A DNA stretch of 64,000 nt from Chloroflexota bacterium (GCA_021323855.1 JAJPKE010000017.1:62001-126000); one strand, 5' to 3'. Shown: positions 1 to 64,000, counted from the first letter of the stretch. The notes: generated by a model from the letters alone, not told the origin. Numbers and translations: made by a program.

Positions 1-93
1 GAGGCGAAACACCTGCCAGCCCGCCTGTTCCGCCGCCAGCCGTAGCGCGCGTGAGTCATCGGTATAACGCGGGGAGAGCAGTAATGTCGGCAT
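1..93 (-). CDS. N-terminus of a probable ATP-grasp domain protein (cut by window edge)
   Basis: The minus strand shows an AAAGGAG ribosome binding site and an ATG at 91-93, then 31 open codons running off the left edge. The peptide begins MPTLLLSPRYTDDS and continues with an alpha-helical RALRLAAEQAGW stretch. That is how many small ATP-grasp proteins of Chloroflexota and Actinobacteria start: a short beta strand, then a helix that matches positions to residues. Only the first 31 residues are visible and no catalytic motif is in view, so the family is a recognition-based guess. Confidence 0.45.
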   Translation of the reverse strand, partial: MPTLLLSPRYTDDSRALRLAAEQAGWQVFRL

Positions 94-125
94 GCAATGG
101 ATGCTCCTTTGACTACATGATAGAT

Positions 126-282
126 TCCCGGTTGTAAACAGCCTGGGGCCGGAAAACCTCATTCTCGGCTGTAAACAGCCGGAGTACGCGCGAATTGGCT
201 AAAGCCCCGGATCCAGACGACCCACTACCCACAAGGACTTCAGTCTACCCGGTCGTGCGCCGGCAGTTTACTGCCGCGAGTC
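126..282. repeat. Cluster of short AT-loop palindromes (module B type)
   Basis: Between the divergent ATP-grasp-like gene and the end of the SWIM gene lie several micro-palindromes with GC stems and AT-rich centres: GGTTGTAAACAGCC, GGCTGTAAACAGCC, GGCTAAAGCC and CGGCAGTTTACTGCCG. The same architecture recurs near 3.5, 4.6, 6.4 and 38.1 kb. No gene is visible here. Confidence 0.6.
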
Positions 283-286
283 AGCA

Positions 287-760
287 TTATGCCGCATGCG
301 CAGCCAGCAATTGCAGCAGAATCGCGCCGGCATGCCCGCAGGGGTCGCCCTCGCCGCCCGCCGCGCACTCGCAGATGACGCGCCCGATGGGTTCGACGCG
401 CAGATAACACTCGACGCCTACCTGATACTCCGGCTGATCGGAATACGCATGGCCATAGCCATCGCCAATCACCAGCGTGGTGTAGACACGCACGCCTGCG
501 CCGCGCGCCGTCTGCGCGAAGATGCGATGCGCCACCACTCCCTGCTGCACTGCCAGGTCGAGCGCGTTGCGCTGCCACTGGTCACAGTTCGCCAGGATGT
601 TGGGCGCGGGCAACGCGGACCGGCGCACCCAGGGCGGCGGCGCATAGAGCCAGTAGGAGCCAGACGGCAGATAGCTCGCAAAAGCTGGAGGTTGCTGTGA
701 ACGCGGTTGATGGTGGAGCGGAGAGAGAAGCCACGCGAAAAATGTGCTGATCCGGCGCAT
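287..760 (-). CDS. SWIM-type zinc-finger protein (paralogue 1)
   Basis: This 157-residue protein ends in a SWIM-type zinc motif: C-E-C, a nine-residue spacer, then C-G-H (residues about 131-145), followed by a hydrophobic helix. SWIM motifs bind zinc and usually mediate contact with nucleic acid or protein. Upstream of the motif is a block, GVVAHRIFAQTARGAGVRV, that is clearly related to the proteins at 24042-24563 and, more weakly, 34525-35169. There is no signal peptide beyond a short hydrophobic start. The ATG at 760 follows AGAAAGGCGAG. It is the only gene behind the structured leader at 843-1011. No enzyme domain is attached, so it is probably a small binding or regulatory protein; the exact role is unknown. 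Confidence 0.7.
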   Translation of the reverse strand: MRRISTFFAWLLSPLHHQPRSQQPPAFASYLPSGSYWLYAPPPWVRRSALPAPNILANCDQWQRNALDLAVQQGVVAHRIFAQTARGAGVRVYTTLVIGDGYGHAYSDQPEYQVGVECYLRVEPIGRVICECAAGGEGDPCGHAGAILLQLLAAHAA

Positions 761-842
761 AAATGATGCTCGCCTTTCTGAGCATCATCCCTTCAGCGCC
801 CCCGCACGATATCCAGTCATGCTATGCTGCGCGCCCTGCTGG

Positions 843-1011
843 TTGCGCATAAACCAATGGATACCGTATGATGAACATCCGGTTTGGTTGCGGGGACCTG
901 AAAAGATGACGCAATCGAACGGCCTCATGGGCGTTAATGCGCCCTGGGGCCATTCCTCTTTTTTCACCACTTTTTACACAGTTTGTGGGAGCAACCGCTT
1001 TGCTCCCAACG
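843..1011 (-). ncRNA. Structured 5' leader RNA, copy 1 of 3, upstream of SWIM gene
   Basis: Read on the minus strand from the predicted start near 1011. It opens with a hairpin, GGGAGCAA paired to TTGCTCCC over a 5-nt loop. A second stem, AATGGCC paired to GGCCGTT, encloses an inner GGGCG/CGCCC hairpin. Then come GATTGCG and a complementary CGCAACC, and a conserved tail with ACGGTAT and GCGCAA. Copy 2 (24661-24823) shares the 17-nt string GGCCGTTCGATTGCGTC exactly. Copy 3 (34284-34430) keeps the same order and pairing with different bases. The block ends 82 nt before the SWIM start codon. It has no terminal T tract, so it is more likely a cis-acting leader than a free small RNA. I do not recognise it as a known riboswitch class. 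Confidence 0.65.
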
Positions 1012-1017
1012 CAGGCA

Positions 1018-1047
1018 AGCGTACCATAGCGGCGGGCGGCCTGTCAA
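1018..1047 (-). promoter_or_regulatory. Sigma-A type promoter of SWIM gene 1 and its leader
   Basis: On the minus strand there is a -35 TTGACA (1042-1047), an 18-bp spacer and a -10 TACGCT (1018-1023). The same boxes and spacing occur at 24830-24859, and a close version at 34249-34277, each ahead of a SWIM gene. The predicted start is near 1011. Confidence 0.6.
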
Positions 1048-1100
1048 GTGGCGCTGTCTGCTCTCCCCTCTCCTGCGCCCGCGTGTACGCCAGCGCCTGC

Positions 1101-1141
1101 GCTCCCCTCTCCTATGGGAGAGGGGCTGGGGGTGAGGTCAC
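1101..1141. repeat. Module A palindromic repeat at the 3' end of a gene
   Basis: This is a copy of the dispersed repeat whose core is CCCCTCTCCTATGGGAGAGG followed by GGCTGGGGGTGAGGTC. It ends next to the stop codon (1143-1145) of the minus-strand secreted protein. The stem is perfect, but no T tract follows. Confidence 0.8.
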
Positions 1142-1142
1142 T

Positions 1143-2003
1143 TCAGCCGGAGAGGCTCCCCGACGCAATGGCATAGCCGGGCGCAGCAACCGCATAGCTC
1201 CACGCTTTGCTGCCGGGCGTGCAACTCGACTCCTGATCCAAAGTTGGTTCATTCAGCATCGTGCTAGTTATGGGTTGCCACAAAGGGATGGAATCGTATT
1301 CACCGCCCGGACCAATTTGGCAGGAGGTAACTTCCATGTAGTAGAGATGGCTCCGCGCTCCCAACGGAGCCAGAATCGAAACGCTGTGCGGCGACGAGGT
1401 ATCCGATGGGCGCAACACAATGGTGTGGTCGGGTGGAATCACAGGCGCGACGGTGATATGCAGCGCCGGAAAGTGGTCGGCGAATGGGCCAGGATTGCCC
1501 GCATAATCAGTGCTGCCATCTGGTCCAGGTATGGCAGTGAAGAAGGAGCCGGTCTGCGCTGTTATCTCAACGTTGCCGCTCGCCGTGAGTGGCAGAAATT
1601 GCACGAAAGACCACGCCTGACCTGGGTGCAAATCGTTCGAAGAGAACGGGCAATGTATTTCGCCTACATTGAATGATGTATAGGTTGGGTCGTGGCCGCC
1701 AGTCAGGCTTGCATACATGGTCTGGTCGCAAGCGTTGGCGGTTGGCATTCCTTGCACCATATCGGTCGTCTGTGAGGCGTTGGTCAGCGTCAGCCGCACG
1801 GCAAGCAACTCGCTCAGGAAATACGGGCCGGAAGCGACCCGCAGCGAGAGCGTCAGGCCGTTCACCTCAACGATTGACGATGGGCCGTTTATCAGGAGGT
1901 CGCCGCCGTCCGCGCTGGAGACCTGATGCAGCACCAGCGCGCCGCCGAACACCAGCGCGATGACACAGATGCTGACCGTAGCGAACATTCCGCGCCTGCG
2001 CAT
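1143..2003 (-). CDS. Secreted protein of unknown function
   Basis: The 286-residue protein has a basic start (MRRRG) and one hydrophobic helix (residues about 7-25), fitting a signal peptide or membrane anchor. The rest is beta-rich and Ser/Thr/Pro/Gly-rich, with a 'VRLTLTNAS' stretch like the intracellular-proteinase-inhibitor/BsuPI or Ig-like folds that bind outside the cell. Cysteines are few (about five). It is divergent from the oxidoreductase gene that starts at 2247. I cannot assign a function. Confidence 0.6.
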   Translation of the reverse strand: MRRRGMFATVSICVIALVFGGALVLHQVSSADGGDLLINGPSSIVEVNGLTLSLRVASGPYFLSELLAVRLTLTNASQTTDMVQGMPTANACDQTMYASLTGGHDPTYTSFNVGEIHCPFSSNDLHPGQAWSFVQFLPLTASGNVEITAQTGSFFTAIPGPDGSTDYAGNPGPFADHFPALHITVAPVIPPDHTIVLRPSDTSSPHSVSILAPLGARSHLYYMEVTSCQIGPGGEYDSIPLWQPITSTMLNEPTLDQESSCTPGSKAWSYAVAAPGYAIASGSLSG

Positions 2004-2246
2004 AGCATCGCCTCCTCCAACTCCAGCTCATCGCAGCTCATGTAGTCGTTTTAGTGCGCTCTCCTGCCATACTGCTCTACAGGTATACACGCTTCTTCCA
2101 GGCGAGGTGATACAGTGACCTCACCACCAGCTATTGCTCAGTATTGCCAGACCTTGAAGCGACCTGCTACACTGCTGTGCAGAGAGGGAGTGGCCCGCGT
2201 GGGACAAGCATGCGTGCTTGTCTCGATTGATTGGAGCAGCGACGCA

Positions 2247-3392
2247 ATGAATCCATCTGAGCAATCTGGGCAATCTGGGCAAGATACATGGGTCAACAAC
2301 CGTCCCATCCATCCGTGGGTTGCGGCTGGCCAGGGCAAGATTCGCTTTGGCGTGGCGCAAGTCACCGCGATGGATGACTGGCCCGCCTATCTGGAAATCG
2401 TGCGGGCGGCGGAAGAACTCGGCTTCGATTCGTATTGGACGTATGACCATCCCGTCTTCGGCTTTGACTGCTGGACGACGCTGAGCGCGGTGGCGGCGGT
2501 GACAAGCCGGATGCGCCTGGGCACGATGACCACCTGTGTGTATTATCGCAATCCTGCGCTGCTCGCCCGCATGGCTGCCGATGTAGACCGCATCAGCAAT
2601 GGGCGTCTGATTTTGGGTCTGGGCATCGGTGACGACACCCATGAGTTTGAGCAATTGGGGATCGCGGCCCCGCCACTCTCCGAACGCCTGCAAGGATTGG
2701 AGGATGCGATTCAGATCATCGAGGGTCTCTGGCAAAACCCGACCTTCACCTACCACGGCAAGCAGTTTCATGTGGATGGAGCAAGCGCGGCGCCCGGCCC
2801 GCAACAGGCACATGTGCCGCTGATGATCGCTGGCGGCGGCGAGCGCGTGACACTGCGCCAGGTCGCGCAGTACGGCGATGTCGCCAACATGGCGGCGAGC
2901 GTGCTGGCCGGCAACGCCTTTACTCTCGATGACGTGCGGCGCAAATACGCTGCGCTCAAGCGCCACTGCGAGGCGTTAGGCCGCCCCTATGACTCCATCC
3001 TGCGCTCGTTCCTGAACCTGGTCACTATCCTTGCGCCCACCCATGCCCAGGCCGAAGCCAAAGCCGCTACCTTGCCGCCGCCACTACGTGAACTCTTCCG
3101 CACCAGCACGCTGATCGCCACCCCTGACGAGGCCATTGCGCACTATCGCGGTCTGATAGACGCGGGCGCGCAGTATTTCATGACTTCGCTCTGGGGCCAC
3201 GACCTGGAAACGGTGCATCTGCTAGCAGAGCAGGTCATTCCCGTGCTCAACGAGGCAACCGAGGCAAAGAACGTAAACGACGCAAACCAGATGGAGAGCG
3301 CAAGCCGGGCGAACGATGTACACGACGTAAACGCGACAGCCGCCAACGCTGCGCCAGCCAAGCGCAGTTGGTGGCCGTTTGGTAGGCGCTAA
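2247..3392 (+). CDS. LLM-class (luciferase-like) F420-dependent oxidoreductase
   Basis: The 381-residue protein has the luciferase-like monooxygenase/F420-dependent reductase fold. Landmarks are an N-terminal IRFGVAQ strand, the AAEELGFDSYWTYDH segment, a LGTMTTCVYYRNPALLARMAADVD block and GRLILGLGIGD, the typical glycine-rich cofactor-contact region. Such enzymes move hydride between F420H2 (or FMNH2) and small substrates; the substrate here cannot be read. An open frame extends upstream to 2115, but the ATG at 2247 fits the family's N-terminus. The last 45 residues are a low-complexity Asn/Asp/Ala-rich tail (NVNDANQ, ANDVHDVNA) ending in a basic WWPFGRR, probably disordered. Confidence 0.8.
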   Translation: MNPSEQSGQSGQDTWVNNRPIHPWVAAGQGKIRFGVAQVTAMDDWPAYLEIVRAAEELGFDSYWTYDHPVFGFDCWTTLSAVAAVTSRMRLGTMTTCVYYRNPALLARMAADVDRISNGRLILGLGIGDDTHEFEQLGIAAPPLSERLQGLEDAIQIIEGLWQNPTFTYHGKQFHVDGASAAPGPQQAHVPLMIAGGGERVTLRQVAQYGDVANMAASVLAGNAFTLDDVRRKYAALKRHCEALGRPYDSILRSFLNLVTILAPTHAQAEAKAATLPPPLRELFRTSTLIATPDEAIAHYRGLIDAGAQYFMTSLWGHDLETVHLLAEQVIPVLNEATEAKNVNDANQMESASRANDVHDVNATAANAAPAKRSWWPFGRR

Positions 3393-3399
3393 GATGAGA

Positions 3400-3445
3400 G
3401 GCCCCCACCCCCACCCCCTCCCCCGTGCGCGGGAGAGGGGAGCGC
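3400..3445. repeat. Module A repeat after the oxidoreductase stop codon
   Basis: The core is CCCCTCCCCCGTGCGCGGGA followed by GAGGGGAG, starting 8 bp after the stop of the oxidoreductase gene. The trailing GCGCGGGCGCTGG extension is shared with the copies at 12504 and 6219. Confidence 0.8.
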
Positions 3446-3487
3446 GGGCGCTGGTAGGCAAGCGGACGTGGGAGCGGGATGCTGGAT

Positions 3488-3563
3488 ACCTGCTCCTAGC
3501 CCGCGTCGGCGGGTTTCGCGGCCAACGGCCATCCAGGCGCGGTTTCAACCGCTGGCCACCTCA
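3488..3563. repeat. Module B palindromic repeat
   Basis: It contains CCCGCGTCGGCGGGTTTCGC, CCATCCAGGCGCGG and the palindrome GCGGTTTCAACCGC. The same order of elements occurs at 6349-6412 and 38060-38157. It fills the gap between the convergent oxidoreductase and ABC ATPase genes. Confidence 0.7.
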
Positions 3564-3564
3564 A

Positions 3565-4524
3565 TTAGCGTTGCTCACGCATGAGATAGACATAGGCGTC
3601 TTCCAGGCTCGGCTCGATGGACGCCACCTGTCCGTCTCTGGTGGGAGCCTGTGGCTCCCGTTCGCTCACCACGCGGTATTGCACCTGCGCGCCCAGGTGT
3701 TGTGTGGCAATGACCGATAGCTCGCCGTTGCCATCGCCCAGCGGTCTGCCACCCGCCGGCAAGGTCAGCAGCCAGACCTTGCCCTGCGCGGCGGCCACCA
3801 GTTCGCCAAGCGTGCCCTGGAAGCGCACCTGTCCATTCGCCAGCACCGCCAGCCGCTGGCAGGTCTGCGCAACATCCTCAACGATATGGGTGGAGAGCAA
3901 GACGATACGGTTGCCACCCAATTCGGAAAGCAGGTTGCGGAACCTGATACGTTCTTCGGGGTCCAACCCCGCCGTCGGCTCGTCCACGATCAGCAGCCTG
4001 GGATCGTTGAGGAGCGCCTGCGCGATACCCACCCGTCGCTTCATCCCGCCGGAGTACGTCTTCAGCTTGCGGTTGGCCACCTCGCTGAGCGCCACCGTTT
4101 CCAGCAATTGCTCTACGCGTGCCTGGCGCTGCTGCTTGTTGTCCATGCCTTTGAGCAGTGCGATATAGTCGAGGAACTCGCGCGCCGAGAGATCGGGATA
4201 CATCCCAAGTTCCTGCGGCAAATAGCCGAGCAGGCGCTTGATTTGTGTGCGATTGCGGTCGCTGCTGCTGCGGCTGGCGTCTATACCAGCGATGGTGAGC
4301 GTGCCACTGGTGGGGCGCAGGATGCCCGCCAGGATGCGCATCAGCGTCGTCTTGCCAGCTCCATTGGGGCCGAGCAGCCCAAACATGCCCTGCTCGATGG
4401 TCAGATCAACGTTGCGGAGCGCCTGAATGTGGCCGCGATAGACTTTGGAGAGGCCGCTCATCGAAATGGTCATCGGCGGCGTTTGGGCGCTGGTGGCTGG
4501 CGCGACGGTTTGCAGGTTACGCAT
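3565..4524 (-). CDS. ABC transporter ATP-binding protein (ABC-2 exporter type)
   Basis: The 319-residue ATPase has Walker A GPNGAGKT (52-59), the signature YSGGM (157-161) and Walker B LLIVDEP (177-183), followed by an H-loop STHIVED. The C-terminal ~90 residues form the extra domain usual in drug, antibiotic or lipid ABC-2 exporters. The ATG at 4524 is preceded by AAAGGAG. It is the last gene of the minus-strand run ECF sigma, membrane protein, two permeases, ATPase, so it probably energises the two membrane subunits at 4598-6195. The cargo is unknown. Confidence 0.88.
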   Translation of the reverse strand: MRNLQTVAPATSAQTPPMTISMSGLSKVYRGHIQALRNVDLTIEQGMFGLLGPNGAGKTTLMRILAGILRPTSGTLTIAGIDASRSSSDRNRTQIKRLLGYLPQELGMYPDLSAREFLDYIALLKGMDNKQQRQARVEQLLETVALSEVANRKLKTYSGGMKRRVGIAQALLNDPRLLIVDEPTAGLDPEERIRFRNLLSELGGNRIVLLSTHIVEDVAQTCQRLAVLANGQVRFQGTLGELVAAAQGKVWLLTLPAGGRPLGDGNGELSVIATQHLGAQVQYRVVSEREPQAPTRDGQVASIEPSLEDAYVYLMREQR

Positions 4525-4563
4525 GTGCGTGACTCCTTTGGATCATTGAATTGGGCGCGTTCG

Positions 4564-4580
4564 CGGCTTTAAAAAGCCGG
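4564..4580. repeat. Short palindrome between permease and ATPase genes
   Basis: CGGCTTTAAAAAGCCGG is a GC-stem, AT-centre palindrome of the module B type, lying between the permease stop and the ATPase start. On the minus strand it could form a weak intra-operon hairpin. Confidence 0.4.
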
Positions 4581-4597
4581 CGCACGTATCTGTTTAT

Positions 4598-5347
4598 TCA
4601 TGCCTCGTGGCCGAGCAGGTATTCGTTGCTGCGCAAGAGCAATGTGATGCCGATAAAGAACACAACCGCTATGCCGAGCAGAATCAGCCGGTTGGCGAGC
4701 CAGGTATTATACCAGAGCGCGGCGTTTGCCTTGCTGATGGCAGGCACCAGTTCTTCCGTCAGGAAGAGATACAAGCGCTGAGGCACGGCGTTGTTCAGAA
4801 AGTAATTCTTGAAGAGAAACTGCACGATCCAGAGCGCGCCGAGAATCGTCACGCTGGCGGTGCGGCTGCGCAAGAGCAGCGCCAGGAACGCGCCGGCGGC
4901 GATATACCAGCAGACCGGCGTCAGCCAGGTCAACTGCTCCAGCGGCGGCTGAATGACCGGCACCACCCAATAGCCCGTCGCTATCGTCAATCCGGCGATC
5001 ACGGCGCAGAGCGCGACGGACCAGAGCAGCAGCAGCGTTATCCGCCGCCCCATCGTTCCGCGATATGCGTGCGGCAGCGTCAGATGCAACTCGATGGCGG
5101 GGTCCGACTGCACGATGAAGGCGGCGGTCAGCCCAGCGACCAGCGGCAACCCATTTTCCAGCAGCCCCAGGATACCGCGCCCCGTCTGAGAGGTCACTTC
5201 GGCTGGCGATGCCCCGTTGCGGACATAATTGGCGTGAACCAGCAGCGAAAAGCCCAGATAGGCGAGCGTAATGCCCAGCGGCGCGAGATACGTGCCGATG
5301 CCGAGCAACCGTACCTCATAGCGCAGTCGTGCGCGAAATGCGTTCAT
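4598..5347 (-). CDS. ABC-2 type transporter permease subunit
   Basis: This 249-residue membrane protein has about six hydrophobic segments, starting with YLAPLGITLAYLGFSLLV and including SVALCAVIAGLTIATGYWVV and LLGIAVVFFIGITLLL. The cytoplasmic start MNAFRARLRYEVRL is typical of ABC-2 permeases. It ends 73 bp upstream of the ATPase gene and starts 29 bp after the other permease, so the three are probably co-transcribed. The ribosome binding site is weak, and translation may be coupled to the upstream gene. Confidence 0.75.
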   Translation of the reverse strand: MNAFRARLRYEVRLLGIGTYLAPLGITLAYLGFSLLVHANYVRNGASPAEVTSQTGRGILGLLENGLPLVAGLTAAFIVQSDPAIELHLTLPHAYRGTMGRRITLLLLWSVALCAVIAGLTIATGYWVVPVIQPPLEQLTWLTPVCWYIAAGAFLALLLRSRTASVTILGALWIVQFLFKNYFLNNAVPQRLYLFLTEELVPAISKANAALWYNTWLANRLILLGIAVVFFIGITLLLRSNEYLLGHEA

Positions 5348-5376
5348 ACATATTTTCTGCTTTCACTGTAGGACCA

Positions 5377-6195
5377 TTATGCCTGGTCGCGCTGCCAGCG
5401 AACGATGCCCCAGGCGGCGAAGAGCGCAATCAGCGCGCAGCCCAGCAACAGGCCGAGGCTGGCAAAGCCGTTGGTCAGTGGCTCCGGCGCAAAGCTGAAA
5501 CCACGGTAACTGGGCACGCCCAGCGGGAAGAAGCTGCGCGAGATATGCACGCCGCTCGGCGTGAGCAGCGTGCCATTGAGCGTCGGGATGCCAATCTTGG
5601 GATTGAGAAAGTTGCCCCAGAACCAATAGCAGACGAATAGCACCTGATATAGCACTGTCCACATGAAGGTGGGGCAGGCGATGGAGAACGCGCCAACGAA
5701 GAGCACCGCAGGCAGCATCAGCGCCGCGAAGAGCGCCAGCGCCATCGGTAACACGCCGATTGTGTGCCAGTTGGCGAGAATCAGCGCCACACCCACCATG
5801 TAGACCAAGAACAGCGGAACCAACGTCGCCAGCACGCTGCCAAGATACTTGCCGAAGAGGCGCGTACCGACGGTGGTTGGCATCGTATGGAAGAGTTCCT
5901 CCGTGCGGGTCTTGCGGTCGCGGGCATAGCGGTCCGCGATCAGGAGACCGGCAATGATCGGATAGAAGAGCGCATTGAAGGACATCCACTGGGTGACACT
6001 CTGCTCCACGGTTGGCGGTCCGTTGGGAGGGAGATAGAAAGCGTTGAAGTGGTTGAAGAGAAACGGGCAGAGCAGCAACGCGCCGATCCACAGCGCAGGA
6101 CGCCGCAACTGCATCATAAACTCGTAGCGGAACGCGCCACCAAATGCGGCTGGTTGGCTTGTTTGGTTCAATATGCCCAGTTGATTCACGTGCAT
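5377..6195 (-). CDS. ABC-2 type transporter permease subunit
   Basis: The 272-residue protein has six predicted membrane helices. A KTRTEELFHTMPTTVGTRLFGKYLGS motif region follows the second helix, as seen in ABC-2 permeases that pair with antibiotic-type ATPases. The ATG at 6195 follows AAAGGATG. It probably forms a heterodimeric channel with the product of 4598-5347. A long module A/B repeat block separates it from the upstream membrane-protein gene, so internal regulation is possible. Confidence 0.78.
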   Translation of the reverse strand: MHVNQLGILNQTSQPAAFGGAFRYEFMMQLRRPALWIGALLLCPFLFNHFNAFYLPPNGPPTVEQSVTQWMSFNALFYPIIAGLLIADRYARDRKTRTEELFHTMPTTVGTRLFGKYLGSVLATLVPLFLVYMVGVALILANWHTIGVLPMALALFAALMLPAVLFVGAFSIACPTFMWTVLYQVLFVCYWFWGNFLNPKIGIPTLNGTLLTPSGVHISRSFFPLGVPSYRGFSFAPEPLTNGFASLGLLLGCALIALFAAWGIVRWQRDQA

Positions 6196-6218
6196 GTCAT
6201 CCTTTCGGAAGTAGTAGA

Positions 6219-6333
6219 CCTCACCCCCAGCCCCTCCGCTACGCTCCGTCGCCTCCTCCGCAACCCGATGGGTTGCTTCCCGGCTCCGCCGGGCGGAGGC
6301 TCTCTCCCGCGAGGAGAAGGGAGCGCGGACGCT
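6219..6333. repeat. Module A repeat, long form with an inserted segment
   Basis: The usual left part (CCTCACCCCCAGCCCCTCC) is followed by about 65 extra bases. They include CAACCCGATGGGTTG and CGGCTCCGCCG palindromes and end with CGGAGG before the usual right part resumes. A second long copy with a different inserted palindrome lies at 32669-32770. It sits just upstream of the permease gene. Confidence 0.7.
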
Positions 6334-6348
6334 GGCGTGCGGAGAACA

Positions 6349-6412
6349 GATACCGTCTGCTCCGAAGTCCGCGCAGGCGGACTTTGCGGCTGAAAGCCAT
6401 CCAGGCGCGGAT
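6349..6412. repeat. Module B repeat
   Basis: It carries AAGTCCGCGCAGGCGGACTT, GCCATCCAGGCGCGGATTTA and TCCGCC, nearly the same as 38060-38157. It directly abuts the stop codon of the minus-strand membrane-protein gene. Confidence 0.7.
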
Positions 6413-7312
6413 TTATCCGCCGGTCACCATTCTCCGTTCGCGGCGTGGCGCATAGAGCAGCGCCGCCACCAGCAGCGCCGCCGCCAGCGCCAGCGTGACC
6501 GGCGAGGTCTGCCAGAGCGGCGCGATGAGCAGATGCGGCACGAAGTTCTGGTCGAACTGCACCACCTGCGCCACCCAGACCGCCAGCGTGCTGACGAGCG
6601 CCACCAGTGGCCCGAACGCCAGCGACAACAACAGGCTTCCGCTGGAGAGCAGCGCCATTGGGCCGAACCAGAGCGCGGCCACCATCCACGGATTGCCACC
6701 ATGAATCATCACGCTGAGCAGTGTCGCCCCCAGGCTGAGCGCGAGCTGATAGCCCAGCAGCAACCCGATGCGCCCCAGCAGCACGAATCGTTGCGAGACC
6801 GGCGTTGCCTGCGCCAGTTCCAGCCCGGCATCCACCTCCGGCCCATAGATAAAGGCCGTCGAGGCGGGCACGATCAGGGAGAGCAATGCCGCCAGCGCCG
6901 CCGCGCTGCGCACTGGATCATGCAAGGCGAGCGTATAAGCGGCGCTGCCCAGGATGCCGAGCGTCGCGGCGATCCACACGGCGCGGTGAATCACGCGTGG
7001 CTGCCGCCAGATGATCTGCCAGAGTCGCCACGCTGCCCGCCAGTGCTCCACAGCTATGCCGTGTTCGGACTGTTCAGGTTGCGCGGCAGACTGCGTGGCC
7101 ATAGCGGGCGCAGGCAGATGTGGCACAAGCGCAGCCAGCAGGCGTTGCGTCTCTGCGCCGGTCGGCTCCGGCGCGCGCCAGGTCGCCAGTTGCATCAGCA
7201 GCGCCGCATCGTCGGTGGCGCGTTCGGCCTCTGCTGGCGTCTGCGCCTGCTCGCGGAGCGCGCCGGCCAGATGGTCTGTGGTATCCAGCGGCCAGGACTG
7301 TTCAGTTGCCAT
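6413..7312 (-). CDS. Membrane protein of an ECF sigma/ABC exporter operon
   Basis: The 299-residue protein has a cytoplasmic N-terminal region of about 100 residues rich in Ala, Gln and Glu, then five or six hydrophobic segments with short loops, ending in a basic APRRERRM tail. It lacks the H-x3-C-x2-C zinc motif of classical anti-sigma factors. The sigma stop codon and this start codon overlap as TGATG (7310-7314), which implies translational coupling. It may be the sigma factor's membrane partner or a third ABC membrane component; the sequence does not decide. Confidence 0.6.
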   Translation of the reverse strand: MATEQSWPLDTTDHLAGALREQAQTPAEAERATDDAALLMQLATWRAPEPTGAETQRLLAALVPHLPAPAMATQSAAQPEQSEHGIAVEHWRAAWRLWQIIWRQPRVIHRAVWIAATLGILGSAAYTLALHDPVRSAAALAALLSLIVPASTAFIYGPEVDAGLELAQATPVSQRFVLLGRIGLLLGYQLALSLGATLLSVMIHGGNPWMVAALWFGPMALLSSGSLLLSLAFGPLVALVSTLAVWVAQVVQFDQNFVPHLLIAPLWQTSPVTLALAAALLVAALLYAPRRERRMVTGG

Positions 7313-7947
7313 CAACTCACCTTCCTGTCTGCTTGTGGGCGCTCTCGCGTGTTGGGTGTCGTCATCGTTGTCTCATTGGTCCGTTGCGCATCACCACAGG
7401 TCTCCGCCGCCGTAAGTAGCTCGCGTAGCTGGCGCGTGCCCACCGAGAGCCGGGATTTGACGGTGCCCAGCGGCACATGCAGCGCATCGGCGATTTCTTG
7501 CAGGCTGAGGCCGTTGTAGAAGCGCAGCAGCAGCGCCGCGCGATACTCCTCGCTGATCTGGCTGATGGCGCGGGCGACAGCGCGCCCCTGTTCCGCCGCC
7601 AGCGCCAGTTCTTCGGGTCCAGGCACCGGATCGTGCAGCGCCAGCCAGTGTTCTTCCGGCTCATCGGCGGCGTGGCGCACGCTGGCGGACCTGAAATGAT
7701 CGCGGGCGAGGTTGGTGGCAATCGCATAGAGCCACGGCTTGAAGGGTCGCTCCGGCGCGTAGCGGTCCGCCCGCAGCAGCGCCAGAAAGCACTCCTGCGT
7801 CAGGTCTTCCGCCAGCGGTTGATTACCGTTGCAGAGGCGATAGAGATAGCCGAGCAGCGGAGCATGATAGCGTTCGACGAGCGCCGCCAGCGCCGCGCGT
7901 TCGCCCTGCATCACCCGCCGCATCAGTTCTTCGTCGCGCTGTTCCAC
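7312..7947 (-). CDS. RNA polymerase ECF-type sigma factor
   Basis: The 211-residue protein has a region 2 with ALVERYHAPLLGYLYRL and DLTQECFLALLR, an RPFKPWLYAIATNLARDHFR core, and a region 4 with LLLRFYNGLSLQEIADAL and GTVKSRL, the helix-turn-helix that reads the -35. The best start is a GTG at 7947. Module A ends 4 bp upstream and its G-rich strand would act as the ribosome binding site. It heads the operon whose later genes encode an ABC exporter, so it probably switches that exporter on in response to an envelope or drug signal. No standard anti-sigma gene is adjacent. Confidence 0.88.
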   Translation of the reverse strand: MEQRDEELMRRVMQGERAALAALVERYHAPLLGYLYRLCNGNQPLAEDLTQECFLALLRADRYAPERPFKPWLYAIATNLARDHFRSASVRHAADEPEEHWLALHDPVPGPEELALAAEQGRAVARAISQISEEYRAALLLRFYNGLSLQEIADALHVPLGTVKSRLSVGTRQLRELLTAAETCGDAQRTNETTMTTPNTRERPQADRKVS

Positions 7948-7951
7948 AACT

Positions 7952-7993
7952 ACCCCCACCCCCAGCCCCTCCCCCGTGCGCGGGAGAGGGGAG
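7952..7993. repeat. Module A repeat abutting the sigma factor start codon
   Basis: On the minus strand the repeat ends GGGGCTGGGGGTGGGGGTAG, immediately before TT-GTG, the likely start codon. Its purine-rich end is the only Shine-Dalgarno-like sequence available to the gene. Confidence 0.75.
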
Positions 7994-8151
7994 TCAGAAG
8001 GCTTCCGGTTCGCATATCGCTCACCATGTGCGCCCTATCGTAAGCGGTACGGAGGTCACGCGCAAAAGGTTCGCGGATAGCGATACAATAGTCTTCCAGA
8101 ACAGCACATTTCGCGCAAATCATCTGCGAGGAATCGTGGTAGAGAGGTTCT

Positions 8152-8517
8152 ATGAGCTTACCTATGCAAGAGTATGTGGAGAAATTGCCCTCCACCTTCC
8201 CACGGCATCTATTGCTGGCGGGGCGTTGGCTGGGAGATACCGCACATGTCTACGAAGTGGCGTGGCCCTATCCTCTCATTTTAGAGGTTCTTGCCGCATT
8301 AGAGGACGAATTTTACGCAATTCTTGGCGGTGATGTCTATCGGGAAGAGTCGGGACATTTTATCTTCGCCAATGACACATGGGGCCTCAATGCAGACCCT
8401 GCATGGACGTGGCTCGACTATGTTCAGCGCAGTCACAAGGTGAGCCGTGACTATATCGAACGCTATCATAGCCGCAATGGCGATGGTTTCTGGTATGTGC
8501 CGGTCTTTTCCTCGTGA
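8152..8517 (+). CDS. Small cytosolic protein, possibly Imm40-like immunity protein
   Basis: The 121-residue protein has no signal or membrane segment. It is acidic and aromatic-rich, with an ILGGDVYREESG motif and NDTWGLN, then a helix with SRDYIERYH. This layout (helical start, GGDVY, then a tryptophan turn) resembles the Imm40 family of polymorphic-toxin immunity proteins, but I assign it only tentatively. The ATG follows AGAGG. It lies 67 bp upstream of the TIR-TPR gene in the same direction, so the two may share a transcript. No toxin gene is adjacent. Confidence 0.45.
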   Translation: MSLPMQEYVEKLPSTFPRHLLLAGRWLGDTAHVYEVAWPYPLILEVLAALEDEFYAILGGDVYREESGHFIFANDTWGLNADPAWTWLDYVQRSHKVSRDYIERYHSRNGDGFWYVPVFSS

Positions 8518-8584
8518 AGGGGAGATTGTTCGCCAGTATGCTACAATTATCTAGCAATGATGGCTTCGCTGTTCACAGGCTCAC

Positions 8585-10018
8585 ATGTCATCGAGAAGAC
8601 GCCCTATGGCATTACGTATTGTTGTCAGTTACGCCTATACGGATATGGCATTTACTAAAGATTTAGTGGATGCCTTGCGCCATCATGGCGCGGATGTCTG
8701 GTACGCAAAACACCCACACGATACAATGGAGCTTGCCCATACCATCAGCGAAGAAATTCGCGCTCGACGTGTTTTCCTGGCAGTCCTCTCCCCATCCGCA
8801 CTCCAGTCTCATGTAGCGCGTAGTGCCAATCAACAGGCACTCTCACGTTTCCGTCAGGCGCCTAATCGCATTGCTGTTGGAATCATCGTGCGGCCATTGC
8901 TAGGCGTATCACCTGCTACACTGCGCCGCGTCCACGAAATTCCCTGTATTGGCTCATCGGAAGAAACTCTCTACTCGGAACAAGACCTCATCCACAGAGT
9001 ACTCTGCGCTCTTGGCCTTATCTTTACAGAGACGAAAGACACAGATGCGGAGCAGGAGTTAGCAAGCGTTCTCCCAGATGCTACCGCTGACGAATGGCTT
9101 ATTTTTGGGCAAACCTGTTATCAACAGCAACGAATAGACGAGGCCATCACAGCGCTCAAGCGAGCCACAATATTGATGCCTGAACATGCGCTACCGTGGG
9201 CTTATCTCGGCTTGGCTTACGCTAATGTTCCCAATAAAATCGAAGCGATCTACGCATTTAGCCGGGCGCGAGAACTGGGATTTTCGCCTGCCTGGGTCTG
9301 GTCGAATGAAGCTGCAATGCTGGCAGATTTGGACCGCTATGAAGAAGCGTTGAGAGCAGCAGATGCAGCGATTGCACTCAGCCACTCTTATGCTCATCCC
9401 TGGTTAGTCAAAGGCAACTCCCTGCGGGGATTAGGTCGCTATCAGGAGGCACTTGATGCCTACGAGCAGGGTTTGGTGGCGCAGCCGAAATCCCCCCAAA
9501 CAGCCAAACTCTGGGCAGGAAAAGCGGCAACATTGAAAAGTCTTTTCAGAGACGAGGAGGCGCTCTTGGCATGGGATCACGCGCTTGCCATCAATCCACG
9601 CTATACATACGCATTGTATGGCAAAGCCAAAGCACTCAGGGATCAGCATCGGGAAGATGAAGCATTGGCTATTTATGACCAATTAGTAGAAGCAGATTCA
9701 GCTAACATTCAGGCGTGGATAGATAAAGCTGATACATTGCACGACATTGATCGCTATGATGAGGCGCTGGCGGCTTCTGAAGAAGCGCTACGCCAGAATG
9801 CGAGGCATGCAGAAGCCTGGAATGTGCAGGGACATGCGCTCACAGGACTCAATCGTTATGAAGAAGCATTGGCCGCTTATCAGCAGGCATTGCGTCTTAA
9901 GCCAAATAGTGGCGCCATCATTTTTAATATTGGGAGTACGCTTATGCTGCTCGACCGCCTTTCTGAATTTGAGGAGATGGTCAAACAGACCATTGCCTCT
10001 GTTAGCGGATCGCAATGA
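8585..10018 (+). CDS. TIR domain protein with C-terminal TPR repeats
   Basis: Residues about 8-145 form a TIR domain: strand IVVSYAYTD, helix DLVDALRHHGADVWYA, a TISEEIRARR helix holding the likely catalytic Glu, and VFLAVLSPSAL. The remaining ~320 residues are about nine tetratricopeptide repeats with the usual A/Y/L pattern (for example YEEALAAYQQALRLKPN). Bacterial TIR domains often cleave NAD+, and TPR arrays serve as protein-binding sensors, so an abortive-infection type defence role is plausible. Codon use is less GC-rich than that of the flanking genes. A short hairpin terminator follows. Start alternatives are the ATG at 8585 or the internal one at MALRIVV (8606). Confidence 0.85.
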   Translation: MSSRRRPMALRIVVSYAYTDMAFTKDLVDALRHHGADVWYAKHPHDTMELAHTISEEIRARRVFLAVLSPSALQSHVARSANQQALSRFRQAPNRIAVGIIVRPLLGVSPATLRRVHEIPCIGSSEETLYSEQDLIHRVLCALGLIFTETKDTDAEQELASVLPDATADEWLIFGQTCYQQQRIDEAITALKRATILMPEHALPWAYLGLAYANVPNKIEAIYAFSRARELGFSPAWVWSNEAAMLADLDRYEEALRAADAAIALSHSYAHPWLVKGNSLRGLGRYQEALDAYEQGLVAQPKSPQTAKLWAGKAATLKSLFRDEEALLAWDHALAINPRYTYALYGKAKALRDQHREDEALAIYDQLVEADSANIQAWIDKADTLHDIDRYDEALAASEEALRQNARHAEAWNVQGHALTGLNRYEEALAAYQQALRLKPNSGAIIFNIGSTLMLLDRLSEFEEMVKQTIASVSGSQ

Positions 10019-10043
10019 TGGGGCCAAAGACAATCCCCAAGAT

Positions 10044-10061
10044 GCTCTCAAAGTTGAGAGC
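10044..10061. terminator. Hairpin between convergent genes
   Basis: GCTCTCAAAGTTGAGAGC is a perfect palindrome followed by TCTTGTG. It lies between the stop of the TIR-TPR gene and the stop of the GIY-YIG gene and may terminate both. The T tract is poor. Confidence 0.45.
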
Positions 10062-10087
10062 TCTTGTGTCCATGACCTATAACAACC

Positions 10088-10441
10088 TCAATACGCCTTC
10101 GCAGCGTCGAGGTTGGCACGCAGCAGTTGTTCGAGGGCTTGTAGGTCGGCCATGAAGTCGGCGTTGCTCTGGTCAGGCTGCTGTTCCAGTTCTTCGAGGA
10201 TATCCAGCCGGAACGCCTGCCCGCCCAGCGTTTGCCAGTCCGCACGCAGCCTGTGGTCAACCGTGGAGCCGGTCGTCACCGAAAACTGGAAGCGATTGCG
10301 TATGCCTGCGAGATCGGCGGTGTGACCGATGATATACCTCCCATTCACGGTGTTGGTGATGGTATAGACGCCGCCAAGCTGCCTGCGCTCTTTGTATTCT
10401 TTACTGATTTCGCGCCGTCTATTGGTTGTGTTATTCGTCAT
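10088..10441 (-). CDS. GIY-YIG nuclease family protein
   Basis: The 117-residue protein has GVYTITN (the 'GIY' strand, about residues 24-30) and YIIGHT (the 'YIG' strand), followed by an Arg-rich IRNRF helix, as in single-domain GIY-YIG endonucleases. These cut or nick DNA, usually as part of a larger repair or mobile system. The start ATG overlaps the stop of the VOC gene by 4 bp, so the two are translationally coupled. No DNA-binding domain is attached and the biological role is unknown. Confidence 0.7.
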   Translation of the reverse strand: MTNNTTNRRREISKEYKERRQLGGVYTITNTVNGRYIIGHTADLAGIRNRFQFSVTTGSTVDHRLRADWQTLGGQAFRLDILEELEQQPDQSNADFMADLQALEQLLRANLDAAKAY

Positions 10442-10878
10442 GGCGTATCATTGCTTTCTCGTTCTTGCTGCTCTGCGTCGCCAGAGAGCAGGATTGTATT
10501 GCCGTCGGGATCGTTGATGAGCGCAAAGCACATCCTGGCGGGCGTGGGAACACCGACAGTGACATGGAACGGCGCGCGGTAGCTCTCGTAGCCGTAGCCG
10601 GTCATTTCCGCATACTTCGCTCGCACGGCAGCTTCGCTCTTGAGATAAAACTCGAAGAATACGCGCAGGTTTTCAGTGGCCCCCGCGCCGGTGGTCGCCT
10701 GTTCGCGTGGAATGTTGTTCGGCGTCAGAAAGAAGATATACGGCGCCTGCATGCGGACGCCACCGAATCCCTCGCCAGTGCTACCCTCCGGGATGTCGAG
10801 GCCGAGCCGCCGGTAGAATTCCAGCGATTGTTCCATATGGTTCGCAACCAGGCCAACCATAAACAGTTCTAGTCCCAT
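10438..10878 (-). CDS. VOC (glyoxalase/bleomycin-resistance) family protein
   Basis: The 146-residue protein shows the vicinal-oxygen-chelate fold: an opening ELFMVGLVANHMEQSLEFYRRLGLDIP, a middle strand block VRMQAPYIFFLTP, and the second beta-alpha-beta unit ending MCFALINDPDGNTILL. The DPDGN-x-I pattern is the typical C-terminal metal-side motif. Members are dioxygenases, isomerases or drug-binding proteins; the substrate is not readable. It is the first gene of a two-gene unit with the GIY-YIG gene. Confidence 0.8.
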   Translation of the reverse strand: MGLELFMVGLVANHMEQSLEFYRRLGLDIPEGSTGEGFGGVRMQAPYIFFLTPNNIPREQATTGAGATENLRVFFEFYLKSEAAVRAKYAEMTGYGYESYRAPFHVTVGVPTPARMCFALINDPDGNTILLSGDAEQQERESNDTP

Positions 10879-11051
10879 CAGCGTGTTCCTGTCTATTCTA
10901 TACGCATGTGTGGCGTGTCTTTCAGTACGGAACAGAGTATACGCGGCTAGATCCTCTTGCCGCCAATTCCCTCTGTTGCGCTATCATTGCTATCAGTATT
11001 GAACAACGATGGTGTGTTGCTAGCCACAGGGCAAAATGGGATGGCGGCGCA

Positions 11052-12503
11052 ATGGATGAGCGGATGCGCGATGAACAGACGAACCTGGCGGACGACGATG
11101 AGGAGGCGTCGCTGACCTTTACGACACCGCTGCCAGACCGGCGGCTCTCGCGGGGCGACAAAATCACGCGGGGAGCCGTCACCGGCGGTATTGTGCTGCT
11201 GGCGCTGGTCGTCGTGCTGGTGATGAGTGGCGCGCATCTGGCATTGTCCCTGCCAGAGAGCGCCACACCGCTGCCGGTTTCCGCGCCCTATACCATCCAG
11301 GGGTATGCACCTATTCAGCTTGCGCGAGGAGACTGGCAGCAGATCGCCTTGCCCGCCCCTAGCGCCAACATTTTTAGCTATGCGGTGGATCCAACGCACC
11401 CAGGACATATCGTGCTATGTACGGCAGGGCTGGCAAAGCCCGTCGCTATCTGGAGCACACAGGATAGCGGTCAGCACTGGACATCGCTGCCTTTCCCACA
11501 GGTCATTGCGCTCTACTGTTCGCTCAGCCTGGCGGTAGACGACCCCTCTATCGTGCTGGCGCAGGCCGGCAATCCGATTGACGAGATCACGGCATGTTCC
11601 AGCGCCCTGTTTTTTCTCAGCGCCGACCAGGGCCAGAACTGGCGGCAGATACCACACACTTCTATTGCGCCGGCAGATTCGCAGGGCGATTGCAGCGCCT
11701 GGGCGACGAAGCATCACCTCTTCATTGAGACGGATTACAACGCTGGTGCAGGCGCTCCCTATAAAACGCTGCTGGAACGCAGCGACGACGGCGGCCAGAG
11801 TTGGCAACGCGCCGATGTGCCAGCCCATCAGCCGGCATGGGTGAATATTGCGCAACTTGGCGACGGCGAAACGCTGCTGGCCGATATCCTTCCGCAGGGA
11901 AACTCTCTGACGGCAACGAGCAATCCGCAGCTTTTGATTAGCCACAACGCGGGGACAGTTTGGAGCTCGTTCTCTGCTGTGTTGGTTGGTGGGCCGCATT
12001 TGCTCGTTTCGCCATTCGCCAGCGCCGCCAATCAATCAACGCCTTCGGTCTTTTATACTGTGTCGGGCGACGAGATACCGGCGTTGCTGTACCGGATTCA
12101 GGTGGCAATGAGCGGACCGTATCTGGCGGGGCCATTGCCGCCGTTGCCGGTGCCAGGGGCAAGCGCTATCCGCACCGGGTTAACTGATCTGTTGGGCGTG
12201 CTACCAGATGGGCGGCTGCTGGCGTTCGGCGCAGACCCGGTGAAGGGGCTGGCAACCGATAGCGCACCGTTCCTCACTCAAAAGCATCAGTGGCTCTGGC
12301 TCTGGGACCCGGCGCAGCAACGCTGGGAGAGTTTTCCTACGCCGCTGCCGAGCGCCTGGCCAGATCAATGCGACGCGCTCTGTTGGTACGCGCAGTTGAG
12401 CAGCGGCGTAGGACCCAACAATGCGCGCGGAACCTACCTGTATCTTATGGGCTGGGGCGCCGCCGAACATCCACTCTATCGCGTGTTTCTGCCGGAGGGG
12501 TGA
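11052..12503 (+). CDS. Membrane-anchored Asp-box (BNR) beta-propeller protein
   Basis: The 483-residue protein has a charged N-terminal cytoplasmic part, one membrane helix (GGIVLLALVVVLVMSGA, about residues 42-58) and a large external domain. Asp-box repeats S-x-D-x-G-x-x-W occur at STQDSGQHW, SADQGQNW, SDDGGQSW and ISHNAGTVW, which marks a sialidase/photosynthesis-repair-like propeller. Catalytic sialidase residues are not evident, so it is probably a binding or sensor protein. An open frame reaches back to 10908, but the ATG at 11052 gives a normal cytoplasmic start. Confidence 0.7.
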   Translation: MDERMRDEQTNLADDDEEASLTFTTPLPDRRLSRGDKITRGAVTGGIVLLALVVVLVMSGAHLALSLPESATPLPVSAPYTIQGYAPIQLARGDWQQIALPAPSANIFSYAVDPTHPGHIVLCTAGLAKPVAIWSTQDSGQHWTSLPFPQVIALYCSLSLAVDDPSIVLAQAGNPIDEITACSSALFFLSADQGQNWRQIPHTSIAPADSQGDCSAWATKHHLFIETDYNAGAGAPYKTLLERSDDGGQSWQRADVPAHQPAWVNIAQLGDGETLLADILPQGNSLTATSNPQLLISHNAGTVWSSFSAVLVGGPHLLVSPFASAANQSTPSVFYTVSGDEIPALLYRIQVAMSGPYLAGPLPPLPVPGASAIRTGLTDLLGVLPDGRLLAFGADPVKGLATDSAPFLTQKHQWLWLWDPAQQRWESFPTPLPSAWPDQCDALCWYAQLSSGVGPNNARGTYLYLMGWGAAEHPLYRVFLPEG

Positions 12504-12543
12504 GACCTCACCCCCAGCCCCTCTCCCGCGAGGAGAGGGGAGT
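12504..12543. repeat. Module A repeat at the propeller gene stop codon
   Basis: The repeat begins directly at the TGA of the upstream gene (GACCTCACCCCCAGCCCC, then TCTCCCGCGAGGAGAGGGGA). It also marks the left edge of the MgtC fragment. Confidence 0.8.
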
Positions 12544-12544
12544 C

Positions 12545-12832
12545 CGGGCGCTGGCAAACGGAACGTTATCAGGCTATCTCCAGGCCGCGCAGGTGGTGAG
12601 TGGCATCGGCTTTTTGGGCGCCGGGACCATCCTGCTGCGCAAGAACGCCATCCGGGGGCTGACCACCGCCGCCAGCGTCTGGGCGGTGGCGGGCATCGGG
12701 CTGGCCGCTGGCGCCGGACTCTTTGGCGCGGCAATTGCCACCACGGAGATTCTGCTCACCATTCTCGTGGGCGCGCATTGCCGGGCGGTTGCAGCAGCCA
12801 TCCAGTGTTCAAGCCATCTCGTATTGGGGTAG
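12545..12832 (+). pseudogene. MgtC/SapB family gene remnant
   Basis: The frame encodes AAQVVSGIGFLGAGTIL, then RGLTTAASVWAVAGIGLAAG, the highly conserved core of MgtC/SapB membrane proteins. These proteins help survival at low magnesium or inhibit ATP synthase. The usual first ~70 residues (two membrane helices) are missing; the reading frame enters directly from the module A repeat. The C-terminal cytoplasmic domain is replaced by a short unrelated tail. There is no start codon with a ribosome binding site. It is probably a decayed fragment. Confidence 0.7.
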
Positions 12833-12898
12833 CCGCTCGCTGGCGTCCGGTGGCGAGAAGAACGGCACAGGTGAAGACATGCGTGAGGAGATGGATCC

Positions 12899-13717
12899 AT
12901 GAGGACGAGCAGTAAGGCGCATATCACCTGGCGAACCGCCATTGTGGACCGCGCATCGGTGCGCTATCAGGTGGTGCAGGTGGCGGGCACGCAGAATGGC
13001 GAGCCGCTGGTGCTGGTGCATGGGCTGGCTGGCTCAACCTACTGGTGGCGGCGCAATGTGCCGGCGCTGGCCGCCCGGCATACGCTCTATCTGCTCGATC
13101 TGCCAGGCTTCGGTGGTATGCGCCGTCATTATCAGCGCTTCGCCGTCGCGCATATGGCAGACTGGATTACGCGCTGGATGGATGCCGTAGGGCTGGAGTC
13201 GGCGCATTTCGCCGCGCACTCGATGGGCGGGCTGATCTGCCTGCGCCTCGCCGCTGCTCATCCGCAGATGGTGCGCCGGTTGGCGCTCTTTGCGCCCGCT
13301 GGCGTGCCTGCGCAGAATCGCGGCGCGTCGGTCGTGCGATCTATCATGCCGCTACTGCAAACGGCGCTCTATGCCCGGCCCAGTTTCCTGCCCATCCTCA
13401 CATATGACAGCCTGCGCACAGGGCCGCGTATGCTGCTGCGCGCGGGCAGCCAGATTCTCGCGCTGGATGTGCGCGAGGACCTGCGGCGGGTGCGCGCGCC
13501 GGTGCTGCTCTGCTGGGGCGAACGCGATCCGCTGGTGCCGCCGGAGGGTGGGCTGGTCATGCGCGCCGCCTTGCCGGATGCGCGATTGGTGCGGTTGCCG
13601 CGCGCCGGACATATCGCCATGTATGACCGCGCAGACCTCTGCAATCCGCTGCTGCTGCGGTTCTTCGCCGGCGAAGACGTTGCTTCTGGTGCGCTCTCCT
13701 CACTGCTCTATGGATGA
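12899..13717 (+). CDS. Alpha/beta hydrolase
   Basis: The 272-residue protein has the oxyanion loop VLVHGLAGS, the nucleophile elbow AHSMGG (Ser in the G/A-x-S-x-G pattern), an acidic residue in WGERDPLVPP and a catalytic His in RAGHIAMYD. It therefore has a complete Ser-Asp-His triad. The WWRRNVPALAARHTLYLLDLPGFG stretch is typical of soluble esterases and C-C hydrolases. The ATG at 12899 follows GAGGAG with good spacing. The substrate is unknown, and the gene stands alone between the MgtC remnant and a convergent methyltransferase. Confidence 0.85.
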   Translation: MRTSSKAHITWRTAIVDRASVRYQVVQVAGTQNGEPLVLVHGLAGSTYWWRRNVPALAARHTLYLLDLPGFGGMRRHYQRFAVAHMADWITRWMDAVGLESAHFAAHSMGGLICLRLAAAHPQMVRRLALFAPAGVPAQNRGASVVRSIMPLLQTALYARPSFLPILTYDSLRTGPRMLLRAGSQILALDVREDLRRVRAPVLLCWGERDPLVPPEGGLVMRAALPDARLVRLPRAGHIAMYDRADLCNPLLLRFFAGEDVASGALSSLLYG

Positions 13718-13791
13718 TGAGGATAACGGGCCATCACTATGAGTAAGATTGTCCTCTGGGTCCGCAACCCAGGCCATGCGATGTGTCCCGC

Positions 13792-14586
13792 TCATTTGAC
13801 AGCGATACGGACATGGTAGCTGATATACCAGGGGACGGATTCAGCGCCGATGTACTGGCTTGCTGCGCTGCTGAGGCGGTCAAACCCCGTCTCCTGTGCG
13901 GTGAACTGGAACTGGTTGCTGAACGCATTACTCTGCATCATCGCCAGATAACGCGCCGCGTCGCCGTGTTCGACATGATGCAGCAACACCTCATGCGCGA
14001 AACGGAAGTGGCCACTCGCGCGCATCTGGTCCAGGTGCTTATCTTTCGGCCAGATTTTGAGTGTGGGAGCCAACCCGCGCTCGCGGATCAACGCCACAAA
14101 GCGCATCATCGTTTCCTGGGCGATCAGATCAAGCTCCCAGCGGATGGCTGGCGGCGCATCGTAGTCATACGCCGCAAAGAGTCCGCCGGGCCGCAGGATA
14201 CGCGCAACCTCGGCCAGAGTCGCAGCCGGCTCCATCCAGTGAAACGACTGGGCTGCGGTGACGATATCGGCACAGCCATCGGGCAGGCCCGTCTGCTGCG
14301 CGTTGCCCTCTCGATATTCGATCTGCGCCGCATAGGGCTGGCCCGCGATTTTGTGGGCTGCCTCCCGGCGCATATCGTCATTGGGTTCAATGCCAATCAC
14401 CCGCGCGGCTCGCCCGCCCCAGACGGCGGTGGAGAGTCCGGTTCCACTGCCCAGGTCCACCACCAGGGCGGGCTGCGGCGTGTGCATCATCTGCGTCAGC
14501 AGATCGAGCAATGCTTGCGGTGGCGCCGGACGCGCGCGGTCGTAGCTATTGGCTTTGCCGGTCCATATCTCGCTGGTTTCTGACAT
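13792..14586 (-). CDS. Class I SAM-dependent methyltransferase
   Basis: The 264-residue protein has motif I VVDLGSGTGLST, the acidic strand-2 end GIEPNDDM, and the motif IV region DIVTAAQSFHWMEP, which matches the small-molecule and UbiE-like methyltransferase families (Methyltransf_11). The N-terminal IWTGKANSYDRARP is the usual cap. The methyl acceptor cannot be deduced. It lies 21 bp downstream of the Clp-N gene's... opposite end: the Clp-N stop is at 14608, so the pair is arranged head to tail with the methyltransferase downstream-facing on the same strand after a short gap. Confidence 0.85.
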   Translation of the reverse strand: MSETSEIWTGKANSYDRARPAPPQALLDLLTQMMHTPQPALVVDLGSGTGLSTAVWGGRAARVIGIEPNDDMRREAAHKIAGQPYAAQIEYREGNAQQTGLPDGCADIVTAAQSFHWMEPAATLAEVARILRPGGLFAAYDYDAPPAIRWELDLIAQETMMRFVALIRERGLAPTLKIWPKDKHLDQMRASGHFRFAHEVLLHHVEHGDAARYLAMMQSNAFSNQFQFTAQETGFDRLSSAASQYIGAESVPWYISYHVRIAVK

Positions 14587-14607
14587 CGTGTTTTCTCTCT
14601 TCTAGGG

Positions 14608-15198
14608 CTAGCCGAGTAGCTCAAACACCTGGGCGCGCACTTTGCCCAACACGCCAAAGCTATCGAGGATATCCGCGCCGACCCCGCCGCCATCACGCAC
14701 GATGCCCAGCAGGATATGCTCAGTGCGCACGTAGCCACTGCCCTGCCGCTCTGCCTCGTCCAGCGCCAGCGAGAGGACCTTGCGCGCGCGGGGCACGTAG
14801 TCTATCTCTTCCTGAACGGGCTGGTCGCCGCGCCCGATTTTCTTTTCCACGGCGGCGCGGACGGCATCGAGCGTGACACCCAGTTTTTCCAGCGCCAGGG
14901 CGGCGAGACCATCTTGTTCGCGCAACAATCCCAGTAACAGATGTTCGGTGCCGATGTACTGGTGATTGAAGGACAGCGCCTCCTCGCGGGCAAGCGCAAG
15001 AACCTGTTGCGCATGCTCATTGAGGCGGCTGAGGTGTTTGCTGGGAATCCACGTCGGGTGATAATTGCCCAGCGCCGTGAAGAGCAATTGGTAGACGACG
15101 CTGGCGATGGTGCGGTCTTCGGTCTGCGCAATCTGCGCCAGTTGCTCATACACATGGAGCGGAACTTCGACGGCGCGGCGGTCTTTGCTGGATGGCAT
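14608..15198 (-). CDS. Stand-alone Clp-N (ClpC N-terminal) domain protein
   Basis: The 196-residue protein carries two Clp-N repeats: ARE-EALSFNHQYIGTEHLLLGLL and ALDEAERQGSGYVRTEHILLGIV. These normally form the adaptor- and substrate-binding domain of ClpC/ClpA unfoldases. The AAA+ modules are absent. The first ~45 residues (VEVPLHVYEQLAQIAQTEDRT-like) resemble a ribbon-helix-helix region, which may bind DNA. It could be an anti-adaptor, a ClpC decoy or an autoregulated sensor. It has a clear promoter with an operator-like palindrome (15222-15283) and a GAGAGGAG ribosome binding site. The gene stop lies 21 bp upstream of the methyltransferase start at 14586, so the two may be co-transcribed. 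Confidence 0.8.
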   Translation of the reverse strand: MPSSKDRRAVEVPLHVYEQLAQIAQTEDRTIASVVYQLLFTALGNYHPTWIPSKHLSRLNEHAQQVLALAREEALSFNHQYIGTEHLLLGLLREQDGLAALALEKLGVTLDAVRAAVEKKIGRGDQPVQEEIDYVPRARKVLSLALDEAERQGSGYVRTEHILLGIVRDGGGVGADILDSFGVLGKVRAQVFELLG

Positions 15199-15221
15199 GA
15201 CGTACTCCTCTCCCAGCTATT

Positions 15222-15283
15222 ACCAGGGTACTTACCCTGGTTCAACCACGGAGACCATACCGCAGTATTTACCGGGGTGTCAA
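15222..15283 (-). promoter_or_regulatory. Promoter and palindromic operator of the Clp-N gene
   Basis: The minus strand reads TTGACA (15278-15283), an 18-bp spacer and TATGGT (15254-15259). Just after the predicted start is a perfect 9+2+9 palindrome, ACCAGGGTA-CT-TACCCTGGT (15222-15241). A related half-site, CCCCGGTAAATAC, overlaps the promoter spacer. The placement suggests repression, perhaps by the gene's own product. Confidence 0.65.
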
Positions 15284-15435
15284 GGGGCACTAGAGGTATC
15301 ACGTTGTACCCTACTCATGGTGAGACATGGGGGCGTTCTGAAATCTTCTGGTAGGGCAGACATTCCTGTCTGCGCCACCGATAGCAGGTGTCTTGCCGAA
15401 ATTGGTATCGCTTGCCAGAGGGGGAATGATGAGGA

Positions 15436-15891
15436 TTATTCGGCGCAGGTGGTTTCAGTGGCGCTGGCTTCATGCGCATCGGTAAGGCAGGTATCGAGGC
15501 TGGGAACGGCGCTACCAGCGAGATGTTTCTTGCCGAACCGCTCAAGCGATTCGATCACGTCGCCAAGCTCCTGCCCCTGCTCCGTGAGGTGATATTCGAC
15601 GCGCGGGGGGATTTCCAGGAAGGCTTGCCGCTGCACAAAGCCCAGCTCTTCCAGCGCTTTGAGCCGCTGTGAGAGCGTCTTCGTGCTGATGCGCCCCAGC
15701 ATCGTCCGCAAGGCGTTGAAGCGTTGTGGACCATGCAGCAGATTCATGACGATCAGCAGCACCCAGGCGTCGCCCAGCAGGCGAATCGCGCGCCCCAGCG
15801 GCGTGCCGGCGCAGGCTTCTGGCGATTCAATTGGGGCAATTGGTAGTGGCGTTGGCATGGTTGCCGTTTGGCTCTGGTCTGCTGTTTTCAT
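15436..15891 (-). CDS. HxlR family transcriptional regulator
   Basis: The 151-residue protein is a winged helix-turn-helix regulator of the HxlR type: a conserved Cys (PEACAG) ahead of LGRAIRLLGDAWVLLIVMNLLHGPQRFNALR, then ISTKTLSQRLKALEELGFVQR and PRVEYHLTEQGQELG. Many members sense quinones, aldehydes or oxidants through the N-terminal Cys. It is divergent from a DoxX gene (16133) with a dyad over that gene's start point, so it probably represses DoxX. The N-terminal 25 residues are low complexity. Confidence 0.85.
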   Translation of the reverse strand: MKTADQSQTATMPTPLPIAPIESPEACAGTPLGRAIRLLGDAWVLLIVMNLLHGPQRFNALRTMLGRISTKTLSQRLKALEELGFVQRQAFLEIPPRVEYHLTEQGQELGDVIESLERFGKKHLAGSAVPSLDTCLTDAHEASATETTCAE

Positions 15892-15989
15892 GCCATCACT
15901 ATATCATATTCCCTGCGCTATTCCTCGCAGTTCCTCGCGTTAGCCTCTCCTTCCATATTCCCTCACTTCCTTGCAAGACGGCAGTGCCC

Positions 15990-16034
15990 TTGACGCCCTC
16001 AGTTTTCTATGGTACTATAAGTTTCGTAAAGAAA
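15990..16034 (+). promoter_or_regulatory. DoxX promoter with operator-like dyad
   Basis: The plus strand has TTGACG (15990-15995), a 17-bp spacer and TACTAT (16013-16018). TTTCGTAAAGAAA, a TTTC/GAAA inverted repeat at 16022-16034, covers the predicted transcription start. It is a good candidate site for the divergent HxlR regulator. Confidence 0.6.
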
Positions 16035-16132
16035 GTTAAGAGGAAAAGTGAAGTCATGGAATTATTCCGCTTTTCCTCATGTTCTCTTCTGATGATGCGC
16101 CTTTGTACTGCGCATCGAAAGGATAGTACAGC

Positions 16133-16663
16133 ATGACAGCAACGGTGAATATTGCGCTGCTCGTTCTGCGTCTCGCCATTGGCCTGACGATTGCCGCCCA
16201 CGGCGCGCAGAAGGGCTTTGGCTGGTTCGGTGGGCCGGGCGCGGCGAAAGTGGCGCAGGGTTTCCAGGCGCAGGGACTCCGGCCCGGGTGGTTCTGGACG
16301 AGCCTGGTGCTGCTGGGCGAGATCGGCGGTGGCCTCTCCGTCGCGTTTGGGTTGCTAACACCGCTCGGCGCGGCGGGCATCGTCGGCGCTATGCTGATGG
16401 CGATTCTCAAGACGCACTGGCGCAATGGCTTCTGGAGCCAGCGGCACGGCTATGAGTACGCCCTGCAAATCCTGGCAGTTGCCGTTGCCATCGGCGTTGC
16501 GGGTCCGGGCGCGTATTCGCTGGATCAACTCTTCGGCATCAAGTTGCCGGAGATGGCGCTCTTCGGCATCTTGACACTTGCCGCCGTAATCGTGGACATC
16601 GTTGGGCTGGTTATCAGCGGCCAATCCGCGCCATCGTCGCAGCCGGTGCAGCCAGCCCGCTAA
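16133..16663 (+). CDS. DoxX family membrane protein
   Basis: The 176-residue protein has four membrane helices. The DoxX signature ALLVLRLAIGLTIAAHGAQKGFGWFGGPG opens it, with LGEIGGGLSVAFGLLTPLGAAGI in the middle. DoxX-like proteins act in quinone- or thiol-linked redox stress responses. The ATG follows AAGGA at the right distance. Its promoter and the divergent HxlR gene make an oxidant- or electrophile-responsive pair likely. A second, shorter-related DoxX protein is encoded at 55160-55810. Confidence 0.85.
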   Translation: MTATVNIALLVLRLAIGLTIAAHGAQKGFGWFGGPGAAKVAQGFQAQGLRPGWFWTSLVLLGEIGGGLSVAFGLLTPLGAAGIVGAMLMAILKTHWRNGFWSQRHGYEYALQILAVAVAIGVAGPGAYSLDQLFGIKLPEMALFGILTLAAVIVDIVGLVISGQSAPSSQPVQPAR

Positions 16664-16690
16664 CACTCTTCCCCGGTTGCTTTACATCAC

Positions 16691-17914
16691 TCAGGCGACC
16701 CAGCGATGGGTGATGAAGAAAAGGATAAAGAGGGCGAAGAGCGGCAGCGCCACGAGCAGATACCAGCGGCTAAAGTGTCCCCGCTTGCTCCACAGCGCGC
16801 AGATGATAAACACCGGGAATATCACCATCAAATAGCGCGGCATCGAGGCTAACGGTTCACTATTATAGGCAGGGAAGCTCAGTGAGAAGAACGCAATAGC
16901 CACTGCGAACAGCAGGTAGTGCAACGGCAAACGTTTCCGGCCCAGCAGCAGGATTATCAGTGGAAGCAGCGAAAAGATAATATCCAACAATTGAAAAAAC
17001 AAGTGTTGATGCAGCACGAGGCCGATGGTCCAGAGAAACTCAATCCCCGGCACGGCAAGGTGCCGGTGCCAGATGCCTTCGGCTGTGCTGAAGAGCAGTG
17101 GATTGCCCTTCGTGATGCCCAGGTAGAGCATATAGGTCAGCAGTCCAACAGGAACCAGGCAGGCGGACGCTAGCGATTGAGCCTTCTGGCCCCAGGCGGC
17201 GCGCGCAAACTGCTGGCCCAGCCAGTAGCGTTGCAGGGCCAGCATGAGAAATGGAATGACCAGGATGATACCAGTGGAACGAGTCAGTGTGGCCAGGAAG
17301 CCGAGGACTCCCGCCAGCCACCAATAGCGCATCTGCTGTTGACGCAGCAAGAGAAACAGGCTGAGGCAGAGCAGCAGGAATAGCGATTCCGTGTAACCAG
17401 CAAAGAAGAAGAGCGCGTAGGGATAGAAGGCGAGGAAGATCAGTCCAACCCTGGCAATGGTAGGGTCAAACTCCACGCTGATGAGCCGGTGAAAGAGAAC
17501 GAGCGCAAAGAAGAAACACGTATTGGAGAGCACCAGTCCTGCCACATAGTAGCTATCCTGCGTGCCACCAAAGGGCGCGCCCACTATGTGCAGTAGCAAC
17601 GGCCAGAGCGGAAAGAAGGCAGTGTACCGTTGACTCGTATATCCCTGATGGGCGATGACGGTGTAGACGATGGCGTCGAAATGGTACCAGCCATGCAGAT
17701 GTTCGGCTGACGATGGCGAGGCGGTTTGCGAGAAAAGCGGAAAGATTGCCGTACTCATCGCCGTCAGGCCGATAATGGCGAGGCGGCTCAAGGCGAAGAC
17801 CCATGCGGCATCTCTCCAGCTTCTTTTCCAGCCGGATGAACGGTTTGCGTCGCCTGGAACGCACAGGTCATCTCTTGTAGCGATGGCAACGCTGTTTGGC
17901 GCAAAGGGTTTCAT
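16691..17914 (-). CDS. PIG-V-like mannosyltransferase family membrane protein
   Basis: The 407-residue protein has about ten membrane helices. The first external loop reads WYHFDAIVYTVIAHQGY, then AFFPLWPLLLHIVG, matching bacterial Gpi18/PIG-V-type GT-C glycosyltransferases, in which the loop Asp is catalytic. Such enzymes use lipid-linked sugars to glycosylate membrane or exported acceptors. It is convergent with the DoxX gene, with only 27 bp between stops, and stands alone. The N-terminal ~35 residues are cytoplasmic. Confidence 0.75.
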   Translation of the reverse strand: MKPFAPNSVAIATRDDLCVPGDANRSSGWKRSWRDAAWVFALSRLAIIGLTAMSTAIFPLFSQTASPSSAEHLHGWYHFDAIVYTVIAHQGYTSQRYTAFFPLWPLLLHIVGAPFGGTQDSYYVAGLVLSNTCFFFALVLFHRLISVEFDPTIARVGLIFLAFYPYALFFFAGYTESLFLLLCLSLFLLLRQQQMRYWWLAGVLGFLATLTRSTGIILVIPFLMLALQRYWLGQQFARAAWGQKAQSLASACLVPVGLLTYMLYLGITKGNPLLFSTAEGIWHRHLAVPGIEFLWTIGLVLHQHLFFQLLDIIFSLLPLIILLLGRKRLPLHYLLFAVAIAFFSLSFPAYNSEPLASMPRYLMVIFPVFIICALWSKRGHFSRWYLLVALPLFALFILFFITHRWVA

Positions 17915-18020
17915 AGTCTGGCCCGTTCACCCTGTTCTGCTCCCCGCACTTCCCCGTTTCCCTGTTTTTCGCAGGCCAGTCTATTCTAGCTAAGCCGATC
18001 CTTTTTGTCTATCTGGCGCT

Positions 18021-18965
18021 TCAGAGTTGCAATTCCCAGGTTTCGCTAATGAGGTCCTGACCGAAGCTATGATGTGGCTCCTGCTCGACCAGTGTAAAGC
18101 CTGCCTGCGCGTAGATATGCCGCGCCGCTTCCAGCACGCTGTTGGTCCAGAGGACCATGCGCTGGTAGCCGCTTCGGCGGGCGAAGCGGATGCACTCCGC
18201 GACGAGCCGGCGACCCAGCCCCAGGCCGCGCGCCTTCGGCTCGACGAGCAGCAGCCGCAGCTTGGCGGTGGTATCGTCCACACGCACGACGAAGACCGAG
18301 CCGACGATTTCGCCATCCATTTCCGCGATCCAGCAGCGTTCCTTCGACGGATTGTAGTTGGTGATGAAGTCGGAAACAATCTGTGCAACGAGCGCCTCAA
18401 AATGCTCGTCCCAGCCGTATTCTTCTGCGTAGAGGACGCCATGCCGGTGCGTGACCCAACCCATGTCACCAGCCTCCGGTGGCCGCAGGATAAACGGCTC
18501 GGCATACTTGAAGGCTTGCGCATCGTCGCCCAATAGCTCCTCGATGGTCTGCATGGCTTTGAGCAGCCGTTGCTGCTCTTCCGCGCTCAGGGTATCCAGC
18601 ATCTCCATCACTTCATCGCGTGAACGCTGGTCTAGCAGCGCGAACGCCTTCCGGCCTTCCGGCGTCAGGCGCAGCAATCGCTGGCGGGCATCGTTCTCCG
18701 CTGGAACGCGCTCTAAGAGTCCCTGCTGCTCGAAGCGCGCCAGCGTGCGGCTGAGATAGCCAGCGTCCAGCCCCAACGCGCGGCCCAGCGCCGTCGCCGT
18801 CAGGTCATCGCGCTGCGCCAGCTCGAAGATCAGCCGCGCCTCGGTAAGCGAATAGGGGCTGTGTAGTAGCCCCTCGCGTAACACGCCGATCCGGCGCGTA
18901 AAGAAGCGGTCGAAGCGCCGGACGGCGGCGATGCGCTCATCAAGGGATAGCGTCTCATTTGGCAT
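18021..18965 (-). CDS. MarR-type regulator fused to GNAT acetyltransferase
   Basis: The 314-residue protein has two domains. Residues about 1-150 are a MarR winged helix (LTEARLIFELAQRDDLTATALGRAL, LSRTLARFEQQGLLERV, DARQRLLRLTPEGR). Residues about 160-314 are a GNAT acetyltransferase with the acetyl-CoA loop LGLGRRLVAECIRFARRSGY and the late VLEAARHIYAQAGF motif. Fusions of this type are common in actinobacteria and Chloroflexota. The ATG follows AAGGAG. It has its own promoter with a small dyad, consistent with autorepression. The acetyl acceptor is unknown. Confidence 0.88.
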   Translation of the reverse strand: MPNETLSLDERIAAVRRFDRFFTRRIGVLREGLLHSPYSLTEARLIFELAQRDDLTATALGRALGLDAGYLSRTLARFEQQGLLERVPAENDARQRLLRLTPEGRKAFALLDQRSRDEVMEMLDTLSAEEQQRLLKAMQTIEELLGDDAQAFKYAEPFILRPPEAGDMGWVTHRHGVLYAEEYGWDEHFEALVAQIVSDFITNYNPSKERCWIAEMDGEIVGSVFVVRVDDTTAKLRLLLVEPKARGLGLGRRLVAECIRFARRSGYQRMVLWTNSVLEAARHIYAQAGFTLVEQEPHHSFGQDLISETWELQL

Positions 18966-18989
18966 AACAATTTCTCCTTCGCAAATATG

Positions 18990-19027
18990 ATGCTTGGCAT
19001 TATCAATAAAATAGTTGCCTTTGTCAA
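18990..19027 (-). promoter_or_regulatory. Promoter and dyad of the MarR-GNAT gene
   Basis: The minus strand has TTGACA (19022-19027), a 17-bp spacer and GATAAT (18999-19004). An ATGC-TTG-GCAT dyad (18990-19000) overlaps the -10 edge and start point, fitting MarR autorepression. Confidence 0.6.
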
Positions 19028-19204
19028 GTATATGCTTCGATGGAGAAAACGTATACCTATCTGTGGCATCTCAGCGCCGCGCGTCTGCGCTGTATGATAA
19101 TTGGTGTGCTGTATCAGGTAGCCGGGCGGCCATCGGCGCTCACTGGCTCATTGGCCACCTATGAGTGTGCGATTATTTTTATTTGGGGGTAACAGAGAAA
19201 ACGT

Positions 19205-19642
19205 ATGCGAGCGGGATACGACTATATCGGCGTCGGGGTCGGCGCGATGGTGTTCAACGAGGCGGGCGAGGTCTTCCTGGCGCGGCGCGGTCCGCAAGCA
19301 TCGAACGAGCGCGGCTACTGGGAGTTTCCGGGTGGCAAGGTCGGCTTTGGGGAGACGCTGGCAGAGGCGATTACGCGCGAGTTCCTCGAAGAATATGGCA
19401 TGACGATTGAACTGGGCGAAGTGCTGGGCGTCAACGATCATATCCTGGAACGCGAGCAGCAGCATTGGGTCTCGCCGACGTTTCTGGCGCGCTATGTCGC
19501 TGGACCTCCGCGCATCCTCGAACCCGGCAAATGCTCTGAAATCGGCTGGTTTTCGCTGGCGAGCCTGCCGGAACCACTGTCGCAGGTGACATTGGACGAT
19601 CTGCGCCTGTACCAAGCCAGGCGCGAAAAGGAGGGAGCATAG
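19205..19642 (+). CDS. NUDIX hydrolase
   Basis: The 145-residue protein has a complete Nudix box, GGKVGFGETLAEAITREFLEEYGM, which fits G-x5-E-x7-R-E-x2-E-E-x-G (about residues 39-61). These enzymes hydrolyse nucleoside diphosphate-linked compounds such as oxidised nucleotides. The short size and the FPGGKVGFGE context fit MutT-like or ADP-sugar members. It is divergent from the MarR-GNAT gene and convergent with the MarR gene. The ribosome binding site is weak. Confidence 0.9.
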   Translation: MRAGYDYIGVGVGAMVFNEAGEVFLARRGPQASNERGYWEFPGGKVGFGETLAEAITREFLEEYGMTIELGEVLGVNDHILEREQQHWVSPTFLARYVAGPPRILEPGKCSEIGWFSLASLPEPLSQVTLDDLRLYQARREKEGA

Positions 19643-19686
19643 CAGCCGGCTATCAAAAGATTCTACGTAAAGATTTCCCCAGGCAG

Positions 19687-20181
19687 CTATTGCTCTTCCT
19701 GGCGTGCAGCCGCAAATAGGCGCCCCAGCGCGTTCGTCAGCGTTGCTAGCTCTTCGTCGCTGAGATGGCGGGCGAAATAGTTCTCGATGCCGCGCGCATA
19801 GATGGGCCACGCCTCGCGCAGCGCCGCTCTGCCCTGCTCCGTCAGCACCGCGTAGGCGCCACGCCGGTCCGCGCCGCTGCGTTCGCGCGTTAGCAATCCT
19901 TCCTGTTCCAGGCGATCCACCCGCCGAGTCAGCGTGCTGCGGTTCAGCACGACTGCCTGTGCCAGCTCGCTCATGCGCAGGCGATGGTCCGGCGCCTCCA
20001 GCAGCGCCACCAACACATCATATGAGCCGAGGGGCAAACGGTTTGCCGTAGCAAGGTCGCGCTCGATGCGGTCAATAATCGCGGCGTGCGTGTTCAGGAA
20101 GATGCGCCACGCCGCCAGTTGTCGCTCCCCAGGCAATCGCTTGTGTTTCTCTGTCATAGTTCCCGTCATGTTTTCCGCCAT
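19687..20181 (-). CDS. MarR family transcriptional regulator
   Basis: The 164-residue protein has a MarR winged helix: LGSYDVLVALLEAPDHRLRMSELAQAV, LNRSTLTRRVDRLEQEGLLTR and the wing DRRGAYAVLTEQGRAAL. The frame is open to 20265, but the -10 box at 20188-20193 predicts transcription from about 20181, exactly at the ATG of MAENMTG. So the message is either leaderless or translation begins at the next ATG (20169). Paired TTGCATATGCAA operators lie upstream and also cover the divergent Rieske promoter. Confidence 0.88.
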   Translation of the reverse strand: MAENMTGTMTEKHKRLPGERQLAAWRIFLNTHAAIIDRIERDLATANRLPLGSYDVLVALLEAPDHRLRMSELAQAVVLNRSTLTRRVDRLEQEGLLTRERSGADRRGAYAVLTEQGRAALREAWPIYARGIENYFARHLSDEELATLTNALGRLFAAARQEEQ

Positions 20182-20187
20182 AGCGCC

Positions 20188-20250
20188 AGTATAGCGCAAA
20201 GTAGTTGCATATGCAATGAGTTTTGCGCTACTATATAGTTGCATATGCAA
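20188..20250. promoter_or_regulatory. Divergent MarR/Rieske promoters with twin operators
   Basis: Two identical perfect palindromes TTGCATATGCAA lie at 20205-20216 and 20239-20250, 34 bp apart. The first supplies the -35 of both promoters. Minus strand: TTGCAT-17-TATACT (-10 at 20188-20193) for the MarR gene. Plus strand: TTGCAT-18-TACTAT (-10 at 20229-20234) for the Rieske gene. The second covers the plus-strand start point. A flanking TAGCGCAAA/TTTGCGCTA inverted repeat surrounds the first site. Confidence 0.75.
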
Positions 20251-20329
20251 TTTGTGCAAGTGCAATGAATTACGCGCAGCTACATAGCAATTGGCAAAAG
20301 CTGCCGAGAACCAGAAAGGTCATACTATC

Positions 20330-20638
20330 ATGCGAGTTCCCCTGTGCCGGGTGGAAGACATTCCCGCAGACGGCGCGAAAATCGTCGAATTCTTTGGCCG
20401 TGAAGTGCTGGCGCTCAACGTCAATGGAAGGCCCAAAGCCATCATGAACACCTGCCTGCACCTGGGCGGTCCGCTGCACCGCGAGGGCGAGAAGCTGGTC
20501 TGTGCCTGGCATGGCGCGGAGTGGGTCTGCGCGACGGGGCGGCATCTCAGCGGCCCCGGCCATGCAGACGCCCATCTGCTGACGCTGCCCACACGCATCG
20601 AAGATGGCGTACTCACCTACGTCTACGGCGAGGAGTAA
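20330..20638 (+). CDS. Small Rieske [2Fe-2S] ferredoxin-like protein
   Basis: The 102-residue protein is a single Rieske domain. The cluster ligands are C42 and H44 (TCLHLGG) and C58 and H61 (CAWHGAEW). It lacks membrane anchors and catalytic domains, so it resembles the ferredoxin component of a dioxygenase or a nitrite reductase NirD-type electron carrier. The MarR gene is divergent and shares operators, which suggests control by an aromatic or oxidative signal. The start is the ATG at 20330; an in-frame ATG at 20291 has no ribosome binding site. No oxygenase partner is encoded nearby. Confidence 0.85.
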   Translation: MRVPLCRVEDIPADGAKIVEFFGREVLALNVNGRPKAIMNTCLHLGGPLHREGEKLVCAWHGAEWVCATGRHLSGPGHADAHLLTLPTRIEDGVLTYVYGEE

Positions 20639-20690
20639 GCTGGTAACAGGTCGAACCTGCACACCCTCGCCACTCCCCTTCGCCTGCCTG

Positions 20691-20738
20691 CACTCCCCTC
20701 TCCCGCGCACGGGGAAGGGGCCGGGGGTGGGGGTCTCC
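20691..20738. repeat. Module A repeat downstream of the Rieske gene
   Basis: This is an inverted copy (CCCCTCTCCCGCGCACGGGG, then AAGGGGCCGGGGGTGGGGGT) 52 bp after the stop. The following 240 bp up to 20980 hold no gene that I can support. Confidence 0.75.
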
Positions 20739-20980
20739 AAAATCCACACAAATTTCGCCGCGAATGGCAAGGTTCGTCTCGCCGTGGCAAAGACGTTGCA
20801 AGGCCGCACACTCCCTGGGATTACTATGCCCTGCGTGTTGCGACGGATGGTTCGCGCTCCGGCTTGCCGGATGGTCAGCAGACGAAGACCTTACGAAGCA
20901 CCAGCCAAAAACGACCTATCCGCAACGTCCGTAAGCGCCCTCGCCGAAACGCAGCGCGCGTAGTAGCCCGTTTGGCATGA

Positions 20981-21012
20981 ATACTGCAATATATGTTTCT
21001 GTATTGCAGTAT
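20981..21012. promoter_or_regulatory. Operator-like dyad upstream of the anchor-P protein gene
   Basis: ATACTGCAATA and TATTGCAGTAT form a perfect 11-bp inverted repeat with a 10-bp centre. A second inverted repeat, GTGTCGC/GCGACAC (about 21029-21067), follows in the 5' region. They may be a regulator site and an mRNA hairpin; the promoter itself is not clear. Confidence 0.5.
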
Positions 21013-21093
21013 TGTTCGTAAACAAGTGTGTCGCGCGAATGACCTGAGATATGGCTTCCGTGCGACACGACAGGAAACTGCCAGGAGTTGCGT

Positions 21094-22476
21094 ATGTCTC
21101 TTGTGTCTCTCGCTGAAGACGCCATTCAGCCCGACACCCGTTCCCGCCCACCTCGTAGCGCAAAAAAACTCGTAGGTCTCTCTGCCGCCATGCTGATGAT
21201 GTTGTCTGTCCTCATCGGCGCACAGGCGGCCCATGCCGCGCCCGCCAGGTCTCTTGGCAGCGGCAATCTCCCCGGCGTGCTTGGCGGCTCCGCGTATGCG
21301 GCGCATCTTGCCGTGTTACCCGGTTCGCATCTGCTCTCAGTCGCGCCGCTCTACCCAGTCGGCGTCGGTTGCAACACCAAAGACACTACCCAGCAGGCGG
21401 GAGCCGCCACCGCCAGCATCCCCGGCATCGGTAGCCTCGGCGTCCTTTCGGACATGATTACGACGAGCCACACGCCGACCAGCGCGCTGGTGACGGCGGA
21501 GTCGCAGGTTGCCGGCATCAATCTCCTCAACGGCTTGATTGTCGTGCAGGCGATTGATATTAAGGCGCAGACGACGGCTGACGCCAGCAGCAGCGCCAGC
21601 AGCAACCTTTCCAGCTTCGTCGGCATCACCATCAACGGCCAGACGATCAATCCGAATGTCAAGCCGAACACCACGATCAACATCCTGAATCTCGGCAAGC
21701 TGATCCTCAATGAGCAGCACGGCACGCTCAGTGGCGCCGGAGCCAGCAACATCAGCATCATCGGCCTGCATCTGATCGTTGGCACGAACACGCTGGGGTT
21801 GCCGGTGGGCGCTGATCTGCGGGTCGGCGTTGCCAGCACCAGCTTCCAGCGCGTCAACATTCCGGTGCTGGTCGGCCCGACCTCCGCGACGGGTCTGCGC
21901 ATCACTGGCAATCTGCCGGACAACATCAAAGCCAAGAGCGGCCCCTACGCCGTGGCGTCCGTTCCCTGCACCGGCGGCAGCAAGACCGTGACCGTCGCCA
22001 GCGTCAATATCCTGAACATTGTCTCCACCGGCACGCTCACCAGCAGCGCCAGCGGCACCTTCAACGGTCCGGAGGCAGACGCCAGCGCCAGCTCCACAGT
22101 GCAGGGCATCGGCCTCAACCTGGGTCTGCTCAATGTGCTGGGCCTGAGCCAGATCACCGCGCTCAGCGATTCCGCCGCCGCCACCTGGAACAACCAGACC
22201 AGCAGCGGCACGCACAGCACGTCATTCACGCTGGTTGGCCTGAATCTGCTGGGCCAGCAAGTCACCATCACACTGCCAGCGAACACGCAGGTGCCAGTGC
22301 TGGGCATCGGCACGCTGACACTGAATGAGCAGCATATCAAGACGACCTCCAGCGGCGTGCAGGTGCGCGTGACCTCGCTCGATCTGCTGATAACGGTCAA
22401 CGGCAACCCGCTCGGTCTGCCGGTTGGCGCGCATATCGTCATCGGCCAGCTCGAAGCGACGGCACAGTCGTTCTAG
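21094..22476 (+). CDS. Secreted choice-of-anchor-P type surface protein
   Basis: The 460-residue protein has a long signal region (charged start, then AAMLMMLSVLIGAQAAHAAPA) and a Ser/Thr/Ala/Gly-rich, cysteine-poor beta domain. Two internal repeats of about 80-90 residues are evident. Each runs from a VGITINGQ/VGLNLLGQ strand through ILNLGKLILNEQH or VLGIGTLTLNEQH to an LGLPVGADLRVG or LGLPVGAHIVIG end. This layout matches actinobacterial choice-of-anchor P proteins. It is presumably displayed at the cell surface. The ATG at 21094 follows AGGAG. The frame's upstream TTG is not needed. Confidence 0.65.
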   Translation: MSLVSLAEDAIQPDTRSRPPRSAKKLVGLSAAMLMMLSVLIGAQAAHAAPARSLGSGNLPGVLGGSAYAAHLAVLPGSHLLSVAPLYPVGVGCNTKDTTQQAGAATASIPGIGSLGVLSDMITTSHTPTSALVTAESQVAGINLLNGLIVVQAIDIKAQTTADASSSASSNLSSFVGITINGQTINPNVKPNTTINILNLGKLILNEQHGTLSGAGASNISIIGLHLIVGTNTLGLPVGADLRVGVASTSFQRVNIPVLVGPTSATGLRITGNLPDNIKAKSGPYAVASVPCTGGSKTVTVASVNILNIVSTGTLTSSASGTFNGPEADASASSTVQGIGLNLGLLNVLGLSQITALSDSAAATWNNQTSSGTHSTSFTLVGLNLLGQQVTITLPANTQVPVLGIGTLTLNEQHIKTTSSGVQVRVTSLDLLITVNGNPLGLPVGAHIVIGQLEATAQSF

Positions 22477-22565
22477 ACCCCACCCCCAGCCCCTCCCCCG
22501 TGCGCGGGAGAGGGGAGGACGGAGGACCTCACCCCCGGCCCTTCTCCTGGCGGGAGAGGGAAGTG
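22477..22565. repeat. Two tandem module A repeats after a stop codon
   Basis: The first copy (22477-22517) begins at the TAG of the upstream gene and carries the CCCCCGTGCGCGGGAGAGGG core. The second (22525-22565) is a divergent copy with TCTCCTGGCGGGAGA. They may insulate the two secreted-protein genes. Confidence 0.8.
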
Positions 22566-22683
22566 CGGGCAGTAGTGGCGAGGAATGGCGATAGCTGGCG
22601 ACAGGAGACGTACTCTGCCGCCAGCTATCCGGTTGATTGTATGTGCGGAAAATGACTTGAAATCAATCGAGGAGTATCTATCT

Positions 22684-23976
22684 ATGGATGCTTTATCCAC
22701 CTGCTGGCAGCGTTGGTCTGCCCGGTTCATGTGTTCTCGCTCGTTTCGATCATCTCGACGATATCTGCGCTATCTTGCGCTGGCGCTGGTGGGCTGCGTG
22801 GTGCTGGCGGGGCTGGCGAATGTTGCCGGCGGCTGGCGTGTGTTCGCCGCTGGCGCAACCAGCAGGCAGGTAGCATCCGCCCGCCAATCACTGCCGTCTC
22901 ATACTTCCTCTGGACCGCAGTATCTTTATCTGGACAATGGCGGCTGCCCCAATAGCATCAGCGGCTTTCAGATCACCTCCGGCGGTCTGGTGCCGACGCC
23001 CGGCTCACCCTATGCCACGCACGCCTGCCAGGGGAAACCCACGCTCGGCGCGAACCAGATTGCTGTTGACGCACAGAACGATTGTGTCTTCCATAGCGAT
23101 GAATACGCCGGAATGGTGGAAAGTTTCAGCGAGAATCCCGCGACCGGCGAGTTGACCGGCCCGGTGAGTTCGCTGGCGATTGGCGATAAAAAAGACAACC
23201 ACGCCGGTGATCTGCATGTCGCCACGGTTGGCGGCGTAACGTATGTTTTCGTCGCCGTCTGGAGCTTCCAGCACACGGGCAATCTCTCGACGCTGGTGGA
23301 GGGCAGCGGCTGTTCACTGACGTTGACCAGCCAGTTGGCGACGCCCAACAAAACGTATTATTCGATAGTGCCAGTGCCAGGCAAGAACAGCCTCGAACTA
23401 TTGGCCGCCGATTACGCCAACGCGACGATTGACAGCTATAGCGCGAATCTGGCGACGCAGGGCGCGTTGACGTTGCAGTCGTCGTTCCTCAGCCAGTTTC
23501 CAGAGCCAGAGGGGTTAGCCGCCTGGAATACTGCCTCCGATGCGACAGCGATGGTCTTCAGCGGCATCGGTGACGACTATGATACGCAGGCGCAGGCGGC
23601 GCTGCTTTCCAAAGACAGCGGCGCGCTGACGGCCAGTGGCGCAGTTAACGCGCCGCAGAATGTCGCGGGTCCATACGTCTCGTTCTGGCATGACGGCCAC
23701 GCTCAGCTTGTGATCCAGAGTGATGCCCTCAACAACACGCTGGCGGTCTATACGGTTGCCAACGGCACGCTGGTCTTCCAGAGCGAGGTGACACTGCCAG
23801 GACTGGTGACGCCCTCGGCGCAGGCGCTCGCCCATGACACGCTCTATGTGGTCGGCGACAGCAACAGCGCGGTGGACGCCTGCTATCTGCCTGCGCAACC
23901 TATCACCTGCACGCAACTGACGACACTCCCCCATGCTGGCGTCTGGCTGCCAGAGGGCGTCGGCGTGCTGGGGTAG
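22684..23976 (+). CDS. Secreted lactonase-like beta-propeller protein
   Basis: The 430-residue protein has an Arg-rich start, a signal/anchor helix (LALALVGCVVLAGLANVAGG) and then repeated blades with YLYLDNGGC, SGFQITSGGLVPTPGSPYA, VESFSENPATGELT and similar segments. The SxxPxTGxLT blade pattern is like the 6-phosphogluconolactonase/YncE-type propellers of soil bacteria. No catalytic residues can be assigned, so it is probably an extracellular binding or scaffold protein. The ATG at 22684 follows GAGGAG; longer upstream frames are not needed. Confidence 0.65.
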   Translation: MDALSTCWQRWSARFMCSRSFRSSRRYLRYLALALVGCVVLAGLANVAGGWRVFAAGATSRQVASARQSLPSHTSSGPQYLYLDNGGCPNSISGFQITSGGLVPTPGSPYATHACQGKPTLGANQIAVDAQNDCVFHSDEYAGMVESFSENPATGELTGPVSSLAIGDKKDNHAGDLHVATVGGVTYVFVAVWSFQHTGNLSTLVEGSGCSLTLTSQLATPNKTYYSIVPVPGKNSLELLAADYANATIDSYSANLATQGALTLQSSFLSQFPEPEGLAAWNTASDATAMVFSGIGDDYDTQAQAALLSKDSGALTASGAVNAPQNVAGPYVSFWHDGHAQLVIQSDALNNTLAVYTVANGTLVFQSEVTLPGLVTPSAQALAHDTLYVVGDSNSAVDACYLPAQPITCTQLTTLPHAGVWLPEGVGVLG

Positions 23977-23978
23977 CT

Positions 23979-24016
23979 AGCCCCCAGCCCCTCCCCCGTG
24001 CGCGGGAGAGGGGAGC
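23979..24016. repeat. Module A repeat after the propeller stop codon
   Basis: This compact copy (CCCCCAGCCCCTCCCCCGTG, then CGCGGGAGAGGGGAG) lies 2 bp after the stop and 25 bp before the convergent end of SWIM gene 2. Confidence 0.8.
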
Positions 24017-24041
24017 CGGAGAGCGGTGGGCGAGATTTCTC

Positions 24042-24563
24042 TTACCTCAGTAGTTGTATCCACGTTGCGCCAGCATGTGCGCAGGGCTTGCCCCGCTGCC
24101 CCAACGGACACTCGCAGAGGACGCGGCGTTGCCCCTCCACACGCAGGTAGCGTTCCATGCCTAGCTGATATTCGGGTGTCGTGGGGCAGCGGCGTTTGCG
24201 GCCCAGCCCCGCCACCGTCGCGACAAAAAGCCGCACACCGGAGCCGCGCGCCGTGCGTAGCAGCATCCCATGCGCGACGACGCCATAGCAGAGCGCCATC
24301 TGGATCGCCTCGCGTTGCTCATAGGTGCAGCTATCAAGGGAAGGCAGCGGTGGGCGATTGTCCCAGGGGTCGAGCATGGGCAGCGGTTCAGGGGAACCGG
24401 GGACCGCATCGCTTAGGCGCGCAAAACGCCAACCGGCGCGGAATCGTCGCACAAAGGTGATGAGTGGCGCGAACGGAGCGAACCGGGCGAAAGGCGCAAA
24501 CCGGCGAACACGCGAGGGATGAGATAGACGAGTTTTCCGAGTGCTACGAGTTTCACGAGGCAT
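24042..24563 (-). CDS. SWIM-type zinc-finger protein (paralogue 2)
   Basis: The 173-residue protein has the zinc motif C-E-C-P-L-G-Q-R-G-K-P-C-A-H near its C-terminus. The preceding region, YGVVAHGMLLRTARGSGVRL and PEYQLGMERYLRVEG, aligns with SWIM paralogue 1 (YLRVE and GVVAH are shared). The first ~50 residues are basic and repetitive: phenylalanine, proline and arginine in FAPFARFAPFAP-like order, from short DNA duplications. The ATG at 24563 follows AAAGGTGAGG. It is the only gene downstream of leader copy 2. Its function is unknown; nucleic-acid or protein binding is likely. Confidence 0.7.
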   Translation of the reverse strand: MPRETRSTRKTRLSHPSRVRRFAPFARFAPFAPLITFVRRFRAGWRFARLSDAVPGSPEPLPMLDPWDNRPPLPSLDSCTYEQREAIQMALCYGVVAHGMLLRTARGSGVRLFVATVAGLGRKRRCPTTPEYQLGMERYLRVEGQRRVLCECPLGQRGKPCAHAGATWIQLLR

Positions 24564-24660
24564 CGTAACGACCTCACCTTTCTGTGGTGAACGTCATCAC
24601 GTCAGCAGCCCCGCTGATCGGTACGGCTCCCTGCTTGCACTGCTTGCATCACTCATGTGT

Positions 24661-24823
24661 TTGCGCTGGCGAAGCGGGATACCGTATTATAGAATTTCTG
24701 GGTTTGGTTGCGGGGCTGCTAAACGTAACGACGCAATCGAACGGCCTCATGGTGCGATTTCTCACCGTGGGGCCATCCCTGTTTTTGACGACTTTTGCCG
24801 AGAGCAACCATTTACTCCCGGCG
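24661..24823 (-). ncRNA. Structured 5' leader RNA, copy 2 of 3, upstream of SWIM gene
   Basis: The first hairpin is GGGAGTAA/TTGCTCTC. Compared with copy 1 it has two single changes that turn C-G and G-C pairs into U-G and G-U, so pairing survives. The second stem is GATGGCC/GGCCGTT, and its inner hairpin GGTG/CACC replaces GGGCG/CGCCC of copy 1. The 3' part retains CCCCGCAACCAAACC and ATACGGTATCC. The block ends 97 nt before the SWIM ATG. Confidence 0.65.
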
Positions 24824-24829
24824 CAGGCA

Positions 24830-24859
24830 AGCGTACCATAGCGGCGGGCAGCCTGTCAA
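24830..24859 (-). promoter_or_regulatory. Promoter of SWIM gene 2 and its leader
   Basis: The minus strand has TTGACA (24854-24859), 18 bp, then TACGCT (24830-24835), identical in boxes and spacing to the promoter at 1018-1047. The predicted start is near 24823. Confidence 0.6.
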
Positions 24860-24869
24860 GTGGAGAGGA

Positions 24870-25047
24870 AGCCCCCACCCCCAGCCCCTCCCCCGTGCGC
24901 GGGAGAGGGGGGCGCAGAGCGGTCAGCGAACCGGTGTGGCGAGATGCAAGAAGGCTCCCAGGGGAACTCGTTGCACTGCACTTCGCCACGACCGTCTGCT
25001 CTGCGGCCCCTCTCCTCGCGGGAGAGGGAGGAGGGGGTGAGGTCTCA
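24870..25047. repeat. Two module A repeats in opposite orientation
   Basis: One copy at 24870-24912 lies just upstream of the SWIM 2 promoter. An inverted copy at 25013-25047 touches the stop codon of the minus-strand membrane protein. The ~100 bp between them shows no gene. Confidence 0.75.
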
Positions 25048-26898
25048 CACGTAGTTCAGCGCGGGCGGCGCGGTCACGGCGTAGACGGTGAAGTCGCTGA
25101 AACTGGCGGTATTGCCGCTATCGGCGACGAAAAAGCCCACCTCTCCGGCGGTCGTTACCAGCGACGGTTCATAAACGGGTGGAGAGAAAGCGATTGATTC
25201 AATGGGTGTGGAAGAGCCTGGGAAGAAGTCTACGAGCTGGCCGTTGATATAGAGCAGGATGACGCTGCCACGTATCAGCGCCAGCAGCCGATTGGTGTCG
25301 TTCGCGCCGGTGTGCAGCGTCGCAGTGAACTGGTTGTTCTCTTGCCAATCAAGCGAAGTAATGGTTGCGCCATCGAATTGCTCCAGGTTCCAGCTATCGC
25401 TGCCGAGGTTGATGGTAAACATGAGCATGTTAGAACCGTTAGCGCGTAGCACTAGCCCAATGTCGCCGGATAAGCTCCCTCGCACCGTCACCGCGACTGC
25501 GACATTTTGAAAGGTCTGTGGCAGCAGCGCGGCGTTGACGCTTGCGCCTTGTTTGGTGGGCGCAGTCAATTGATACGCGCCGCCGCTGAACTGCTGGCTG
25601 GGACCAACCGGCCACTCGCCATCCGGCGCGGTGAGCGCATCGTGATAGAGGATGTGTGCACGCGCGATCTGCGGCGCGAGTCCGGCGAAATAGTCTTGCT
25701 GGCGCGCGGCAAGCTGACCAGGCAGCAAGAATGACTCGACGAAGAGCGCCACAAAGACCGGCACGACGGGGATGAGCCAGAGCAGCCGGCGAAATGTGCG
25801 CTGCTGATACTCGACTAGCGCAGCCAGCGTTGCCGCCGGGATGAGGTTACGCGGCCAGAAGAATTGCCCGCTGGGCGCTGCATATTCAAGTTGCGAGCGG
25901 GCATAGTTGAGGTCGCGCAGAGGCTTGCCGGTCTGAGCGACGATCAGCCGCGTGAGCCTATCCGCCTCGATATATTCATCCTGCTGCGACCGGGGGGTCA
26001 TCGCCCAGGCAAGTTGCTGCTCTCCTGCATCCACCAGAAACGCCCGCGTGGGGCTGGAGTCATAGATGTTGGTGGCACTATTGTAGTCCACAAAAGAGAA
26101 CGAGCGTACAGCAGACCATTGCGCGTGATAGCGTTCGCGTTGCCGCCGCCCCGCCAGTTGCCAGGAGATACCAGTAGCATCCGCTCTGATGACCAAGCGC
26201 TGGCGCAGGGATTGCGTGTACTGCGAAGTAACCACAGCGCTAATAATCGTAGCCACAAGCTGGGTGCCAATGAAGAGGCAGCCCATAACAGAAAAAAGAG
26301 TGGCGATGTCAGGGTCATCAATGCCAAACACTGAGGGAATGTTGATCACAATAGCGAAGCATGCCACAAAGAAGAGCGGCCAGAGGCGTATTTCGATACT
26401 CCACCAGCTTGGCGCGATGTAGAGGCGACGCAGCCGCGTAAGGGTAATTCCCGCGCCGGTTGGCAGCGCCGGCGCAGGGGGAACCATCACCACCGGCGCC
26501 AGCGCATCATCGTTACGCGCCAGCAGGTCACGAATCGGCGCGGCAACCGCATTGGAGTGTGGAACGCGCAGCGAAAAGAGAAAGAGGGCTGCGCCGATCA
26601 GAAACACTACCACAATCGGCGCGAGCAATGCGCCTGAGATGCGCTCCCAATCGCCCGTCTGCCAACCATAGTTTCCCGCCTGCCAGATAATCCAGCCGGT
26701 GCCGAGCAGCAACACAATGCCAACGCCCAGGAATATCCAGAGGCGCATCGTCTGCCGTCGCCATGCCCGCGCCATCCCCGGTTGCTCACCAGCCAGCGCG
26801 CCGACCAGGACGCGCGCCTTGATCGCCCGCATTGCTCTAGTCGTGTTATATGCTTTGGCTGCTCCGCTGGTTCCATCTGCAAGCGCCGTCTCTGCCAT
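25045..26898 (-). CDS. Large membrane protein with an external lectin-like C-terminal domain
   Basis: The 617-residue protein has two N-terminal membrane helices (LWIFLGVGIVLLLGTGWIIW and APIVVVFLIGAALFLFSL) and two central ones (RLWPLFFVACFAIVINIP and LFSVMGCLFIGTQLVATIISAVV). A cytosolic segment with an RQRLVIRADATGISWQ pattern like a bacterial PH domain follows, then one more helix (LLWLIPVVPVFVALFVES). The last ~190 residues are a beta sandwich with DIGLVLRANGSNMLMFTIN and LALIRGSVILLYINGQLV, like LamG/3-keto-disaccharide hydrolase folds. The start is the ATG at 26898 (MAETALADG). Its role is unknown, perhaps cell-surface sensing. Confidence 0.6.
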   Translation of the reverse strand: MAETALADGTSGAAKAYNTTRAMRAIKARVLVGALAGEQPGMARAWRRQTMRLWIFLGVGIVLLLGTGWIIWQAGNYGWQTGDWERISGALLAPIVVVFLIGAALFLFSLRVPHSNAVAAPIRDLLARNDDALAPVVMVPPAPALPTGAGITLTRLRRLYIAPSWWSIEIRLWPLFFVACFAIVINIPSVFGIDDPDIATLFSVMGCLFIGTQLVATIISAVVTSQYTQSLRQRLVIRADATGISWQLAGRRQRERYHAQWSAVRSFSFVDYNSATNIYDSSPTRAFLVDAGEQQLAWAMTPRSQQDEYIEADRLTRLIVAQTGKPLRDLNYARSQLEYAAPSGQFFWPRNLIPAATLAALVEYQQRTFRRLLWLIPVVPVFVALFVESFLLPGQLAARQQDYFAGLAPQIARAHILYHDALTAPDGEWPVGPSQQFSGGAYQLTAPTKQGASVNAALLPQTFQNVAVAVTVRGSLSGDIGLVLRANGSNMLMFTINLGSDSWNLEQFDGATITSLDWQENNQFTATLHTGANDTNRLLALIRGSVILLYINGQLVDFFPGSSTPIESIAFSPPVYEPSLVTTAGEVGFFVADSGNTASFSDFTVYAVTAPPALNYV

Positions 26899-27122
26899 TC
26901 CCTCGCCTCTTCCTGAACATCCGATTCGTCGGTTCCCGCTCACTATTGACACACCCGTTCAGACACTTCTGCGCGTGCCCTCACCTATCGCATGGGCGCT
27001 TGCCTCTGCCGGTTGCCAGCATGCCAGAAAAAGCGGCGCTTGTCAATGCTGAGGTTTCGCGTTCTCGCAGTCCGCTTCTGCTGGCGGTGATATACTGACG
27101 AGATAACGACAAACCGGCACTC

Positions 27123-27169
27123 CGCTCTCCCCTCTCCCGCGCACGGGGGAGGGGTTGGGGGTGGGGGAT
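27123..27169. repeat. Module A repeat upstream of the HipA-like gene
   Basis: An inverted copy ends 24 bp before the kinase ATG. The bases between it and the start (GATTCAGGAGGCATCC) contain a separate AGGAGG ribosome binding site. Confidence 0.8.
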
Positions 27170-27192
27170 TCAGGAGGCATCCGCGACCACTC

Positions 27193-28002
27193 ATGCTGAC
27201 CACGTTGCTGCGAACCGTCCGCGCCACCCGCTATGTGACGCCGCTGCGCGAAGGCGGCTCCTTGCCGGCGATTGTCGAGGCGGATGACGACGGCCTCTAC
27301 GTCGTGAAGTTTCGCGGCGCGGCGCAGGGACCGAAGGCGCTGGTCGCGGAACTGGTCGCGGGAGAGATTGGCCGCACGCTGGGCTTGCCAGTGCCAGAAA
27401 TCGTCTTCATCGAGGTGGACCCGGCGCTGGCGAACGCCGAACCACATATGGAGATTCAGGAGTTGATGCGCGCCAGCGGCGGCCTCAACGTCGCGCTGGA
27501 CTTCCTCCCCGGCGCGCTGCCCTTCGATGCGCGGCTCGCCGGGCTGGGACGCCTGCCGGAAGTGACCGGCGCGCTCGCCTCGGAGATCGTCTGGTTCGAC
27601 GCCTTCGTTACTAATGTGGACCGCACGCCGCGTAATCCCAATATGCTGCTCTGGCATAAGCGGCTCTGGCTGATTGACCACGGCGCCTCGCTCTATTTTC
27701 ATCATACCTGGAACGACTACCTCGCCCGCGCGCAGAGTGGCTTCGCGCAGGTGAAAGATCACGTGTTGCTGCCCTTTGCCGATGATCTGGCGGGAGCCGA
27801 CGCCCGGCTGAGCGCGCGGCTGACCGAAGAGACGCTCGCCGCCGTCGTCGCCGCGATTCCCGACGGCTGGCTGGATGTGACGCCGCCGTTTGCCAGCCGC
27901 GAGGAGCAGCGCGCGGCTTATCTGGCGTATTTCGCGGAACGCCTGCGCGCGCCGCATCGCTTTGTGGAGGAGGCGCTCGATGCCCGCGCACAACGCCACT
28001 AA
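27193..28002 (+). CDS. HipA-like kinase family protein
   Basis: The 269-residue protein has the P-loop-like GGSLPAIVEADDDGLYVVKF segment with a probable ATP-binding Lys, WFDAFVTNVDRTPRNPNML (the catalytic D-x3-N-x-D-R pattern), and LWLIDHGASLYF (the metal-binding DHG). This is the core of the HipA-like/PI3-4-kinase-like fold without HipA's N-terminal domain, so it is much shorter than the 440-residue HipA toxin. Its stop overlaps the DUF3037 gene by 23 bp. Neighbouring HipA-like plus DUF3037 genes are a known recurring pair of unclear function, possibly a toxin-antitoxin or a regulatory kinase. Confidence 0.8.
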   Translation: MLTTLLRTVRATRYVTPLREGGSLPAIVEADDDGLYVVKFRGAAQGPKALVAELVAGEIGRTLGLPVPEIVFIEVDPALANAEPHMEIQELMRASGGLNVALDFLPGALPFDARLAGLGRLPEVTGALASEIVWFDAFVTNVDRTPRNPNMLLWHKRLWLIDHGASLYFHHTWNDYLARAQSGFAQVKDHVLLPFADDLAGADARLSARLTEETLAAVVAAIPDGWLDVTPPFASREEQRAAYLAYFAERLRAPHRFVEEALDARAQRH

Positions 28003-28447
28003 AGATGCTCATAAAGATGCTCATGCCGATAACGTGAACGACGCCGATGCCCGCTATGCGTATGAGTACGCCATTGTGCGCGTGGTGCCACGGGTGGAGC
28101 GCGGCGAATACGTCAACGTCGGTGTGGTGCTGCTCTGCCGCCAGCGCCGCTACCTGGGCGGGCGGATCGCCTTCGGCGCACGCCAGCAGGCCGGGCTGCG
28201 CGCCCTCGCGCCGGACCTCGATCTGGCGGAGGTGGAGCAGCACCTCGAAAGCATCCCGCTGATCTGCCGGGGCGGCGCGGCTGGCGGCCCCATCGGCCTG
28301 CTCTCGCAGGCGGAGCGGTTTCACTGGCTGGTCGCACCGGCCAGCACCATCATCCAACCCTCGCCGGTGCATACCGGCCTCTGCTCCGACCCCGCCGCCT
28401 CCCTCGATCACCTCATGAACATGCTGGTACACGACGACGCGCAATAA
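27980..28447 (+). CDS. DUF3037 family protein
   Basis: The 155-residue protein opens with a short repetitive stretch (KDAHKDAHADNVNDADA, encoded by a duplicated AAAGATGCTCAT), then the DUF3037 core: YEYAIVRVVPRVERGEYVNVGVVLL, FGARQQAGLRAL and a C-terminal PSPVHTGLCSDP. The ATG is preceded by GGAGGAGG inside the 3' end of the HipA-like gene, giving a 23-bp overlap and likely coupled translation. The function of the domain is not established; the constant partner is a HipA-like kinase. Confidence 0.85.
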   Translation: MPAHNATKDAHKDAHADNVNDADARYAYEYAIVRVVPRVERGEYVNVGVVLLCRQRRYLGGRIAFGARQQAGLRALAPDLDLAEVEQHLESIPLICRGGAAGGPIGLLSQAERFHWLVAPASTIIQPSPVHTGLCSDPAASLDHLMNMLVHDDAQ

Positions 28448-28597
28448 CCCGCCATGACACCCATGTTGATATGATGTCACCTTTTCCCCGTCTCATTGGA
28501 TAGCGTATGTGGCAGGCAAAACGGCTTCTCCGCGCAGAGGAATGATGCCAATTATGAATGTGCCTGTGAGGCAGGTCAGGTTCATGAAAGGGTTCTC

Positions 28598-29176
28598 GTG
28601 AGAAAGGCAGACGCCGCGACCTCCTTCTCGCCCACGATGTTCAGCCATCTGCTGGCGGCGGTTCAGCCCCAGTTATACGCCTTTGTGCGCGGCATGATCG
28701 GCGACCGCGAGCAGACCCGTGACATCGTGCAGGATGTCTTTTACGACGCCTGGCGCGCGGCGCAGAGCGGCAAACCGCCGTTTGACGCCGCCTATGACGA
28801 GCAGGGCATCCGGCGCTGGCTCTTTCACGCCGCCTATTGCGACGCCGCCTCCGCGCTGCACCGCCGCAGCCTTATCCAGTGGGAATCGCTGAACGAGCCG
28901 GACTTCACGCAGCGCGAACACCTGCCGGTTGTGCGCTCCTTCGAGGACGAGGTGGCCGAGCGCCAGGTGATGCGCGCCGCCCTTGCCCGTCTGACGCCGG
29001 AAGAATCCGCCTGCCTCTTGCTCAATGTCATTCAGGGATTCACCGCCGCCGAAATCGCGCAGATCGTCGGCATCTCGTTAGACGCCTGCAAGAAGCGTCT
29101 TTCGCGCGCCCGGCAACATCTGCGCGCGGCTTATGATGCGCAGCACACTGAGGGTTTTCAGGAGTTTCCGTCGTGA
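28598..29176 (+). CDS. RNA polymerase ECF-type sigma factor
   Basis: The 192-residue protein has region 2 (AAVQPQLYAFVRGMIGDREQTRDIVQDVFYDAWR) and region 4 (RLTPEESACLLLNVIQGFTAAEIAQIVGIS, then KKRLSRARQHLR). The GTG at 28598, with AAAGGG upstream, gives the usual N-terminus; an ATG at 28637 is the alternative. Its TGA overlaps the GTG of the next gene (GTGA at 29173-29176), an anti-sigma-type protein. The pair forms a classical sigma/anti-sigma unit that responds to something sensed outside the membrane. Confidence 0.88.
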   Translation: MRKADAATSFSPTMFSHLLAAVQPQLYAFVRGMIGDREQTRDIVQDVFYDAWRAAQSGKPPFDAAYDEQGIRRWLFHAAYCDAASALHRRSLIQWESLNEPDFTQREHLPVVRSFEDEVAERQVMRAALARLTPEESACLLLNVIQGFTAAEIAQIVGISLDACKKRLSRARQHLRAAYDAQHTEGFQEFPS

Positions 29177-30732
29177 ATCGTCATCCCTTCGGCCCAGATA
29201 ATCCAGAAATTCAGCGGGCGAGTGGACCAGATTGCGCCCGCTATGCGGACCTGCTGCCACTGGTAGACACCGATCTACTGGACGCAGATGAGCGCGCCGC
29301 CGTGCGTGGGCATCTGGCGGGCTGTGCTGCGTGTCGCGCGCGGCTGGCGTCGTTCGCGCCGGTGGACGCGGCGCTGCGGCGCTATGTGGATTGGCTGATG
29401 GTGGAGGCGACCCAGCCCTCAGCGTGGCTCGCGGAGGAAGATATCATGCGTCTGACAGACGAAGAGACCAATCCAACGCACATACCGATAGAACCATCAC
29501 GCTATTCCGCGCAACGTCCCGCGCCGCGCCGCACCCGACCGAATCGTTTTCTTCCAGCTCTCGCCGCCCTCGCCGCCGTGCTGCTGATTGCGCTCAGTGC
29601 AACGATCTTCGCGCTGTTCGGCCACGGGCATCTAACGCAGCATCCAGCGCAAGCGACGCAGCAACCGGCATGCGCGCCAAGCCAGATCAGTGGACATCTG
29701 CCAAAAGGGGCGCGATTACAGGAACTTGCCATGATCTCGCCAAATGAAGGGTGGCTTGTTGGCAGTACCTACGATTCTCAAGCTAGCGGACCGGATGCCA
29801 CCAAATCGCTCATCCTGCACTACAGTCACTGCCAGTGGACACAGGAATCCATCGCTCTGCCAGGTGTGGTGCTATGGCATATCTCAGCCATCTCGGCTAG
29901 CAATGTGTGGGCATTTGGAGTCAAGCAGAGTGTTGAAAACGGCGTTGGCCTCACAACGACACTCACGCTACACTATACAGACGGACGGTGGCAACAAACG
30001 CCATTCCCAGTCACCATCAACAGCAATCAGGTCATCATCGGCTTTAGGATGGTCTCTGCCAACGAAGGGTGGCTTACGGTTGCGCCGAGAGGCAACAAAC
30101 TGCTTTACGGGACACCATATCAACTCTATCACGGAGTCAACGGTATGTGGTCGCCTGTTTCTACGCCGGGCTACCAGAATCTCTGGCTAGACAAAGCCTT
30201 CGCACCGGGTGAAGCATGGTTCACCGCAGAAGAGAGCGCGACTGGCCAGTTAATTTTGCTGCTCTATCGCAACGGTACGCTGACGCCGATGTACACGCTA
30301 CCAGCGAATGCTTTCCTCTACGAGAGCTACCAAATCCAGATGGATAGCCCACAGAGTGTGTGGATCACCGTCCCAATGGACAACGCCCAGGGAGCGCAGA
30401 CCGGCTGGCTGTTGCTGCATTGCAGTCTCTCATCCTGTAGTCAATCGTCATTACTCAACGACCCGCGAATCCAAACCTCGGACACTGTGCAGGTGTTTTC
30501 CGCGAGCGAGGGCTGGGCCTTCCGCACGAGGAATCAACAGGGTGCGCCGAGGGGCTATATTGTGGAGGTATTCCGCCTACAGAATGGGCAGTGGCAACGT
30601 GTGCCCTGGCTATCTCAACAAATTGCCTATATGGGCAGCATCGTTCAGGTAGGACCAGACGAGTATTGGGCAATAGCAGATGGTTCAACGCTCCTACATT
30701 TCGTGAATGGCGCATGGTCGTCATATTCGTAG
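29173..30732 (+). CDS. Anti-sigma factor with zinc finger, membrane helix and external propeller
   Basis: The 519-residue protein starts with a zf-HC2 zinc-binding anti-sigma domain (H-L-A-G-C-A-A-C in VRGHLAGCAACRARL, about residues 46-60). One membrane helix follows (LPALAALAAVLLIALSATIFALF). A ~370-residue external domain has repeated SANEGWL/SASNVWAFG-type blades, a propeller. It overlaps the ECF sigma gene by 4 bp. The zinc finger should hold the sigma factor and the propeller probably senses an extracellular signal. The start is GTG. Confidence 0.82.
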   Translation: MNRHPFGPDNPEIQRASGPDCARYADLLPLVDTDLLDADERAAVRGHLAGCAACRARLASFAPVDAALRRYVDWLMVEATQPSAWLAEEDIMRLTDEETNPTHIPIEPSRYSAQRPAPRRTRPNRFLPALAALAAVLLIALSATIFALFGHGHLTQHPAQATQQPACAPSQISGHLPKGARLQELAMISPNEGWLVGSTYDSQASGPDATKSLILHYSHCQWTQESIALPGVVLWHISAISASNVWAFGVKQSVENGVGLTTTLTLHYTDGRWQQTPFPVTINSNQVIIGFRMVSANEGWLTVAPRGNKLLYGTPYQLYHGVNGMWSPVSTPGYQNLWLDKAFAPGEAWFTAEESATGQLILLLYRNGTLTPMYTLPANAFLYESYQIQMDSPQSVWITVPMDNAQGAQTGWLLLHCSLSSCSQSSLLNDPRIQTSDTVQVFSASEGWAFRTRNQQGAPRGYIVEVFRLQNGQWQRVPWLSQQIAYMGSIVQVGPDEYWAIADGSTLLHFVNGAWSSYS

Positions 30733-30803
30733 AGCATGGAACTTGCCCGCGCTCGCTGCATCCGCTATACTGGCGATAGGGGAGAGGAGCAAGGACAATA
30801 CCG

Positions 30804-31394
30804 ATGAGGCGAATACCGCTAACGCAGAGTATGGAATGGGTTATCGTCATGCTCTTTCCGGTGGTGATGATAACTTTTCCACCACATTCGTTTGCACCGC
30901 TGCTCCTCGCTATCGTTTGCGTGGCTCTGCTGTTGTTGTCTCGCATGAGACGTTTCGCTCGCTACAAATCCCTGCTCGAATGGCTGACCGTTCCTATGTT
31001 GCTGTTGGGCGCTGGTTTCCTTTACTGGATAAGCCAGACACAGCACGGAACATCAAGCCTGATGGCCCTTATTTCATTGTTCTGGATTCCTATATTTGCA
31101 ATGCTCCTGCCCAAGCGGCAATCCTTTGTTATTTTGGCAATCTACTGTGCGCTGATTATTTATACTGGTCTTTCGTCTACATCTCCACAACTCTTCCTCC
31201 TCCCCTTTGTCGGCATCTTCGGTGGGTTGGCTGTGTTTATCCTGCTGTTCTATTTGGTGGTGGGTTTCTTCCGGTGGCTGGGGCAGGAGTCCGCCGCGCC
31301 GCCGGAGCCACCGCTGACGCCAGAGGAACGCCAGCAGCTCCGCACGTATCTGGCGCAGCGCAACGCCTCAACACCACCGCCGAACGCCGAATAA
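30804..31394 (+). CDS. Small polytopic membrane protein of unknown function
   Basis: The 196-residue protein has about six short hydrophobic segments (WVIVMLFPVVMITF, LLLAIVCVALLLL, VPMLLLGAGFLYWI and others) and a short Pro/Gln-rich cytosolic tail (PPEPPLTPEERQQLRTYLAQR). The ATG follows AAGGA. No family is recognised. Base composition is lower in GC than the neighbours in its first half. Confidence 0.6.
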   Translation: MRRIPLTQSMEWVIVMLFPVVMITFPPHSFAPLLLAIVCVALLLLSRMRRFARYKSLLEWLTVPMLLLGAGFLYWISQTQHGTSSLMALISLFWIPIFAMLLPKRQSFVILAIYCALIIYTGLSSTSPQLFLLPFVGIFGGLAVFILLFYLVVGFFRWLGQESAAPPEPPLTPEERQQLRTYLAQRNASTPPPNAE

Positions 31395-31471
31395 GCAAGA
31401 ACACCTCTTGACGTGCTGCCCGCTTTCCGGCACAATGCCCACAACAATGCAGTGTGGAGGCATGAACGGCA

Positions 31472-32668
31472 ATGATGATGAGTGGATGGATACTGGTGCT
31501 GGCGGATGGCGTCACGAACGCGATAAAGGCGATTGGTTCGGTTGGGCAGGCGCTGGCTGGCATCCTGGCGGGGTTGATTGCGGTGCTGGGCGTGCCGCTG
31601 GCGCTGCGCCAGATCGTGAATTTGCAGCGGGAATTGCGCCGCTATGAGTTTGAGGCGCGGCGGCGCATAGACGCCGAGGCCAACCTCAACATCAGTGCGG
31701 ACTACAGCATCACCCACCCGGCGCACGATCTGCCACATGTCAGCCATCCAGGCGTTCGCAGTGTGCAGAACTACCGCAGCTATCAGACGCCGCGCACCGA
31801 CCTCTCCGAGCGGCCAAGCCCGCAGGCGGAGCCGGGGAAGCGCGTGCTGCGGCTCGATCTGACGCTGGAAAACGTCGGCGAAGGGTCGGTGGATGTGCTG
31901 GCGTGCCTGGTGGCGGCACGCGAACTGGCGCAGGAGGGCGAGGGCATCATCTCCGCTGGACGCGACGCCCAATGGGACGACCTGACCACGCATTACTGGA
32001 ACAGCGACCCGGATACCTGCCTCTCGCCCGGCCTCTCCACCACCAAAGATATCGTCTACGCGCAGGATGCGCTGGTACGCATCAAGTCTCGCAGCCACAA
32101 GACGCTTGCCCGCATAGACCAGGTGCGCGAGCGTCCCGATCAGCCGCATCTCTACCTGCTGTATCGTGTCTTCGTCGCCGCGCGCCGCTCCTCGCGGTCG
32201 GCTGACGACTATCAGGCGTGGGCGACATTGCAGCGGGCGCTGCTCAACGTCAATGCGCCAGCCTTCCGCGCCGTCGCCCATGAGGAGGACCCGCTGGGCC
32301 TCGTGGCGACACCCGACGGCTGGCGGCTTTTCCTGCATTATCACGAGCGCTTTGCCGACCCCAAGCTGCCGCAGATGCGCGCGCAGGCGGACCGTGATGA
32401 ACTGACCATCAGCGATCCGGCGGAGCGGCGGCGCGCAGAGGACCAGCACGCCGCTGAGCTACAGGCGTATTGCGAGAAGACGCTGCTCCCGGCCTGGAAA
32501 CGCTTCCGCGCCGACTACGACCGCATGAGCAAAGAAGAGGCCGGCTTCCTGGCGCTGCTGCGCGACCGCCCCTTCCGCAGCCGCCAGCGACACATCACGC
32601 AACTCTTTCCCTGGTCCGAGCAAGAGGTCTGGACGGAATATTTCTATGTCACCGTCGAGGATGAGTAA
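31472..32668 (+). CDS. Membrane-tethered protein of unknown function
   Basis: The 398-residue protein has a hydrophobic N-terminal segment (SVGQALAGILAGLIAVLGVPLALRQI) followed by a coiled-coil-like RELRRYEFEARRRIDAEA and a large soluble part of mixed charge. A VLRLDLTLENVGEGSVDVL strand pair looks Ig-like. Three tandem ATG codons open the gene after GGAGG; 31472, 31475 or 31478 could be used. Its stop is followed at once by a long module A repeat. No known domain is recognised. Confidence 0.6.
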   Translation: MMMSGWILVLADGVTNAIKAIGSVGQALAGILAGLIAVLGVPLALRQIVNLQRELRRYEFEARRRIDAEANLNISADYSITHPAHDLPHVSHPGVRSVQNYRSYQTPRTDLSERPSPQAEPGKRVLRLDLTLENVGEGSVDVLACLVAARELAQEGEGIISAGRDAQWDDLTTHYWNSDPDTCLSPGLSTTKDIVYAQDALVRIKSRSHKTLARIDQVRERPDQPHLYLLYRVFVAARRSSRSADDYQAWATLQRALLNVNAPAFRAVAHEEDPLGLVATPDGWRLFLHYHERFADPKLPQMRAQADRDELTISDPAERRRAEDQHAAELQAYCEKTLLPAWKRFRADYDRMSKEEAGFLALLRDRPFRSRQRHITQLFPWSEQEVWTEYFYVTVEDE

Positions 32669-32843
32669 CCCCCACCCCCTCCGCTTCGCTCATCGCCTCC
32701 TCCGCACTGCTAGGCAGTGCTTCCATGCTTCGCATGGCGGAGGCTCATCCCCGTGCGCGGGAGAGGGGAGCCAGAGAGAGACCTCACCCAGCCCTACGGG
32801 CACTCCTCTCCCGAAAGGAGAGGGGACCGTGGGGCGAGGTCTC
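32669..32843. repeat. Long-form plus short-form module A repeats
   Basis: The first element (32669-32770) has about 60 inserted bases with CACTGCTAGGCAGTG and ATGCTTCGCAT palindromes, structurally parallel to 6219-6333 but different in sequence. A second element (32783-32842) with TCTCCCGAAAGGAGA runs into the stop codon of the next minus-strand gene. Confidence 0.7.
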
Positions 32844-33406
32844 TAGCCCGGTGTGCCGACAAAGTTGCTATCGCGGGCGACCATCCACTGCCCGTTGTGC
32901 TGCACCAGATTCATGACGGAGGAATAGGTGACATTGGGTGTGTTCGCCCGGCGCATGATAAAGATGAATTGGAGCGTGCCCGCGCTAGCTCCGGCGCTCG
33001 TGCCTGGAGTACTCGTGCCCGGGGTGCTGAGTTGATGCTGCTGGCAACTGGTGACGGGTCCGGCGCTGGCGTCCAGCCCTTTGAGCGTGTTGATGAGGGT
33101 ATTTTGGGCGGTGGCATCGAAAGGGCCGGTGGAACTGATGCCATTGGGGAGCGTGTTGCCGTTGGCGATGGGTGTGGGGTCTATCTGGTTGATGAGCAGT
33201 TGATAATCCTGCGTGGTGTAGGCAGTACAGACGCGTTGTGCGATATCGGCGGCGGTCGGCTGGCGGGTGATGCGCTGGAGCAACGCATAGGAGCCAGCTC
33301 CCGCGACACCCAGCAACACCAGCACGATCACCAGCGTCATCCATAATCCAAACGCGCCGCTGCTCTGGGATTCCCCGGCGAATGAAGACCCCTCCGTCAC
33401 GCGCAT
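32843..33406 (-). CDS. Membrane-anchored extracytoplasmic protein (DUF4878-like)
   Basis: The 187-residue protein has one membrane helix (LWMTLVIVLVLLGVAGAGSYAL) and an external domain with AADIAQRVCTAYTTQDYQLLINQI and a final MNLVQHNGQWMVARDSNF. That layout is typical of the NTF2-like/DUF4878 lipoprotein-like folds. A Ser/Thr/Gly/Pro linker with TPGTS repeats (STPGTSTPGTSAGAS) interrupts it. The start may be the GTG at 33409 or the ATG at 33406. The ligand is unknown. Confidence 0.55.
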   Translation of the reverse strand: MRVTEGSSFAGESQSSGAFGLWMTLVIVLVLLGVAGAGSYALLQRITRQPTAADIAQRVCTAYTTQDYQLLINQIDPTPIANGNTLPNGISSTGPFDATAQNTLINTLKGLDASAGPVTSCQQHQLSTPGTSTPGTSAGASAGTLQFIFIMRRANTPNVTYSSVMNLVQHNGQWMVARDSNFVGTPG

Positions 33407-33511
33407 CACTCTCTTTTTCGATCACAATAGGGTATTGCTGAACAATCAACTGGTCACGAAGCTGTTTTGTGCGCAGTCTACCAGTTTTCACACTCCCGCG
33501 TCAACCGGCAA

Positions 33512-33916
33512 TCACTCCCAATCTTCAAGCGTCAATCCAGCTATACGTTGGAACTCACGAGTATTATGTGTCACCAAAATCAATTGGTGCGCCAGGGCAG
33601 TCGCACCAATAAGGAGATCATTTGGGCCAATAGGCGTTCCCTGGCGCTCCAACTCTGCGCGAATGGTGCCATATGTCTCGGCGGCAGCCTCATCAAAGGG
33701 CACAAGCGTCAATTGCCGCAGGAGTTGGTCTTGGTTTGTGCGTGTTTGTGCAGGCTTCTTTCCTTTTGCTGCTCCATAACGCAATTCTGCAAGGACGATG
33801 GTAGAAATCCCGATGTCACGGAAAGGAATTGTGCGCAGTTTGCCACGGATATTTGGCGCACGCCCATTGAGATACCGAATGATGGTATTGGTATCGAGCA
33901 AATATGTTACTGCCAA
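33512..33916 (-). CDS. vapC: VapC-type PIN-domain ribonuclease toxin
   Basis: The 134-residue protein starts with YLLDTNTIIRYLNG (first catalytic Asp), has STIVLAELRYGA (conserved Glu) in the middle, and ends with GPNDLLIGATALAHQLILVTHN (the second acidic pair and the T/S-x-N motif). This is the PIN nuclease of the VapBC family, which cleaves tRNA or rRNA. The start is a TTG at 33916 with GGAG seven bases upstream; no ATG fits. The toxin begins one base after the antitoxin stop, so translation is coupled. Confidence 0.88.
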   Translation of the reverse strand: MAVTYLLDTNTIIRYLNGRAPNIRGKLRTIPFRDIGISTIVLAELRYGAAKGKKPAQTRTNQDQLLRQLTLVPFDEAAAETYGTIRAELERQGTPIGPNDLLIGATALAHQLILVTHNTREFQRIAGLTLEDWE

Positions 33917-33917
33917 C

Positions 33918-34166
33918 TCACCACTCCCGCTGCTCGAATGGGTAGTCCCTCGGATCAGTCGTCACTTCTGGCAGATCGGGCATTGAGCCAAAGAGACGAT
34001 CAATCAACTCCTCTTGCTCTTGCGCCGTCACTGGCTCTTGTTGTGGCACCACATCAATAGTGACCTGGTAGCTTGTCTCAGCATCCGCATCTGTAACAGG
34101 GATTTCGATGATGAGCTTGCCATTACGCGGTTTGATGATCTGGCTCAGGTGTTGCTGAACAGCCAT
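33918..34166 (-). CDS. Antitoxin partner of the VapC-like toxin
   Basis: The 82-residue protein starts at the ATG at 34166 (AAAGGATGG upstream) and has an N-terminal half with IIKPRNGKLIIEIPVTDADAET, then a C-terminal acidic tail with DYPFEQREW, a typical antitoxin end that plugs the toxin. An in-frame ATG 12 codons upstream lacks a ribosome binding site. The N-terminal DNA-binding type is not clear. The gene is immediately upstream of the toxin and probably autoregulates the pair. Confidence 0.75.
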   Translation of the reverse strand: MAVQQHLSQIIKPRNGKLIIEIPVTDADAETSYQVTIDVVPQQEPVTAQEQEELIDRLFGSMPDLPEVTTDPRDYPFEQREW

Positions 34167-34248
34167 ATGTTCACCATCCTTTCTCAACCATATCAGCATC
34201 ATATCTCATTGTAGATGATGCCAGCGCCTTTTTGCTCGCGCTATCCCA

Positions 34249-34277
34249 TTGACAGGCGTGCGTCTGCATGGTACAGT
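34249..34277 (+). promoter_or_regulatory. Promoter of SWIM gene 3 and its leader
   Basis: TTGACA (34249-34254), a 17-bp spacer containing GCATGG, and TACAGT (34272-34277). The TTGACAGGC...ATGGTAC layout matches the promoters at 1018-1047 and 24830-24859. Confidence 0.6.
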
Positions 34278-34283
34278 TGCGTG

Positions 34284-34430
34284 CAAGAGGCAATCGGCCT
34301 CTCTAAACATAAGAATGGCCCTCCAATGTTATAAACCCATCGGAAGGCCGTTAGACTGCGCCAATACGTTTAGGCAAACCCGCAATCCAACCAGATTCCC
34401 ATGATACGGTATGCGTTCGCACAAGCGCAA
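34284..34430 (+). ncRNA. Structured 5' leader RNA, copy 3 of 3, upstream of SWIM gene
   Basis: The first hairpin is AGAGGC/GCCTCT (34286-34302), the counterpart of GGGAGCAA/TTGCTCCC in copy 1. The second stem is AATGGCC/GGCCGTT, and its inner hairpin is built from TCC-AUG and CAU-GGA pairs. Then come CTGCGCC, CCCGCAATCCAACC, ATACGGTAT and GCGCAA, in the same order as the other copies. The block ends 94 nt before the ATG of the third SWIM gene. It is the most divergent copy, so its kept pairings are the best evidence for an RNA structure. Confidence 0.6.
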
Positions 34431-34524
34431 CGGGCCGAGAAACGTTAAGAGCACTCTAGCAGAGATCGAGCGTGGGAACTGGTGGTAGTCGTATCCTGAT
34501 TGGGCGGATGGCGCAGGGAAAGGT

Positions 34525-35169
34525 ATGCAGGCGCTATCTATGTTTTCCAGGTCTTCAACGTCTCCGCAGCGGACGGCTCACCATCGCCAATCCAACCTGT
34601 TGTCCCACTTCTTTGCGCGCATGTTTCATCTCCTGCGTCGCAGACCCTCGATGTCGCCCTCAGCCGCCGAACTGGCCCAGCAACGCGCGTGGCACAACGC
34701 ACAAGCCCAGGCGCAGGCCCGGGCAGAAGCTGTGACCTGGCGCTGGATGGCGGGCCGCGCCACCTGGCAGGAAGCCCAACAGGCACAACAGATGCAATTG
34801 GCAGGATGGCCATACACGCAAGCGCCGCGCGCTGATGGATGGAGCGATACCACCGGGCAGGACAACTCGAAGGCGGCTGAGGCCATTCAGTTGGCAGAAA
34901 TCTACGGCGTGGTAGCGCAGGAGATAGATCGGCGGCGCGCACCCTCCGCCAGCGGCGATCACCTCTATATCGCCGTCGTGCATGGAGTGCGGGGCGCGGC
35001 TGGCGTGGCTGAAGGGCCGAACATTGGGAACTATGCGCCGGGGAGCAAGTGGATGGTGCGCGTGCGGCGGTATTATCCCGAACAAATCAGTTGCGCCTGT
35101 GGTGGCGCGTTGCCGGGTGGCGCTGGCTGCGGGCATATCGGCGCGGTGCTGCGGCTGCGGCGCAGATGA
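34525..35169 (+). CDS. SWIM-type zinc-finger protein (paralogue 3)
   Basis: The 214-residue protein ends with C-A-C-G-G-A-L-P-G-G-A-G-C-G-H, a SWIM-type zinc motif with a slightly different spacer. It has the shared EIYGVVAQEI block (about residues 118-128) and an Ala/Gln-rich helical N-terminal half (AWHNAQAQAQARAEA, QEAQQAQQMQ). It is more distant from paralogues 1 and 2 than they are from each other. The ATG at 34525 has AGGGAAAGG upstream; 34621 is an alternative. It lies downstream of leader copy 3. Confidence 0.65.
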   Translation: MQALSMFSRSSTSPQRTAHHRQSNLLSHFFARMFHLLRRRPSMSPSAAELAQQRAWHNAQAQAQARAEAVTWRWMAGRATWQEAQQAQQMQLAGWPYTQAPRADGWSDTTGQDNSKAAEAIQLAEIYGVVAQEIDRRRAPSASGDHLYIAVVHGVRGAAGVAEGPNIGNYAPGSKWMVRVRRYYPEQISCACGGALPGGAGCGHIGAVLRLRRR

Positions 35170-35377
35170 CAGGGGATGATGCGCTTCATGATGCGCTTCA
35201 TGGAGTCGCTGTTCAGCGGGCGCGAGGGAAGGATCGCGCGGAGACCGGCGGGTAGATTAGATCTCGTGGTAAGATGGGTGTGACCTTGCTGGTTATGGCG
35301 GCCTCCGGCGGCAAGCGGGGAATGTAGCCCGGTGGACATGTTGGGCCGCGTTGCGAAAGGCGAAAGGCGACCGTCCG

Positions 35378-36220
35378 ATGACCACCACGAAACAGCAGCA
35401 CATTATTGAAACACTCCATGTGCGCGCAACCATAGATCCGGCGGAGGAAGTGGCGTTTCGCGTGCGCTTCTTGCAGGACTATTTGCGCTATACGCAGCGA
35501 GGAGGCTTTGTCCTCGGCATCTCCGGTGGGCAGGATTCCAGCCTGGCCGGGCGTCTATGCCAGTTGGCCGTCGAGGGGCTTCGCCAGCAACCGGGTGGAA
35601 ATTACACATTTATCGCGCTGCGGCTTCCCTACGGCGCCCAACACGATGAAGAGGATGCGCAGCGTGCCCTGCAATTCATTGCGCCTGATAAGACATACAC
35701 CGTCAATATCCAGCCTGCGGTTGACGGGATGGTTGCGGCATTTGAGGAAGCCACCGGCCTCAAGATGAGCGATTATAACAAAGGCAATCAGAAGGCGCAG
35801 CAGCGCATGACGGTGCAGTATCGCTTCGCCAATCAGTTCAACGTCCTGGTGGTCGGGACCGATCACGCGGCGGAGGCAGTGACCGGCTTCTTCACCAAGT
35901 ATGGCGACGGCGGCGTGGACCTGACACCCCTCAGCGGCCTCACCAAAGAGCAAGGGCGTTTACTCCTTCAGCATCTTGGCGCAGATGAGCGCATCTATAA
36001 CAAACCACCGACCGCCGACCTGCTAGATCTGAAGCCAGGGCAGACCGACGAGGATGAGCTTGGCATCACCTACAAACTGCTCGACGCCTACCTCGAAGGG
36101 CAGGATGTTCCCGCTGAGGTGGCAGATGCCATCGAGCAGCGGTATGAGATGACCGAACACAAACGGCGCTTACCCGTCACACCGTTTGATACGTGGTGGA
36201 AGACGGAACAAGCTGAGTGA
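35378..36220 (+). CDS. nadE: NH3-dependent NAD+ synthetase
   Basis: The 280-residue protein has the PP-loop SGGQDS (49-54) that binds ATP pyrophosphate, a Mg-binding/adenylate region [15 protein letters not shown], and [35 protein letters not shown], the deamido-NAD/ammonia-site signature. It lacks the amidase domain, so it takes ammonia directly. Length matches E. coli NadE (275). The start is the ATG at 35378; a TTG 27 bases upstream keeps the frame open but is unlikely. Its stop is one base from the convergent response-regulator stop. Confidence 0.95.
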
Positions 36221-36221
36221 T

Positions 36222-36872
36222 TCAGCGTTCGATCAACCCTTCGCGCCAGGCGTAGATGGCGGCTTGCGTGCGGTCCGCCACATGCAGCTTGCTGAGAATG
36301 TTGTTGACATGACTCTTGACCGTCTTCTCGCTAATGACCAGTTGCGCGGCGATCTGTGCATTGGTGCGCCCGGCGGCGATCAGCCCCAGCACTTCACGTT
36401 CGCGCTCGCTCAGCGTCGTATGCAGCAGCGCAATATCCTGTGGTGTGCCGTTCAACTCCTGCACCAGCCGCGCCGCCACATGTGGATGCAGCGTCGCCTC
36501 ACCGTGCGCCGCCTTGCGCACCGCCTCTACCAGTTCATCCAGTGCAGTACTTTTCAGCAGATAGGAGAGCGCACCCGCGCGAATCGCCGGAAAGATATGC
36601 TCATCCTCATGATAGGAGGTCAGCACGATCACCTGCGAGCGGGGACTTGTCTGTTTGAGCAGCCGTGTCGCCTTCACGCCGTCCATCTCCGGCATCACCA
36701 GGTCCATAAGCACGACATCCGGCGCGAGGTCTGCTGCCAGCAAGACGGCCTCACCGCCGGAGCCGACATCGCCCACTACCAGAAAACCCTCTTCAGATTC
36801 CAGCAGCGCACGGATGCCGCGCCGCACCACTGCATGATCGTCCACGATCAACACGCTGATCGGCTCAGTCAT
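36222..36872 (-). CDS. NarL/LuxR-family response regulator (LiaR-like)
   Basis: The 216-residue protein has a receiver domain with acidic DD at 11-12, phosphorylated Asp57 (VVLMDLVMP) and the conserved Lys near LSYLLKST, then a C-terminal LuxR helix-turn-helix (LSEREREVLGLIAAGRTNAQIAAQLVISEKTVKSHV). The ATG at 36872 overlaps the kinase stop by 8 bp, so the pair is translationally coupled. The promoter is upstream of the kinase or of the ABC genes. Confidence 0.92.
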   Translation of the reverse strand: MTEPISVLIVDDHAVVRRGIRALLESEEGFLVVGDVGSGGEAVLLAADLAPDVVLMDLVMPEMDGVKATRLLKQTSPRSQVIVLTSYHEDEHIFPAIRAGALSYLLKSTALDELVEAVRKAAHGEATLHPHVAARLVQELNGTPQDIALLHTTLSEREREVLGLIAAGRTNAQIAAQLVISEKTVKSHVNNILSKLHVADRTQAAIYAWREGLIER

Positions 36873-37962
36873 AAGGCGTCTCCACCAGTCCACTTGTGTT
36901 CATGGGTGTGTTCATTGGCGCAGCCAGCGGCACCTGCGCGCAGAGGGTTGTGCCCTGTGGCGTGCTGGTGATTTCCAGCGTACCGTCCAGCGCCGCCATC
37001 CGTTCGCGCATGCTCGCCAGCCCCACGCCACGACCCGCCGCCTGCGCCACCACGAAGCCCTTGCCGTCATCGCGCACGCTCAGGCACAATGCGTCCGCGT
37101 CCCAGGTGAGGCGTAGCTCCACGGTCTGCGCCCCGGCGTGGCGCGCGATGTTCGCCAGCGCCTCCTCCGCCACGCGATAGAGTGCCTCCTCGATGTCGAG
37201 CGGCGTTGTGCGCTCGCCATGTATCTGCACCCGCACAGCGATGCCCATGCGCCGCGACCAGTCTGCGGCGTAATCGCGCAGCAGCTCGGCCAGCCCTTTG
37301 TCGGCGATGGCCGCCGGACGTAGCGCGCGAATCAGCGCGGTCAACTCTTGCTGGGTGCGTTCTGCCAGCGACTCCGCCTCTTCCAAATAGCCCTGCGCCT
37401 GCGCGGGATCGCGCACGGCCACTTTGCGAGCGGCGCGCACCAGCAGCGCATTGGCAAAGACCTGCTGCTTCACCGAATCGTGCAGGTCGCGCGCCAGCCG
37501 GTTGCGTTCTTCCACCACGGCCAGCGCCTGCTGCGTCGTCATCAGCGTTTGCAGTTGCGACGCCATCTGATTCAGGTCGTGCGCAAGCTGCCCCAGTTCA
37601 TCGTTGGAGGCGTCATGCACCGTCGCCGCGAAATTGCCCCGGCTCCAGGATTCCGCCGCCTGCGTGATGCGGCGCAGGCGACGTGTCAGATTATAGCTGA
37701 GGAACAGGCCTGCCAGTGTGCCACAGAACATCGCCATCAGCGCAAACACGAGGCCAGAGTTGGTAGTATTATCGAAGAGGCGCGTAAATGTCTCATTGAT
37801 CCAGGTGCCGCGCAAGAAACCGAACGGCCCTTCGCGGCGGCTGGCAAACTGGGTGATGAAAATAGCGATGATCGTCACCAGGAAATACGAAAGCGTGAAG
37901 CGCCAGAAGAGGCGGCTCTCCCACCAGCGCCGCTCAGATAGCCAGCCGCGCAAACGTTTCAT
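36865..37962 (-). CDS. Sensor histidine kinase, HisKA_3 type (LiaS-like)
   Basis: The 365-residue protein has two membrane helices (about residues 24-40 and 68-90) around a short external loop, a HAMP linker (LSYNLTRRLRRITQAAESWSRGNF), and a HisKA_3 box with the phosphoacceptor His161 (RDLHDSVKQQ). The HATPase has AEEALANIARHAGA (N box) and DDGKGF (G1). It pairs with the response regulator downstream. A module A repeat lies directly against the ATG, leaving only the repeat's G-rich end as ribosome binding site. The two-gene ABC exporter at 38170-41414 lies upstream on the same strand, so the two-component system probably controls or senses through it. Confidence 0.92.
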   Translation of the reverse strand: MKRLRGWLSERRWWESRLFWRFTLSYFLVTIIAIFITQFASRREGPFGFLRGTWINETFTRLFDNTTNSGLVFALMAMFCGTLAGLFLSYNLTRRLRRITQAAESWSRGNFAATVHDASNDELGQLAHDLNQMASQLQTLMTTQQALAVVEERNRLARDLHDSVKQQVFANALLVRAARKVAVRDPAQAQGYLEEAESLAERTQQELTALIRALRPAAIADKGLAELLRDYAADWSRRMGIAVRVQIHGERTTPLDIEEALYRVAEEALANIARHAGAQTVELRLTWDADALCLSVRDDGKGFVVAQAAGRGVGLASMRERMAALDGTLEITSTPQGTTLCAQVPLAAPMNTPMNTSGLVETPYD

Positions 37963-37963
37963 A

Positions 37964-38052
37964 GCCCCCACCCCCGACCCCTCCCCCGTGCGCGGGAGAG
38001 GGGAGTATCAGAAGACCTCACCCCCGGCCCCTCTCCCATAGGAGAGGGGAGC
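37964..38052. repeat. Two module A repeats, one against the kinase start codon
   Basis: Copy one (37964-38004) ends, on the minus strand, GGGGTCGGGGGTGGGGGCT immediately before the kinase ATG. Copy two (38014-38052) has TCTCCCATAGGAGA. Both have the same orientation. Confidence 0.8.
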
Positions 38053-38059
38053 GCAGAGG

Positions 38060-38157
38060 CGCCTGTTCCGAGTCCGCGCAGGCGGACTTGGCGGCGGAAC
38101 GCCATCCAGGCGCGATTTCAATCGCCTGCTCCGTGCGCCGGCAATTCATTGCCGCGT
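38060..38157. repeat. Module B palindromic repeat
   Basis: It contains AGTCCGCGCAGGCGGACT, GCCATCCAGGCGCGATTTCA with TCGCC, and GCCGGCAATTCATTGCCG, almost the same string order as 6349-6412 and the palindrome near 255. It fills the gap before the permease stop codon. Confidence 0.7.
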
Positions 38158-38169
38158 TCAATCGTTGGT

Positions 38170-40614
38170 CTATTCATAGCGCAGGATATCGGCGATGCGT
38201 ACCCGCGACGCGCGCCAGGCGGGCACGATAGAGGCCAGCGACGCGATGATCACGATGGCCGCCAGCATCACGGCGAATGCCACGGCATCTACATAGAAAT
38301 CCACCGGCATGACAGACTGCCAGAGGACGCGCACGAAGCCATAGGCCAGCGGCAACCCTACCAACGCGCCGATGCCCCAGGCCAGCGCGCCCTGCGCCAG
38401 ACCCTCCACCCAGAAGACCTGCGCCACGCGGCGGCGGGTCGCCCCCATCGCCCGCAACATGCCGATCTCGCGCCGCCGTTCCAGCACCGAGGCCGTCAGC
38501 GCGTTCACCAGCCCCAAGAGACCCGTCGCGCCGACCAGGAGCGCAATCGCATAAAGCATATAGTACAGGATATACCAGTCCTGCTGGCGGCGGGTGATGT
38601 ATTCGTAGGACGTATCCACCGTGCCATTGCCGCCACTGAAATAGCCGGTGCCATCGCCGTAACCATCCGTCGGATTGACGAGCTTGTTGACGTTCTGCGC
38701 GAGACTGTAGACGGATTGCCTGTCATGGTCGCGCGCCTCGATGATAACCTCAGTGGTGGCTATCGTAGCGGTCGCCGCCGGCATGCCGCGTAACTCATAG
38801 ACCATGCTGACAGGCATCACCACCGCGCCAATCCAGCCAAGCACGCTGATGGATTGTTTCAGCGTGCCGATGACCGTCAGCGAGGTATGCCCGTTGACGA
38901 TCAGCGTATCGCCGATGTGCAGCCCTGTCTTTGCCGCAACATCATCGCTGAGCAGCACGACATTGGTATCGCCGGGGCGCAACCAGCGTCCACTGGTCAA
39001 CTGATAGTGATAGATCTGTGTCTCCGCCTCATAGCCGAAGACCGCGACCGTGCCCCAGGCCGTCGTCACGTTGTAGGTGCCGTAGCGTTCAATGCGCGCC
39101 ACATTGGGCAGCGCCTGCAACTGGCCGCTGATCTGGTTGTAGATGGTCGCGTCTTTGAAATAGACAGCCATATCGGCGGATGATTGCGCATTCTCCGCGC
39201 CGACGGTATCGTTGACCGAGGTGGTCGCCGTCTGCACCACCAGGAAGCTCGTTCCCGCGACCGCCAGCGTCAGCAGCGTCAGCGCCAGGCGCAGGCGCTT
39301 GCGAAAGATGCCGCGCAGCCCTAGCCAGGTTGTCTGCGAGACCCAGTTCAGCCGCTGCCCCAGCCCTGCGAACGCACCCTGACCAGTGCCACTCACACTA
39401 CTGACCCCGTAGCCGGAAAGCGCCTCGCGCACGGTGATGCGCGTGCCGTTCCAGAGCGGCAGGAAGGCGGCCAGCAGCGGCACGATGAAGCCGACCGCCA
39501 GGCTCAATGCGACAATCCACGGCGCAACGGTGAAGGGGCCAATGTCCAGCGTCGCCTGTTGCGCCAGCAGCACAGCAAACTGATAGCCACCGAAGAGGCC
39601 CAGCGCCAGGCCGGGCAACGTGCCCAGTGCGGCATAGATGACGACCGAGACGAGATAGCCGCGCAGGATGACGCCGCGTGTGCCGCCAGCCGCCTTCATC
39701 GAACCGATGATCGCCATTTGCTCCGCCACCAGCGCCGTAATCGTGTTGAGAATCAGGATGCCGCTCAGAATGACAGCGATGATCGCCAGCAGCCGCAGCA
39801 GCCCAAAGATGCCTTCAATGGCCTTCAGCATGGCGGCGTTGTTGTTGACGCCAGGAATATCCACATTCAACACCGTAACGCCATGATCCTGTAGCGCCTG
39901 TTGCAACGCTGCTGCCGTCGCCTGATCCTTGTTGTGGTCATGCACCTTGACGGCAATCATCTGGTTGAATGAAGGTGGTTTGCTCTCCGGCGCTGTGCGT
40001 GGAGCGCCAGCCGCGAGTTGCGCCAGCCCGGACTCACTCATATAGGCGGAGGCGTCGCCGGAAGCGGCGGGATTGCGCCCTGGTGTACGCGCCAGCCCCA
40101 CCACACGCAGCTTTGCCGTGCCCTGCGCAGTCTCCACCGTCACCAGGTCGCCGAGAGCGAAGGGGTGCAACGCCTGATCGCCATATTCCATGACCACCTC
40201 GCCCACGCCGGGATAGCGCCCACTGGTGATCTGAAACGGCGTAATGGGTACTTGCTGGAGATTGGGATAGCTGGTGATGAGCAGCAGCGTCTTGGTGCTG
40301 GCGCTGGTGTGCCAGAACGTCTCGAAGTGCGACTCGTATTGTACGGCCCGCACGTTTGGTACGGCTGCCAGCGTGGGCCGTAGCGATAGATCGAGCTTGT
40401 CCACACTGAGAAAGATATCCGGCTGATCGGCGTTGACGCCGCTCGTGAAGGCAAAGGCGTTGTAGAGCGCGGTTTCGGTGAAGTTGATGCTCGTCAGCCC
40501 GGCGACCCCGATGAAGATGCCCAGCACCACCAGCAGCGTGCGCCCCTTGCGGCGTGTCACGTCGGCAAATGACTTGCAGGTCTGCGCGCTCAGGAAGCGG
40601 CTAAAAAATCTCAT
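38170..40614 (-). CDS. MacB/FtsX-family ABC transporter permease
   Basis: The 814-residue protein is a double FtsX-type permease: an N-terminal helix (LLVVLGIFIGVAGLTSINF), an external periplasmic-core-like domain (about 45-265), three helices, a second external domain (about 475-665) and a final set of three helices (GATGLLGLVNALTASVLERRREIGMLRAMGATRR and others). The ERRREIGMLRAMGA motif is the FtsX coupling region. Its ATG overlaps the ATPase stop by 4 bp, so the two form one exporter, probably for a lipoprotein, peptide or drug. The C-terminal repeats and the kinase follow. Confidence 0.9.
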   Translation of the reverse strand: MRFFSRFLSAQTCKSFADVTRRKGRTLLVVLGIFIGVAGLTSINFTETALYNAFAFTSGVNADQPDIFLSVDKLDLSLRPTLAAVPNVRAVQYESHFETFWHTSASTKTLLLITSYPNLQQVPITPFQITSGRYPGVGEVVMEYGDQALHPFALGDLVTVETAQGTAKLRVVGLARTPGRNPAASGDASAYMSESGLAQLAAGAPRTAPESKPPSFNQMIAVKVHDHNKDQATAAALQQALQDHGVTVLNVDIPGVNNNAAMLKAIEGIFGLLRLLAIIAVILSGILILNTITALVAEQMAIIGSMKAAGGTRGVILRGYLVSVVIYAALGTLPGLALGLFGGYQFAVLLAQQATLDIGPFTVAPWIVALSLAVGFIVPLLAAFLPLWNGTRITVREALSGYGVSSVSGTGQGAFAGLGQRLNWVSQTTWLGLRGIFRKRLRLALTLLTLAVAGTSFLVVQTATTSVNDTVGAENAQSSADMAVYFKDATIYNQISGQLQALPNVARIERYGTYNVTTAWGTVAVFGYEAETQIYHYQLTSGRWLRPGDTNVVLLSDDVAAKTGLHIGDTLIVNGHTSLTVIGTLKQSISVLGWIGAVVMPVSMVYELRGMPAATATIATTEVIIEARDHDRQSVYSLAQNVNKLVNPTDGYGDGTGYFSGGNGTVDTSYEYITRRQQDWYILYYMLYAIALLVGATGLLGLVNALTASVLERRREIGMLRAMGATRRRVAQVFWVEGLAQGALAWGIGALVGLPLAYGFVRVLWQSVMPVDFYVDAVAFAVMLAAIVIIASLASIVPAWRASRVRIADILRYE

Positions 40615-41414
40615 GCCTGCGCCTCCTCAGTCGTCGCTGGTGGCGTGATGACAGCGTTTGCCAGCCACTGCCCGGCGATGCGCCCGTCCAGCAGCTCGAT
40701 GCCCGCCTCGGCGCGGGCGGCCAGTTCGCGGTCGTGAGTGACGTAGACAATGGTTTTGCCCTGCTGCTTCAGCCCAGCCAGCGTGTCGAAGACCGCATGC
40801 GCCGTATGTGAATCGAGGTTGCCGGTCGGCTCATCGGCAATCAACACCGGTGGATCGTTGGCGAGCGCGCGGGCAATAGCCACGCGCTGCTGCTGGCCGC
40901 CGGAGAGTTCGCTGGGCAACCGCCGCGCAAAGCCGCCCATGCCTACCAGTTCCAGGCAGGTCTGCGCGCGTTCACGCCACGCCCGGCGCGGCAACCCACC
41001 GCCGCCGCCAAGCTCCAGCGCCAGCAGCACATTCTCGCCAGCGGTCAGCGTGGGGATAAGCTGGAAGAACTGGAAGATGATGCCGGCGTGCCGCCCGCGC
41101 CACCTCGCCAGCTGGTTCTCGCTCCTGGCGCGCAGTTCCTCACCGCCGAAGAGCACGCGCCCTTTGCTGGGCCGGTCAATGCCGGTCAGCAGGTTGAGCA
41201 GTGTAGATTTGCCGCTGCCTGATGGCCCATTGATGGCAAAGAGCGTGTTCGCGGCAATCTCGAAGGTGAGATCATCGAGAATGACAGTCTTCTGTGCGCG
41301 CGCCGTGATGATGCGGCTGAGGTGTTCGACGCGCACCAGCACGCCGGTCGGCGCCATGAACTTAGATTGCCATTGTTTGCCATTCTGCTTGCCGGTCTGT
41401 TGGCCCGAAAGCAT
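40611..41414 (-). CDS. MacB/LolD-like ABC transporter ATP-binding protein
   Basis: The 267-residue ATPase has Walker [10 protein letters not shown] (about 61-69), Q-loop [16 protein letters not shown], signature [15 protein letters not shown] and Walker [14 protein letters not shown], the exact motif set of MacB/LolD-type exporters. It is the first gene of the exporter and two-component run. The ATG follows AAAGGAG, with an in-frame MAPTGV start 19 codons later as an alternative. The 700-bp region upstream holds a divergent promoter for the gene at 42172. Confidence 0.92.
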
Positions 41415-41769
41415 GTCAGTGTCTCCTTTTGTGTGAGGACGTTCGTGTCCGCCTGTTTCCGCTGGAATAGCGTGTTCGTGATCGCTATTGCGAGTATGCC
41501 AGCCAGAGGGGAAGCGGCGGAACGGCCTGAAGGTGGATTCGGCTCAGCCCAGGGGTGGAAATGCTGGTGGGATGATCGCCAGATGTTGCCATAATCATCT
41601 ACCAGAGGCTAGTACCCGCCCATTTGGCGGAGATGTGGCTAGACGTGTGGCTATGGATACTGATGCTGCGTCCTGGTCTTGTGAAATACCTGGATGTAAT
41701 TGCTCCGCCGGGTTGGCCTGCCTCTTGCTATTCCCCTTGCGCCAGCCCTATGCGAAACAGACCAGACAA

Positions 41770-41799
41770 TTGACAAGAACAGCCGTTCCAGGTTACACT
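41770..41799 (+). promoter_or_regulatory. Promoter with long leader for the unknown gene at 42172
   Basis: TTGACA (41770-41775), 18 bp, TACACT (41794-41799). Transcription would begin near 41806, leaving a leader of about 365 nt before the ATG. In the rest of 41415-42171 I see no gene. A 136-codon open frame at 41488-41898 overlaps this promoter and has no protein-like composition. Confidence 0.55.
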
Positions 41800-42171
41800 C
41801 ATAGAAGCGGTCATACGGACAAATCCGGTCAACTCCGGACATTGCTTGACGTTTCTGTTATGGGTGTGATGAGAGGAACGGGAATATGTTCGTTTTGATG
41901 CTGTCCGGTATGTCTGGTGTGAGCGGTGTAACAGTAGCGGTAAGCAACGGTCATCCGTCTTAACTGGTACTGCGCAAAAACCAGCGATTTCCTGTGTGGC
42001 GCTTTGCGCATGGGTGATGGCGGAGACGGTAGCGGATGCCAGTTGAACTTGGGCCGCATGAAGCGATGAGCGTGGCTGCGCTGGAGAGCAATCTTAACGA
42101 TACGGTAACGATAGAGACGATTGAGTAGAGAGACTGCGAACGTCCGATGGCGAGCGGACGGGAGGGCTGAT

Positions 42172-43392
42172 ATGCGCGAACCAACCGAAGGAATGCAAAT
42201 ACTTCCCACTCCACGGGAGACACGGCGGGGCACAGGCATGGCGACTGCCCTGCCCACCCATCCTGCGCGTGCCGGGCATGTTGGCCGCCTGGAAGCGCCG
42301 CCAGTGACGTTCGTGACACGCACGCTGCCGGAAGATGCGGCCCAGCACACGCAACCAACAGAACGCATGCCAGGAATGGCAGGCATAGGCGCTGCCGATG
42401 GACTTGGCAGTTCGTCGGCCCTACCGGCGCTGCCCGTCTCGCCCGCCGCTCGCACTCGCGCTGTGCCCGCCGTGGACCCGGATGTCTGGCTGATCGCGCT
42501 GCCGCTGCCCAATGGCGGTATGCGCTCGCTCGAAGGCGCTGGCCGCGCTGGCGCTATTCGTGTCAGCCGTCCCTACGGGCATCTACGCTCGATTCGCCCG
42601 GTGGTGCCTGCGCCGCTCTTTGGCGAAGGCGACGGCGCAACCACTACGACCGGGCGCGCTCGCCGCAGCCGCAAAACCACTGGCGCGTTGGGCGCAAATG
42701 CTTCTGCTGCGCAGGCCAGCGGTTCGCTCGGCTCATCCACCGCCGCGCCATCTGGTAATCTGCCAGCGCATCGCCCACTGCCACAAGTGATCTCGGCGGT
42801 GGAAGTGGAGACCGACGCGGGTATCTTCCGCGTGGAACGCCCGGATGGCATCCTGGGGCATAGCGATATGGGTTGGGCGCTAGCGCATCTGGAATCCGGC
42901 GAACCCGATAGCCAGGTGCCGGTTTCGCGTCGCCAGCTCGCGTTGCTGCTGACGCTGCTGCCTACGCCAGAGGACCGGGACCACCCGGAGCAAGACCCAG
43001 TGTGGGGCTGGGCGCATAAGTTACGTGGGCCGTGGGAGCGCGGTCCGCTGCATGGGCGCGGACGGCTGGGGCGACTGATCGCCTTCGATCCCGACGACAC
43101 GGGCAAGGGCATGCACCGCGCCTGCTTCGAGTTACTTGGCACCGAGGAAATCGTCTGGGCGGTAGGCGTACCCTGCTTCCGCACCGGCAGCGTCTATGAA
43201 CTCGTGCCCATTGGCAAGGGACTGCATCCGAGCCGCTGGCTGACATGGCCGCTGGCGAAGGGACGCAAGCGCGCCAATGCGCCGGAGCCACCCACCTGGG
43301 AAATTGCGCGCATCGTCTATCGCGTGGGCGCGCCGCGCTGGCCGCTGGCCGGCATCGTTGAACCACTCGGTCCGATGGGCGTCGCCGGATAG
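42172..43392 (+). CDS. Protein of unknown function with Pro/Ala-rich N-terminus
   Basis: The 406-residue protein starts after a good ribosome binding site (GGGAGGG). Residues 1-110 are low-complexity and rich in Ala, Pro, Thr and Met. Residues 115-190 contain WLIALPLPNGGMRSLEGAG and a Thr/Ser/Arg linker. The C-terminal ~200 residues form a globular part with WAHKLRGPWERGPLHGRGRLGRLIAFDPDDTGKGMHRACFELLG and many Trp residues. I do not recognise a family. It ends 60 bp before a strong hairpin terminator and stands alone. Confidence 0.55.
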   Translation: MREPTEGMQILPTPRETRRGTGMATALPTHPARAGHVGRLEAPPVTFVTRTLPEDAAQHTQPTERMPGMAGIGAADGLGSSSALPALPVSPAARTRAVPAVDPDVWLIALPLPNGGMRSLEGAGRAGAIRVSRPYGHLRSIRPVVPAPLFGEGDGATTTTGRARRSRKTTGALGANASAAQASGSLGSSTAAPSGNLPAHRPLPQVISAVEVETDAGIFRVERPDGILGHSDMGWALAHLESGEPDSQVPVSRRQLALLLTLLPTPEDRDHPEQDPVWGWAHKLRGPWERGPLHGRGRLGRLIAFDPDDTGKGMHRACFELLGTEEIVWAVGVPCFRTGSVYELVPIGKGLHPSRWLTWPLAKGRKRANAPEPPTWEIARIVYRVGAPRWPLAGIVEPLGPMGVAG

Positions 43393-43452
43393 TTTTCTTT
43401 CTGGTTCACATCAGCGCATTCAAGAATATCTTCTGCTGTTATCATCAAAAAT

Positions 43453-43493
43453 GTCAGGCCGGTGGCGTATACGAAACGCGCTACCGGCCTGAC
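43453..43493 (+). terminator. Strong hairpin terminator
   Basis: GTCAGGCCGGT and ACCGGCCTGAC form an 11-bp perfect stem (43453-43463 and 43483-43493) around a GCG-rich loop, 60 bp after the stop of the upstream gene. The T tract is poor, so termination may rely on the stem alone. Confidence 0.55.
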
Positions 43494-43553
43494 GCGCAGG
43501 TGCGATAATTGGTGTATGACAAGCTATGCAATAGAGAGAAAGGACTAGCAACC

Positions 43554-43802
43554 ATGTCTGAAACGGTTCTCGACCAGGAAACGATCCTGCGGGTGGTGCG
43601 CACCTGGCCGCAGGCTGAGCAACTGGCTCTAGCACAAGAAATCGAGCGCCAAGCCATTGAGCCGCCTGCAACTCCGGTCAGCGCAGGCAATACAGCATAT
43701 GCCTCTTTTGAGGATGCACTTGGCCTACTGGCAACACCGGGTAAACCTGCGCCAACCGACGAGGAGATTGACCAGTTGCGTATGGAAAAATATGACAATT
43801 GA
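43554..43802 (+). CDS. Antitoxin-like small protein without a toxin
   Basis: The 82-residue acidic protein has a helical start (ETILRVVRTWPQAEQLALAQEIERQA) and ends PTDEEIDQLRMEKYDN. That ending closely resembles antitoxins of VapBC-type pairs, whose last residues read D/E-x-x-D-R-x-R-x-E-K-Y-G. The ATG follows GAAAGGA. Immediately after it, an ATG within the final codons starts MTIDIPTPIRL and then stops, the expected place for a PIN toxin. It may be a remnant of a lost toxin-antitoxin pair. Confidence 0.55.
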   Translation: MSETVLDQETILRVVRTWPQAEQLALAQEIERQAIEPPATPVSAGNTAYASFEDALGLLATPGKPAPTDEEIDQLRMEKYDN

Positions 43803-43862
43803 TATTCCCACTCCAATACGCCTATAACATGTCATTGATGGCAACTGGAGTTCATTTTGTGC

Positions 43863-44758
43863 TTATGAAGAAGACGGCAATGTCTTATCGTCTCTTACAA
43901 GGGTAGGATGTTGGAGAGCGATTGCTACCCACTCTGCCACAAGAGCCGGAAGCCGTTCGATAACTTCTGAGCCGAAGAGCACTTCGTCCACATATCCCAT
44001 ATGGAGCATATCCACGATACGGCACAAGTACGAGCGCCCACTATCCCACCAAGTGAAGTGGTCATCCACCATGAGATAGTGTTTGATATCAACACTGGCA
44101 AACGTGCGCAGTTCTTCCAATTCCAGGCCATCCAGCAGTGTTTCATAGACCCATCTGCTACGCGGCTTCCAAATGTAGTTGTGTAGTAATACTCTTTGAT
44201 TTCCCAGACAGCAATGGGGTCTATGACACGAGGAAAAGCGCCATCTACACGTCTTGCAAGTGTGCGAAGCGGTGTTTTTGCTGGCGACGTTACACTTGTC
44301 AATGCTTGGGGATCGTAGTCAACGGGAAACCCCGCCGCATTTGCCTCTATCAGCATATTGATGATGCCTGTAAAGAAGGCTACATCCTTTTTGTCGCCCT
44401 TTTGCTTGTTCATGGGTAGCGGGCAGGTTGGATGAAGTCGGCTACGGAGTTCTGCAAATGTTGTTCTGGCTTGTTCGAGCGTCATCAGGTGCGGCTCAAC
44501 ACTTGTATTTAAGGCGCTGGCGCGATACTGAAAATAGGCGAATAACGCTTCTCCAAAACTGGTGAGTTGTTCTGTTTGCGGGTCGAATATGCGGGCAATA
44601 CTCATCCCAATCTTCTCTAGCCCGGCTTTCGCCGCAGCAAGGGTAGGGATATGTACTTGCTTTGTCTTCTTATCTGTGTAGCCGACGCTCTGGCTGATAA
44701 TGCGAACATGCGCCCAAAAATCCTTATCTTGGCGTAAAAAACGGCTATCTGGCTTCAA
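43863..44758 (-). pseudogene. Type II restriction endonuclease-like gene with one frameshift
   Basis: The first frame (44758 down to about 44150) encodes 203 residues with a PD-(D/E)xK-like site D180, E186 and K188 (DPIAVWEIKEYY), followed by GSRVADG. The second frame (starting near 44150) continues VYETLLDGLELEELRTFASVDIKHYLMVDDHFTWWDSG to a stop at 43863. One missing C (plus strand C run at 44150-44152) explains the shift. Joined, the protein is about 298 residues. It lies beside an HTH regulator and a DNA adenine methylase, hence the call. The start is a TTG after GAAGGAG. The shift may be a real mutation, a base-calling error or phase variation; the specificity is unknown. Confidence 0.7.
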
Positions 44759-44782
44759 TGGGTATAGCTCCTTCGTATAGAC

Positions 44783-45022
44783 TTATGAAAGTAGCTGTTC
44801 AAAGCGGCGAACGAACTCTTCCAGTGAAGTATCCAATGCTATACACACCTGGCGAAGTTCTATAAGGTCTAAACGCCTTTCGCCAGACTCATACTTGCTC
44901 ACAAAAGATTGTGGTCGCCCAAGCCGTTCGGCAACATCGCTCTGGCGTAATCTTGCTTCGTGTCGTATGCTACGAAGAAGAGCTTGCAATCGCTTTTGAT
45001 ATGCCATGATTGTTTGCTCGTC
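44783..45022 (-). CDS. XRE-family HTH regulator (controller-protein-like)
   Basis: The 79-residue protein (start at ATG 45022; an in-frame ATG at 45094 is possible) is a single lambda-repressor-type helix-turn-helix: LRSIRHEARLRQSDVAERLGRPQSFVSKYESGERRLDLIELRQVCIALD. It sits between the restriction nuclease and the divergent methyltransferase gene, the usual place for a C protein that times nuclease expression. Inverted sequences at 45039-45073 are candidate C boxes. It lies 25 bp upstream of the nuclease start. Confidence 0.8.
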   Translation of the reverse strand, partial: DEQTIMAYQKRLQALLRSIRHEARLRQSDVAERLGRPQSFVSKYESGERRLDLIELRQVCIALDTSLEEFVRRFEQLLS

Positions 45023-45038
45023 CATGTGCTCACTATAT

Positions 45039-45073
45039 GGGATGCTCGACTTGTATCCCAAAACAGGATATCC
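45039..45073. promoter_or_regulatory. Candidate controller-protein operator region
   Basis: GGGAT (45039-45043) and ATCCC (45055-45059) form an inverted repeat, followed by the perfect palindrome GGATATCC (45066-45073). It lies between the divergent HTH and methyltransferase genes, so it may bind the HTH protein. Confidence 0.45.
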
Positions 45074-45121
45074 TTTCGCTGAGAGCATGGACATACAAGA
45101 CTACTTTTCAGGGATAGGTTC

Positions 45122-46000
45122 ATGCAGCTACGTCTGTTTGATGAAATGAGACCCCGGGCTATACCGCCTTTCAAGAGCCAATTGCTGAAGTGGGTAGGTA
45201 ATAAGCAGCGTTTCGCCCATGAAATAGTGGCGTATTTTCCTTTGGAGTATGAAACATATTATGAACCATTCCTCGGCAGTGGTGGCGTTCTTGGCACGCT
45301 TGCGCCTCAGCATGGAATCGCTTCTGATACCTTTGCGCCATTGATGGAGATCTGGCAAACGCTGCATGCAGAACCGGAAACACTGAAACGGTGGTATGCA
45401 GAGCGATGGCATACCATGATGAACGGCGAAAAAGTGGCTGTTTATGAAGAAATCAAGGCCGCCTACAATGCGCATCCCAATGGGGCAGATCTCCTTTTCC
45501 TGTGTCGCGCCTGTTACGGCGGAGTTGTACGCTTCCGCCGGACTGATGGCTATATGTCTACGCCGTGTGGCATTCACACCCCTATTTCACCAGAGAGTTT
45601 TGCCCATCGCGTGAACGAGTGGCATTCTAGAACACGAAACACCGGATTTGCCTGTATGGATTATGAAGAAGCAATGGGCCAAGCTAAAGCTGGCGACCTG
45701 ATCTACTGTGATCCGCCCTATAGCCACAGCCAATCTATTCTTTATGGCGCGCAAACATTTGATCTGGGTCACTTATTCCAGATCATTGATCGTTGCCGCG
45801 CACGTGGTGTATATGTCGCGCTCAGTATTGATGGTACGAAGCGTTCCGGCCATCATGTGTGCGATTTGCCTATTCCAACAGGATTATTCCGGCGCGAAAT
45901 CTTTCTCAATATCGGGCGCTCGATGCTGAAACGGTTTCAGATGGATGGTCAGACGCTCGAAGGAGAGGTAGTCTCAGACCGCCTGCTCCTCACCTATTGA
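45122..46000 (+). CDS. Type II DNA adenine-N6 methyltransferase
   Basis: The 292-residue protein has SAM motif I EPFLGSGG (48-55), a KWVGNKQRFAHEI motif X region before it, and catalytic motif IV DPPY (197-200), the alpha-class order seen in Dam and M.DpnII-like enzymes. Motif order and size fit an orphan-sized adenine methylase. It is divergent from the HTH gene and the nuclease gene, completing a restriction-modification locus. The ATG follows AGGGATAGG. The target sequence cannot be read from the protein. Confidence 0.92.
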   Translation: MQLRLFDEMRPRAIPPFKSQLLKWVGNKQRFAHEIVAYFPLEYETYYEPFLGSGGVLGTLAPQHGIASDTFAPLMEIWQTLHAEPETLKRWYAERWHTMMNGEKVAVYEEIKAAYNAHPNGADLLFLCRACYGGVVRFRRTDGYMSTPCGIHTPISPESFAHRVNEWHSRTRNTGFACMDYEEAMGQAKAGDLIYCDPPYSHSQSILYGAQTFDLGHLFQIIDRCRARGVYVALSIDGTKRSGHHVCDLPIPTGLFRREIFLNIGRSMLKRFQMDGQTLEGEVVSDRLLLTY

Positions 46001-46027
46001 ATAAAGAAAGCATCATCTGGCCGTCGC

Positions 46028-46717
46028 TCATTTTCGCCGGTTTGCCTGCCTGGCTTGTTCCTTCGCCTGCCGAAGAACCTCGTCGTGGTGCCGTTTTCGT
46101 TGCGCTTTCTCTTCTTTTGAGAGGCGCGGCTGTGATGTGAACAACACAATCTGGGTAATGGTCTGGCAAATGAAGACCATTGCGACGAAGGCGACGGCGA
46201 TCCACCACACCATGTGCCAGAGCGCCGCCCCCAGGCCAACCACCGTCAGGATGCTGCTCAACGTCAGGATGGCGAGGGCTGTGTTCAGGACGTTTCGCGT
46301 ACCGCGTTTGCGCACCGTCTCCAGTGCAGTGAGCGAAGGCACCTGCTGCGCGCCAGGGGTAAGGCCAGCCTCCTGGAACGCTCGCGCAATCCCTTCCTCG
46401 AATCCAACCGGCTTCACATCTCGCACAAGCCGCAGCAAGAGCAGCCCGGTCACATTCAACGGCAGCACGAGCGCAAAGGCGACGGTAGCGATCTTGATCG
46501 GCAGGTCAACCGGCCCGACGGTGATGAGCGACGCCATAATCAGCAGCGTGAAGGCGATCAAACCGCCGAATATCCAGCTACCGACCTCAAAGAGCCAGGG
46601 CGTGATGCGCTCTATCAGACTATTATACGCCTGCCTGCCCTGATCGAATGATACTTCCGCAGTGGCAAGCGGGGTCTCTTGAGGATGGTCAACCTGGGCG
46701 GGATCAATGGGCGACAT
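46028..46717 (-). CDS. Membrane protein of unknown function
   Basis: The 229-residue protein has four hydrophobic segments: WIFGGLIAFTLLIMASLIT, IATVAFALVLPLNVTGLLLL, LAILTLSSILTVVGLGAALWHM and WIAVAFVAMVFICQTITQIVLF. The cytosolic N- and C-termini are charged (KEEKAQRKRHHDEVLRQAKEQARQ). The ATG follows AAGGAG. Its stop is 27 bp from the convergent methyltransferase gene stop. The function is not recognised. Confidence 0.6.
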   Translation of the reverse strand: MSPIDPAQVDHPQETPLATAEVSFDQGRQAYNSLIERITPWLFEVGSWIFGGLIAFTLLIMASLITVGPVDLPIKIATVAFALVLPLNVTGLLLLRLVRDVKPVGFEEGIARAFQEAGLTPGAQQVPSLTALETVRKRGTRNVLNTALAILTLSSILTVVGLGAALWHMVWWIAVAFVAMVFICQTITQIVLFTSQPRLSKEEKAQRKRHHDEVLRQAKEQARQANRRK

Positions 46718-46848
46718 CGTGCAACTCCTTACTCTTTCTTACTTTGTCTCAATGGGCAGCGTGCCGATGCTCTTGCTCCGCCCTGATACTATACGATTCT
46801 TCGCCCACAGTTTAACATGTGCAGTTTCGCTATCAGGTGGCTGCTAAT

Positions 46849-46897
46849 ACAACCGTCGTGAACGCCAACAAAGTCTATTAGCGTTCACGGCGGTTGT
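46849..46897. terminator. Long hairpin downstream of the methyltransferase gene
   Basis: ACAACCGTCGTGAACGC (46849-46865) pairs with GCGTTCACGGCGGTTGT (46881-46897) with one mismatch, a 17-bp stem over 15 nt. It lies 24 bp past the stop of the minus-strand gene at 46922. A T tract is lacking in both directions. Confidence 0.6.
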
Positions 46898-46921
46898 CAC
46901 ACGGCCTAAACAGGAGAAGAT

Positions 46922-47785
46922 TTATTGGCGCTGGCCCGAGACAATCAGGCACTCATTGGGCAGGCGGGCGATGCCATCGGCGCCTACGAACGGCATGGCG
47001 GCATCGGCAAGCTTGCCCCAGAGTTCGGCCTGGCGTTCGACACTCAGCGACGCCATAATGGAGCGAACCGGCGGAGACGTATCTTCTTCGTAGTTCAGCA
47101 GTTCTTCTACTGACGAGAACTCATACGTCACCGTAAGCCATTCGCTCTGCACCTCCGCAAAACCGGCATCGCGCATAACCTGCTCCAATGCGGCGGGATC
47201 AGCCAGCGCGAACGGATTCGGACCGGCTGGCAGCGCGGATGGCAGCAAGAATTCGCGGGAAAAGACGCTGAACGGGAGCCAAATGAGTGGCACCTGCTCT
47301 GGTGGTCCCCAGATGATGGCAACGAGCCAGCCGCCTGGAACAAGGCTGGAACGCAACCGTGTGAGTGTGCCAGCCACATCGGGGAAGAACATCAACCCCC
47401 AGCGACACACTACGGCGTCGAACGAATCGGCTGGCAGCGCGGCGGTCTCCACGTCGCCCTCGATAAACTCGACATTTTGCAGGCCAGCCGCCTGCATCCG
47501 TTCGCGCGCGATAGTCAGCATCTGCGGCGCCTGATCTATCGCCACCACCGAGCCACTCGGACCGACACGCCGCGCCGCCGTCATCGCTGGCTCACCGATG
47601 CCCGTCGCTATGTCTAGCACGCGCTTGCCCGGCGTAACGTGCGCCAGCTCCATCATGCGGTCGCTGACCGGCTGCGCGCTCTTCTCAAGCGTCGCCCAGC
47701 GCCTGCGCCAGCCCTCTGCGGTATTGCTCCACTGTTCGCGCTGCTGCGCCTTGAAAGCGGTGGGGTCATAGTTGTTGTTGCTCAT
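46922..47785 (-). CDS. Class I SAM-dependent methyltransferase (UbiE-like)
   Basis: The 287-residue protein has motif I RVLDIATGIGEPAMTA, strand-2 acidic SVVAIDQAPQM, and motif IV SFDAVVCRWGLMFFPD, typical of Methyltransf_25/UbiE-like enzymes. The N-terminal WSNTAEGWRRRWATLEKSAQPVSDRMMELA cap is usual for quinone or small-molecule methyltransferases. It is second in a family present twice in this window (13792-14586). A hairpin with a T run lies in its leader. Confidence 0.85.
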   Translation of the reverse strand: MSNNNYDPTAFKAQQREQWSNTAEGWRRRWATLEKSAQPVSDRMMELAHVTPGKRVLDIATGIGEPAMTAARRVGPSGSVVAIDQAPQMLTIARERMQAAGLQNVEFIEGDVETAALPADSFDAVVCRWGLMFFPDVAGTLTRLRSSLVPGGWLVAIIWGPPEQVPLIWLPFSVFSREFLLPSALPAGPNPFALADPAALEQVMRDAGFAEVQSEWLTVTYEFSSVEELLNYEEDTSPPVRSIMASLSVERQAELWGKLADAAMPFVGADGIARLPNECLIVSGQRQ

Positions 47786-47850
47786 GTGCGGTTCTGCCTT
47801 TCTCTCTCAATACCTCTACTCGCTCACTTACTCCAACAAAAAAGCTCGAC

Positions 47851-47872
47851 CCTCGTCGGGATCGAGTCTGTA
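47851..47872 (-). terminator. Intrinsic terminator hairpin in the methyltransferase leader
   Basis: On the minus strand, CTCGATCCC-GACGA-GGGTCGAG is followed by CTTTTTTG, a rho-independent terminator. It lies about 65 nt upstream of the methyltransferase ATG and 270 nt beyond the TIR-WD40 stop. It could end TIR-WD40 transcription or act as an attenuator. The rest of 47786-48141 has a 9-bp inverted repeat GGGGATCGC/GCGATCCCC (about 47998 and 48079) and no gene. Confidence 0.6.
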
Positions 47873-48141
47873 CGCATATTCACGGCTCTACCCCGATGAG
47901 TGGATGCACAGCAGCACGCCAATATCCGGGAGGCGTTATCTTATCGTCTTCCAGCTATTGGGCGCCCGCTCTGCGCAGACTCATGAGGTAGAGCATGGGG
48001 ATCGCCGTGGCGAATGCCCTACACACCACTATGTATCAGCTATCGTCTTATCAACTATCGTCATGCTGCATGTGCATGCGATCCCCAATAATCGCCAGTT
48101 TCCTCTCATAAAGCAGGAAACACGTGCTGTTCTGCATGGTA

Positions 48142-49512
48142 TCACGTTGGCTGGGCGGCTCGCCAGAAGCGCAACGTGCCGTCTTGCGCGCCGCCACAAC
48201 TGGCTAGCCGTTGCCCATCGGGGAACCAGTAGATGCCATGCACCCAATCTGTATGGCCAGCAAGAATGGCAACGGTGCGCTGCGATTGCACCCCCCAGAT
48301 ACGCACCATCTTATCCGCCGAACTGGAGGCCAGCGCCGTGCCATCCGGTCGCCAGGCCACCCGCAAGACATAGCCGTTGTGGCCCGTCAGGGTCGCCAGT
48401 GCCTCACCACTCTGGAAGTTCCAGAGCCGCACTGATGTGTTGCCGGAAGATGCCAGCGTCTGCCCATCTGGCGACCAGGTGACGCAGTAGGCGACACCGT
48501 TGTGGCCCTCTAGGGTATGCAGCAGCGTGCCGGCTGTTGCGCTCCAGATACGCACTGTCGCGTCGCGCGCTGTCGAGCCGACCCACTGCCCATCCGGCGA
48601 CCAGGTGACGCTGGTGAGCGGCGCGGTATGCCCGCGAATCACCAGTTTGCAGGCGCTACGCGGCACACTCCAAATGCGGACTGTCTGGTCCGCCGAAGCT
48701 GAGGCAAGATAGCGGCTGTTTGGCGACCAGGCGATATCCGTCACACCACCGCTATGCCCTTCCAGCAGCGCCACCTGTTCCCCCGTGCTTGGATTCCAGA
48801 CACGAATGCCTTGTCCCAGCGAGGCTGAAGCCAGCAGCATGCCATCTGGCGACCACGCGACTGCATCCACACCCTGCGTATGCCCAATCAGCGCGCTCAC
48901 CTTCTGGTGCGTTTGGGCATCCCAGATCGCCACGGTTTTGTCATACGAGCCGGTCGCCAGGAAACTGCCATGCGGCGATCCTGCCAGGCAATAGCAGCCA
49001 CGCGCATGGGCGCTTACCACCGCCTCTTGCTCCCAGAGCGTCGGAATCGCTGCGGCGTACATTGTCTGCGTTGCGGGAGCAGTGACGCCGAGCAGCTTGA
49101 AGAGACGCGCCAGCCCTTCCTCATAGGATTGCTTGAAGAACTCAACGCGGTGCATGCCACGCAGCAACAGCGGAATCTCACAGTCCTCGATCACCACCGG
49201 AATGAAGATGCGTATTTTGCCCTCGCGGCGCAGGTCCCATGCCGCCTGCCGCTCATCCTGCACCCAGGGCGAGGCCAGCGCAGCGGGTGACAGCACGATG
49301 ATATAGGTATCGGCCAGACCCAGCTCGCGCTCGATGATTTCGCCGAGGTGTCCCGCGCCCAGGTTTTGCTCATCATACCAGACACTCAGGCCGGCGTCGC
49401 TAAGCGATTTCACCAGCTTGCGCGAAAAGTCGTTATCGGCATGCGAGTGTGAGATAAAAACCCGCCGGGCTGCCGGTGTAGTTTCTGTAGACGCTGACGT
49501 AATGCCGGACAT
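48142..49512 (-). CDS. TIR domain protein with WD40 propeller
   Basis: The 456-residue protein has an N-terminal TIR domain (FISHSHADNDFSRKLVKSLSDAGLSVWYD; GHLGEIIERELGLADTYIIVLSP carries the likely catalytic Glu), residues about 17-145, then a C-terminal seven-bladed WD40 propeller with blades ending in W-S-P-D-G or W-N (residues about 165-456). TIR-WD40 proteins are known among bacterial and cyanobacterial NAD-consuming conflict proteins. The ATG follows GAAGGAAGG. It is divergent from the glycan operon. The trigger is unknown. Confidence 0.9.
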   Translation of the reverse strand: MSGITSASTETTPAARRVFISHSHADNDFSRKLVKSLSDAGLSVWYDEQNLGAGHLGEIIERELGLADTYIIVLSPAALASPWVQDERQAAWDLRREGKIRIFIPVVIEDCEIPLLLRGMHRVEFFKQSYEEGLARLFKLLGVTAPATQTMYAAAIPTLWEQEAVVSAHARGCYCLAGSPHGSFLATGSYDKTVAIWDAQTHQKVSALIGHTQGVDAVAWSPDGMLLASASLGQGIRVWNPSTGEQVALLEGHSGGVTDIAWSPNSRYLASASADQTVRIWSVPRSACKLVIRGHTAPLTSVTWSPDGQWVGSTARDATVRIWSATAGTLLHTLEGHNGVAYCVTWSPDGQTLASSGNTSVRLWNFQSGEALATLTGHNGYVLRVAWRPDGTALASSSADKMVRIWGVQSQRTVAILAGHTDWVHGIYWFPDGQRLASCGGAQDGTLRFWRAAQPT

Positions 49513-49696
49513 TGTAATACGCCTTCCTTCCCCTGCGCTGTCGCCGCAACATGGCTGCGCCCTTCATGTGATGCAACACATTGTACGCTCGCAGCGCCAT
49601 CGCTGGATAGTCGAATAGAGAGGGCAGGGTGAGGGCAGAGGAGCGGAAACGGGCAAGATGGGCTACGCAAAATCGCGTGTTAGGCTGTCGCCCCGT

Positions 49697-49702
49697 TATA
49701 CT
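49697..49702 (+). promoter_or_regulatory. -10 box of the glycan operon promoter
   Basis: GTTATACT gives a good -10 TATACT; the -35 (near 49674) is poor. The start near 49710 gives a leader of about 115 nt to the ATG at 49827 and rules out the longer open frame that begins at 49629. No other gene lies in 49513-49826. Confidence 0.45.
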
Positions 49703-49826
49703 CACAAGGAACGGGATAGGGGAAACGCGCCGCGAGCGCAGCAGTTTGCGTCCGCGTGGCTCGTCATTCTCTGATCGTCCTGGGTATTTTTCCGCTGTAG
49801 GATGCAGAAAAGGTTTATCGTTGTCA

Positions 49827-51932
49827 ATGAGTGAAAAACATCAGCATCAGCATCATCCATCTGTACCCATGAAAAATAAGACTGCGCGGTCGCCTGTGCC
49901 GCCGTCATCTGTTTCACATGCTGCTAAAAAAGGCGCATCGTCTGCCACTTCTGCCACTGCGGATACTCCCGGAGGGTGGGGCGCATGGCTCGCCGAAGCC
50001 TATCCGCCGGAACCGTCCTCGGCGGCCACCCAACAGGCGACACCCAAGTGGCTGCTCGATCTCTTTGAGGACGACCCCACGCTTCAGCCGACACGGATGC
50101 TGCCAGCACCGCCACCCGTAGCCGCTCCTGCGCAGAGTTCAGCGCAACGCCTGGTGTCGTCGCCTATTGAGGACGATCTGGCGCTTCAGATGACGCAGGT
50201 GTTACCGGCGAATCCGCCAAAGTTCCCGCGTGAGGAGACGCCACCGGCGTGGCTGGCGGACGTGTTGCAGGCACAGGCGACCATCCAGCCAACGCAGATC
50301 GCGCCGGCGCCGCTGCTGCCCACGCTGCGCCGCGATGCTGAACGCTATGCCGAGCTGCCCTATTACCGTCTCTGGCTTCAGAACGAATTCAAGCGGCAGA
50401 ACAGCCCCTATTCGCAATCCGCACGCGCATCCTATGTGGCGCAGTCCAGCGCGCCAGTCAAGGTGCGGGGGCAGGTGGTCTATCCCTTTGCGCCGCTGCG
50501 GGGCAAGTTTTCCGCACTCACGACCATCACGGGCAGCCAGTATCTATGGCTGTTTCTCTTGATCGGCCTCTGGGTCGCCGGACTGTATTTCCTCAGCGTG
50601 CCGGCGCTCGCCTTCTCGATTCTGGTCATCACGGCGCTCTATCTGGTCAATACAATCATCGTTGCCGCCATCACCACGCATGTGCTGGACGCACCACCAG
50701 GAGAAACCTTCGATGCCGGACTGATCGCAGCGATTGGCAACGACGACTGGCCAATCTATACCATCCTCTGCCCGCTCTATCGTGAGGCTGAAGTTGTGCC
50801 GCAGTTCGTGCGCGCCATCAGCGCCTTCGATTATCCGCAGGACCGCTTGCAAGTGTTGCTGCTGACGGAGCAAGACGACGAGGAGACGCGCGTGGCGATT
50901 GCCCGCATGGGGCTGCCGCCTTCGTTCCGTGTCGTCACCGTGCCGGACGGCCAGCCACGCACGAAGCCGCGCGCCTGCAACTATGGGCTGATGATCGCCA
51001 AAGGCAGCTTCATCGTCATCTACGACGCTGAAGACATTCCAGACCCGTTACAACTGAAAAAAGCGGTGCTGGCCTTCGCCAACCATGATATTCGCCTCGC
51101 CTGTGTCCAGGCAAAGCTGGGCTTCTACAATCCCAAGCAAAATCTGCTGACGCGCTGGTTCGCTATCGAATATGCGCTCTGGTTTCATGTGATGCTGCCG
51201 GGGTTGCAGTGGGCGCGACTGAGCCTGCCGCTGGGCGGCACCTCCAACCACTTCCGCACCGACGTGCTGCGCAAGCTGGGCGGCTGGGACCCGTTTAACG
51301 TGACGGAAGATTGCGATCTGGGGCTGCGGCTGGCGCAATATCACCTGCGCACGACGATTCTCGATTCGACGACGATGGAAGAGGCGAACTCCAACGCGAA
51401 AAACTGGATTCGCCAGCGGTCGCGCTGGATCAAGGGCTATCTGCAAACCTATCTGGTGCATCTGCGCCAGCCCTGGCGCTATCTCATCAAGCGGCGCTTC
51501 CGCGAGTTCTTTTCGCTTCAGGTCCTCATCGGCGGCTCGCCCTCAACCTTCCTGGTGAATCCGTTGATGTGGGCGCTGCTGGCGATTTATATCGCGTTTC
51601 GTTCGCATGTCAACACGCAATATGAGTTGCTCTACAGCGCGCCGGTGTTCTACTCAGCCGTTCTTTGCCTGGTCTTTGGCAATTTTCTGTATCTCTATAT
51701 CCATCTGATCGCTTGCGCGAAGAGCCAGCAGTACGGCTTGATCGGCTGGGTGTTTACGTTGCCGCTCTACTGGATCATGATGAGCATCGCCGCCGTCATG
51801 GCGTTCTACCAGCTCATCACCAAGCCGCACTATTGGGAGAAGACCAAGCACGGGCTGCACCTCAAAACGAGCCAGGGGCCGGCATCTCAACAGCCGGGCG
51901 GGATTCCTTCGATGCAGGCGCGCCATGGATAG
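49827..51932 (+). CDS. Family 2 glycosyltransferase (cellulose-synthase-like)
   Basis: The 701-residue protein has a disordered N-terminus with three related segments (WLLDLFEDDPTLQPTRMLPA, then IEDDLALQMTQVLPA, then WLADVLQAQATIQPTQIAPA), two membrane helices (WLFLLIGLWVAGLYFLSVPAL), a GT2 core with acidic DDE, DxD as YDAED, TEDCDLGLRL and QRSRW (the D,D,D,QxxRW set), and C-terminal helices. This matches inverting processive beta-glycan synthases. It starts a three-gene run with a GT-C protein and a GH5 hydrolase, so it probably makes an exported polysaccharide. The ATG at 49827 is a weak choice; the ribosome binding site is loosely spaced. Confidence 0.85.
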   Translation: MSEKHQHQHHPSVPMKNKTARSPVPPSSVSHAAKKGASSATSATADTPGGWGAWLAEAYPPEPSSAATQQATPKWLLDLFEDDPTLQPTRMLPAPPPVAAPAQSSAQRLVSSPIEDDLALQMTQVLPANPPKFPREETPPAWLADVLQAQATIQPTQIAPAPLLPTLRRDAERYAELPYYRLWLQNEFKRQNSPYSQSARASYVAQSSAPVKVRGQVVYPFAPLRGKFSALTTITGSQYLWLFLLIGLWVAGLYFLSVPALAFSILVITALYLVNTIIVAAITTHVLDAPPGETFDAGLIAAIGNDDWPIYTILCPLYREAEVVPQFVRAISAFDYPQDRLQVLLLTEQDDEETRVAIARMGLPPSFRVVTVPDGQPRTKPRACNYGLMIAKGSFIVIYDAEDIPDPLQLKKAVLAFANHDIRLACVQAKLGFYNPKQNLLTRWFAIEYALWFHVMLPGLQWARLSLPLGGTSNHFRTDVLRKLGGWDPFNVTEDCDLGLRLAQYHLRTTILDSTTMEEANSNAKNWIRQRSRWIKGYLQTYLVHLRQPWRYLIKRRFREFFSLQVLIGGSPSTFLVNPLMWALLAIYIAFRSHVNTQYELLYSAPVFYSAVLCLVFGNFLYLYIHLIACAKSQQYGLIGWVFTLPLYWIMMSIAAVMAFYQLITKPHYWEKTKHGLHLKTSQGPASQQPGGIPSMQARHG

Positions 51933-51982
51933 AGACAAGAGAAGCGATAGAAACGACAGGGGCAATAGAAACATGGGGAACT

Positions 51983-53863
51983 ATGGGAAGGCGAGAAGAC
52001 GAACACCGGCCTGAAAACCAGTCCGGCTTCAGATATCCCAGGCGGCCACTGGCATCGCAGCCCTTTGCGCCGAGGCAGGCACCGCAAACGACGCCGCGCG
52101 CCGACCGGCGGGAAGCGGCGCCACCTGTTGCGCCACCAGCGCCACCGCGTGCGGCGGTTTCAACGGAGCCACTGGAACCGCTGGCAACCTTCACGCTGCC
52201 CGCGCTGCGGGTGCCGGCGACGCTGCGCCCGCAGCCCAAGCGCACGACCCACTGGTATCACGACAGGTGGCTGATTGCGCTGCTGATCTGCGCCAGTTGC
52301 GCCAGCATCGGCTCCGCCTGGTGGGCGTTTCACTTCCAGACCATCCTGCTCTATAGCGATGCACACTCACATCTTCAGGTGGCACGGCGCGTCCTGGACA
52401 ACATCACGCCGGGGGTGGCGCAGCTTGGCGATATCTGGCTGCCCTTGCCACATATCATCATGCTGCCGTTGATCTGGAACGATTATCTCTGGCGCACGGG
52501 GCTGGCGGGCACGCTCTCCTCGATGCCCTGCTATGTCGTCGCCGCTTGCTATGTCTTTGCGACGGCGCGGCGGCTGACGCAGAACAGCCGCGCCAGCTTC
52601 ATCGGCACGCTGGTCTTCATTCTCAATCCCAATATTTTGTATTTACAGAGCACACCGCTCTCGGAGCCGGTGCTTTTTGCCACGCTCGCTGCCGCCTCGT
52701 ATTATTTTCTGGTGTGGGTGCAGGGGGAGAAGTTGCGCGACCTGGTGGTGGCGGCGTTCTGCACCTTCCTGGCGACGCTGGCGCGCTATGATGGCTGGGC
52801 GCTGTTCATGGCGTTTCTCGTCTTCATCGTGTTCATCGGCTGGCGCAAGCATCAGCCGCGCGCCAAAATTGCCGCTGATCTCGTTCTCTTTGGCACGCTC
52901 GGTGGCTTCGGCATTGCGCTCTGGTTCCTCTGGAACTGGGTCATCTTCGGCAGTCCAATCTATTTCTTGAATGGTCCGTTCTCCTCGGATGTGCAGACCA
53001 AATCGTTCATTGCCAACGGGCTGGCGGAGACGTATCACAATCTCTGGCAATCGCTGCGCACCTATTCGCTAGCCTCATCGGAATCCATCGGCCCGGCGCT
53101 CTTCATCCTGGGAATCGTCGCGGTAGGTGTCTTTGTCGCACAGCGGCGTTTCTCGCCAGAGAGCCTGGCTGCGCTGACGATTCTTGTGCCATTCGCCTTT
53201 TACGTCGTCGCATTCTTCACCGGGCAAGACGTGATGTACGTTCCCTATGCCAACCATCCGCCCTACTACGTGTTTTATAACGCGCGCTTTGGGGCAGAGA
53301 TGGCCGCGCCAGCCGCCGTCTTCATCGCCACGCTGGCGCATAGTGTGGCGCGGCGCTTCCCGGTGGGGCAGCTTGCGCTGGTGGGCATCATCGCCGTGCA
53401 ATCGGCTTTCATCTCCTGGGGCGGTGTCGTCTCGCTGCAAGACGGGCAGTATGGCCTGTCGTGCGCGCCGGGGCATCAGATCGCCGCGTTTCTCGCGCAA
53501 CATTACGACGGTGGCGCGATTCTGATGGATGTGTTCCACTCGAATATTGATCTCTCGGTGGCGCAGATACCGTTCAAAGAAGAGATTTATGAGGGCGATG
53601 GCCTGCTCTGGAAAGAGGCGCTGAACAATCCAACGGAGTATGTTCAATGGATCGTCATCAAGCCGGGTGATCTGGTGTCGCAGCATATCAATATCGCCAG
53701 CCCGGCGCTACGCGCGGAATACGTGGTGGTGGCGCAGGATACGCTGGGCGGCGCGAAATTGCTGCACAGGGTTGGCCTGCCACCGTTGCCCAATCGTCCG
53801 CTGCCGTCGGATGTGTTGTCGCCGTATATCGCCTGCGGCAGCGGCGTCGGGCGGGAGACATGA
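51983..53863 (+). CDS. GT-C type membrane glycosyltransferase (ArnT/PMT-like)
   Basis: The 626-residue protein has a Pro/Arg-rich disordered N-terminal part (about 110 residues), then about eleven membrane helices. The first external loop has YSDAHSHLQVARRVLDN with the catalytic-type Asp of ArnT/PMT-like GT-C enzymes, and a WLPLPH motif follows. A C-terminal soluble part follows (KPGDLVSQHINIASPALRAEYVV). It uses lipid-linked sugars outside the membrane. The ATG at 51983 follows GGGGA; the frame is open into the preceding gene, which ends 50 bp earlier. The GT2 and GH5 neighbours suggest one pathway. Confidence 0.8.
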   Translation: MGRREDEHRPENQSGFRYPRRPLASQPFAPRQAPQTTPRADRREAAPPVAPPAPPRAAVSTEPLEPLATFTLPALRVPATLRPQPKRTTHWYHDRWLIALLICASCASIGSAWWAFHFQTILLYSDAHSHLQVARRVLDNITPGVAQLGDIWLPLPHIIMLPLIWNDYLWRTGLAGTLSSMPCYVVAACYVFATARRLTQNSRASFIGTLVFILNPNILYLQSTPLSEPVLFATLAAASYYFLVWVQGEKLRDLVVAAFCTFLATLARYDGWALFMAFLVFIVFIGWRKHQPRAKIAADLVLFGTLGGFGIALWFLWNWVIFGSPIYFLNGPFSSDVQTKSFIANGLAETYHNLWQSLRTYSLASSESIGPALFILGIVAVGVFVAQRRFSPESLAALTILVPFAFYVVAFFTGQDVMYVPYANHPPYYVFYNARFGAEMAAPAAVFIATLAHSVARRFPVGQLALVGIIAVQSAFISWGGVVSLQDGQYGLSCAPGHQIAAFLAQHYDGGAILMDVFHSNIDLSVAQIPFKEEIYEGDGLLWKEALNNPTEYVQWIVIKPGDLVSQHINIASPALRAEYVVVAQDTLGGAKLLHRVGLPPLPNRPLPSDVLSPYIACGSGVGRET

Positions 53864-53869
53864 ACGGGT

Positions 53870-53912
53870 TCCCCCACCCCCAACCCCTCCCCCGTGCGCG
53901 GGAGAGGGGAGC
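53870..53912. repeat. Module A repeat after the GT-C stop codon
   Basis: CCCCCACCCCCAACCCCTCC, then CCCGTGCGCGGGAGAGGGGAG, starting 7 bp after the stop; the trailing CGGCGCTGGTTAGC resembles the copy at 3400. Confidence 0.8.
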
Positions 53913-53983
53913 TAGCGGCGCTGGTTAGCCTGCTGGCCACTCTTTCATGAAAACAGCACTGTCATATAAGGGATAGCGTTCAT

Positions 53984-55135
53984 ATGTTGCGACAGAAATC
54001 TCCGCAGGTCGTCATCAGCGTCATTGTGACGCTGGTGGTGATCGTGGTTATCATTAGCGGGTTGGCGCATGCCGTCATCCAACTCAACGCCAGGGTCGCG
54101 GCGCTCAATCCGTCAAATGGCACGCAGCAAGTGGCTGCGCCGCCGACGAGCGCGCCCGCCAACGGGCAGTTGCTTGCAGTGGAGGGGCGGCAGATCGTTG
54201 ATGCCCACCATCACCCCGTCACGCTGATAGGCGCGGCCCGCTTCTCGCTGGAATATACCTGTCACGGTGACGGACACTTTCAGCTTGCGGACTTCCAGGC
54301 GATGAGGTCATGGGGTATGAATGCCGTGCGTATTCCGCTCTCCTCGGCGTTCTGGCGCAACCTGGATAACCGCTGCCCGGATTATGAGGCGACGGTTCTC
54401 TCCGCCGTCGGCAATGCGGAGGCGGCGGGCCTCTACGTCATCCTGACGCTTCAGTGGAACGCGCCGTTTGGCCTGCCACAAGATAGCATCCACGGCGGCG
54501 CGCAGTGTCCCTTGCCGGATGCCACCAATGATGTGAAGTTCTGGCAGGACCTCGCGGAGATTTATCAGGATGACCAGCGGGTCCTCTTCGACATCTACAG
54601 CGAACCGAACAACATTGACTGGTCTACCTGGGCCAACGGCGGCACGATCAGCAGCAATTGCTCGCTCTATTCCAGCGTGCAGACGTACACGGCGATTGGG
54701 ATGCCTGCGCTGGCCATGAAGATACGCGCCATCGCACCCAGTAACATCATCATCGTCAGTGGCATTGGCTACGGCTATGATCTGAGCGGCATCAACGCTA
54801 GCAACATGGTGCCTTCGACAAATATCCTCTACGGCACGCATCCTTTCAATCACACGGTGGTACAACAGCCGTCAGACTGGCCGCGCGCCTTCGGCATACC
54901 GGCGCAAACCATCCCCGTCATCGCCACCGAGTTTGGCTCCTATGACTGCGCCACCAGCTATATCGCGCCGGAAATCTCCTATTTCGAGCAACTGCATATC
55001 TCCTTCCTTGCCTGGGCCTGGACGACTGGCGCCTGCACGGTCCCCAGCCTGCTCGCCAACTGGTCTGGCACGCCAAGCACGCCCTACGGCGCGTACATCC
55101 AGCAGCAGATGCGCGCGCAGGCTGGATTAGGATAG
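53984..55135 (+). CDS. Secreted glycoside hydrolase family 5-like protein
   Basis: The 383-residue protein has an N-terminal membrane/signal helix (VVISVIVTLVVIVVIISGLAHAVI) and a linker, then a GH5 (beta/alpha)8 barrel: GMNAVRIPLSSAFW, FDIYSEPNN with acid/base Glu207, and VIATEFGSYDC with nucleophile Glu316. It retains both catalytic Glu residues. It probably trims or releases beta-glycan at the surface. A repeat separates it from the GT-C gene, but order and strand point to one cluster with the GT2 and GT-C genes. Confidence 0.85.
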   Translation: MLRQKSPQVVISVIVTLVVIVVIISGLAHAVIQLNARVAALNPSNGTQQVAAPPTSAPANGQLLAVEGRQIVDAHHHPVTLIGAARFSLEYTCHGDGHFQLADFQAMRSWGMNAVRIPLSSAFWRNLDNRCPDYEATVLSAVGNAEAAGLYVILTLQWNAPFGLPQDSIHGGAQCPLPDATNDVKFWQDLAEIYQDDQRVLFDIYSEPNNIDWSTWANGGTISSNCSLYSSVQTYTAIGMPALAMKIRAIAPSNIIIVSGIGYGYDLSGINASNMVPSTNILYGTHPFNHTVVQQPSDWPRAFGIPAQTIPVIATEFGSYDCATSYIAPEISYFEQLHISFLAWAWTTGACTVPSLLANWSGTPSTPYGAYIQQQMRAQAGLG

Positions 55136-55159
55136 ATAGATTGGGCAGATAGGGATAGT

Positions 55160-55810
55160 TTAGGCGGGCGCTGCCGTGGCGGACGACTCTGGTGGTTCGG
55201 CCTCTGTATCCGTCGTCCGGCTGCGCGCCAGTTTGCCGGACCACCACGGCGTCCCCAGCAGCGGCAGGATGTAGCGATCCAGCCCATACCAGCCGGCTAC
55301 ACGCCAGGCCATCATAATCAGCAGGCCGACAACGGCGAGTAGCGGATTGATGCTGACGGTGCCAGCGAGCAGATAGTTGAAGTTCATGAAGACGCCGAAG
55401 AAGGCGGCAATACCCGTCAGACAGCCGGCGAGCAATCCCAATCCAACCAGCAGCTCGCCAAACGCGATCAGGTAGGAGAAGATGCCGGCGTTGGGCAGGA
55501 CGATATGCTGCAAGAACCAGGCATACCACCCCGAAACGTCTTTATTCAGTGCGCCTTTGATGAACCCTTGCATGGAGGCTCCCGGCGAACTGGTGAACAC
55601 CCAGGACGTTTCTTTTTGCCCGAAAGAGCCGAAATTGATCGAGACGCCAAAGACCTTCCCAAAGCCTGCGGTGAACCACTCGTATCCAGCATACAGTCGC
55701 AGAATCAACCAGAACCAGGCGGTGCGGGTATCCGCGAAGATGAATCGTGCGACCGGCGGTTCGGGAATCTGCGCCGCCTCATGCGTATCGAGCGCCTTGA
55801 TGCTCTGCAT
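55160..55810 (-). CDS. DoxX family membrane protein, TQO-like
   Basis: The 216-residue protein has four membrane helices with LILRLYAGYEWFTAGFGKVFG at the start, FGELLVGLGLLAGCLTGIAAFFGVFMNFNYLLAG in the middle and WYGLDRYILPLLG at the end. This is the DoxX/DoxD type, related to thiosulfate:quinone oxidoreductase subunits and to SURF-like stress proteins. The ATG at 55810 follows GAGAGGGGGG. It is convergent with the GH5 gene and 24 bp from its stop. No partner subunit is adjacent. Confidence 0.8.
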   Translation of the reverse strand: MQSIKALDTHEAAQIPEPPVARFIFADTRTAWFWLILRLYAGYEWFTAGFGKVFGVSINFGSFGQKETSWVFTSSPGASMQGFIKGALNKDVSGWYAWFLQHIVLPNAGIFSYLIAFGELLVGLGLLAGCLTGIAAFFGVFMNFNYLLAGTVSINPLLAVVGLLIMMAWRVAGWYGLDRYILPLLGTPWWSGKLARSRTTDTEAEPPESSATAAPA

Positions 55811-56013
55811 GGTGCCCCCCCTCTCATATGCGGCAGAATGGGGTTGCACGATATATGCCAGCCGCGCCAGCCTATATATTCGTTAAACCCGATGAGAAGT
55901 GTTGGCCATGAGCAACAGGCAGATGCTATTCTTTATCATCGGTCACTGATGACATCTCGAAAACGATAAATCGCTATAATGAGAAGAACAATAGTGAAGG
56001 GGCCAGGCTATTT

Positions 56014-56334
56014 ATGATAACTCACGAGACAAACGAACCAACTACAACCATAGAGCCTGGGCATGAATTGACCGATGCAGATGTAAAAGATATGGAATGT
56101 CCAGATTGCATGAGTCACGGGACGTTTCATGTGCAGCCGCATGAGGTGGTGATTAGTGTCGGCAATGATACCAATGATACGGCGATTGTTACCGTCCATG
56201 CCATTGTGTGCGGCGTCTGCGGCTATGGTACGGTAGACGGTGTGAACGCCACCAGGATAGACGAGGTACGTGCGCGTATGGAACGCGGCGATACCCGTGG
56301 CATGCAAGCTGTGGGCGTTACCTATCGTGTGTAG
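56014..56334 (+). CDS. Small zinc-ribbon-like protein (YgiT/MqsA-like)
   Basis: The 106-residue protein has C-P-D-C near residue 29 and C-G-V-C-G-Y near residue 70, a zinc ribbon resembling the N-terminal YgiT-type zinc-finger domain of antitoxins such as MqsA. A helix-turn-helix part is absent. The ATG follows GAAGGGG. It is flanked by a bidirectional hairpin terminator. Its partner is unknown and the role is only suggested. Confidence 0.6.
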   Translation: MITHETNEPTTTIEPGHELTDADVKDMECPDCMSHGTFHVQPHEVVISVGNDTNDTAIVTVHAIVCGVCGYGTVDGVNATRIDEVRARMERGDTRGMQAVGVTYRV

Positions 56335-56370
56335 AGCCACCTCAAACATGATCGGTTGAATGACGACAGA

Positions 56371-56402
56371 GGCTCCGTTCGCATGTATAGGCGAACGGAG
56401 CC
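56371..56402. terminator. Bidirectional terminator between the zinc-ribbon and capsid genes
   Basis: GGCTCCGTTCGC (56371-56382) and GCGAACGGAGCC (56391-56402) form a perfect 12-bp stem over an 8-nt loop, followed by TTGTTG on the plus strand. It lies between two convergent stop codons. Confidence 0.8.
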
Positions 56403-56424
56403 TTGTTGCAAGTGAGACAGACTA

Positions 56425-57942
56425 TTAGAAGCTGGGGTAGATGCCGCGAATGACGCCGAGGCCGCCCAGGTAGTACACCTTGAGCGTTTCCTCCACGAAA
56501 TCGGCAAATTTGAAATTGGCGTCGGTGATGGCGAAGTCCACGCCCCAGTATTCCTGGTTGGTCTCGATAGTGACGGCGTTGCTGATCTCCGGCACCGGGA
56601 AGGGGATCGAGAGCGGCAGGAAGACCATATGCCCCTGCGGACAGTAGCGGTCCAGGATGATCGGCATTTCCTTGCCGGTGGACTTGTTGAGATAGCGCGT
56701 CACCCGGTACTGCGCCGTGAGTTGCCCCTGGTCCGCGCTGTCGCCAGCCTGTACGACATAGCGCAACTGTCCCGCGCCGACCACCAGATTGGTTAACCTG
56801 ACATTATCCAGCGGATTCATTACGATGTAATCCGGATCGCCCGCCGCCTGCAAATACATGCCCGCCAGCAGATTGTCAATATCCGAGAGCGCCAGTTGTC
56901 CGTTGGCTGCCGCTGGCTGCGTCACCTGCGCACCAAGCGTCGCGCCGTTGGCGGTGCTGGCGTTGTTGATCGCCTGCGCAATCAGCCCATCCCACATCAG
57001 GATGTTGCCACTGCCGTCCACATACGTCTTGGCCGTGTTCGCCGTGACGGTGGAGAGCGCGGTGCCACTGGTGGCGGGTGGCGCGCTGAGCGTCAGCGTC
57101 AGATACGCCGGCGTCACCTCGCCGGAAGGCATCACCGTTACGCCATCGGCCAGTGTCACGGGAGAGCCGATACCCGGCTGCGGCGCATTCGTGCCGGAGA
57201 TGCCTGTCTGGAGCCAGGCGGAGCCGTCGCCCGGATAGCTTGCGCCGGAGGCGATATAGACGTTGTACTGCGTGGCGTTGGGTACTGTGAAAACCGTGAT
57301 CGTGATGGTGGACGTGCTACCAGTGGTCGTGATTTTCGCAGCGGCTGAGCCGGTCGTCTGTCCCTGCGCGTTCAGCGCCGTCACTTTCACCCAATACGTG
57401 CCCGCCGCAACCGTGCCGCCGGTGGTCGCCGTTGCCAGCGCCGGAGCCGGTGGGACCATCAGATAGGCGCTGGCGCCCAGCACCCAGCGTTCCTCGGTGA
57501 TCTTGAGCTGATAGAGCAGTTCGGCCACGCGCCGCGCCCGCACATCGGCTTCCAGCGAGCGCCCACGCCACTGCGCCTGAAAGCTCACCTGGTTCATCAG
57601 CGAGATGGTTTGCAGCGTATTCTGCATCTGCGCCACGGCATACGTCACCTGTGAAGGGGTGCCACCATCCGCCAGCGTGCCCCAATTGCGGGCCGTGTCG
57701 AATGACGTTATGGCTTTCCAGTGAACGATATCCACTCCAGCGCCGCGCCGCCGGGGCAGCAGATTCACCAGCGGCGTAATCACCGGCACAATCACCCGCG
57801 CCGGCACTTCCAACTCGTAGCCGTTCAGGCCGGTGCTGGTATTGATGGCGCGTGTCGTCTCCGCCATTGCCTCGCGCACCAGCGCCACCGTCTCATCGCT
57901 GATCGTCGGGCCAACCGGACCCGGCGTGTACAATCCTGTCAT
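56425..57942 (-). CDS. HK97-fold major capsid protein
   Basis: The 505-residue protein has an N-terminal segment with PARVIVPVITPLVNLLPRRRGAGV and an E-loop/spine region (SLMNQVSFQAQWRGRSLEADVRARRVAELLYQLK). A central Ig/FN3-like insertion (about residues 163-310: TYWVKVTALNAQGQTTGSAAA, TITITVFTVPNATQYNVYIA, a long beta-strand block) follows, then the C-terminal capsid part (DPDYIVMNPLDNVRLTNLVVG). It matches phage HK97-like major capsid proteins, which self-assemble into icosahedral shells. The ATG at 57942 follows AGGAGAG. It sits downstream of its own maturation protease, in the order used by caudoviruses. No portal, terminase or tail gene is nearby. Confidence 0.85.
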   Translation of the reverse strand: MTGLYTPGPVGPTISDETVALVREAMAETTRAINTSTGLNGYELEVPARVIVPVITPLVNLLPRRRGAGVDIVHWKAITSFDTARNWGTLADGGTPSQVTYAVAQMQNTLQTISLMNQVSFQAQWRGRSLEADVRARRVAELLYQLKITEERWVLGASAYLMVPPAPALATATTGGTVAAGTYWVKVTALNAQGQTTGSAAAKITTTGSTSTITITVFTVPNATQYNVYIASGASYPGDGSAWLQTGISGTNAPQPGIGSPVTLADGVTVMPSGEVTPAYLTLTLSAPPATSGTALSTVTANTAKTYVDGSGNILMWDGLIAQAINNASTANGATLGAQVTQPAAANGQLALSDIDNLLAGMYLQAAGDPDYIVMNPLDNVRLTNLVVGAGQLRYVVQAGDSADQGQLTAQYRVTRYLNKSTGKEMPIILDRYCPQGHMVFLPLSIPFPVPEISNAVTIETNQEYWGVDFAITDANFKFADFVEETLKVYYLGGLGVIRGIYPSF

Positions 57943-57964
57943 CGTCGTTGCTCTCCTGGTTTTT

Positions 57965-58101
57965 GACCTCACCCCCTACCCCCTCTCCCGCGAGGAGAGG
58001 GGCCGTGAGGCGAGGTATGTTGCTGCTAGTTCGCAATTTCGCCAGCCGATAATCTGGCTCCCCTCTCCCGCGCACGGGGGAGGGGCTGGGGGTGGGGGCT
58101 A
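57965..58101. repeat. Two module A repeats between protease and capsid genes
   Basis: A direct copy at 57965-58012 (with CTCTCCCGCGAGGAGAGGGG) and an inverted copy at 58057-58101 fill the gap between the two capsid-locus genes. Their presence inside a phage-type operon points to long residence in the host chromosome. Confidence 0.85.
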
Positions 58102-59670
58102 CCCTTCGCGTTGCAGGCGAATCAGTTCGGCGGCGACGGCAATCTGCGCCTGTGGGTCGCGCAGCCGCCCTGCCAGCGATTCCAGCGCGCGCAAGGGGTC
58201 GCTCGCCATGCCGCCAGTAGTGCTAGCGCCTTGCGGAGCCAGCGCCAGCGCCTTCTCTGCCACGCGCGCCGCCGGGCCGCCGGGGATGGGTTGCGCCTCT
58301 AACGCATCGAGGCGAATTTTGATGTCGCCAACTGTGCCTGACATCTGATTCACCGCTGCGCCCACCAGCGTGCGCAGCCCCTGCACGCCCTCATCCATGC
58401 GTTCGAGTTGCGTCGCGCTCGCCTGGAGTCCCGCCGCCACCGCGCGCACCAGCGCCAGTTCCACGCGCTGCTCATGTTCACTGCGGTTTTCCAGATGTTC
58501 GCGTTGCGTATTAGTTGTCGCGCGTCGGTTTGCCGGCAGACCAGCGGGCGCTTCTTCCAGCGTATCGCCGGTTTCGCCCAGCGCCGCAATAGCGCCGATA
58601 CAGAGCGGGCAGCCGCAGCCCATCAGGATGCCGCGCGCTGCCGCATGAAAACGCGCTCGTAGATTGCCGTCTGGCGACACGCCCAGGTCAGCGGTTGGGC
58701 GCGCCTCGGCCTGCGCAGGCACGCCAGTATCGGGATAGCCCTCGGCATTAGTGCTGAAGGCGCCCAGCGCCCGCAACGTTTCGGCGCGTGGCGTCGAGTG
58801 TTCCTGATGTTCGGCATGTTCTGCGTGTTTCGGATGAAACACAGTCGAAGCTACAATCGGGTCGAGGGCAGGCATGTGTCTCTGCTGATGCCGTCCCAGA
58901 CATTCGCAGGAGGACGGCGGGGGCGTCTCATCATCCGGCCAGAGCGAACGCATCGAAGGACTGGCCGCAGGGCCGGCATCCTTGCCAGCCGCCCATACAT
59001 CAGTGGTATCTATCGTGTCTCCGTATTTTGGGTCGCTCGTGCTTGCCGGTTTCGCCGCTTCGGTTGTCTCTGATTCCAATTCATCGAGTAGCGCGGGGTC
59101 CGGGGCGGCGTCGCGCACAATCGTGACGCCCAGCGCATCGGGGTTACTGGGATTATCCACCAGACTGAGTTCCACGAGATCATAGTGGGTGGCGACGGTG
59201 ATACGCCGTTCGCGTCCAGCAACGCGCCGCGTCTGCCGCTCCCAGGTGACATTGCTGGCGCCGATGCTGGCGCCGCGCAGCGTGCCGTCGAGGATTTTCT
59301 CCCAGGTATCCTCAGCGCCGCGCGAGATATGCACACGCACGAAGACCTTGCGCGCGGTGTCGTCGAAACGAACCGCCGCCCGGCTCCCCACAGCGCGCCG
59401 TTCGTGCATCTCGCGCACATTGCCAATCCAGCGCGTAAACGCATCTTTGCTGGCCGCATAGTCGAAGACCGTGCCGTGGCTATCCACCGCCTCGCTCGTC
59501 GCGCAGAGTTCTACCTCGCGGCGCGCCTCGTCCACCCGCACAATGGGCGCAAAGCCCACGCGCGTGACCTGGTTCGCCGCTGCCATGCCTTCCGCCAACT
59601 GCTCCATCTGTTCCGCCGCTTTCCGCGCAACGGGGGCTGCCCGTCGCACTGTCGCCTGTCCCGCTCGCAT
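58099..59670 (-). CDS. HK97-type prohead protease with long C-terminal extension
   Basis: The 523-residue protein starts with an HK97-type (peptidase U35) protease: EAVDSHGTVFDYAASKDAF, then catalytic His89 (VREMHERRAV) and Ser135 (GTLRGASIGAS), followed by LVELSLVDNPSNPDAL. Residues about 230-523 are an extension of Pro/Glu-rich low complexity, a Cys cluster G-C-G-C-P-L-C (about 345-352) and a coiled-coil-like C-terminus (ERMDEGVQGLRTLVGAAV, LAALEAQ-type heptads), perhaps an internal scaffold fused to the protease. The ATG at 59670 follows AGAGGTGAGG. It heads the capsid operon behind promoter 59901-59929 and hairpin 59724-59777. Confidence 0.88.
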   Translation of the reverse strand: MRAGQATVRRAAPVARKAAEQMEQLAEGMAAANQVTRVGFAPIVRVDEARREVELCATSEAVDSHGTVFDYAASKDAFTRWIGNVREMHERRAVGSRAAVRFDDTARKVFVRVHISRGAEDTWEKILDGTLRGASIGASNVTWERQTRRVAGRERRITVATHYDLVELSLVDNPSNPDALGVTIVRDAAPDPALLDELESETTEAAKPASTSDPKYGDTIDTTDVWAAGKDAGPAASPSMRSLWPDDETPPPSSCECLGRHQQRHMPALDPIVASTVFHPKHAEHAEHQEHSTPRAETLRALGAFSTNAEGYPDTGVPAQAEARPTADLGVSPDGNLRARFHAAARGILMGCGCPLCIGAIAALGETGDTLEEAPAGLPANRRATTNTQREHLENRSEHEQRVELALVRAVAAGLQASATQLERMDEGVQGLRTLVGAAVNQMSGTVGDIKIRLDALEAQPIPGGPAARVAEKALALAPQGASTTGGMASDPLRALESLAGRLRDPQAQIAVAAELIRLQREG

Positions 59671-59723
59671 CGGCGCCTCACCTCTTTCTTTTGCTTTCCA
59701 GACGCTGCACTTCGCCAACACAG

Positions 59724-59777
59724 AAAAAGGCGCCGCTCTCCTGCCCCGTAGACTTTCCTACGGGAGAGAGCGGCGCC
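59724..59777 (-). terminator. Rho-independent terminator in the leader of the capsid operon
   Basis: On the minus strand, GGCGCCGCTCTC (59766-59777 read inward) pairs with GAGAGCGGCGCC (59729-59740 complement). An inner CCGTAG/CTACGG stem lies inside, and TTTTTC follows the stem. It lies 54 nt upstream of the protease ATG and downstream of promoter 59901-59929. A terminator between promoter and gene suggests transcription attenuation; alternatively it ends the small upstream gene. Confidence 0.7.
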
Positions 59778-59900
59778 CTACTCGGACTCACCGCCATGTA
59801 TTCAGGCCAGGCTGCCGGACCTAGCAGCTACACAACAGCCAGTCCGCCTCAGCACACGCTACAGATGACGCACTCCGCAATCAACTTCACGCTGCTGAAA

Positions 59901-59929
59901 AGTATAGAACATTATTTCTAATTATGCAA
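59901..59929 (-). promoter_or_regulatory. Promoter of the capsid operon
   Basis: The minus strand has TTGCAT (59924-59929), a 17-bp spacer and TATACT (59901-59906). The predicted start near 59894 gives a 225-nt leader including the terminator hairpin before the protease start. Confidence 0.6.
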
Positions 59930-59958
59930 GGGGTACTACATCAATTAGATGAAGAAGT

Positions 59959-60165
59959 TCACAATCCTTGTTCATCTTCAGCAAGGGCATCGGCGGCAAG
60001 GGCATCGAGCGCCGCTGGGGGAAGCGGGTCAGCAAACAGCTTCTCCCAGCGATCATCGGCTTCCAATACCTCCATGATAAGGGCGGCAAGGGCTGTTTGC
60101 TCTTCTTCAGATTGCTGCGCGGCGCGGTCAAAGGCCTGTTTGAGCGCATCAACCATCATACCCAT
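59959..60165 (-). CDS. Small acidic protein, antitoxin-like
   Basis: The 68-residue protein starts at the ATG at 60165 (MGMMVDALKQAFDRAAQQ) with a purine-rich region upstream. It is helical and acidic: SEEEQTALAALIMEVLEADDRWEKLFADPLPPAALDALAADALAEDEQGL-type composition, which resembles small antitoxin or regulator proteins. No partner toxin follows. It may be in one transcript with the DUF5946 gene upstream. Confidence 0.5.
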   Translation of the reverse strand: MGMMVDALKQAFDRAAQQSEEEQTALAALIMEVLEADDRWEKLFADPLPPAALDALAADALAEDEQGL

Positions 60166-60202
60166 CGAACGTTTCTCTTTCTGTCGCCTGTTTCGTAGTG
60201 TA

Positions 60203-60676
60203 TCACACCTGCAACTCCTGTTCGAGCGTCGCCACAATCGAGCGCGCCCATTGCCACACGCGCTCGATATAGACCTGTGGGTCATCGGTCACGACATCCA
60301 CAGCGCGCATCGTCCAGGCATGCTGATGTGCGCGTTCCGGCGTCCCTTTGATCTTGATGCTCATTCTGCCCTGGTGCGCCGCCAGCTCGTGCTGCATGCG
60401 TTTCCGCAGTTGCGCACCGGATATCTCCTGCTCCACCACATCATTCAGCATCGCCACCGTTTTGTTCCAGAAGTCATCGGTATACGCGCCGGGATGCTGC
60501 ACGTTGTAGCTCATCACCATGAGATGGTGTACCGCGCCAAAGCTCTGCGGATACTGATACTCCAACGCCAACAACTGCCCGAAAATGTCATGACAACTCG
60601 TATTGGCTGGCAGCAGCGCGCCACACTCGGGGCAAACGGTTGTCGTCGTATCCGCCAGCTCCGCACTCGCATCCAC
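60203..60676 (-). CDS. DUF5946 family protein
   Basis: The 157-residue protein has VCPECGALLP (a Cys pair near residues 15-18), then a helical DIFGQLLALEYQYPQSFGAVHHLMVMSYNVQHP region that matches the DUF5946 pattern (HHL-x-V and a Y-x-x-QHP motif). The GTG start at 60676 has AAGGAGG upstream at the right spacing. The function is unknown. It lies 37 bp upstream of the small acidic gene. Confidence 0.75.
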   Translation of the reverse strand: MDASAELADTTTTVCPECGALLPANTSCHDIFGQLLALEYQYPQSFGAVHHLMVMSYNVQHPGAYTDDFWNKTVAMLNDVVEQEISGAQLRKRMQHELAAHQGRMSIKIKGTPERAHQHAWTMRAVDVVTDDPQVYIERVWQWARSIVATLEQELQV

Positions 60677-60759
60677 AACATTCCTCCTTGTAACAACTTC
60701 TCTGTACTATGCTATCACCAATCCATTGTCTACAGTGCGCAATCCGTAGCAAACGCAAA

Positions 60760-60800
60760 CTCCCCTCTCCCATAAGGGAGAGGGGTCGAGGGTGAGGTCG
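60760..60800. repeat. Module A repeat between two minus-strand genes
   Basis: CCCCTCTCCCATAAGGGAGA followed by GGGGTCGAGGGTGAGGTC, ending at the stop of the large propeller gene. The 84 bp before it are featureless. Confidence 0.8.
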
Positions 60801-60801
60801 C

Positions 60802-63753
60802 CTACAATCCCAGCACCGTCAGCGTGCCATCCTGGTTGCCCTGCACCACTAACCCGTTCGCCACCGAGGATGATCCCCAGAAGAACGAGCCGCTGGCGCT
60901 ATCGAGATAGGTGTAGAGCAACGCGCCATTACTGGTGTTGACGGCGACAATCTTTGCACCCTCATCCACGAAGGCGATGCCTGGAATCAACGACACTGCG
61001 CCCAGCACTGGCCCGCTCTGCAAGCACGTCTGCCAGATGAAGTGACCCGTCGCCGGATCGAGCGCCTGGATGCTGCCCTTGCAACCGACACCGTTGATCT
61101 TCGCTGCGCCGCCTGCGACATAGAGATAGGTGCCATCCCAGGCCGCTGGCGAGAGATAGCTGTAGCCGCCGGTGGGCGAGAACATCTGCTGATCTTGTTC
61201 ACCCTGCTGGCTCTGCGTCGTCACATCGCTGGTGAGCGTGTTCCCCATCGTGTTCTGCGTCTGGCTCACGTCATTGCCCTGGCCAACCTGCGCAACGTCG
61301 CCGGTCCGCGAATAGGGCGAGCCAGTGTGAACGCCGATATTCGTCGCCCAGAGCGGTCCGGCGCTCAGGTTAGTGCGGTCCCAGGCGTAATAGAAGCCGC
61401 TCTTCTTCACCGCGCCGATCATCTGGTGTACGACGCCGTTGATCGTCGCCGTGAAGAGCACCGGCGTCGTGCCGAAGTCGCTATCCTGCCCTTGCAACGC
61501 CAGCGGCACCTGCCAGGCATCCACAAAGCTCAGGTCGTTGGCGTTCAGCGCCACCACACCATCGGCGTAGGGTTCGGCAACGGGACATCCGGCGGCGTTG
61601 TTGCCCGTCACCACAAACACACGATTGAGCGTGGGGTCAATCACTGGCGATCCCCAAACACCGCCACCCGAACAACCACTGGGCACCGTATCGAAGGTAT
61701 GGAGCAGTGTACCGCTATTAAGGTCCAGCATGTCCACTTCACCCTGTCGCTCCGGACATTCCTGCGCCGAGCGACCGATATAGACGGCCCCATTGTAAAC
61801 AGCCGGCGAACTCCAGATAAACGTGTTGTTGTTCGCCTTGAGCGAGGTCCGCCAGAGAATCGCACCGGTGAGCGCGTTCAACTCATAGACGGCAGCATCG
61901 CCGCCGCCCACCACCAGCACCGGCGTCGGCGTGCCCTGCACCAGCGCCGTCGTCACCGTCGCCGTGCTGACCACGCCCACCGGATTGGGGTTGCAGCCTT
62001 GATTATTGGTCTGACCGAGATTCTGCGACCAGATGAGATTACCGGTTGCCGGGTCTACTGCGCGCTCATAGCCATCGAACGCGCCAAAATAAATCATGCC
62101 ATTGCCGGTGACTGGCTGCGAGAAGATCGGCGTCGGTGAGCTGGGGGTATATGTCCAGTGGAGATGCAGGCCACCGACCGTTCCGGGATTGATGGCCGTC
62201 TCGGCGGTATTGTCGCCGCTACGCAGATACGAGTACATATAGCTGGGCCAATCATCAACGCTGCCAGTTCCGACGGTTGACGTGGTGCTGGGCGTCGCTG
62301 TGGCAGTCGGCGTCACCGTTGGCGTGGGCATCTGCCCGGCGGGGGCCAGCGCAACCAGCGAACCATCCAAACTGCCGCCGACCACCATGCCGTTGGCGAC
62401 CGATGGCGCGGTGTCATACCCGGCGCCGCTGTTCGTGTCGGTATACGTATCGAGCACGGCGCCAGTGGTGGTCGAAAGCGCCACCAGACTGTTGCCCGCG
62501 CCGGCAAAAGCCACACCTGGAACGACGCTCACCGCTCCGGCTGCCGCTCCGCTTTGCAGGCACGTCTGCCAGAGAAAATTGCCGCTGGCGGGGTCAAGCG
62601 CGCGCAGGCTGCCAGCGCAGTTGGTGGCGTTGATGCTGGTGGGGCCACTACCCACATACAGGTTCGTGCCATCCCAGGCCGCCGCCGTCTGGTAGAAATA
62701 GCTCGAACCGCTCTGGCCGATAGACGCCTGCCAGAGCGGACCACCGCTCAGATTCGTGCGATCCCAGGCGTAGAACGTGCCGCTGATCTGTTCAGCGCCG
62801 ATCATCTGATAAGCAGTGCCGTTGATCGTGGCATTGAAGAGCGTCGGCGCGGCGTGGAAATCATTTGGCACGCCAGCCTGGGTCGCCTGCCAGGAGTCTA
62901 CGAACGAGAGATCGGCGGCATTGAGCGCGATGATACTGTTGGCATAGGGTTCCGGCCCCGCTGAGCAGCTATTGGCGCGCCCCGTCAACACATAGAGGCG
63001 ACCCAGTGATTCATCAATGACGGGTGTGTCGTCCACTGTCGCGCCGGTGCAGCCAGCGGGCACCGTGCTGAAGGTATGCAGGATTGCGCCGGTGGCCGCG
63101 TCCAATTGCGCCACTTCACCGGCGGCATCCGGGCACTTGCGCGAGCCGACACCGATGTAGACATTGCCGTTGAAAATCACCGGCGAACTCCACAAGAACG
63201 ATCCCGTCGTCGTCAGTAGTTGCTTTTTCCAGAGTTGCGCGCCAGTGGTTGCGTTGTACGCGCCGAGCATCGTGCCAGCAGCGGCATAGACCACAGCGGT
63301 CGGCGTGCCATTGATCGTCTCGGTGGCAACGCTGGGCGCAGCCGTTTGCCCGATGGTCGTCAGGCTGCACGATGGCACAGTGGTCGAACCGACGAGGATA
63401 TTCCAGGCGCTATTGCCGCTCTGGTCGGTCGCGTGGAGATAGCCATCGCGTGAGGTCCAATAGATTAGGCCATTGTTGGTCGTCGCCTGCGAGGTCGCTG
63501 GCTGGTTTGCGCTGCCGGGATACGTCCAGAGCGCGGCCAGGCTGGGGGCCGTCGCTGAGGTAATCACCGTCTCATTGGGATTGTAGCCGCCATGCACATC
63601 GCTAAAGAGATAGCTGGACCATTCATCCGTCGAGACGATGACGCGCGACTGCGACCTCACGCTGGGAGCCACGCTGAGCACGGCCAGCGCTAGCACGAGG
63701 AGCGCCACCAGAACATAGGAACTGCGACGAGTGCGCAGCGTCGCCATACGCAT
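60802..63753 (-). CDS. Secreted protein with two tandem PQQ-type beta-propellers
   Basis: The 983-residue protein has a signal peptide (RRSSYVLVALLVLALAVLSVAPS), then two homologous ~430-470-residue halves joined by a Pro/Thr linker (MPTPTVTPTATATP). Each half starts with W-x-S-Y and contains blades with A-x-D-x-x-T/S-G pattern (for example LDAATGAILHTF, LDLNSGTLLHTF, LDPASGNFLWQTCLQSG, LDPATGHFIWQTCLQSG), the PQQ-binding-like repeat. Cofactor residues are not complete. The second half has a Gln/Thr-rich insertion. It is probably an extracellular enzyme or binding protein of unknown substrate. The ATG at 63753 follows AAAGGG. Confidence 0.8.
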   Translation of the reverse strand: MRMATLRTRRSSYVLVALLVLALAVLSVAPSVRSQSRVIVSTDEWSSYLFSDVHGGYNPNETVITSATAPSLAALWTYPGSANQPATSQATTNNGLIYWTSRDGYLHATDQSGNSAWNILVGSTTVPSCSLTTIGQTAAPSVATETINGTPTAVVYAAAGTMLGAYNATTGAQLWKKQLLTTTGSFLWSSPVIFNGNVYIGVGSRKCPDAAGEVAQLDAATGAILHTFSTVPAGCTGATVDDTPVIDESLGRLYVLTGRANSCSAGPEPYANSIIALNAADLSFVDSWQATQAGVPNDFHAAPTLFNATINGTAYQMIGAEQISGTFYAWDRTNLSGGPLWQASIGQSGSSYFYQTAAAWDGTNLYVGSGPTSINATNCAGSLRALDPASGNFLWQTCLQSGAAAGAVSVVPGVAFAGAGNSLVALSTTTGAVLDTYTDTNSGAGYDTAPSVANGMVVGGSLDGSLVALAPAGQMPTPTVTPTATATPSTTSTVGTGSVDDWPSYMYSYLRSGDNTAETAINPGTVGGLHLHWTYTPSSPTPIFSQPVTGNGMIYFGAFDGYERAVDPATGNLIWSQNLGQTNNQGCNPNPVGVVSTATVTTALVQGTPTPVLVVGGGDAAVYELNALTGAILWRTSLKANNNTFIWSSPAVYNGAVYIGRSAQECPERQGEVDMLDLNSGTLLHTFDTVPSGCSGGGVWGSPVIDPTLNRVFVVTGNNAAGCPVAEPYADGVVALNANDLSFVDAWQVPLALQGQDSDFGTTPVLFTATINGVVHQMIGAVKKSGFYYAWDRTNLSAGPLWATNIGVHTGSPYSRTGDVAQVGQGNDVSQTQNTMGNTLTSDVTTQSQQGEQDQQMFSPTGGYSYLSPAAWDGTYLYVAGGAAKINGVGCKGSIQALDPATGHFIWQTCLQSGPVLGAVSLIPGIAFVDEGAKIVAVNTSNGALLYTYLDSASGSFFWGSSSVANGLVVQGNQDGTLTVLGL

Positions 63754-63990
63754 AACACATGCCCTTTATTAGAGAAGGGTTTCGCATCGCCGGTAGCAAT
63801 ACCAACCGCCACAACCACACCACAGCATCCACTCGCTCTACCGGAGCGCCGCAATCAAGTTCCCCTGACACCTACAACACATCGGCGCCAGTTACTACAG
63901 GAGATGTCAACGATACAGAGACATATGCAAACTGTAGCTGAATACGCATTACGCCATCGTGAAAATCAATTGCATCCAGGAGATTATAGA

Positions 63991-64000
63991 ATGAGTATAT
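63991..64000 (+). CDS. Start of a gene cut by the window edge
   Basis: AGGAG followed by ATTATAG and ATG at 63991 begins a plus-strand gene (MSI...). Only 10 bases are in view, so no function can be given. It is divergent from the PQQ-type protein; no clear promoter is visible in 63754-63990. Confidence 0.5.

Follow-up and report, generated by a model that had tools for sequence, protein, structure and literature searches.

A capsid and protease gene pair as a candidate unit of a dispersed, GTA-like phage particle in Ktedonobacterales

The adjacent genes for a major capsid protein (MCP) and a prohead protease in a soil bacterium of the Ktedonobacterales (Chloroflexota) belong to a set of tailed-phage genes that is scattered over the genome, is conserved in the host family under purifying selection and, in several genomes, has promoter boxes and a leader in common. 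On balance, the pair is probably the capsid and protease unit of a domesticated, dispersed tailed-phage particle of GTA-like type, which would have DNA damage as its inducer and antitermination as a gate. The window, which is the whole stretch of 64,000 nucleotides that was analysed, corresponds to C7:62001-126000 of the 384-kb contig C7 in a 5.59-Mb MAG (G000).

The capsid and protease genes of the window

The pair and the features beside it are as follows.

53984..55135, plus strand: neighbouring GH5 cellulase-like gene
56425..57942, minus strand: major capsid (head) protein, MCP; 505 aa from ATG 57942, in an ORF that opens at GTG 57972
57943..58098: intergenic stretch with two host-type palindromic CTCTCCC/GGGAGAG repeats
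58099..59670, minus strand: prohead (head maturation) serine protease, S78-type; 523 aa from ATG 59670

Both ORFs are intact and adjacent, as the initial annotation had described them, and the two host-type repeats that it placed between the genes are indeed present as palindromes. ATG 57942 for the MCP and ATG 59670 for the protease are the likely starts, being favoured by the Shine-Dalgarno position. The protease matches PHROG 9427 ‘head maturation protease’ with an E-value of 9e-31, and Pfam Peptidase_S78 with 17.1 bits, which is under the 21-bit cut-off. The complete His/Ser pair noted at the outset is borne out, in that the catalytic His106 and Ser152 (counted from the GTG at 59721) lie in conserved motifs and are invariant across the aligned relatives.

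The MCP has an unnamed family as its sole PHROG match and contains an Ig-like insertion, roughly from residue 165 to 255. Its AlphaFold model is of low confidence (pLDDT 48), and the best PDB match of this model is the SPO1 capsid, over only about 100 residues (E 0.004). The model is too poor to confirm an HK97 fold, and the identity of the MCP is based on gene order and on homology (tblastn E 7e-10) to the Alicyclobacillus phage MMB025 protein with the annotation ‘major head protein’, whose gene directly follows that of the head maturation protease.

In agreement with the first description of the window, no portal, terminase or tail homologue was found in it by blastp against the phage gene set, and the 25 listed of 43 matching PHROG families for the 50 window gene products include no structural phage gene besides the protease. 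The gene calls of C7:2-186 kb gave no phage gene beyond the pair in the same blastp comparison, and the closest one is 90 kb off. The GH5 gene has homologues in L062, L267 and L076. Homologues stand directly upstream of the adaptor gene in the family f3 genomes G017 and G023, and near the adaptor in G015; the position near the MCP here and on the adaptor side in f3 is perhaps a trace of an ancestral order.

Phage units scattered over the genome and their conservation

The search of G000 started from a compact copy of the phage genes in the complete genome G004 (CP126532.1), a related Ktedonobacterales MAG. The following units were found in G000.

C7:211.7-214.2 kb: TerS-TerL, 90 kb from the window pair
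C7:342.7-343.6 kb: head-tail adaptor (Conn), with 103-aa and 186-aa connector homologues beside it, 220 kb from the window pair
C5:124.3 kb: portal
C5:106.1 kb: tail hub (Tal)
C41:40343-42703, plus strand, and C33:5168-6412, minus strand: the two halves of a Dit-like gene
C16:76264-85137, minus strand: leader, Prim-Pol/AAA gene (primase), a restriction-modification-like gene of type ISP, and a second TerL preceded by a leader of its own

Each unit is surrounded by unrelated genes, the contigs involved being C5, C7, C16, C33 and C41. The description of the pair as a ‘stand-alone’ cassette thus has to be given up, since other morphogenesis genes lie elsewhere in the same genome. The search of a wider context, which the initial annotation had proposed, did find terminase and portal genes, but at least 90 kb away and on several contigs, with no single cluster near the window. 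The portal, TerL, protease and adaptor are assigned by PHROG and Pfam, and Tal by its fold, its structure model matching phage baseplate hubs (Foldseek E 1.4e-13, MuSo2 43-kDa tail protein). The Walker and nuclease residues of TerL are invariant. The C16 ORFs hold in-frame peptides encoded by palindromic repeats (PLPRTGEGLGVG).

The Dit-like gene of G000 is broken between residues 748 and 749, and a 141-bp repeat, 98% identical and in inverted orientation, ends both halves at the break points; the break may be real damage or misassembly at the repeat. In siphophage-like relatives the tape measure gene adjoins the Dit/Tal homologues. Searches with PF10145, with the G005 prophage protein and by tblastn of prophage tail genes found no tape measure in G000 or in complete G004, and no tail-tube gene was found in these two genomes. 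Two weak PF10145 matches in G007 and G008 were rejected as tape measures, being chemotaxis receptors. Because neither a tape measure nor a tail tube was found and the Dit-like gene is split, G000 may already have lost a working tail.

The host family was sampled with 11 genomes (G000-G010), the drafts being 58-91% complete. The window-type MCP is present in eight of them, with 79-87% identity to the window copy in other genera; the portal is present in nine, and so is TerL, which in one of its nine genomes (G005) is of the prophage type. The set is dispersed in most family genomes (8-9/11) in varying surroundings, and the portal flanks differ in every genome compared. In the regions compared, G000 and G004 have very little background synteny, and lost position alone is therefore no evidence of mobility. 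In complete G004 (CP126532.1) the dispersed set spans 0.95 Mb and lies on a single strand throughout, with the portal at 2.581 Mb, protease-MCP at 2.861, adaptor at 2.871, the 186-aa gene at 2.874, Dit at 2.877, Tal at 2.966 and TerL at 3.527 Mb.

Pairwise dN/dS values are 0.08-0.46 for MCP, protease, portal, TerL, adaptor and Tal, with some dS near saturation, and these six dispersed genes are under purifying selection. Together with the family-wide conservation, these values support the selection and long residence that had been claimed for the locus. RpoB of G000 diverges by 11-17% from that of other genera in the family; between G000 and G004, identity is 85% for MCP and 87% for RpoB. Frequent frameshifts in relatives, which would have indicated decay, were not found in MCP, protease, portal, TerL, adaptor or Tal, the exception being the split Dit-like gene of G000. 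Across two families the gene distances correlate with those of rpoB (r 0.80-0.89), whereas within the family r is about 0 or below for MCP, portal, TerL and protease; trimmed sequences were used in this comparison, and the G010 rpoB and some automatic gene calls were left out. The gene trees broadly separate the families. On these distances and trees, co-inheritance with the host is supported between families only.

In addition to its dispersed set, G004 has a second, compact copy at 3353-3385 kb with protease, MCP, adaptor, 103-aa connector, portal, TerS and TerL, and with Tal and Dit nearby. The IMG/VR contig L021 has a similar compact set, and the two form a sister branch in the portal, TerL and adaptor trees. 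Among the family genomes examined, a close compact copy occurs in G004 only. Prophage relatives exist in the order, in G005 (C643) and in G038. The related prophage at 5045-5125 kb of G038 consists of two tandem 40-kb copies that have the same gene layout and score identically in the searches, which is perhaps a duplication or an assembly effect.

Promoter and leader in front of the units

Upstream of the protease gene, the window contains three regulatory features.

59901..59929, minus strand: sigma-70-like promoter with -35 TTGCAT (59924-59929), a 17-nt spacer and -10 TATACT (59901-59906)
59907..59918, minus strand: SOS/LexA-type box GAAATAATGTTC, adjoining the -10 on its upstream side and differing from GAAC-N4-GTTC at one position
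59721..59792, minus strand: conserved leader between the promoter and the protease gene, made up of unpaired GGTGAGTCCGAGTAG and, after it, a strong terminator hairpin with a U-run

The box sits inside the 17-nt spacer of the promoter. A promoter matrix was made from nine training sites in G003, G006, G008, G009 and G010 and scanned over 1.35 Mb of G000 and G004. Even though the matrix was trained on other genomes, the window promoter is the third-best site in this sequence, and 12 of the 25 top sites lie upstream of dispersed phage units of G000 and G004. A score of at least 20 is reached by 30 sites, compared with 0-3 in simulated sequence. The matrix also matches recA in both genomes, and the exact GAACN4GTTC is found before ruvB as well. 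The dispersed phage units are a predicted SOS/LexA regulon, with a box in common with recA and ruvB. The recA gene of G000 (C7:207841-209100, plus strand), with its SOS-type promoter, is about 3 kb from the TerS-TerL unit.

The leader surfaced when the upstream regions of protease genes were compared, as the element GGTGAGTCYGARTAGGRCGCCG and a terminator hairpin behind the boxed promoter. The same leader precedes TerS, the Dit-like gene and the C16 unit in G000, the protease, adaptor and Tal in G004, the protease and adaptor in G003, and the protease or TerS in G009 and G006. A covariance model (R1) was built from 12 leader copies; the window leader, itself a training member, scores 71.2 bits against it and has a folding z of -5.1. 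In R1, 10 of 18 pairs are changed on both sides, which was matched by none of 500 shuffles and by no slid register. Matches outside the training set include Tal (E 6e-7), the adaptor (1e-7) and the second TerL (4.5e-5) in G000, Dit in G004 (8e-10), and the 103-aa connector (1e-6) and TerS (4e-4) in G003. The leader of the G000 adaptor lies 2.1 kb upstream of that gene, with a host ORF in between.

The leader was found only in G000, G003, G004, G006 and G009, and in these five genomes it is common to many phage units together with the SOS/LexA-type promoter. The G007 loci and family f3 have neither leader nor box. Within G000 the portal and Dit-C units are without the leader, the portal unit having the box. 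R1 has no match in the compact G004 copy, the prophages or the related IMG/VR contigs; the exact-pattern consensus of the leader has no match in IMG/VR, and no Rfam family comes near its gathering score at the leader. With a terminator between it and its promoter, a gene would stay silent as long as nothing overrides the terminator, and the leader therefore most likely marks antitermination sites. It would itself be a new cis-regulatory RNA, probably of this kind.

Small ORFs accompany some of the leaders. A conserved Arg/Lys-rich ORF of 119 aa (C5:105754-106113, plus strand) lies between leader and Tal in G000, and a similar coding sequence also precedes Tal in G004, G006 and G007. In several genomes a small ORF of about 75-106 aa (in G000 at C7:214.3-214.7 kb, minus strand) stands ahead of the TerS leader, which is therefore intergenic there. 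In G004, good leader copies with SOS-type promoters at 2683876, 3030045 and 3333237 (plus strand) have no recognisable genes behind them and are followed by short imperfect repeats.

A domesticated particle, its rivals and its known counterparts

If the pair belongs to a damage-induced particle, DNA damage would free the SOS boxes of the dispersed units from LexA repression. Transcription from each would then first run into the terminator-bearing leader, where a putative antitermination factor would be required for read-through. Such a switch would have two steps, with damage opening the promoter and the antitermination factor letting RNA polymerase pass. The capsid would be assembled and then matured by the protease, TerS/TerL would fill the head through the portal, and the adaptor, connectors and tail-hub proteins would complete the particle, with which the host may move DNA. 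Because no single locus holds the phage set, host DNA is the likely cargo; with loci 90 kb to about 1 Mb apart, the system would probably be unable to package its own genome in full. That the set represents an independent Chloroflexota GTA lineage, in which one SOS box and an antitermination-type leader synchronise the dispersed units so that a damaged cell assembles the particle, is put forward more tentatively, as a serious possibility that falls short of being probable.

Among the roles suggested for the pair at first, that of a GTA part fits best. A domesticated shell does not fit, since the same genomes have also conserved a portal, terminase, connectors and tail hub, and an encapsulin or stand-alone shell was rejected on account of the portal, TerS/TerL, adaptor and Tal encoded elsewhere in G000. 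A late prophage remnant, also proposed, fits poorly with a gene set that is conserved family-wide under purifying selection and has one regulatory module at many units. In its dispersed form this idea is the main rival, unlikely as it is: an old Ktedonobacterales phage would have been broken up by a high rearrangement rate and would have kept its ancestral late promoters and leaders, with the particle no longer made. It stays the main rival because the searches of G000 and G004 gave neither a tape measure nor a tail tube and G000 has its Dit-like gene in two halves; the portal flanks that vary between genera, the real prophages of G005 (C643) and G038 and the genera without the leader are also in its favour. 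However, MCP, protease, portal, TerL, adaptor and Tal are intact in most of the 11 family genomes, and dN/dS is low between genera whose RpoB differ by 11-17%. Intact genes over that divergence argue against a neutral remnant, which would carry stops, and the conservation of the MCP between G000 and G004 is close to that of RpoB (85% vs 87%).

The compact set of G004 and the similar one of L021, as a sister branch for portal, TerL and adaptor, could also mean that a compact copy of this kind is an active virus, for which the dispersed genes would be captured spare parts or serve immunity or interference. Such a helper-dependent or split phage is very unlikely: the close compact copy is restricted to G004, whereas dispersed genes occur in nearly all family genomes examined, the leader is absent from the compact copies, and a full head set would have to be captured repeatedly, gene by gene. 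Least likely of the readings weighed is a particle with a purpose other than DNA transfer, such as a tailocin-like killing particle or a protein-filled shell. The conserved tail-hub (baseplate-hub-fold) and Dit-like genes would suit it, but conservation extends to the portal and to TerS/TerL, in which the Walker and nuclease residues are invariant, and a tailocin or an encapsulin could do without these genes.

RcGTA keeps a contiguous main structural cluster, whereas in the GTA-like set described here even the portal, capsid, terminase and tail genes stand apart. GTAs with an established genetic basis form three groups, RcGTA, BaGTA and BhGTA (VSH-1), none of which is in Chloroflexota (PMC9662315). 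Like the present set, they consist of tailed-phage genes for head, packaging and tail that have become endogenous at several loci, five in the case of RcGTA, and they have no one-piece phage genome to package (PMC9662315). The present set differs from them in its phylum, in its SOS-box promoter and common leader, and in that no tape measure or tail tube was found. It is named GTA-like, not GTA, because two of the six features in the definition of PMC9662315 are seen, and these at the level of genes: tailed-phage (caudoviricete) protein ancestry and full endogenisation, often multi-locus (five contigs in G000; 0.95 Mb in G004). The other four features of that definition are vertical inheritance with co-diversification, for which the rpoB distances agree between families and disagree within the family, a cargo of mostly random host DNA, a genome of its own that is not packaged whole, and DNA delivery to recipient cells; the last three are predictions for the present set. 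A literature search on gene transfer agents or prophages in Ktedonobacter/Chloroflexi found nothing on this system; what appears to be new is the phylum in which it occurs, how far its genes are dispersed, its SOS-linked regulon and its leader element. A set so widely scattered escapes prophage finders, which look for clusters; here, the common leader and promoter expose it. If the preferred reading is true, the set shows how a phage becomes a chromosomal regulon and ties possible gene transfer to DNA damage, and the SOS box with the leader hairpin would be a searchable signature for other dispersed phage-derived systems.

Late gene control in lambda works by Q-dependent antitermination at pR′-tR′. 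The order of promoter, short leader, intrinsic terminator and then late genes, which need antitermination, is similar to that seen here; unlike in lambda, no Q homologue was identified, and the leader, for which Rfam gives no reliable match, is repeated in front of many separate units. MMB025 (PV686781) has the protease followed by the homologous major head protein, as here, with adaptor and closure genes further on. It differs in being a phage of 105 kb with a contractile tail and with genes that form one block, and its head protein is only about 28% identical. The LexA boxes CGAAC-N4-GTTCG of Bacillus (PMC4551915) and Streptomyces (PMC9380542) agree with the boxes found here, and the regulons of both resemble the present one in having GAAC-N4-GTTC-type boxes, which here stand as predicted sites before recA and ruvB.
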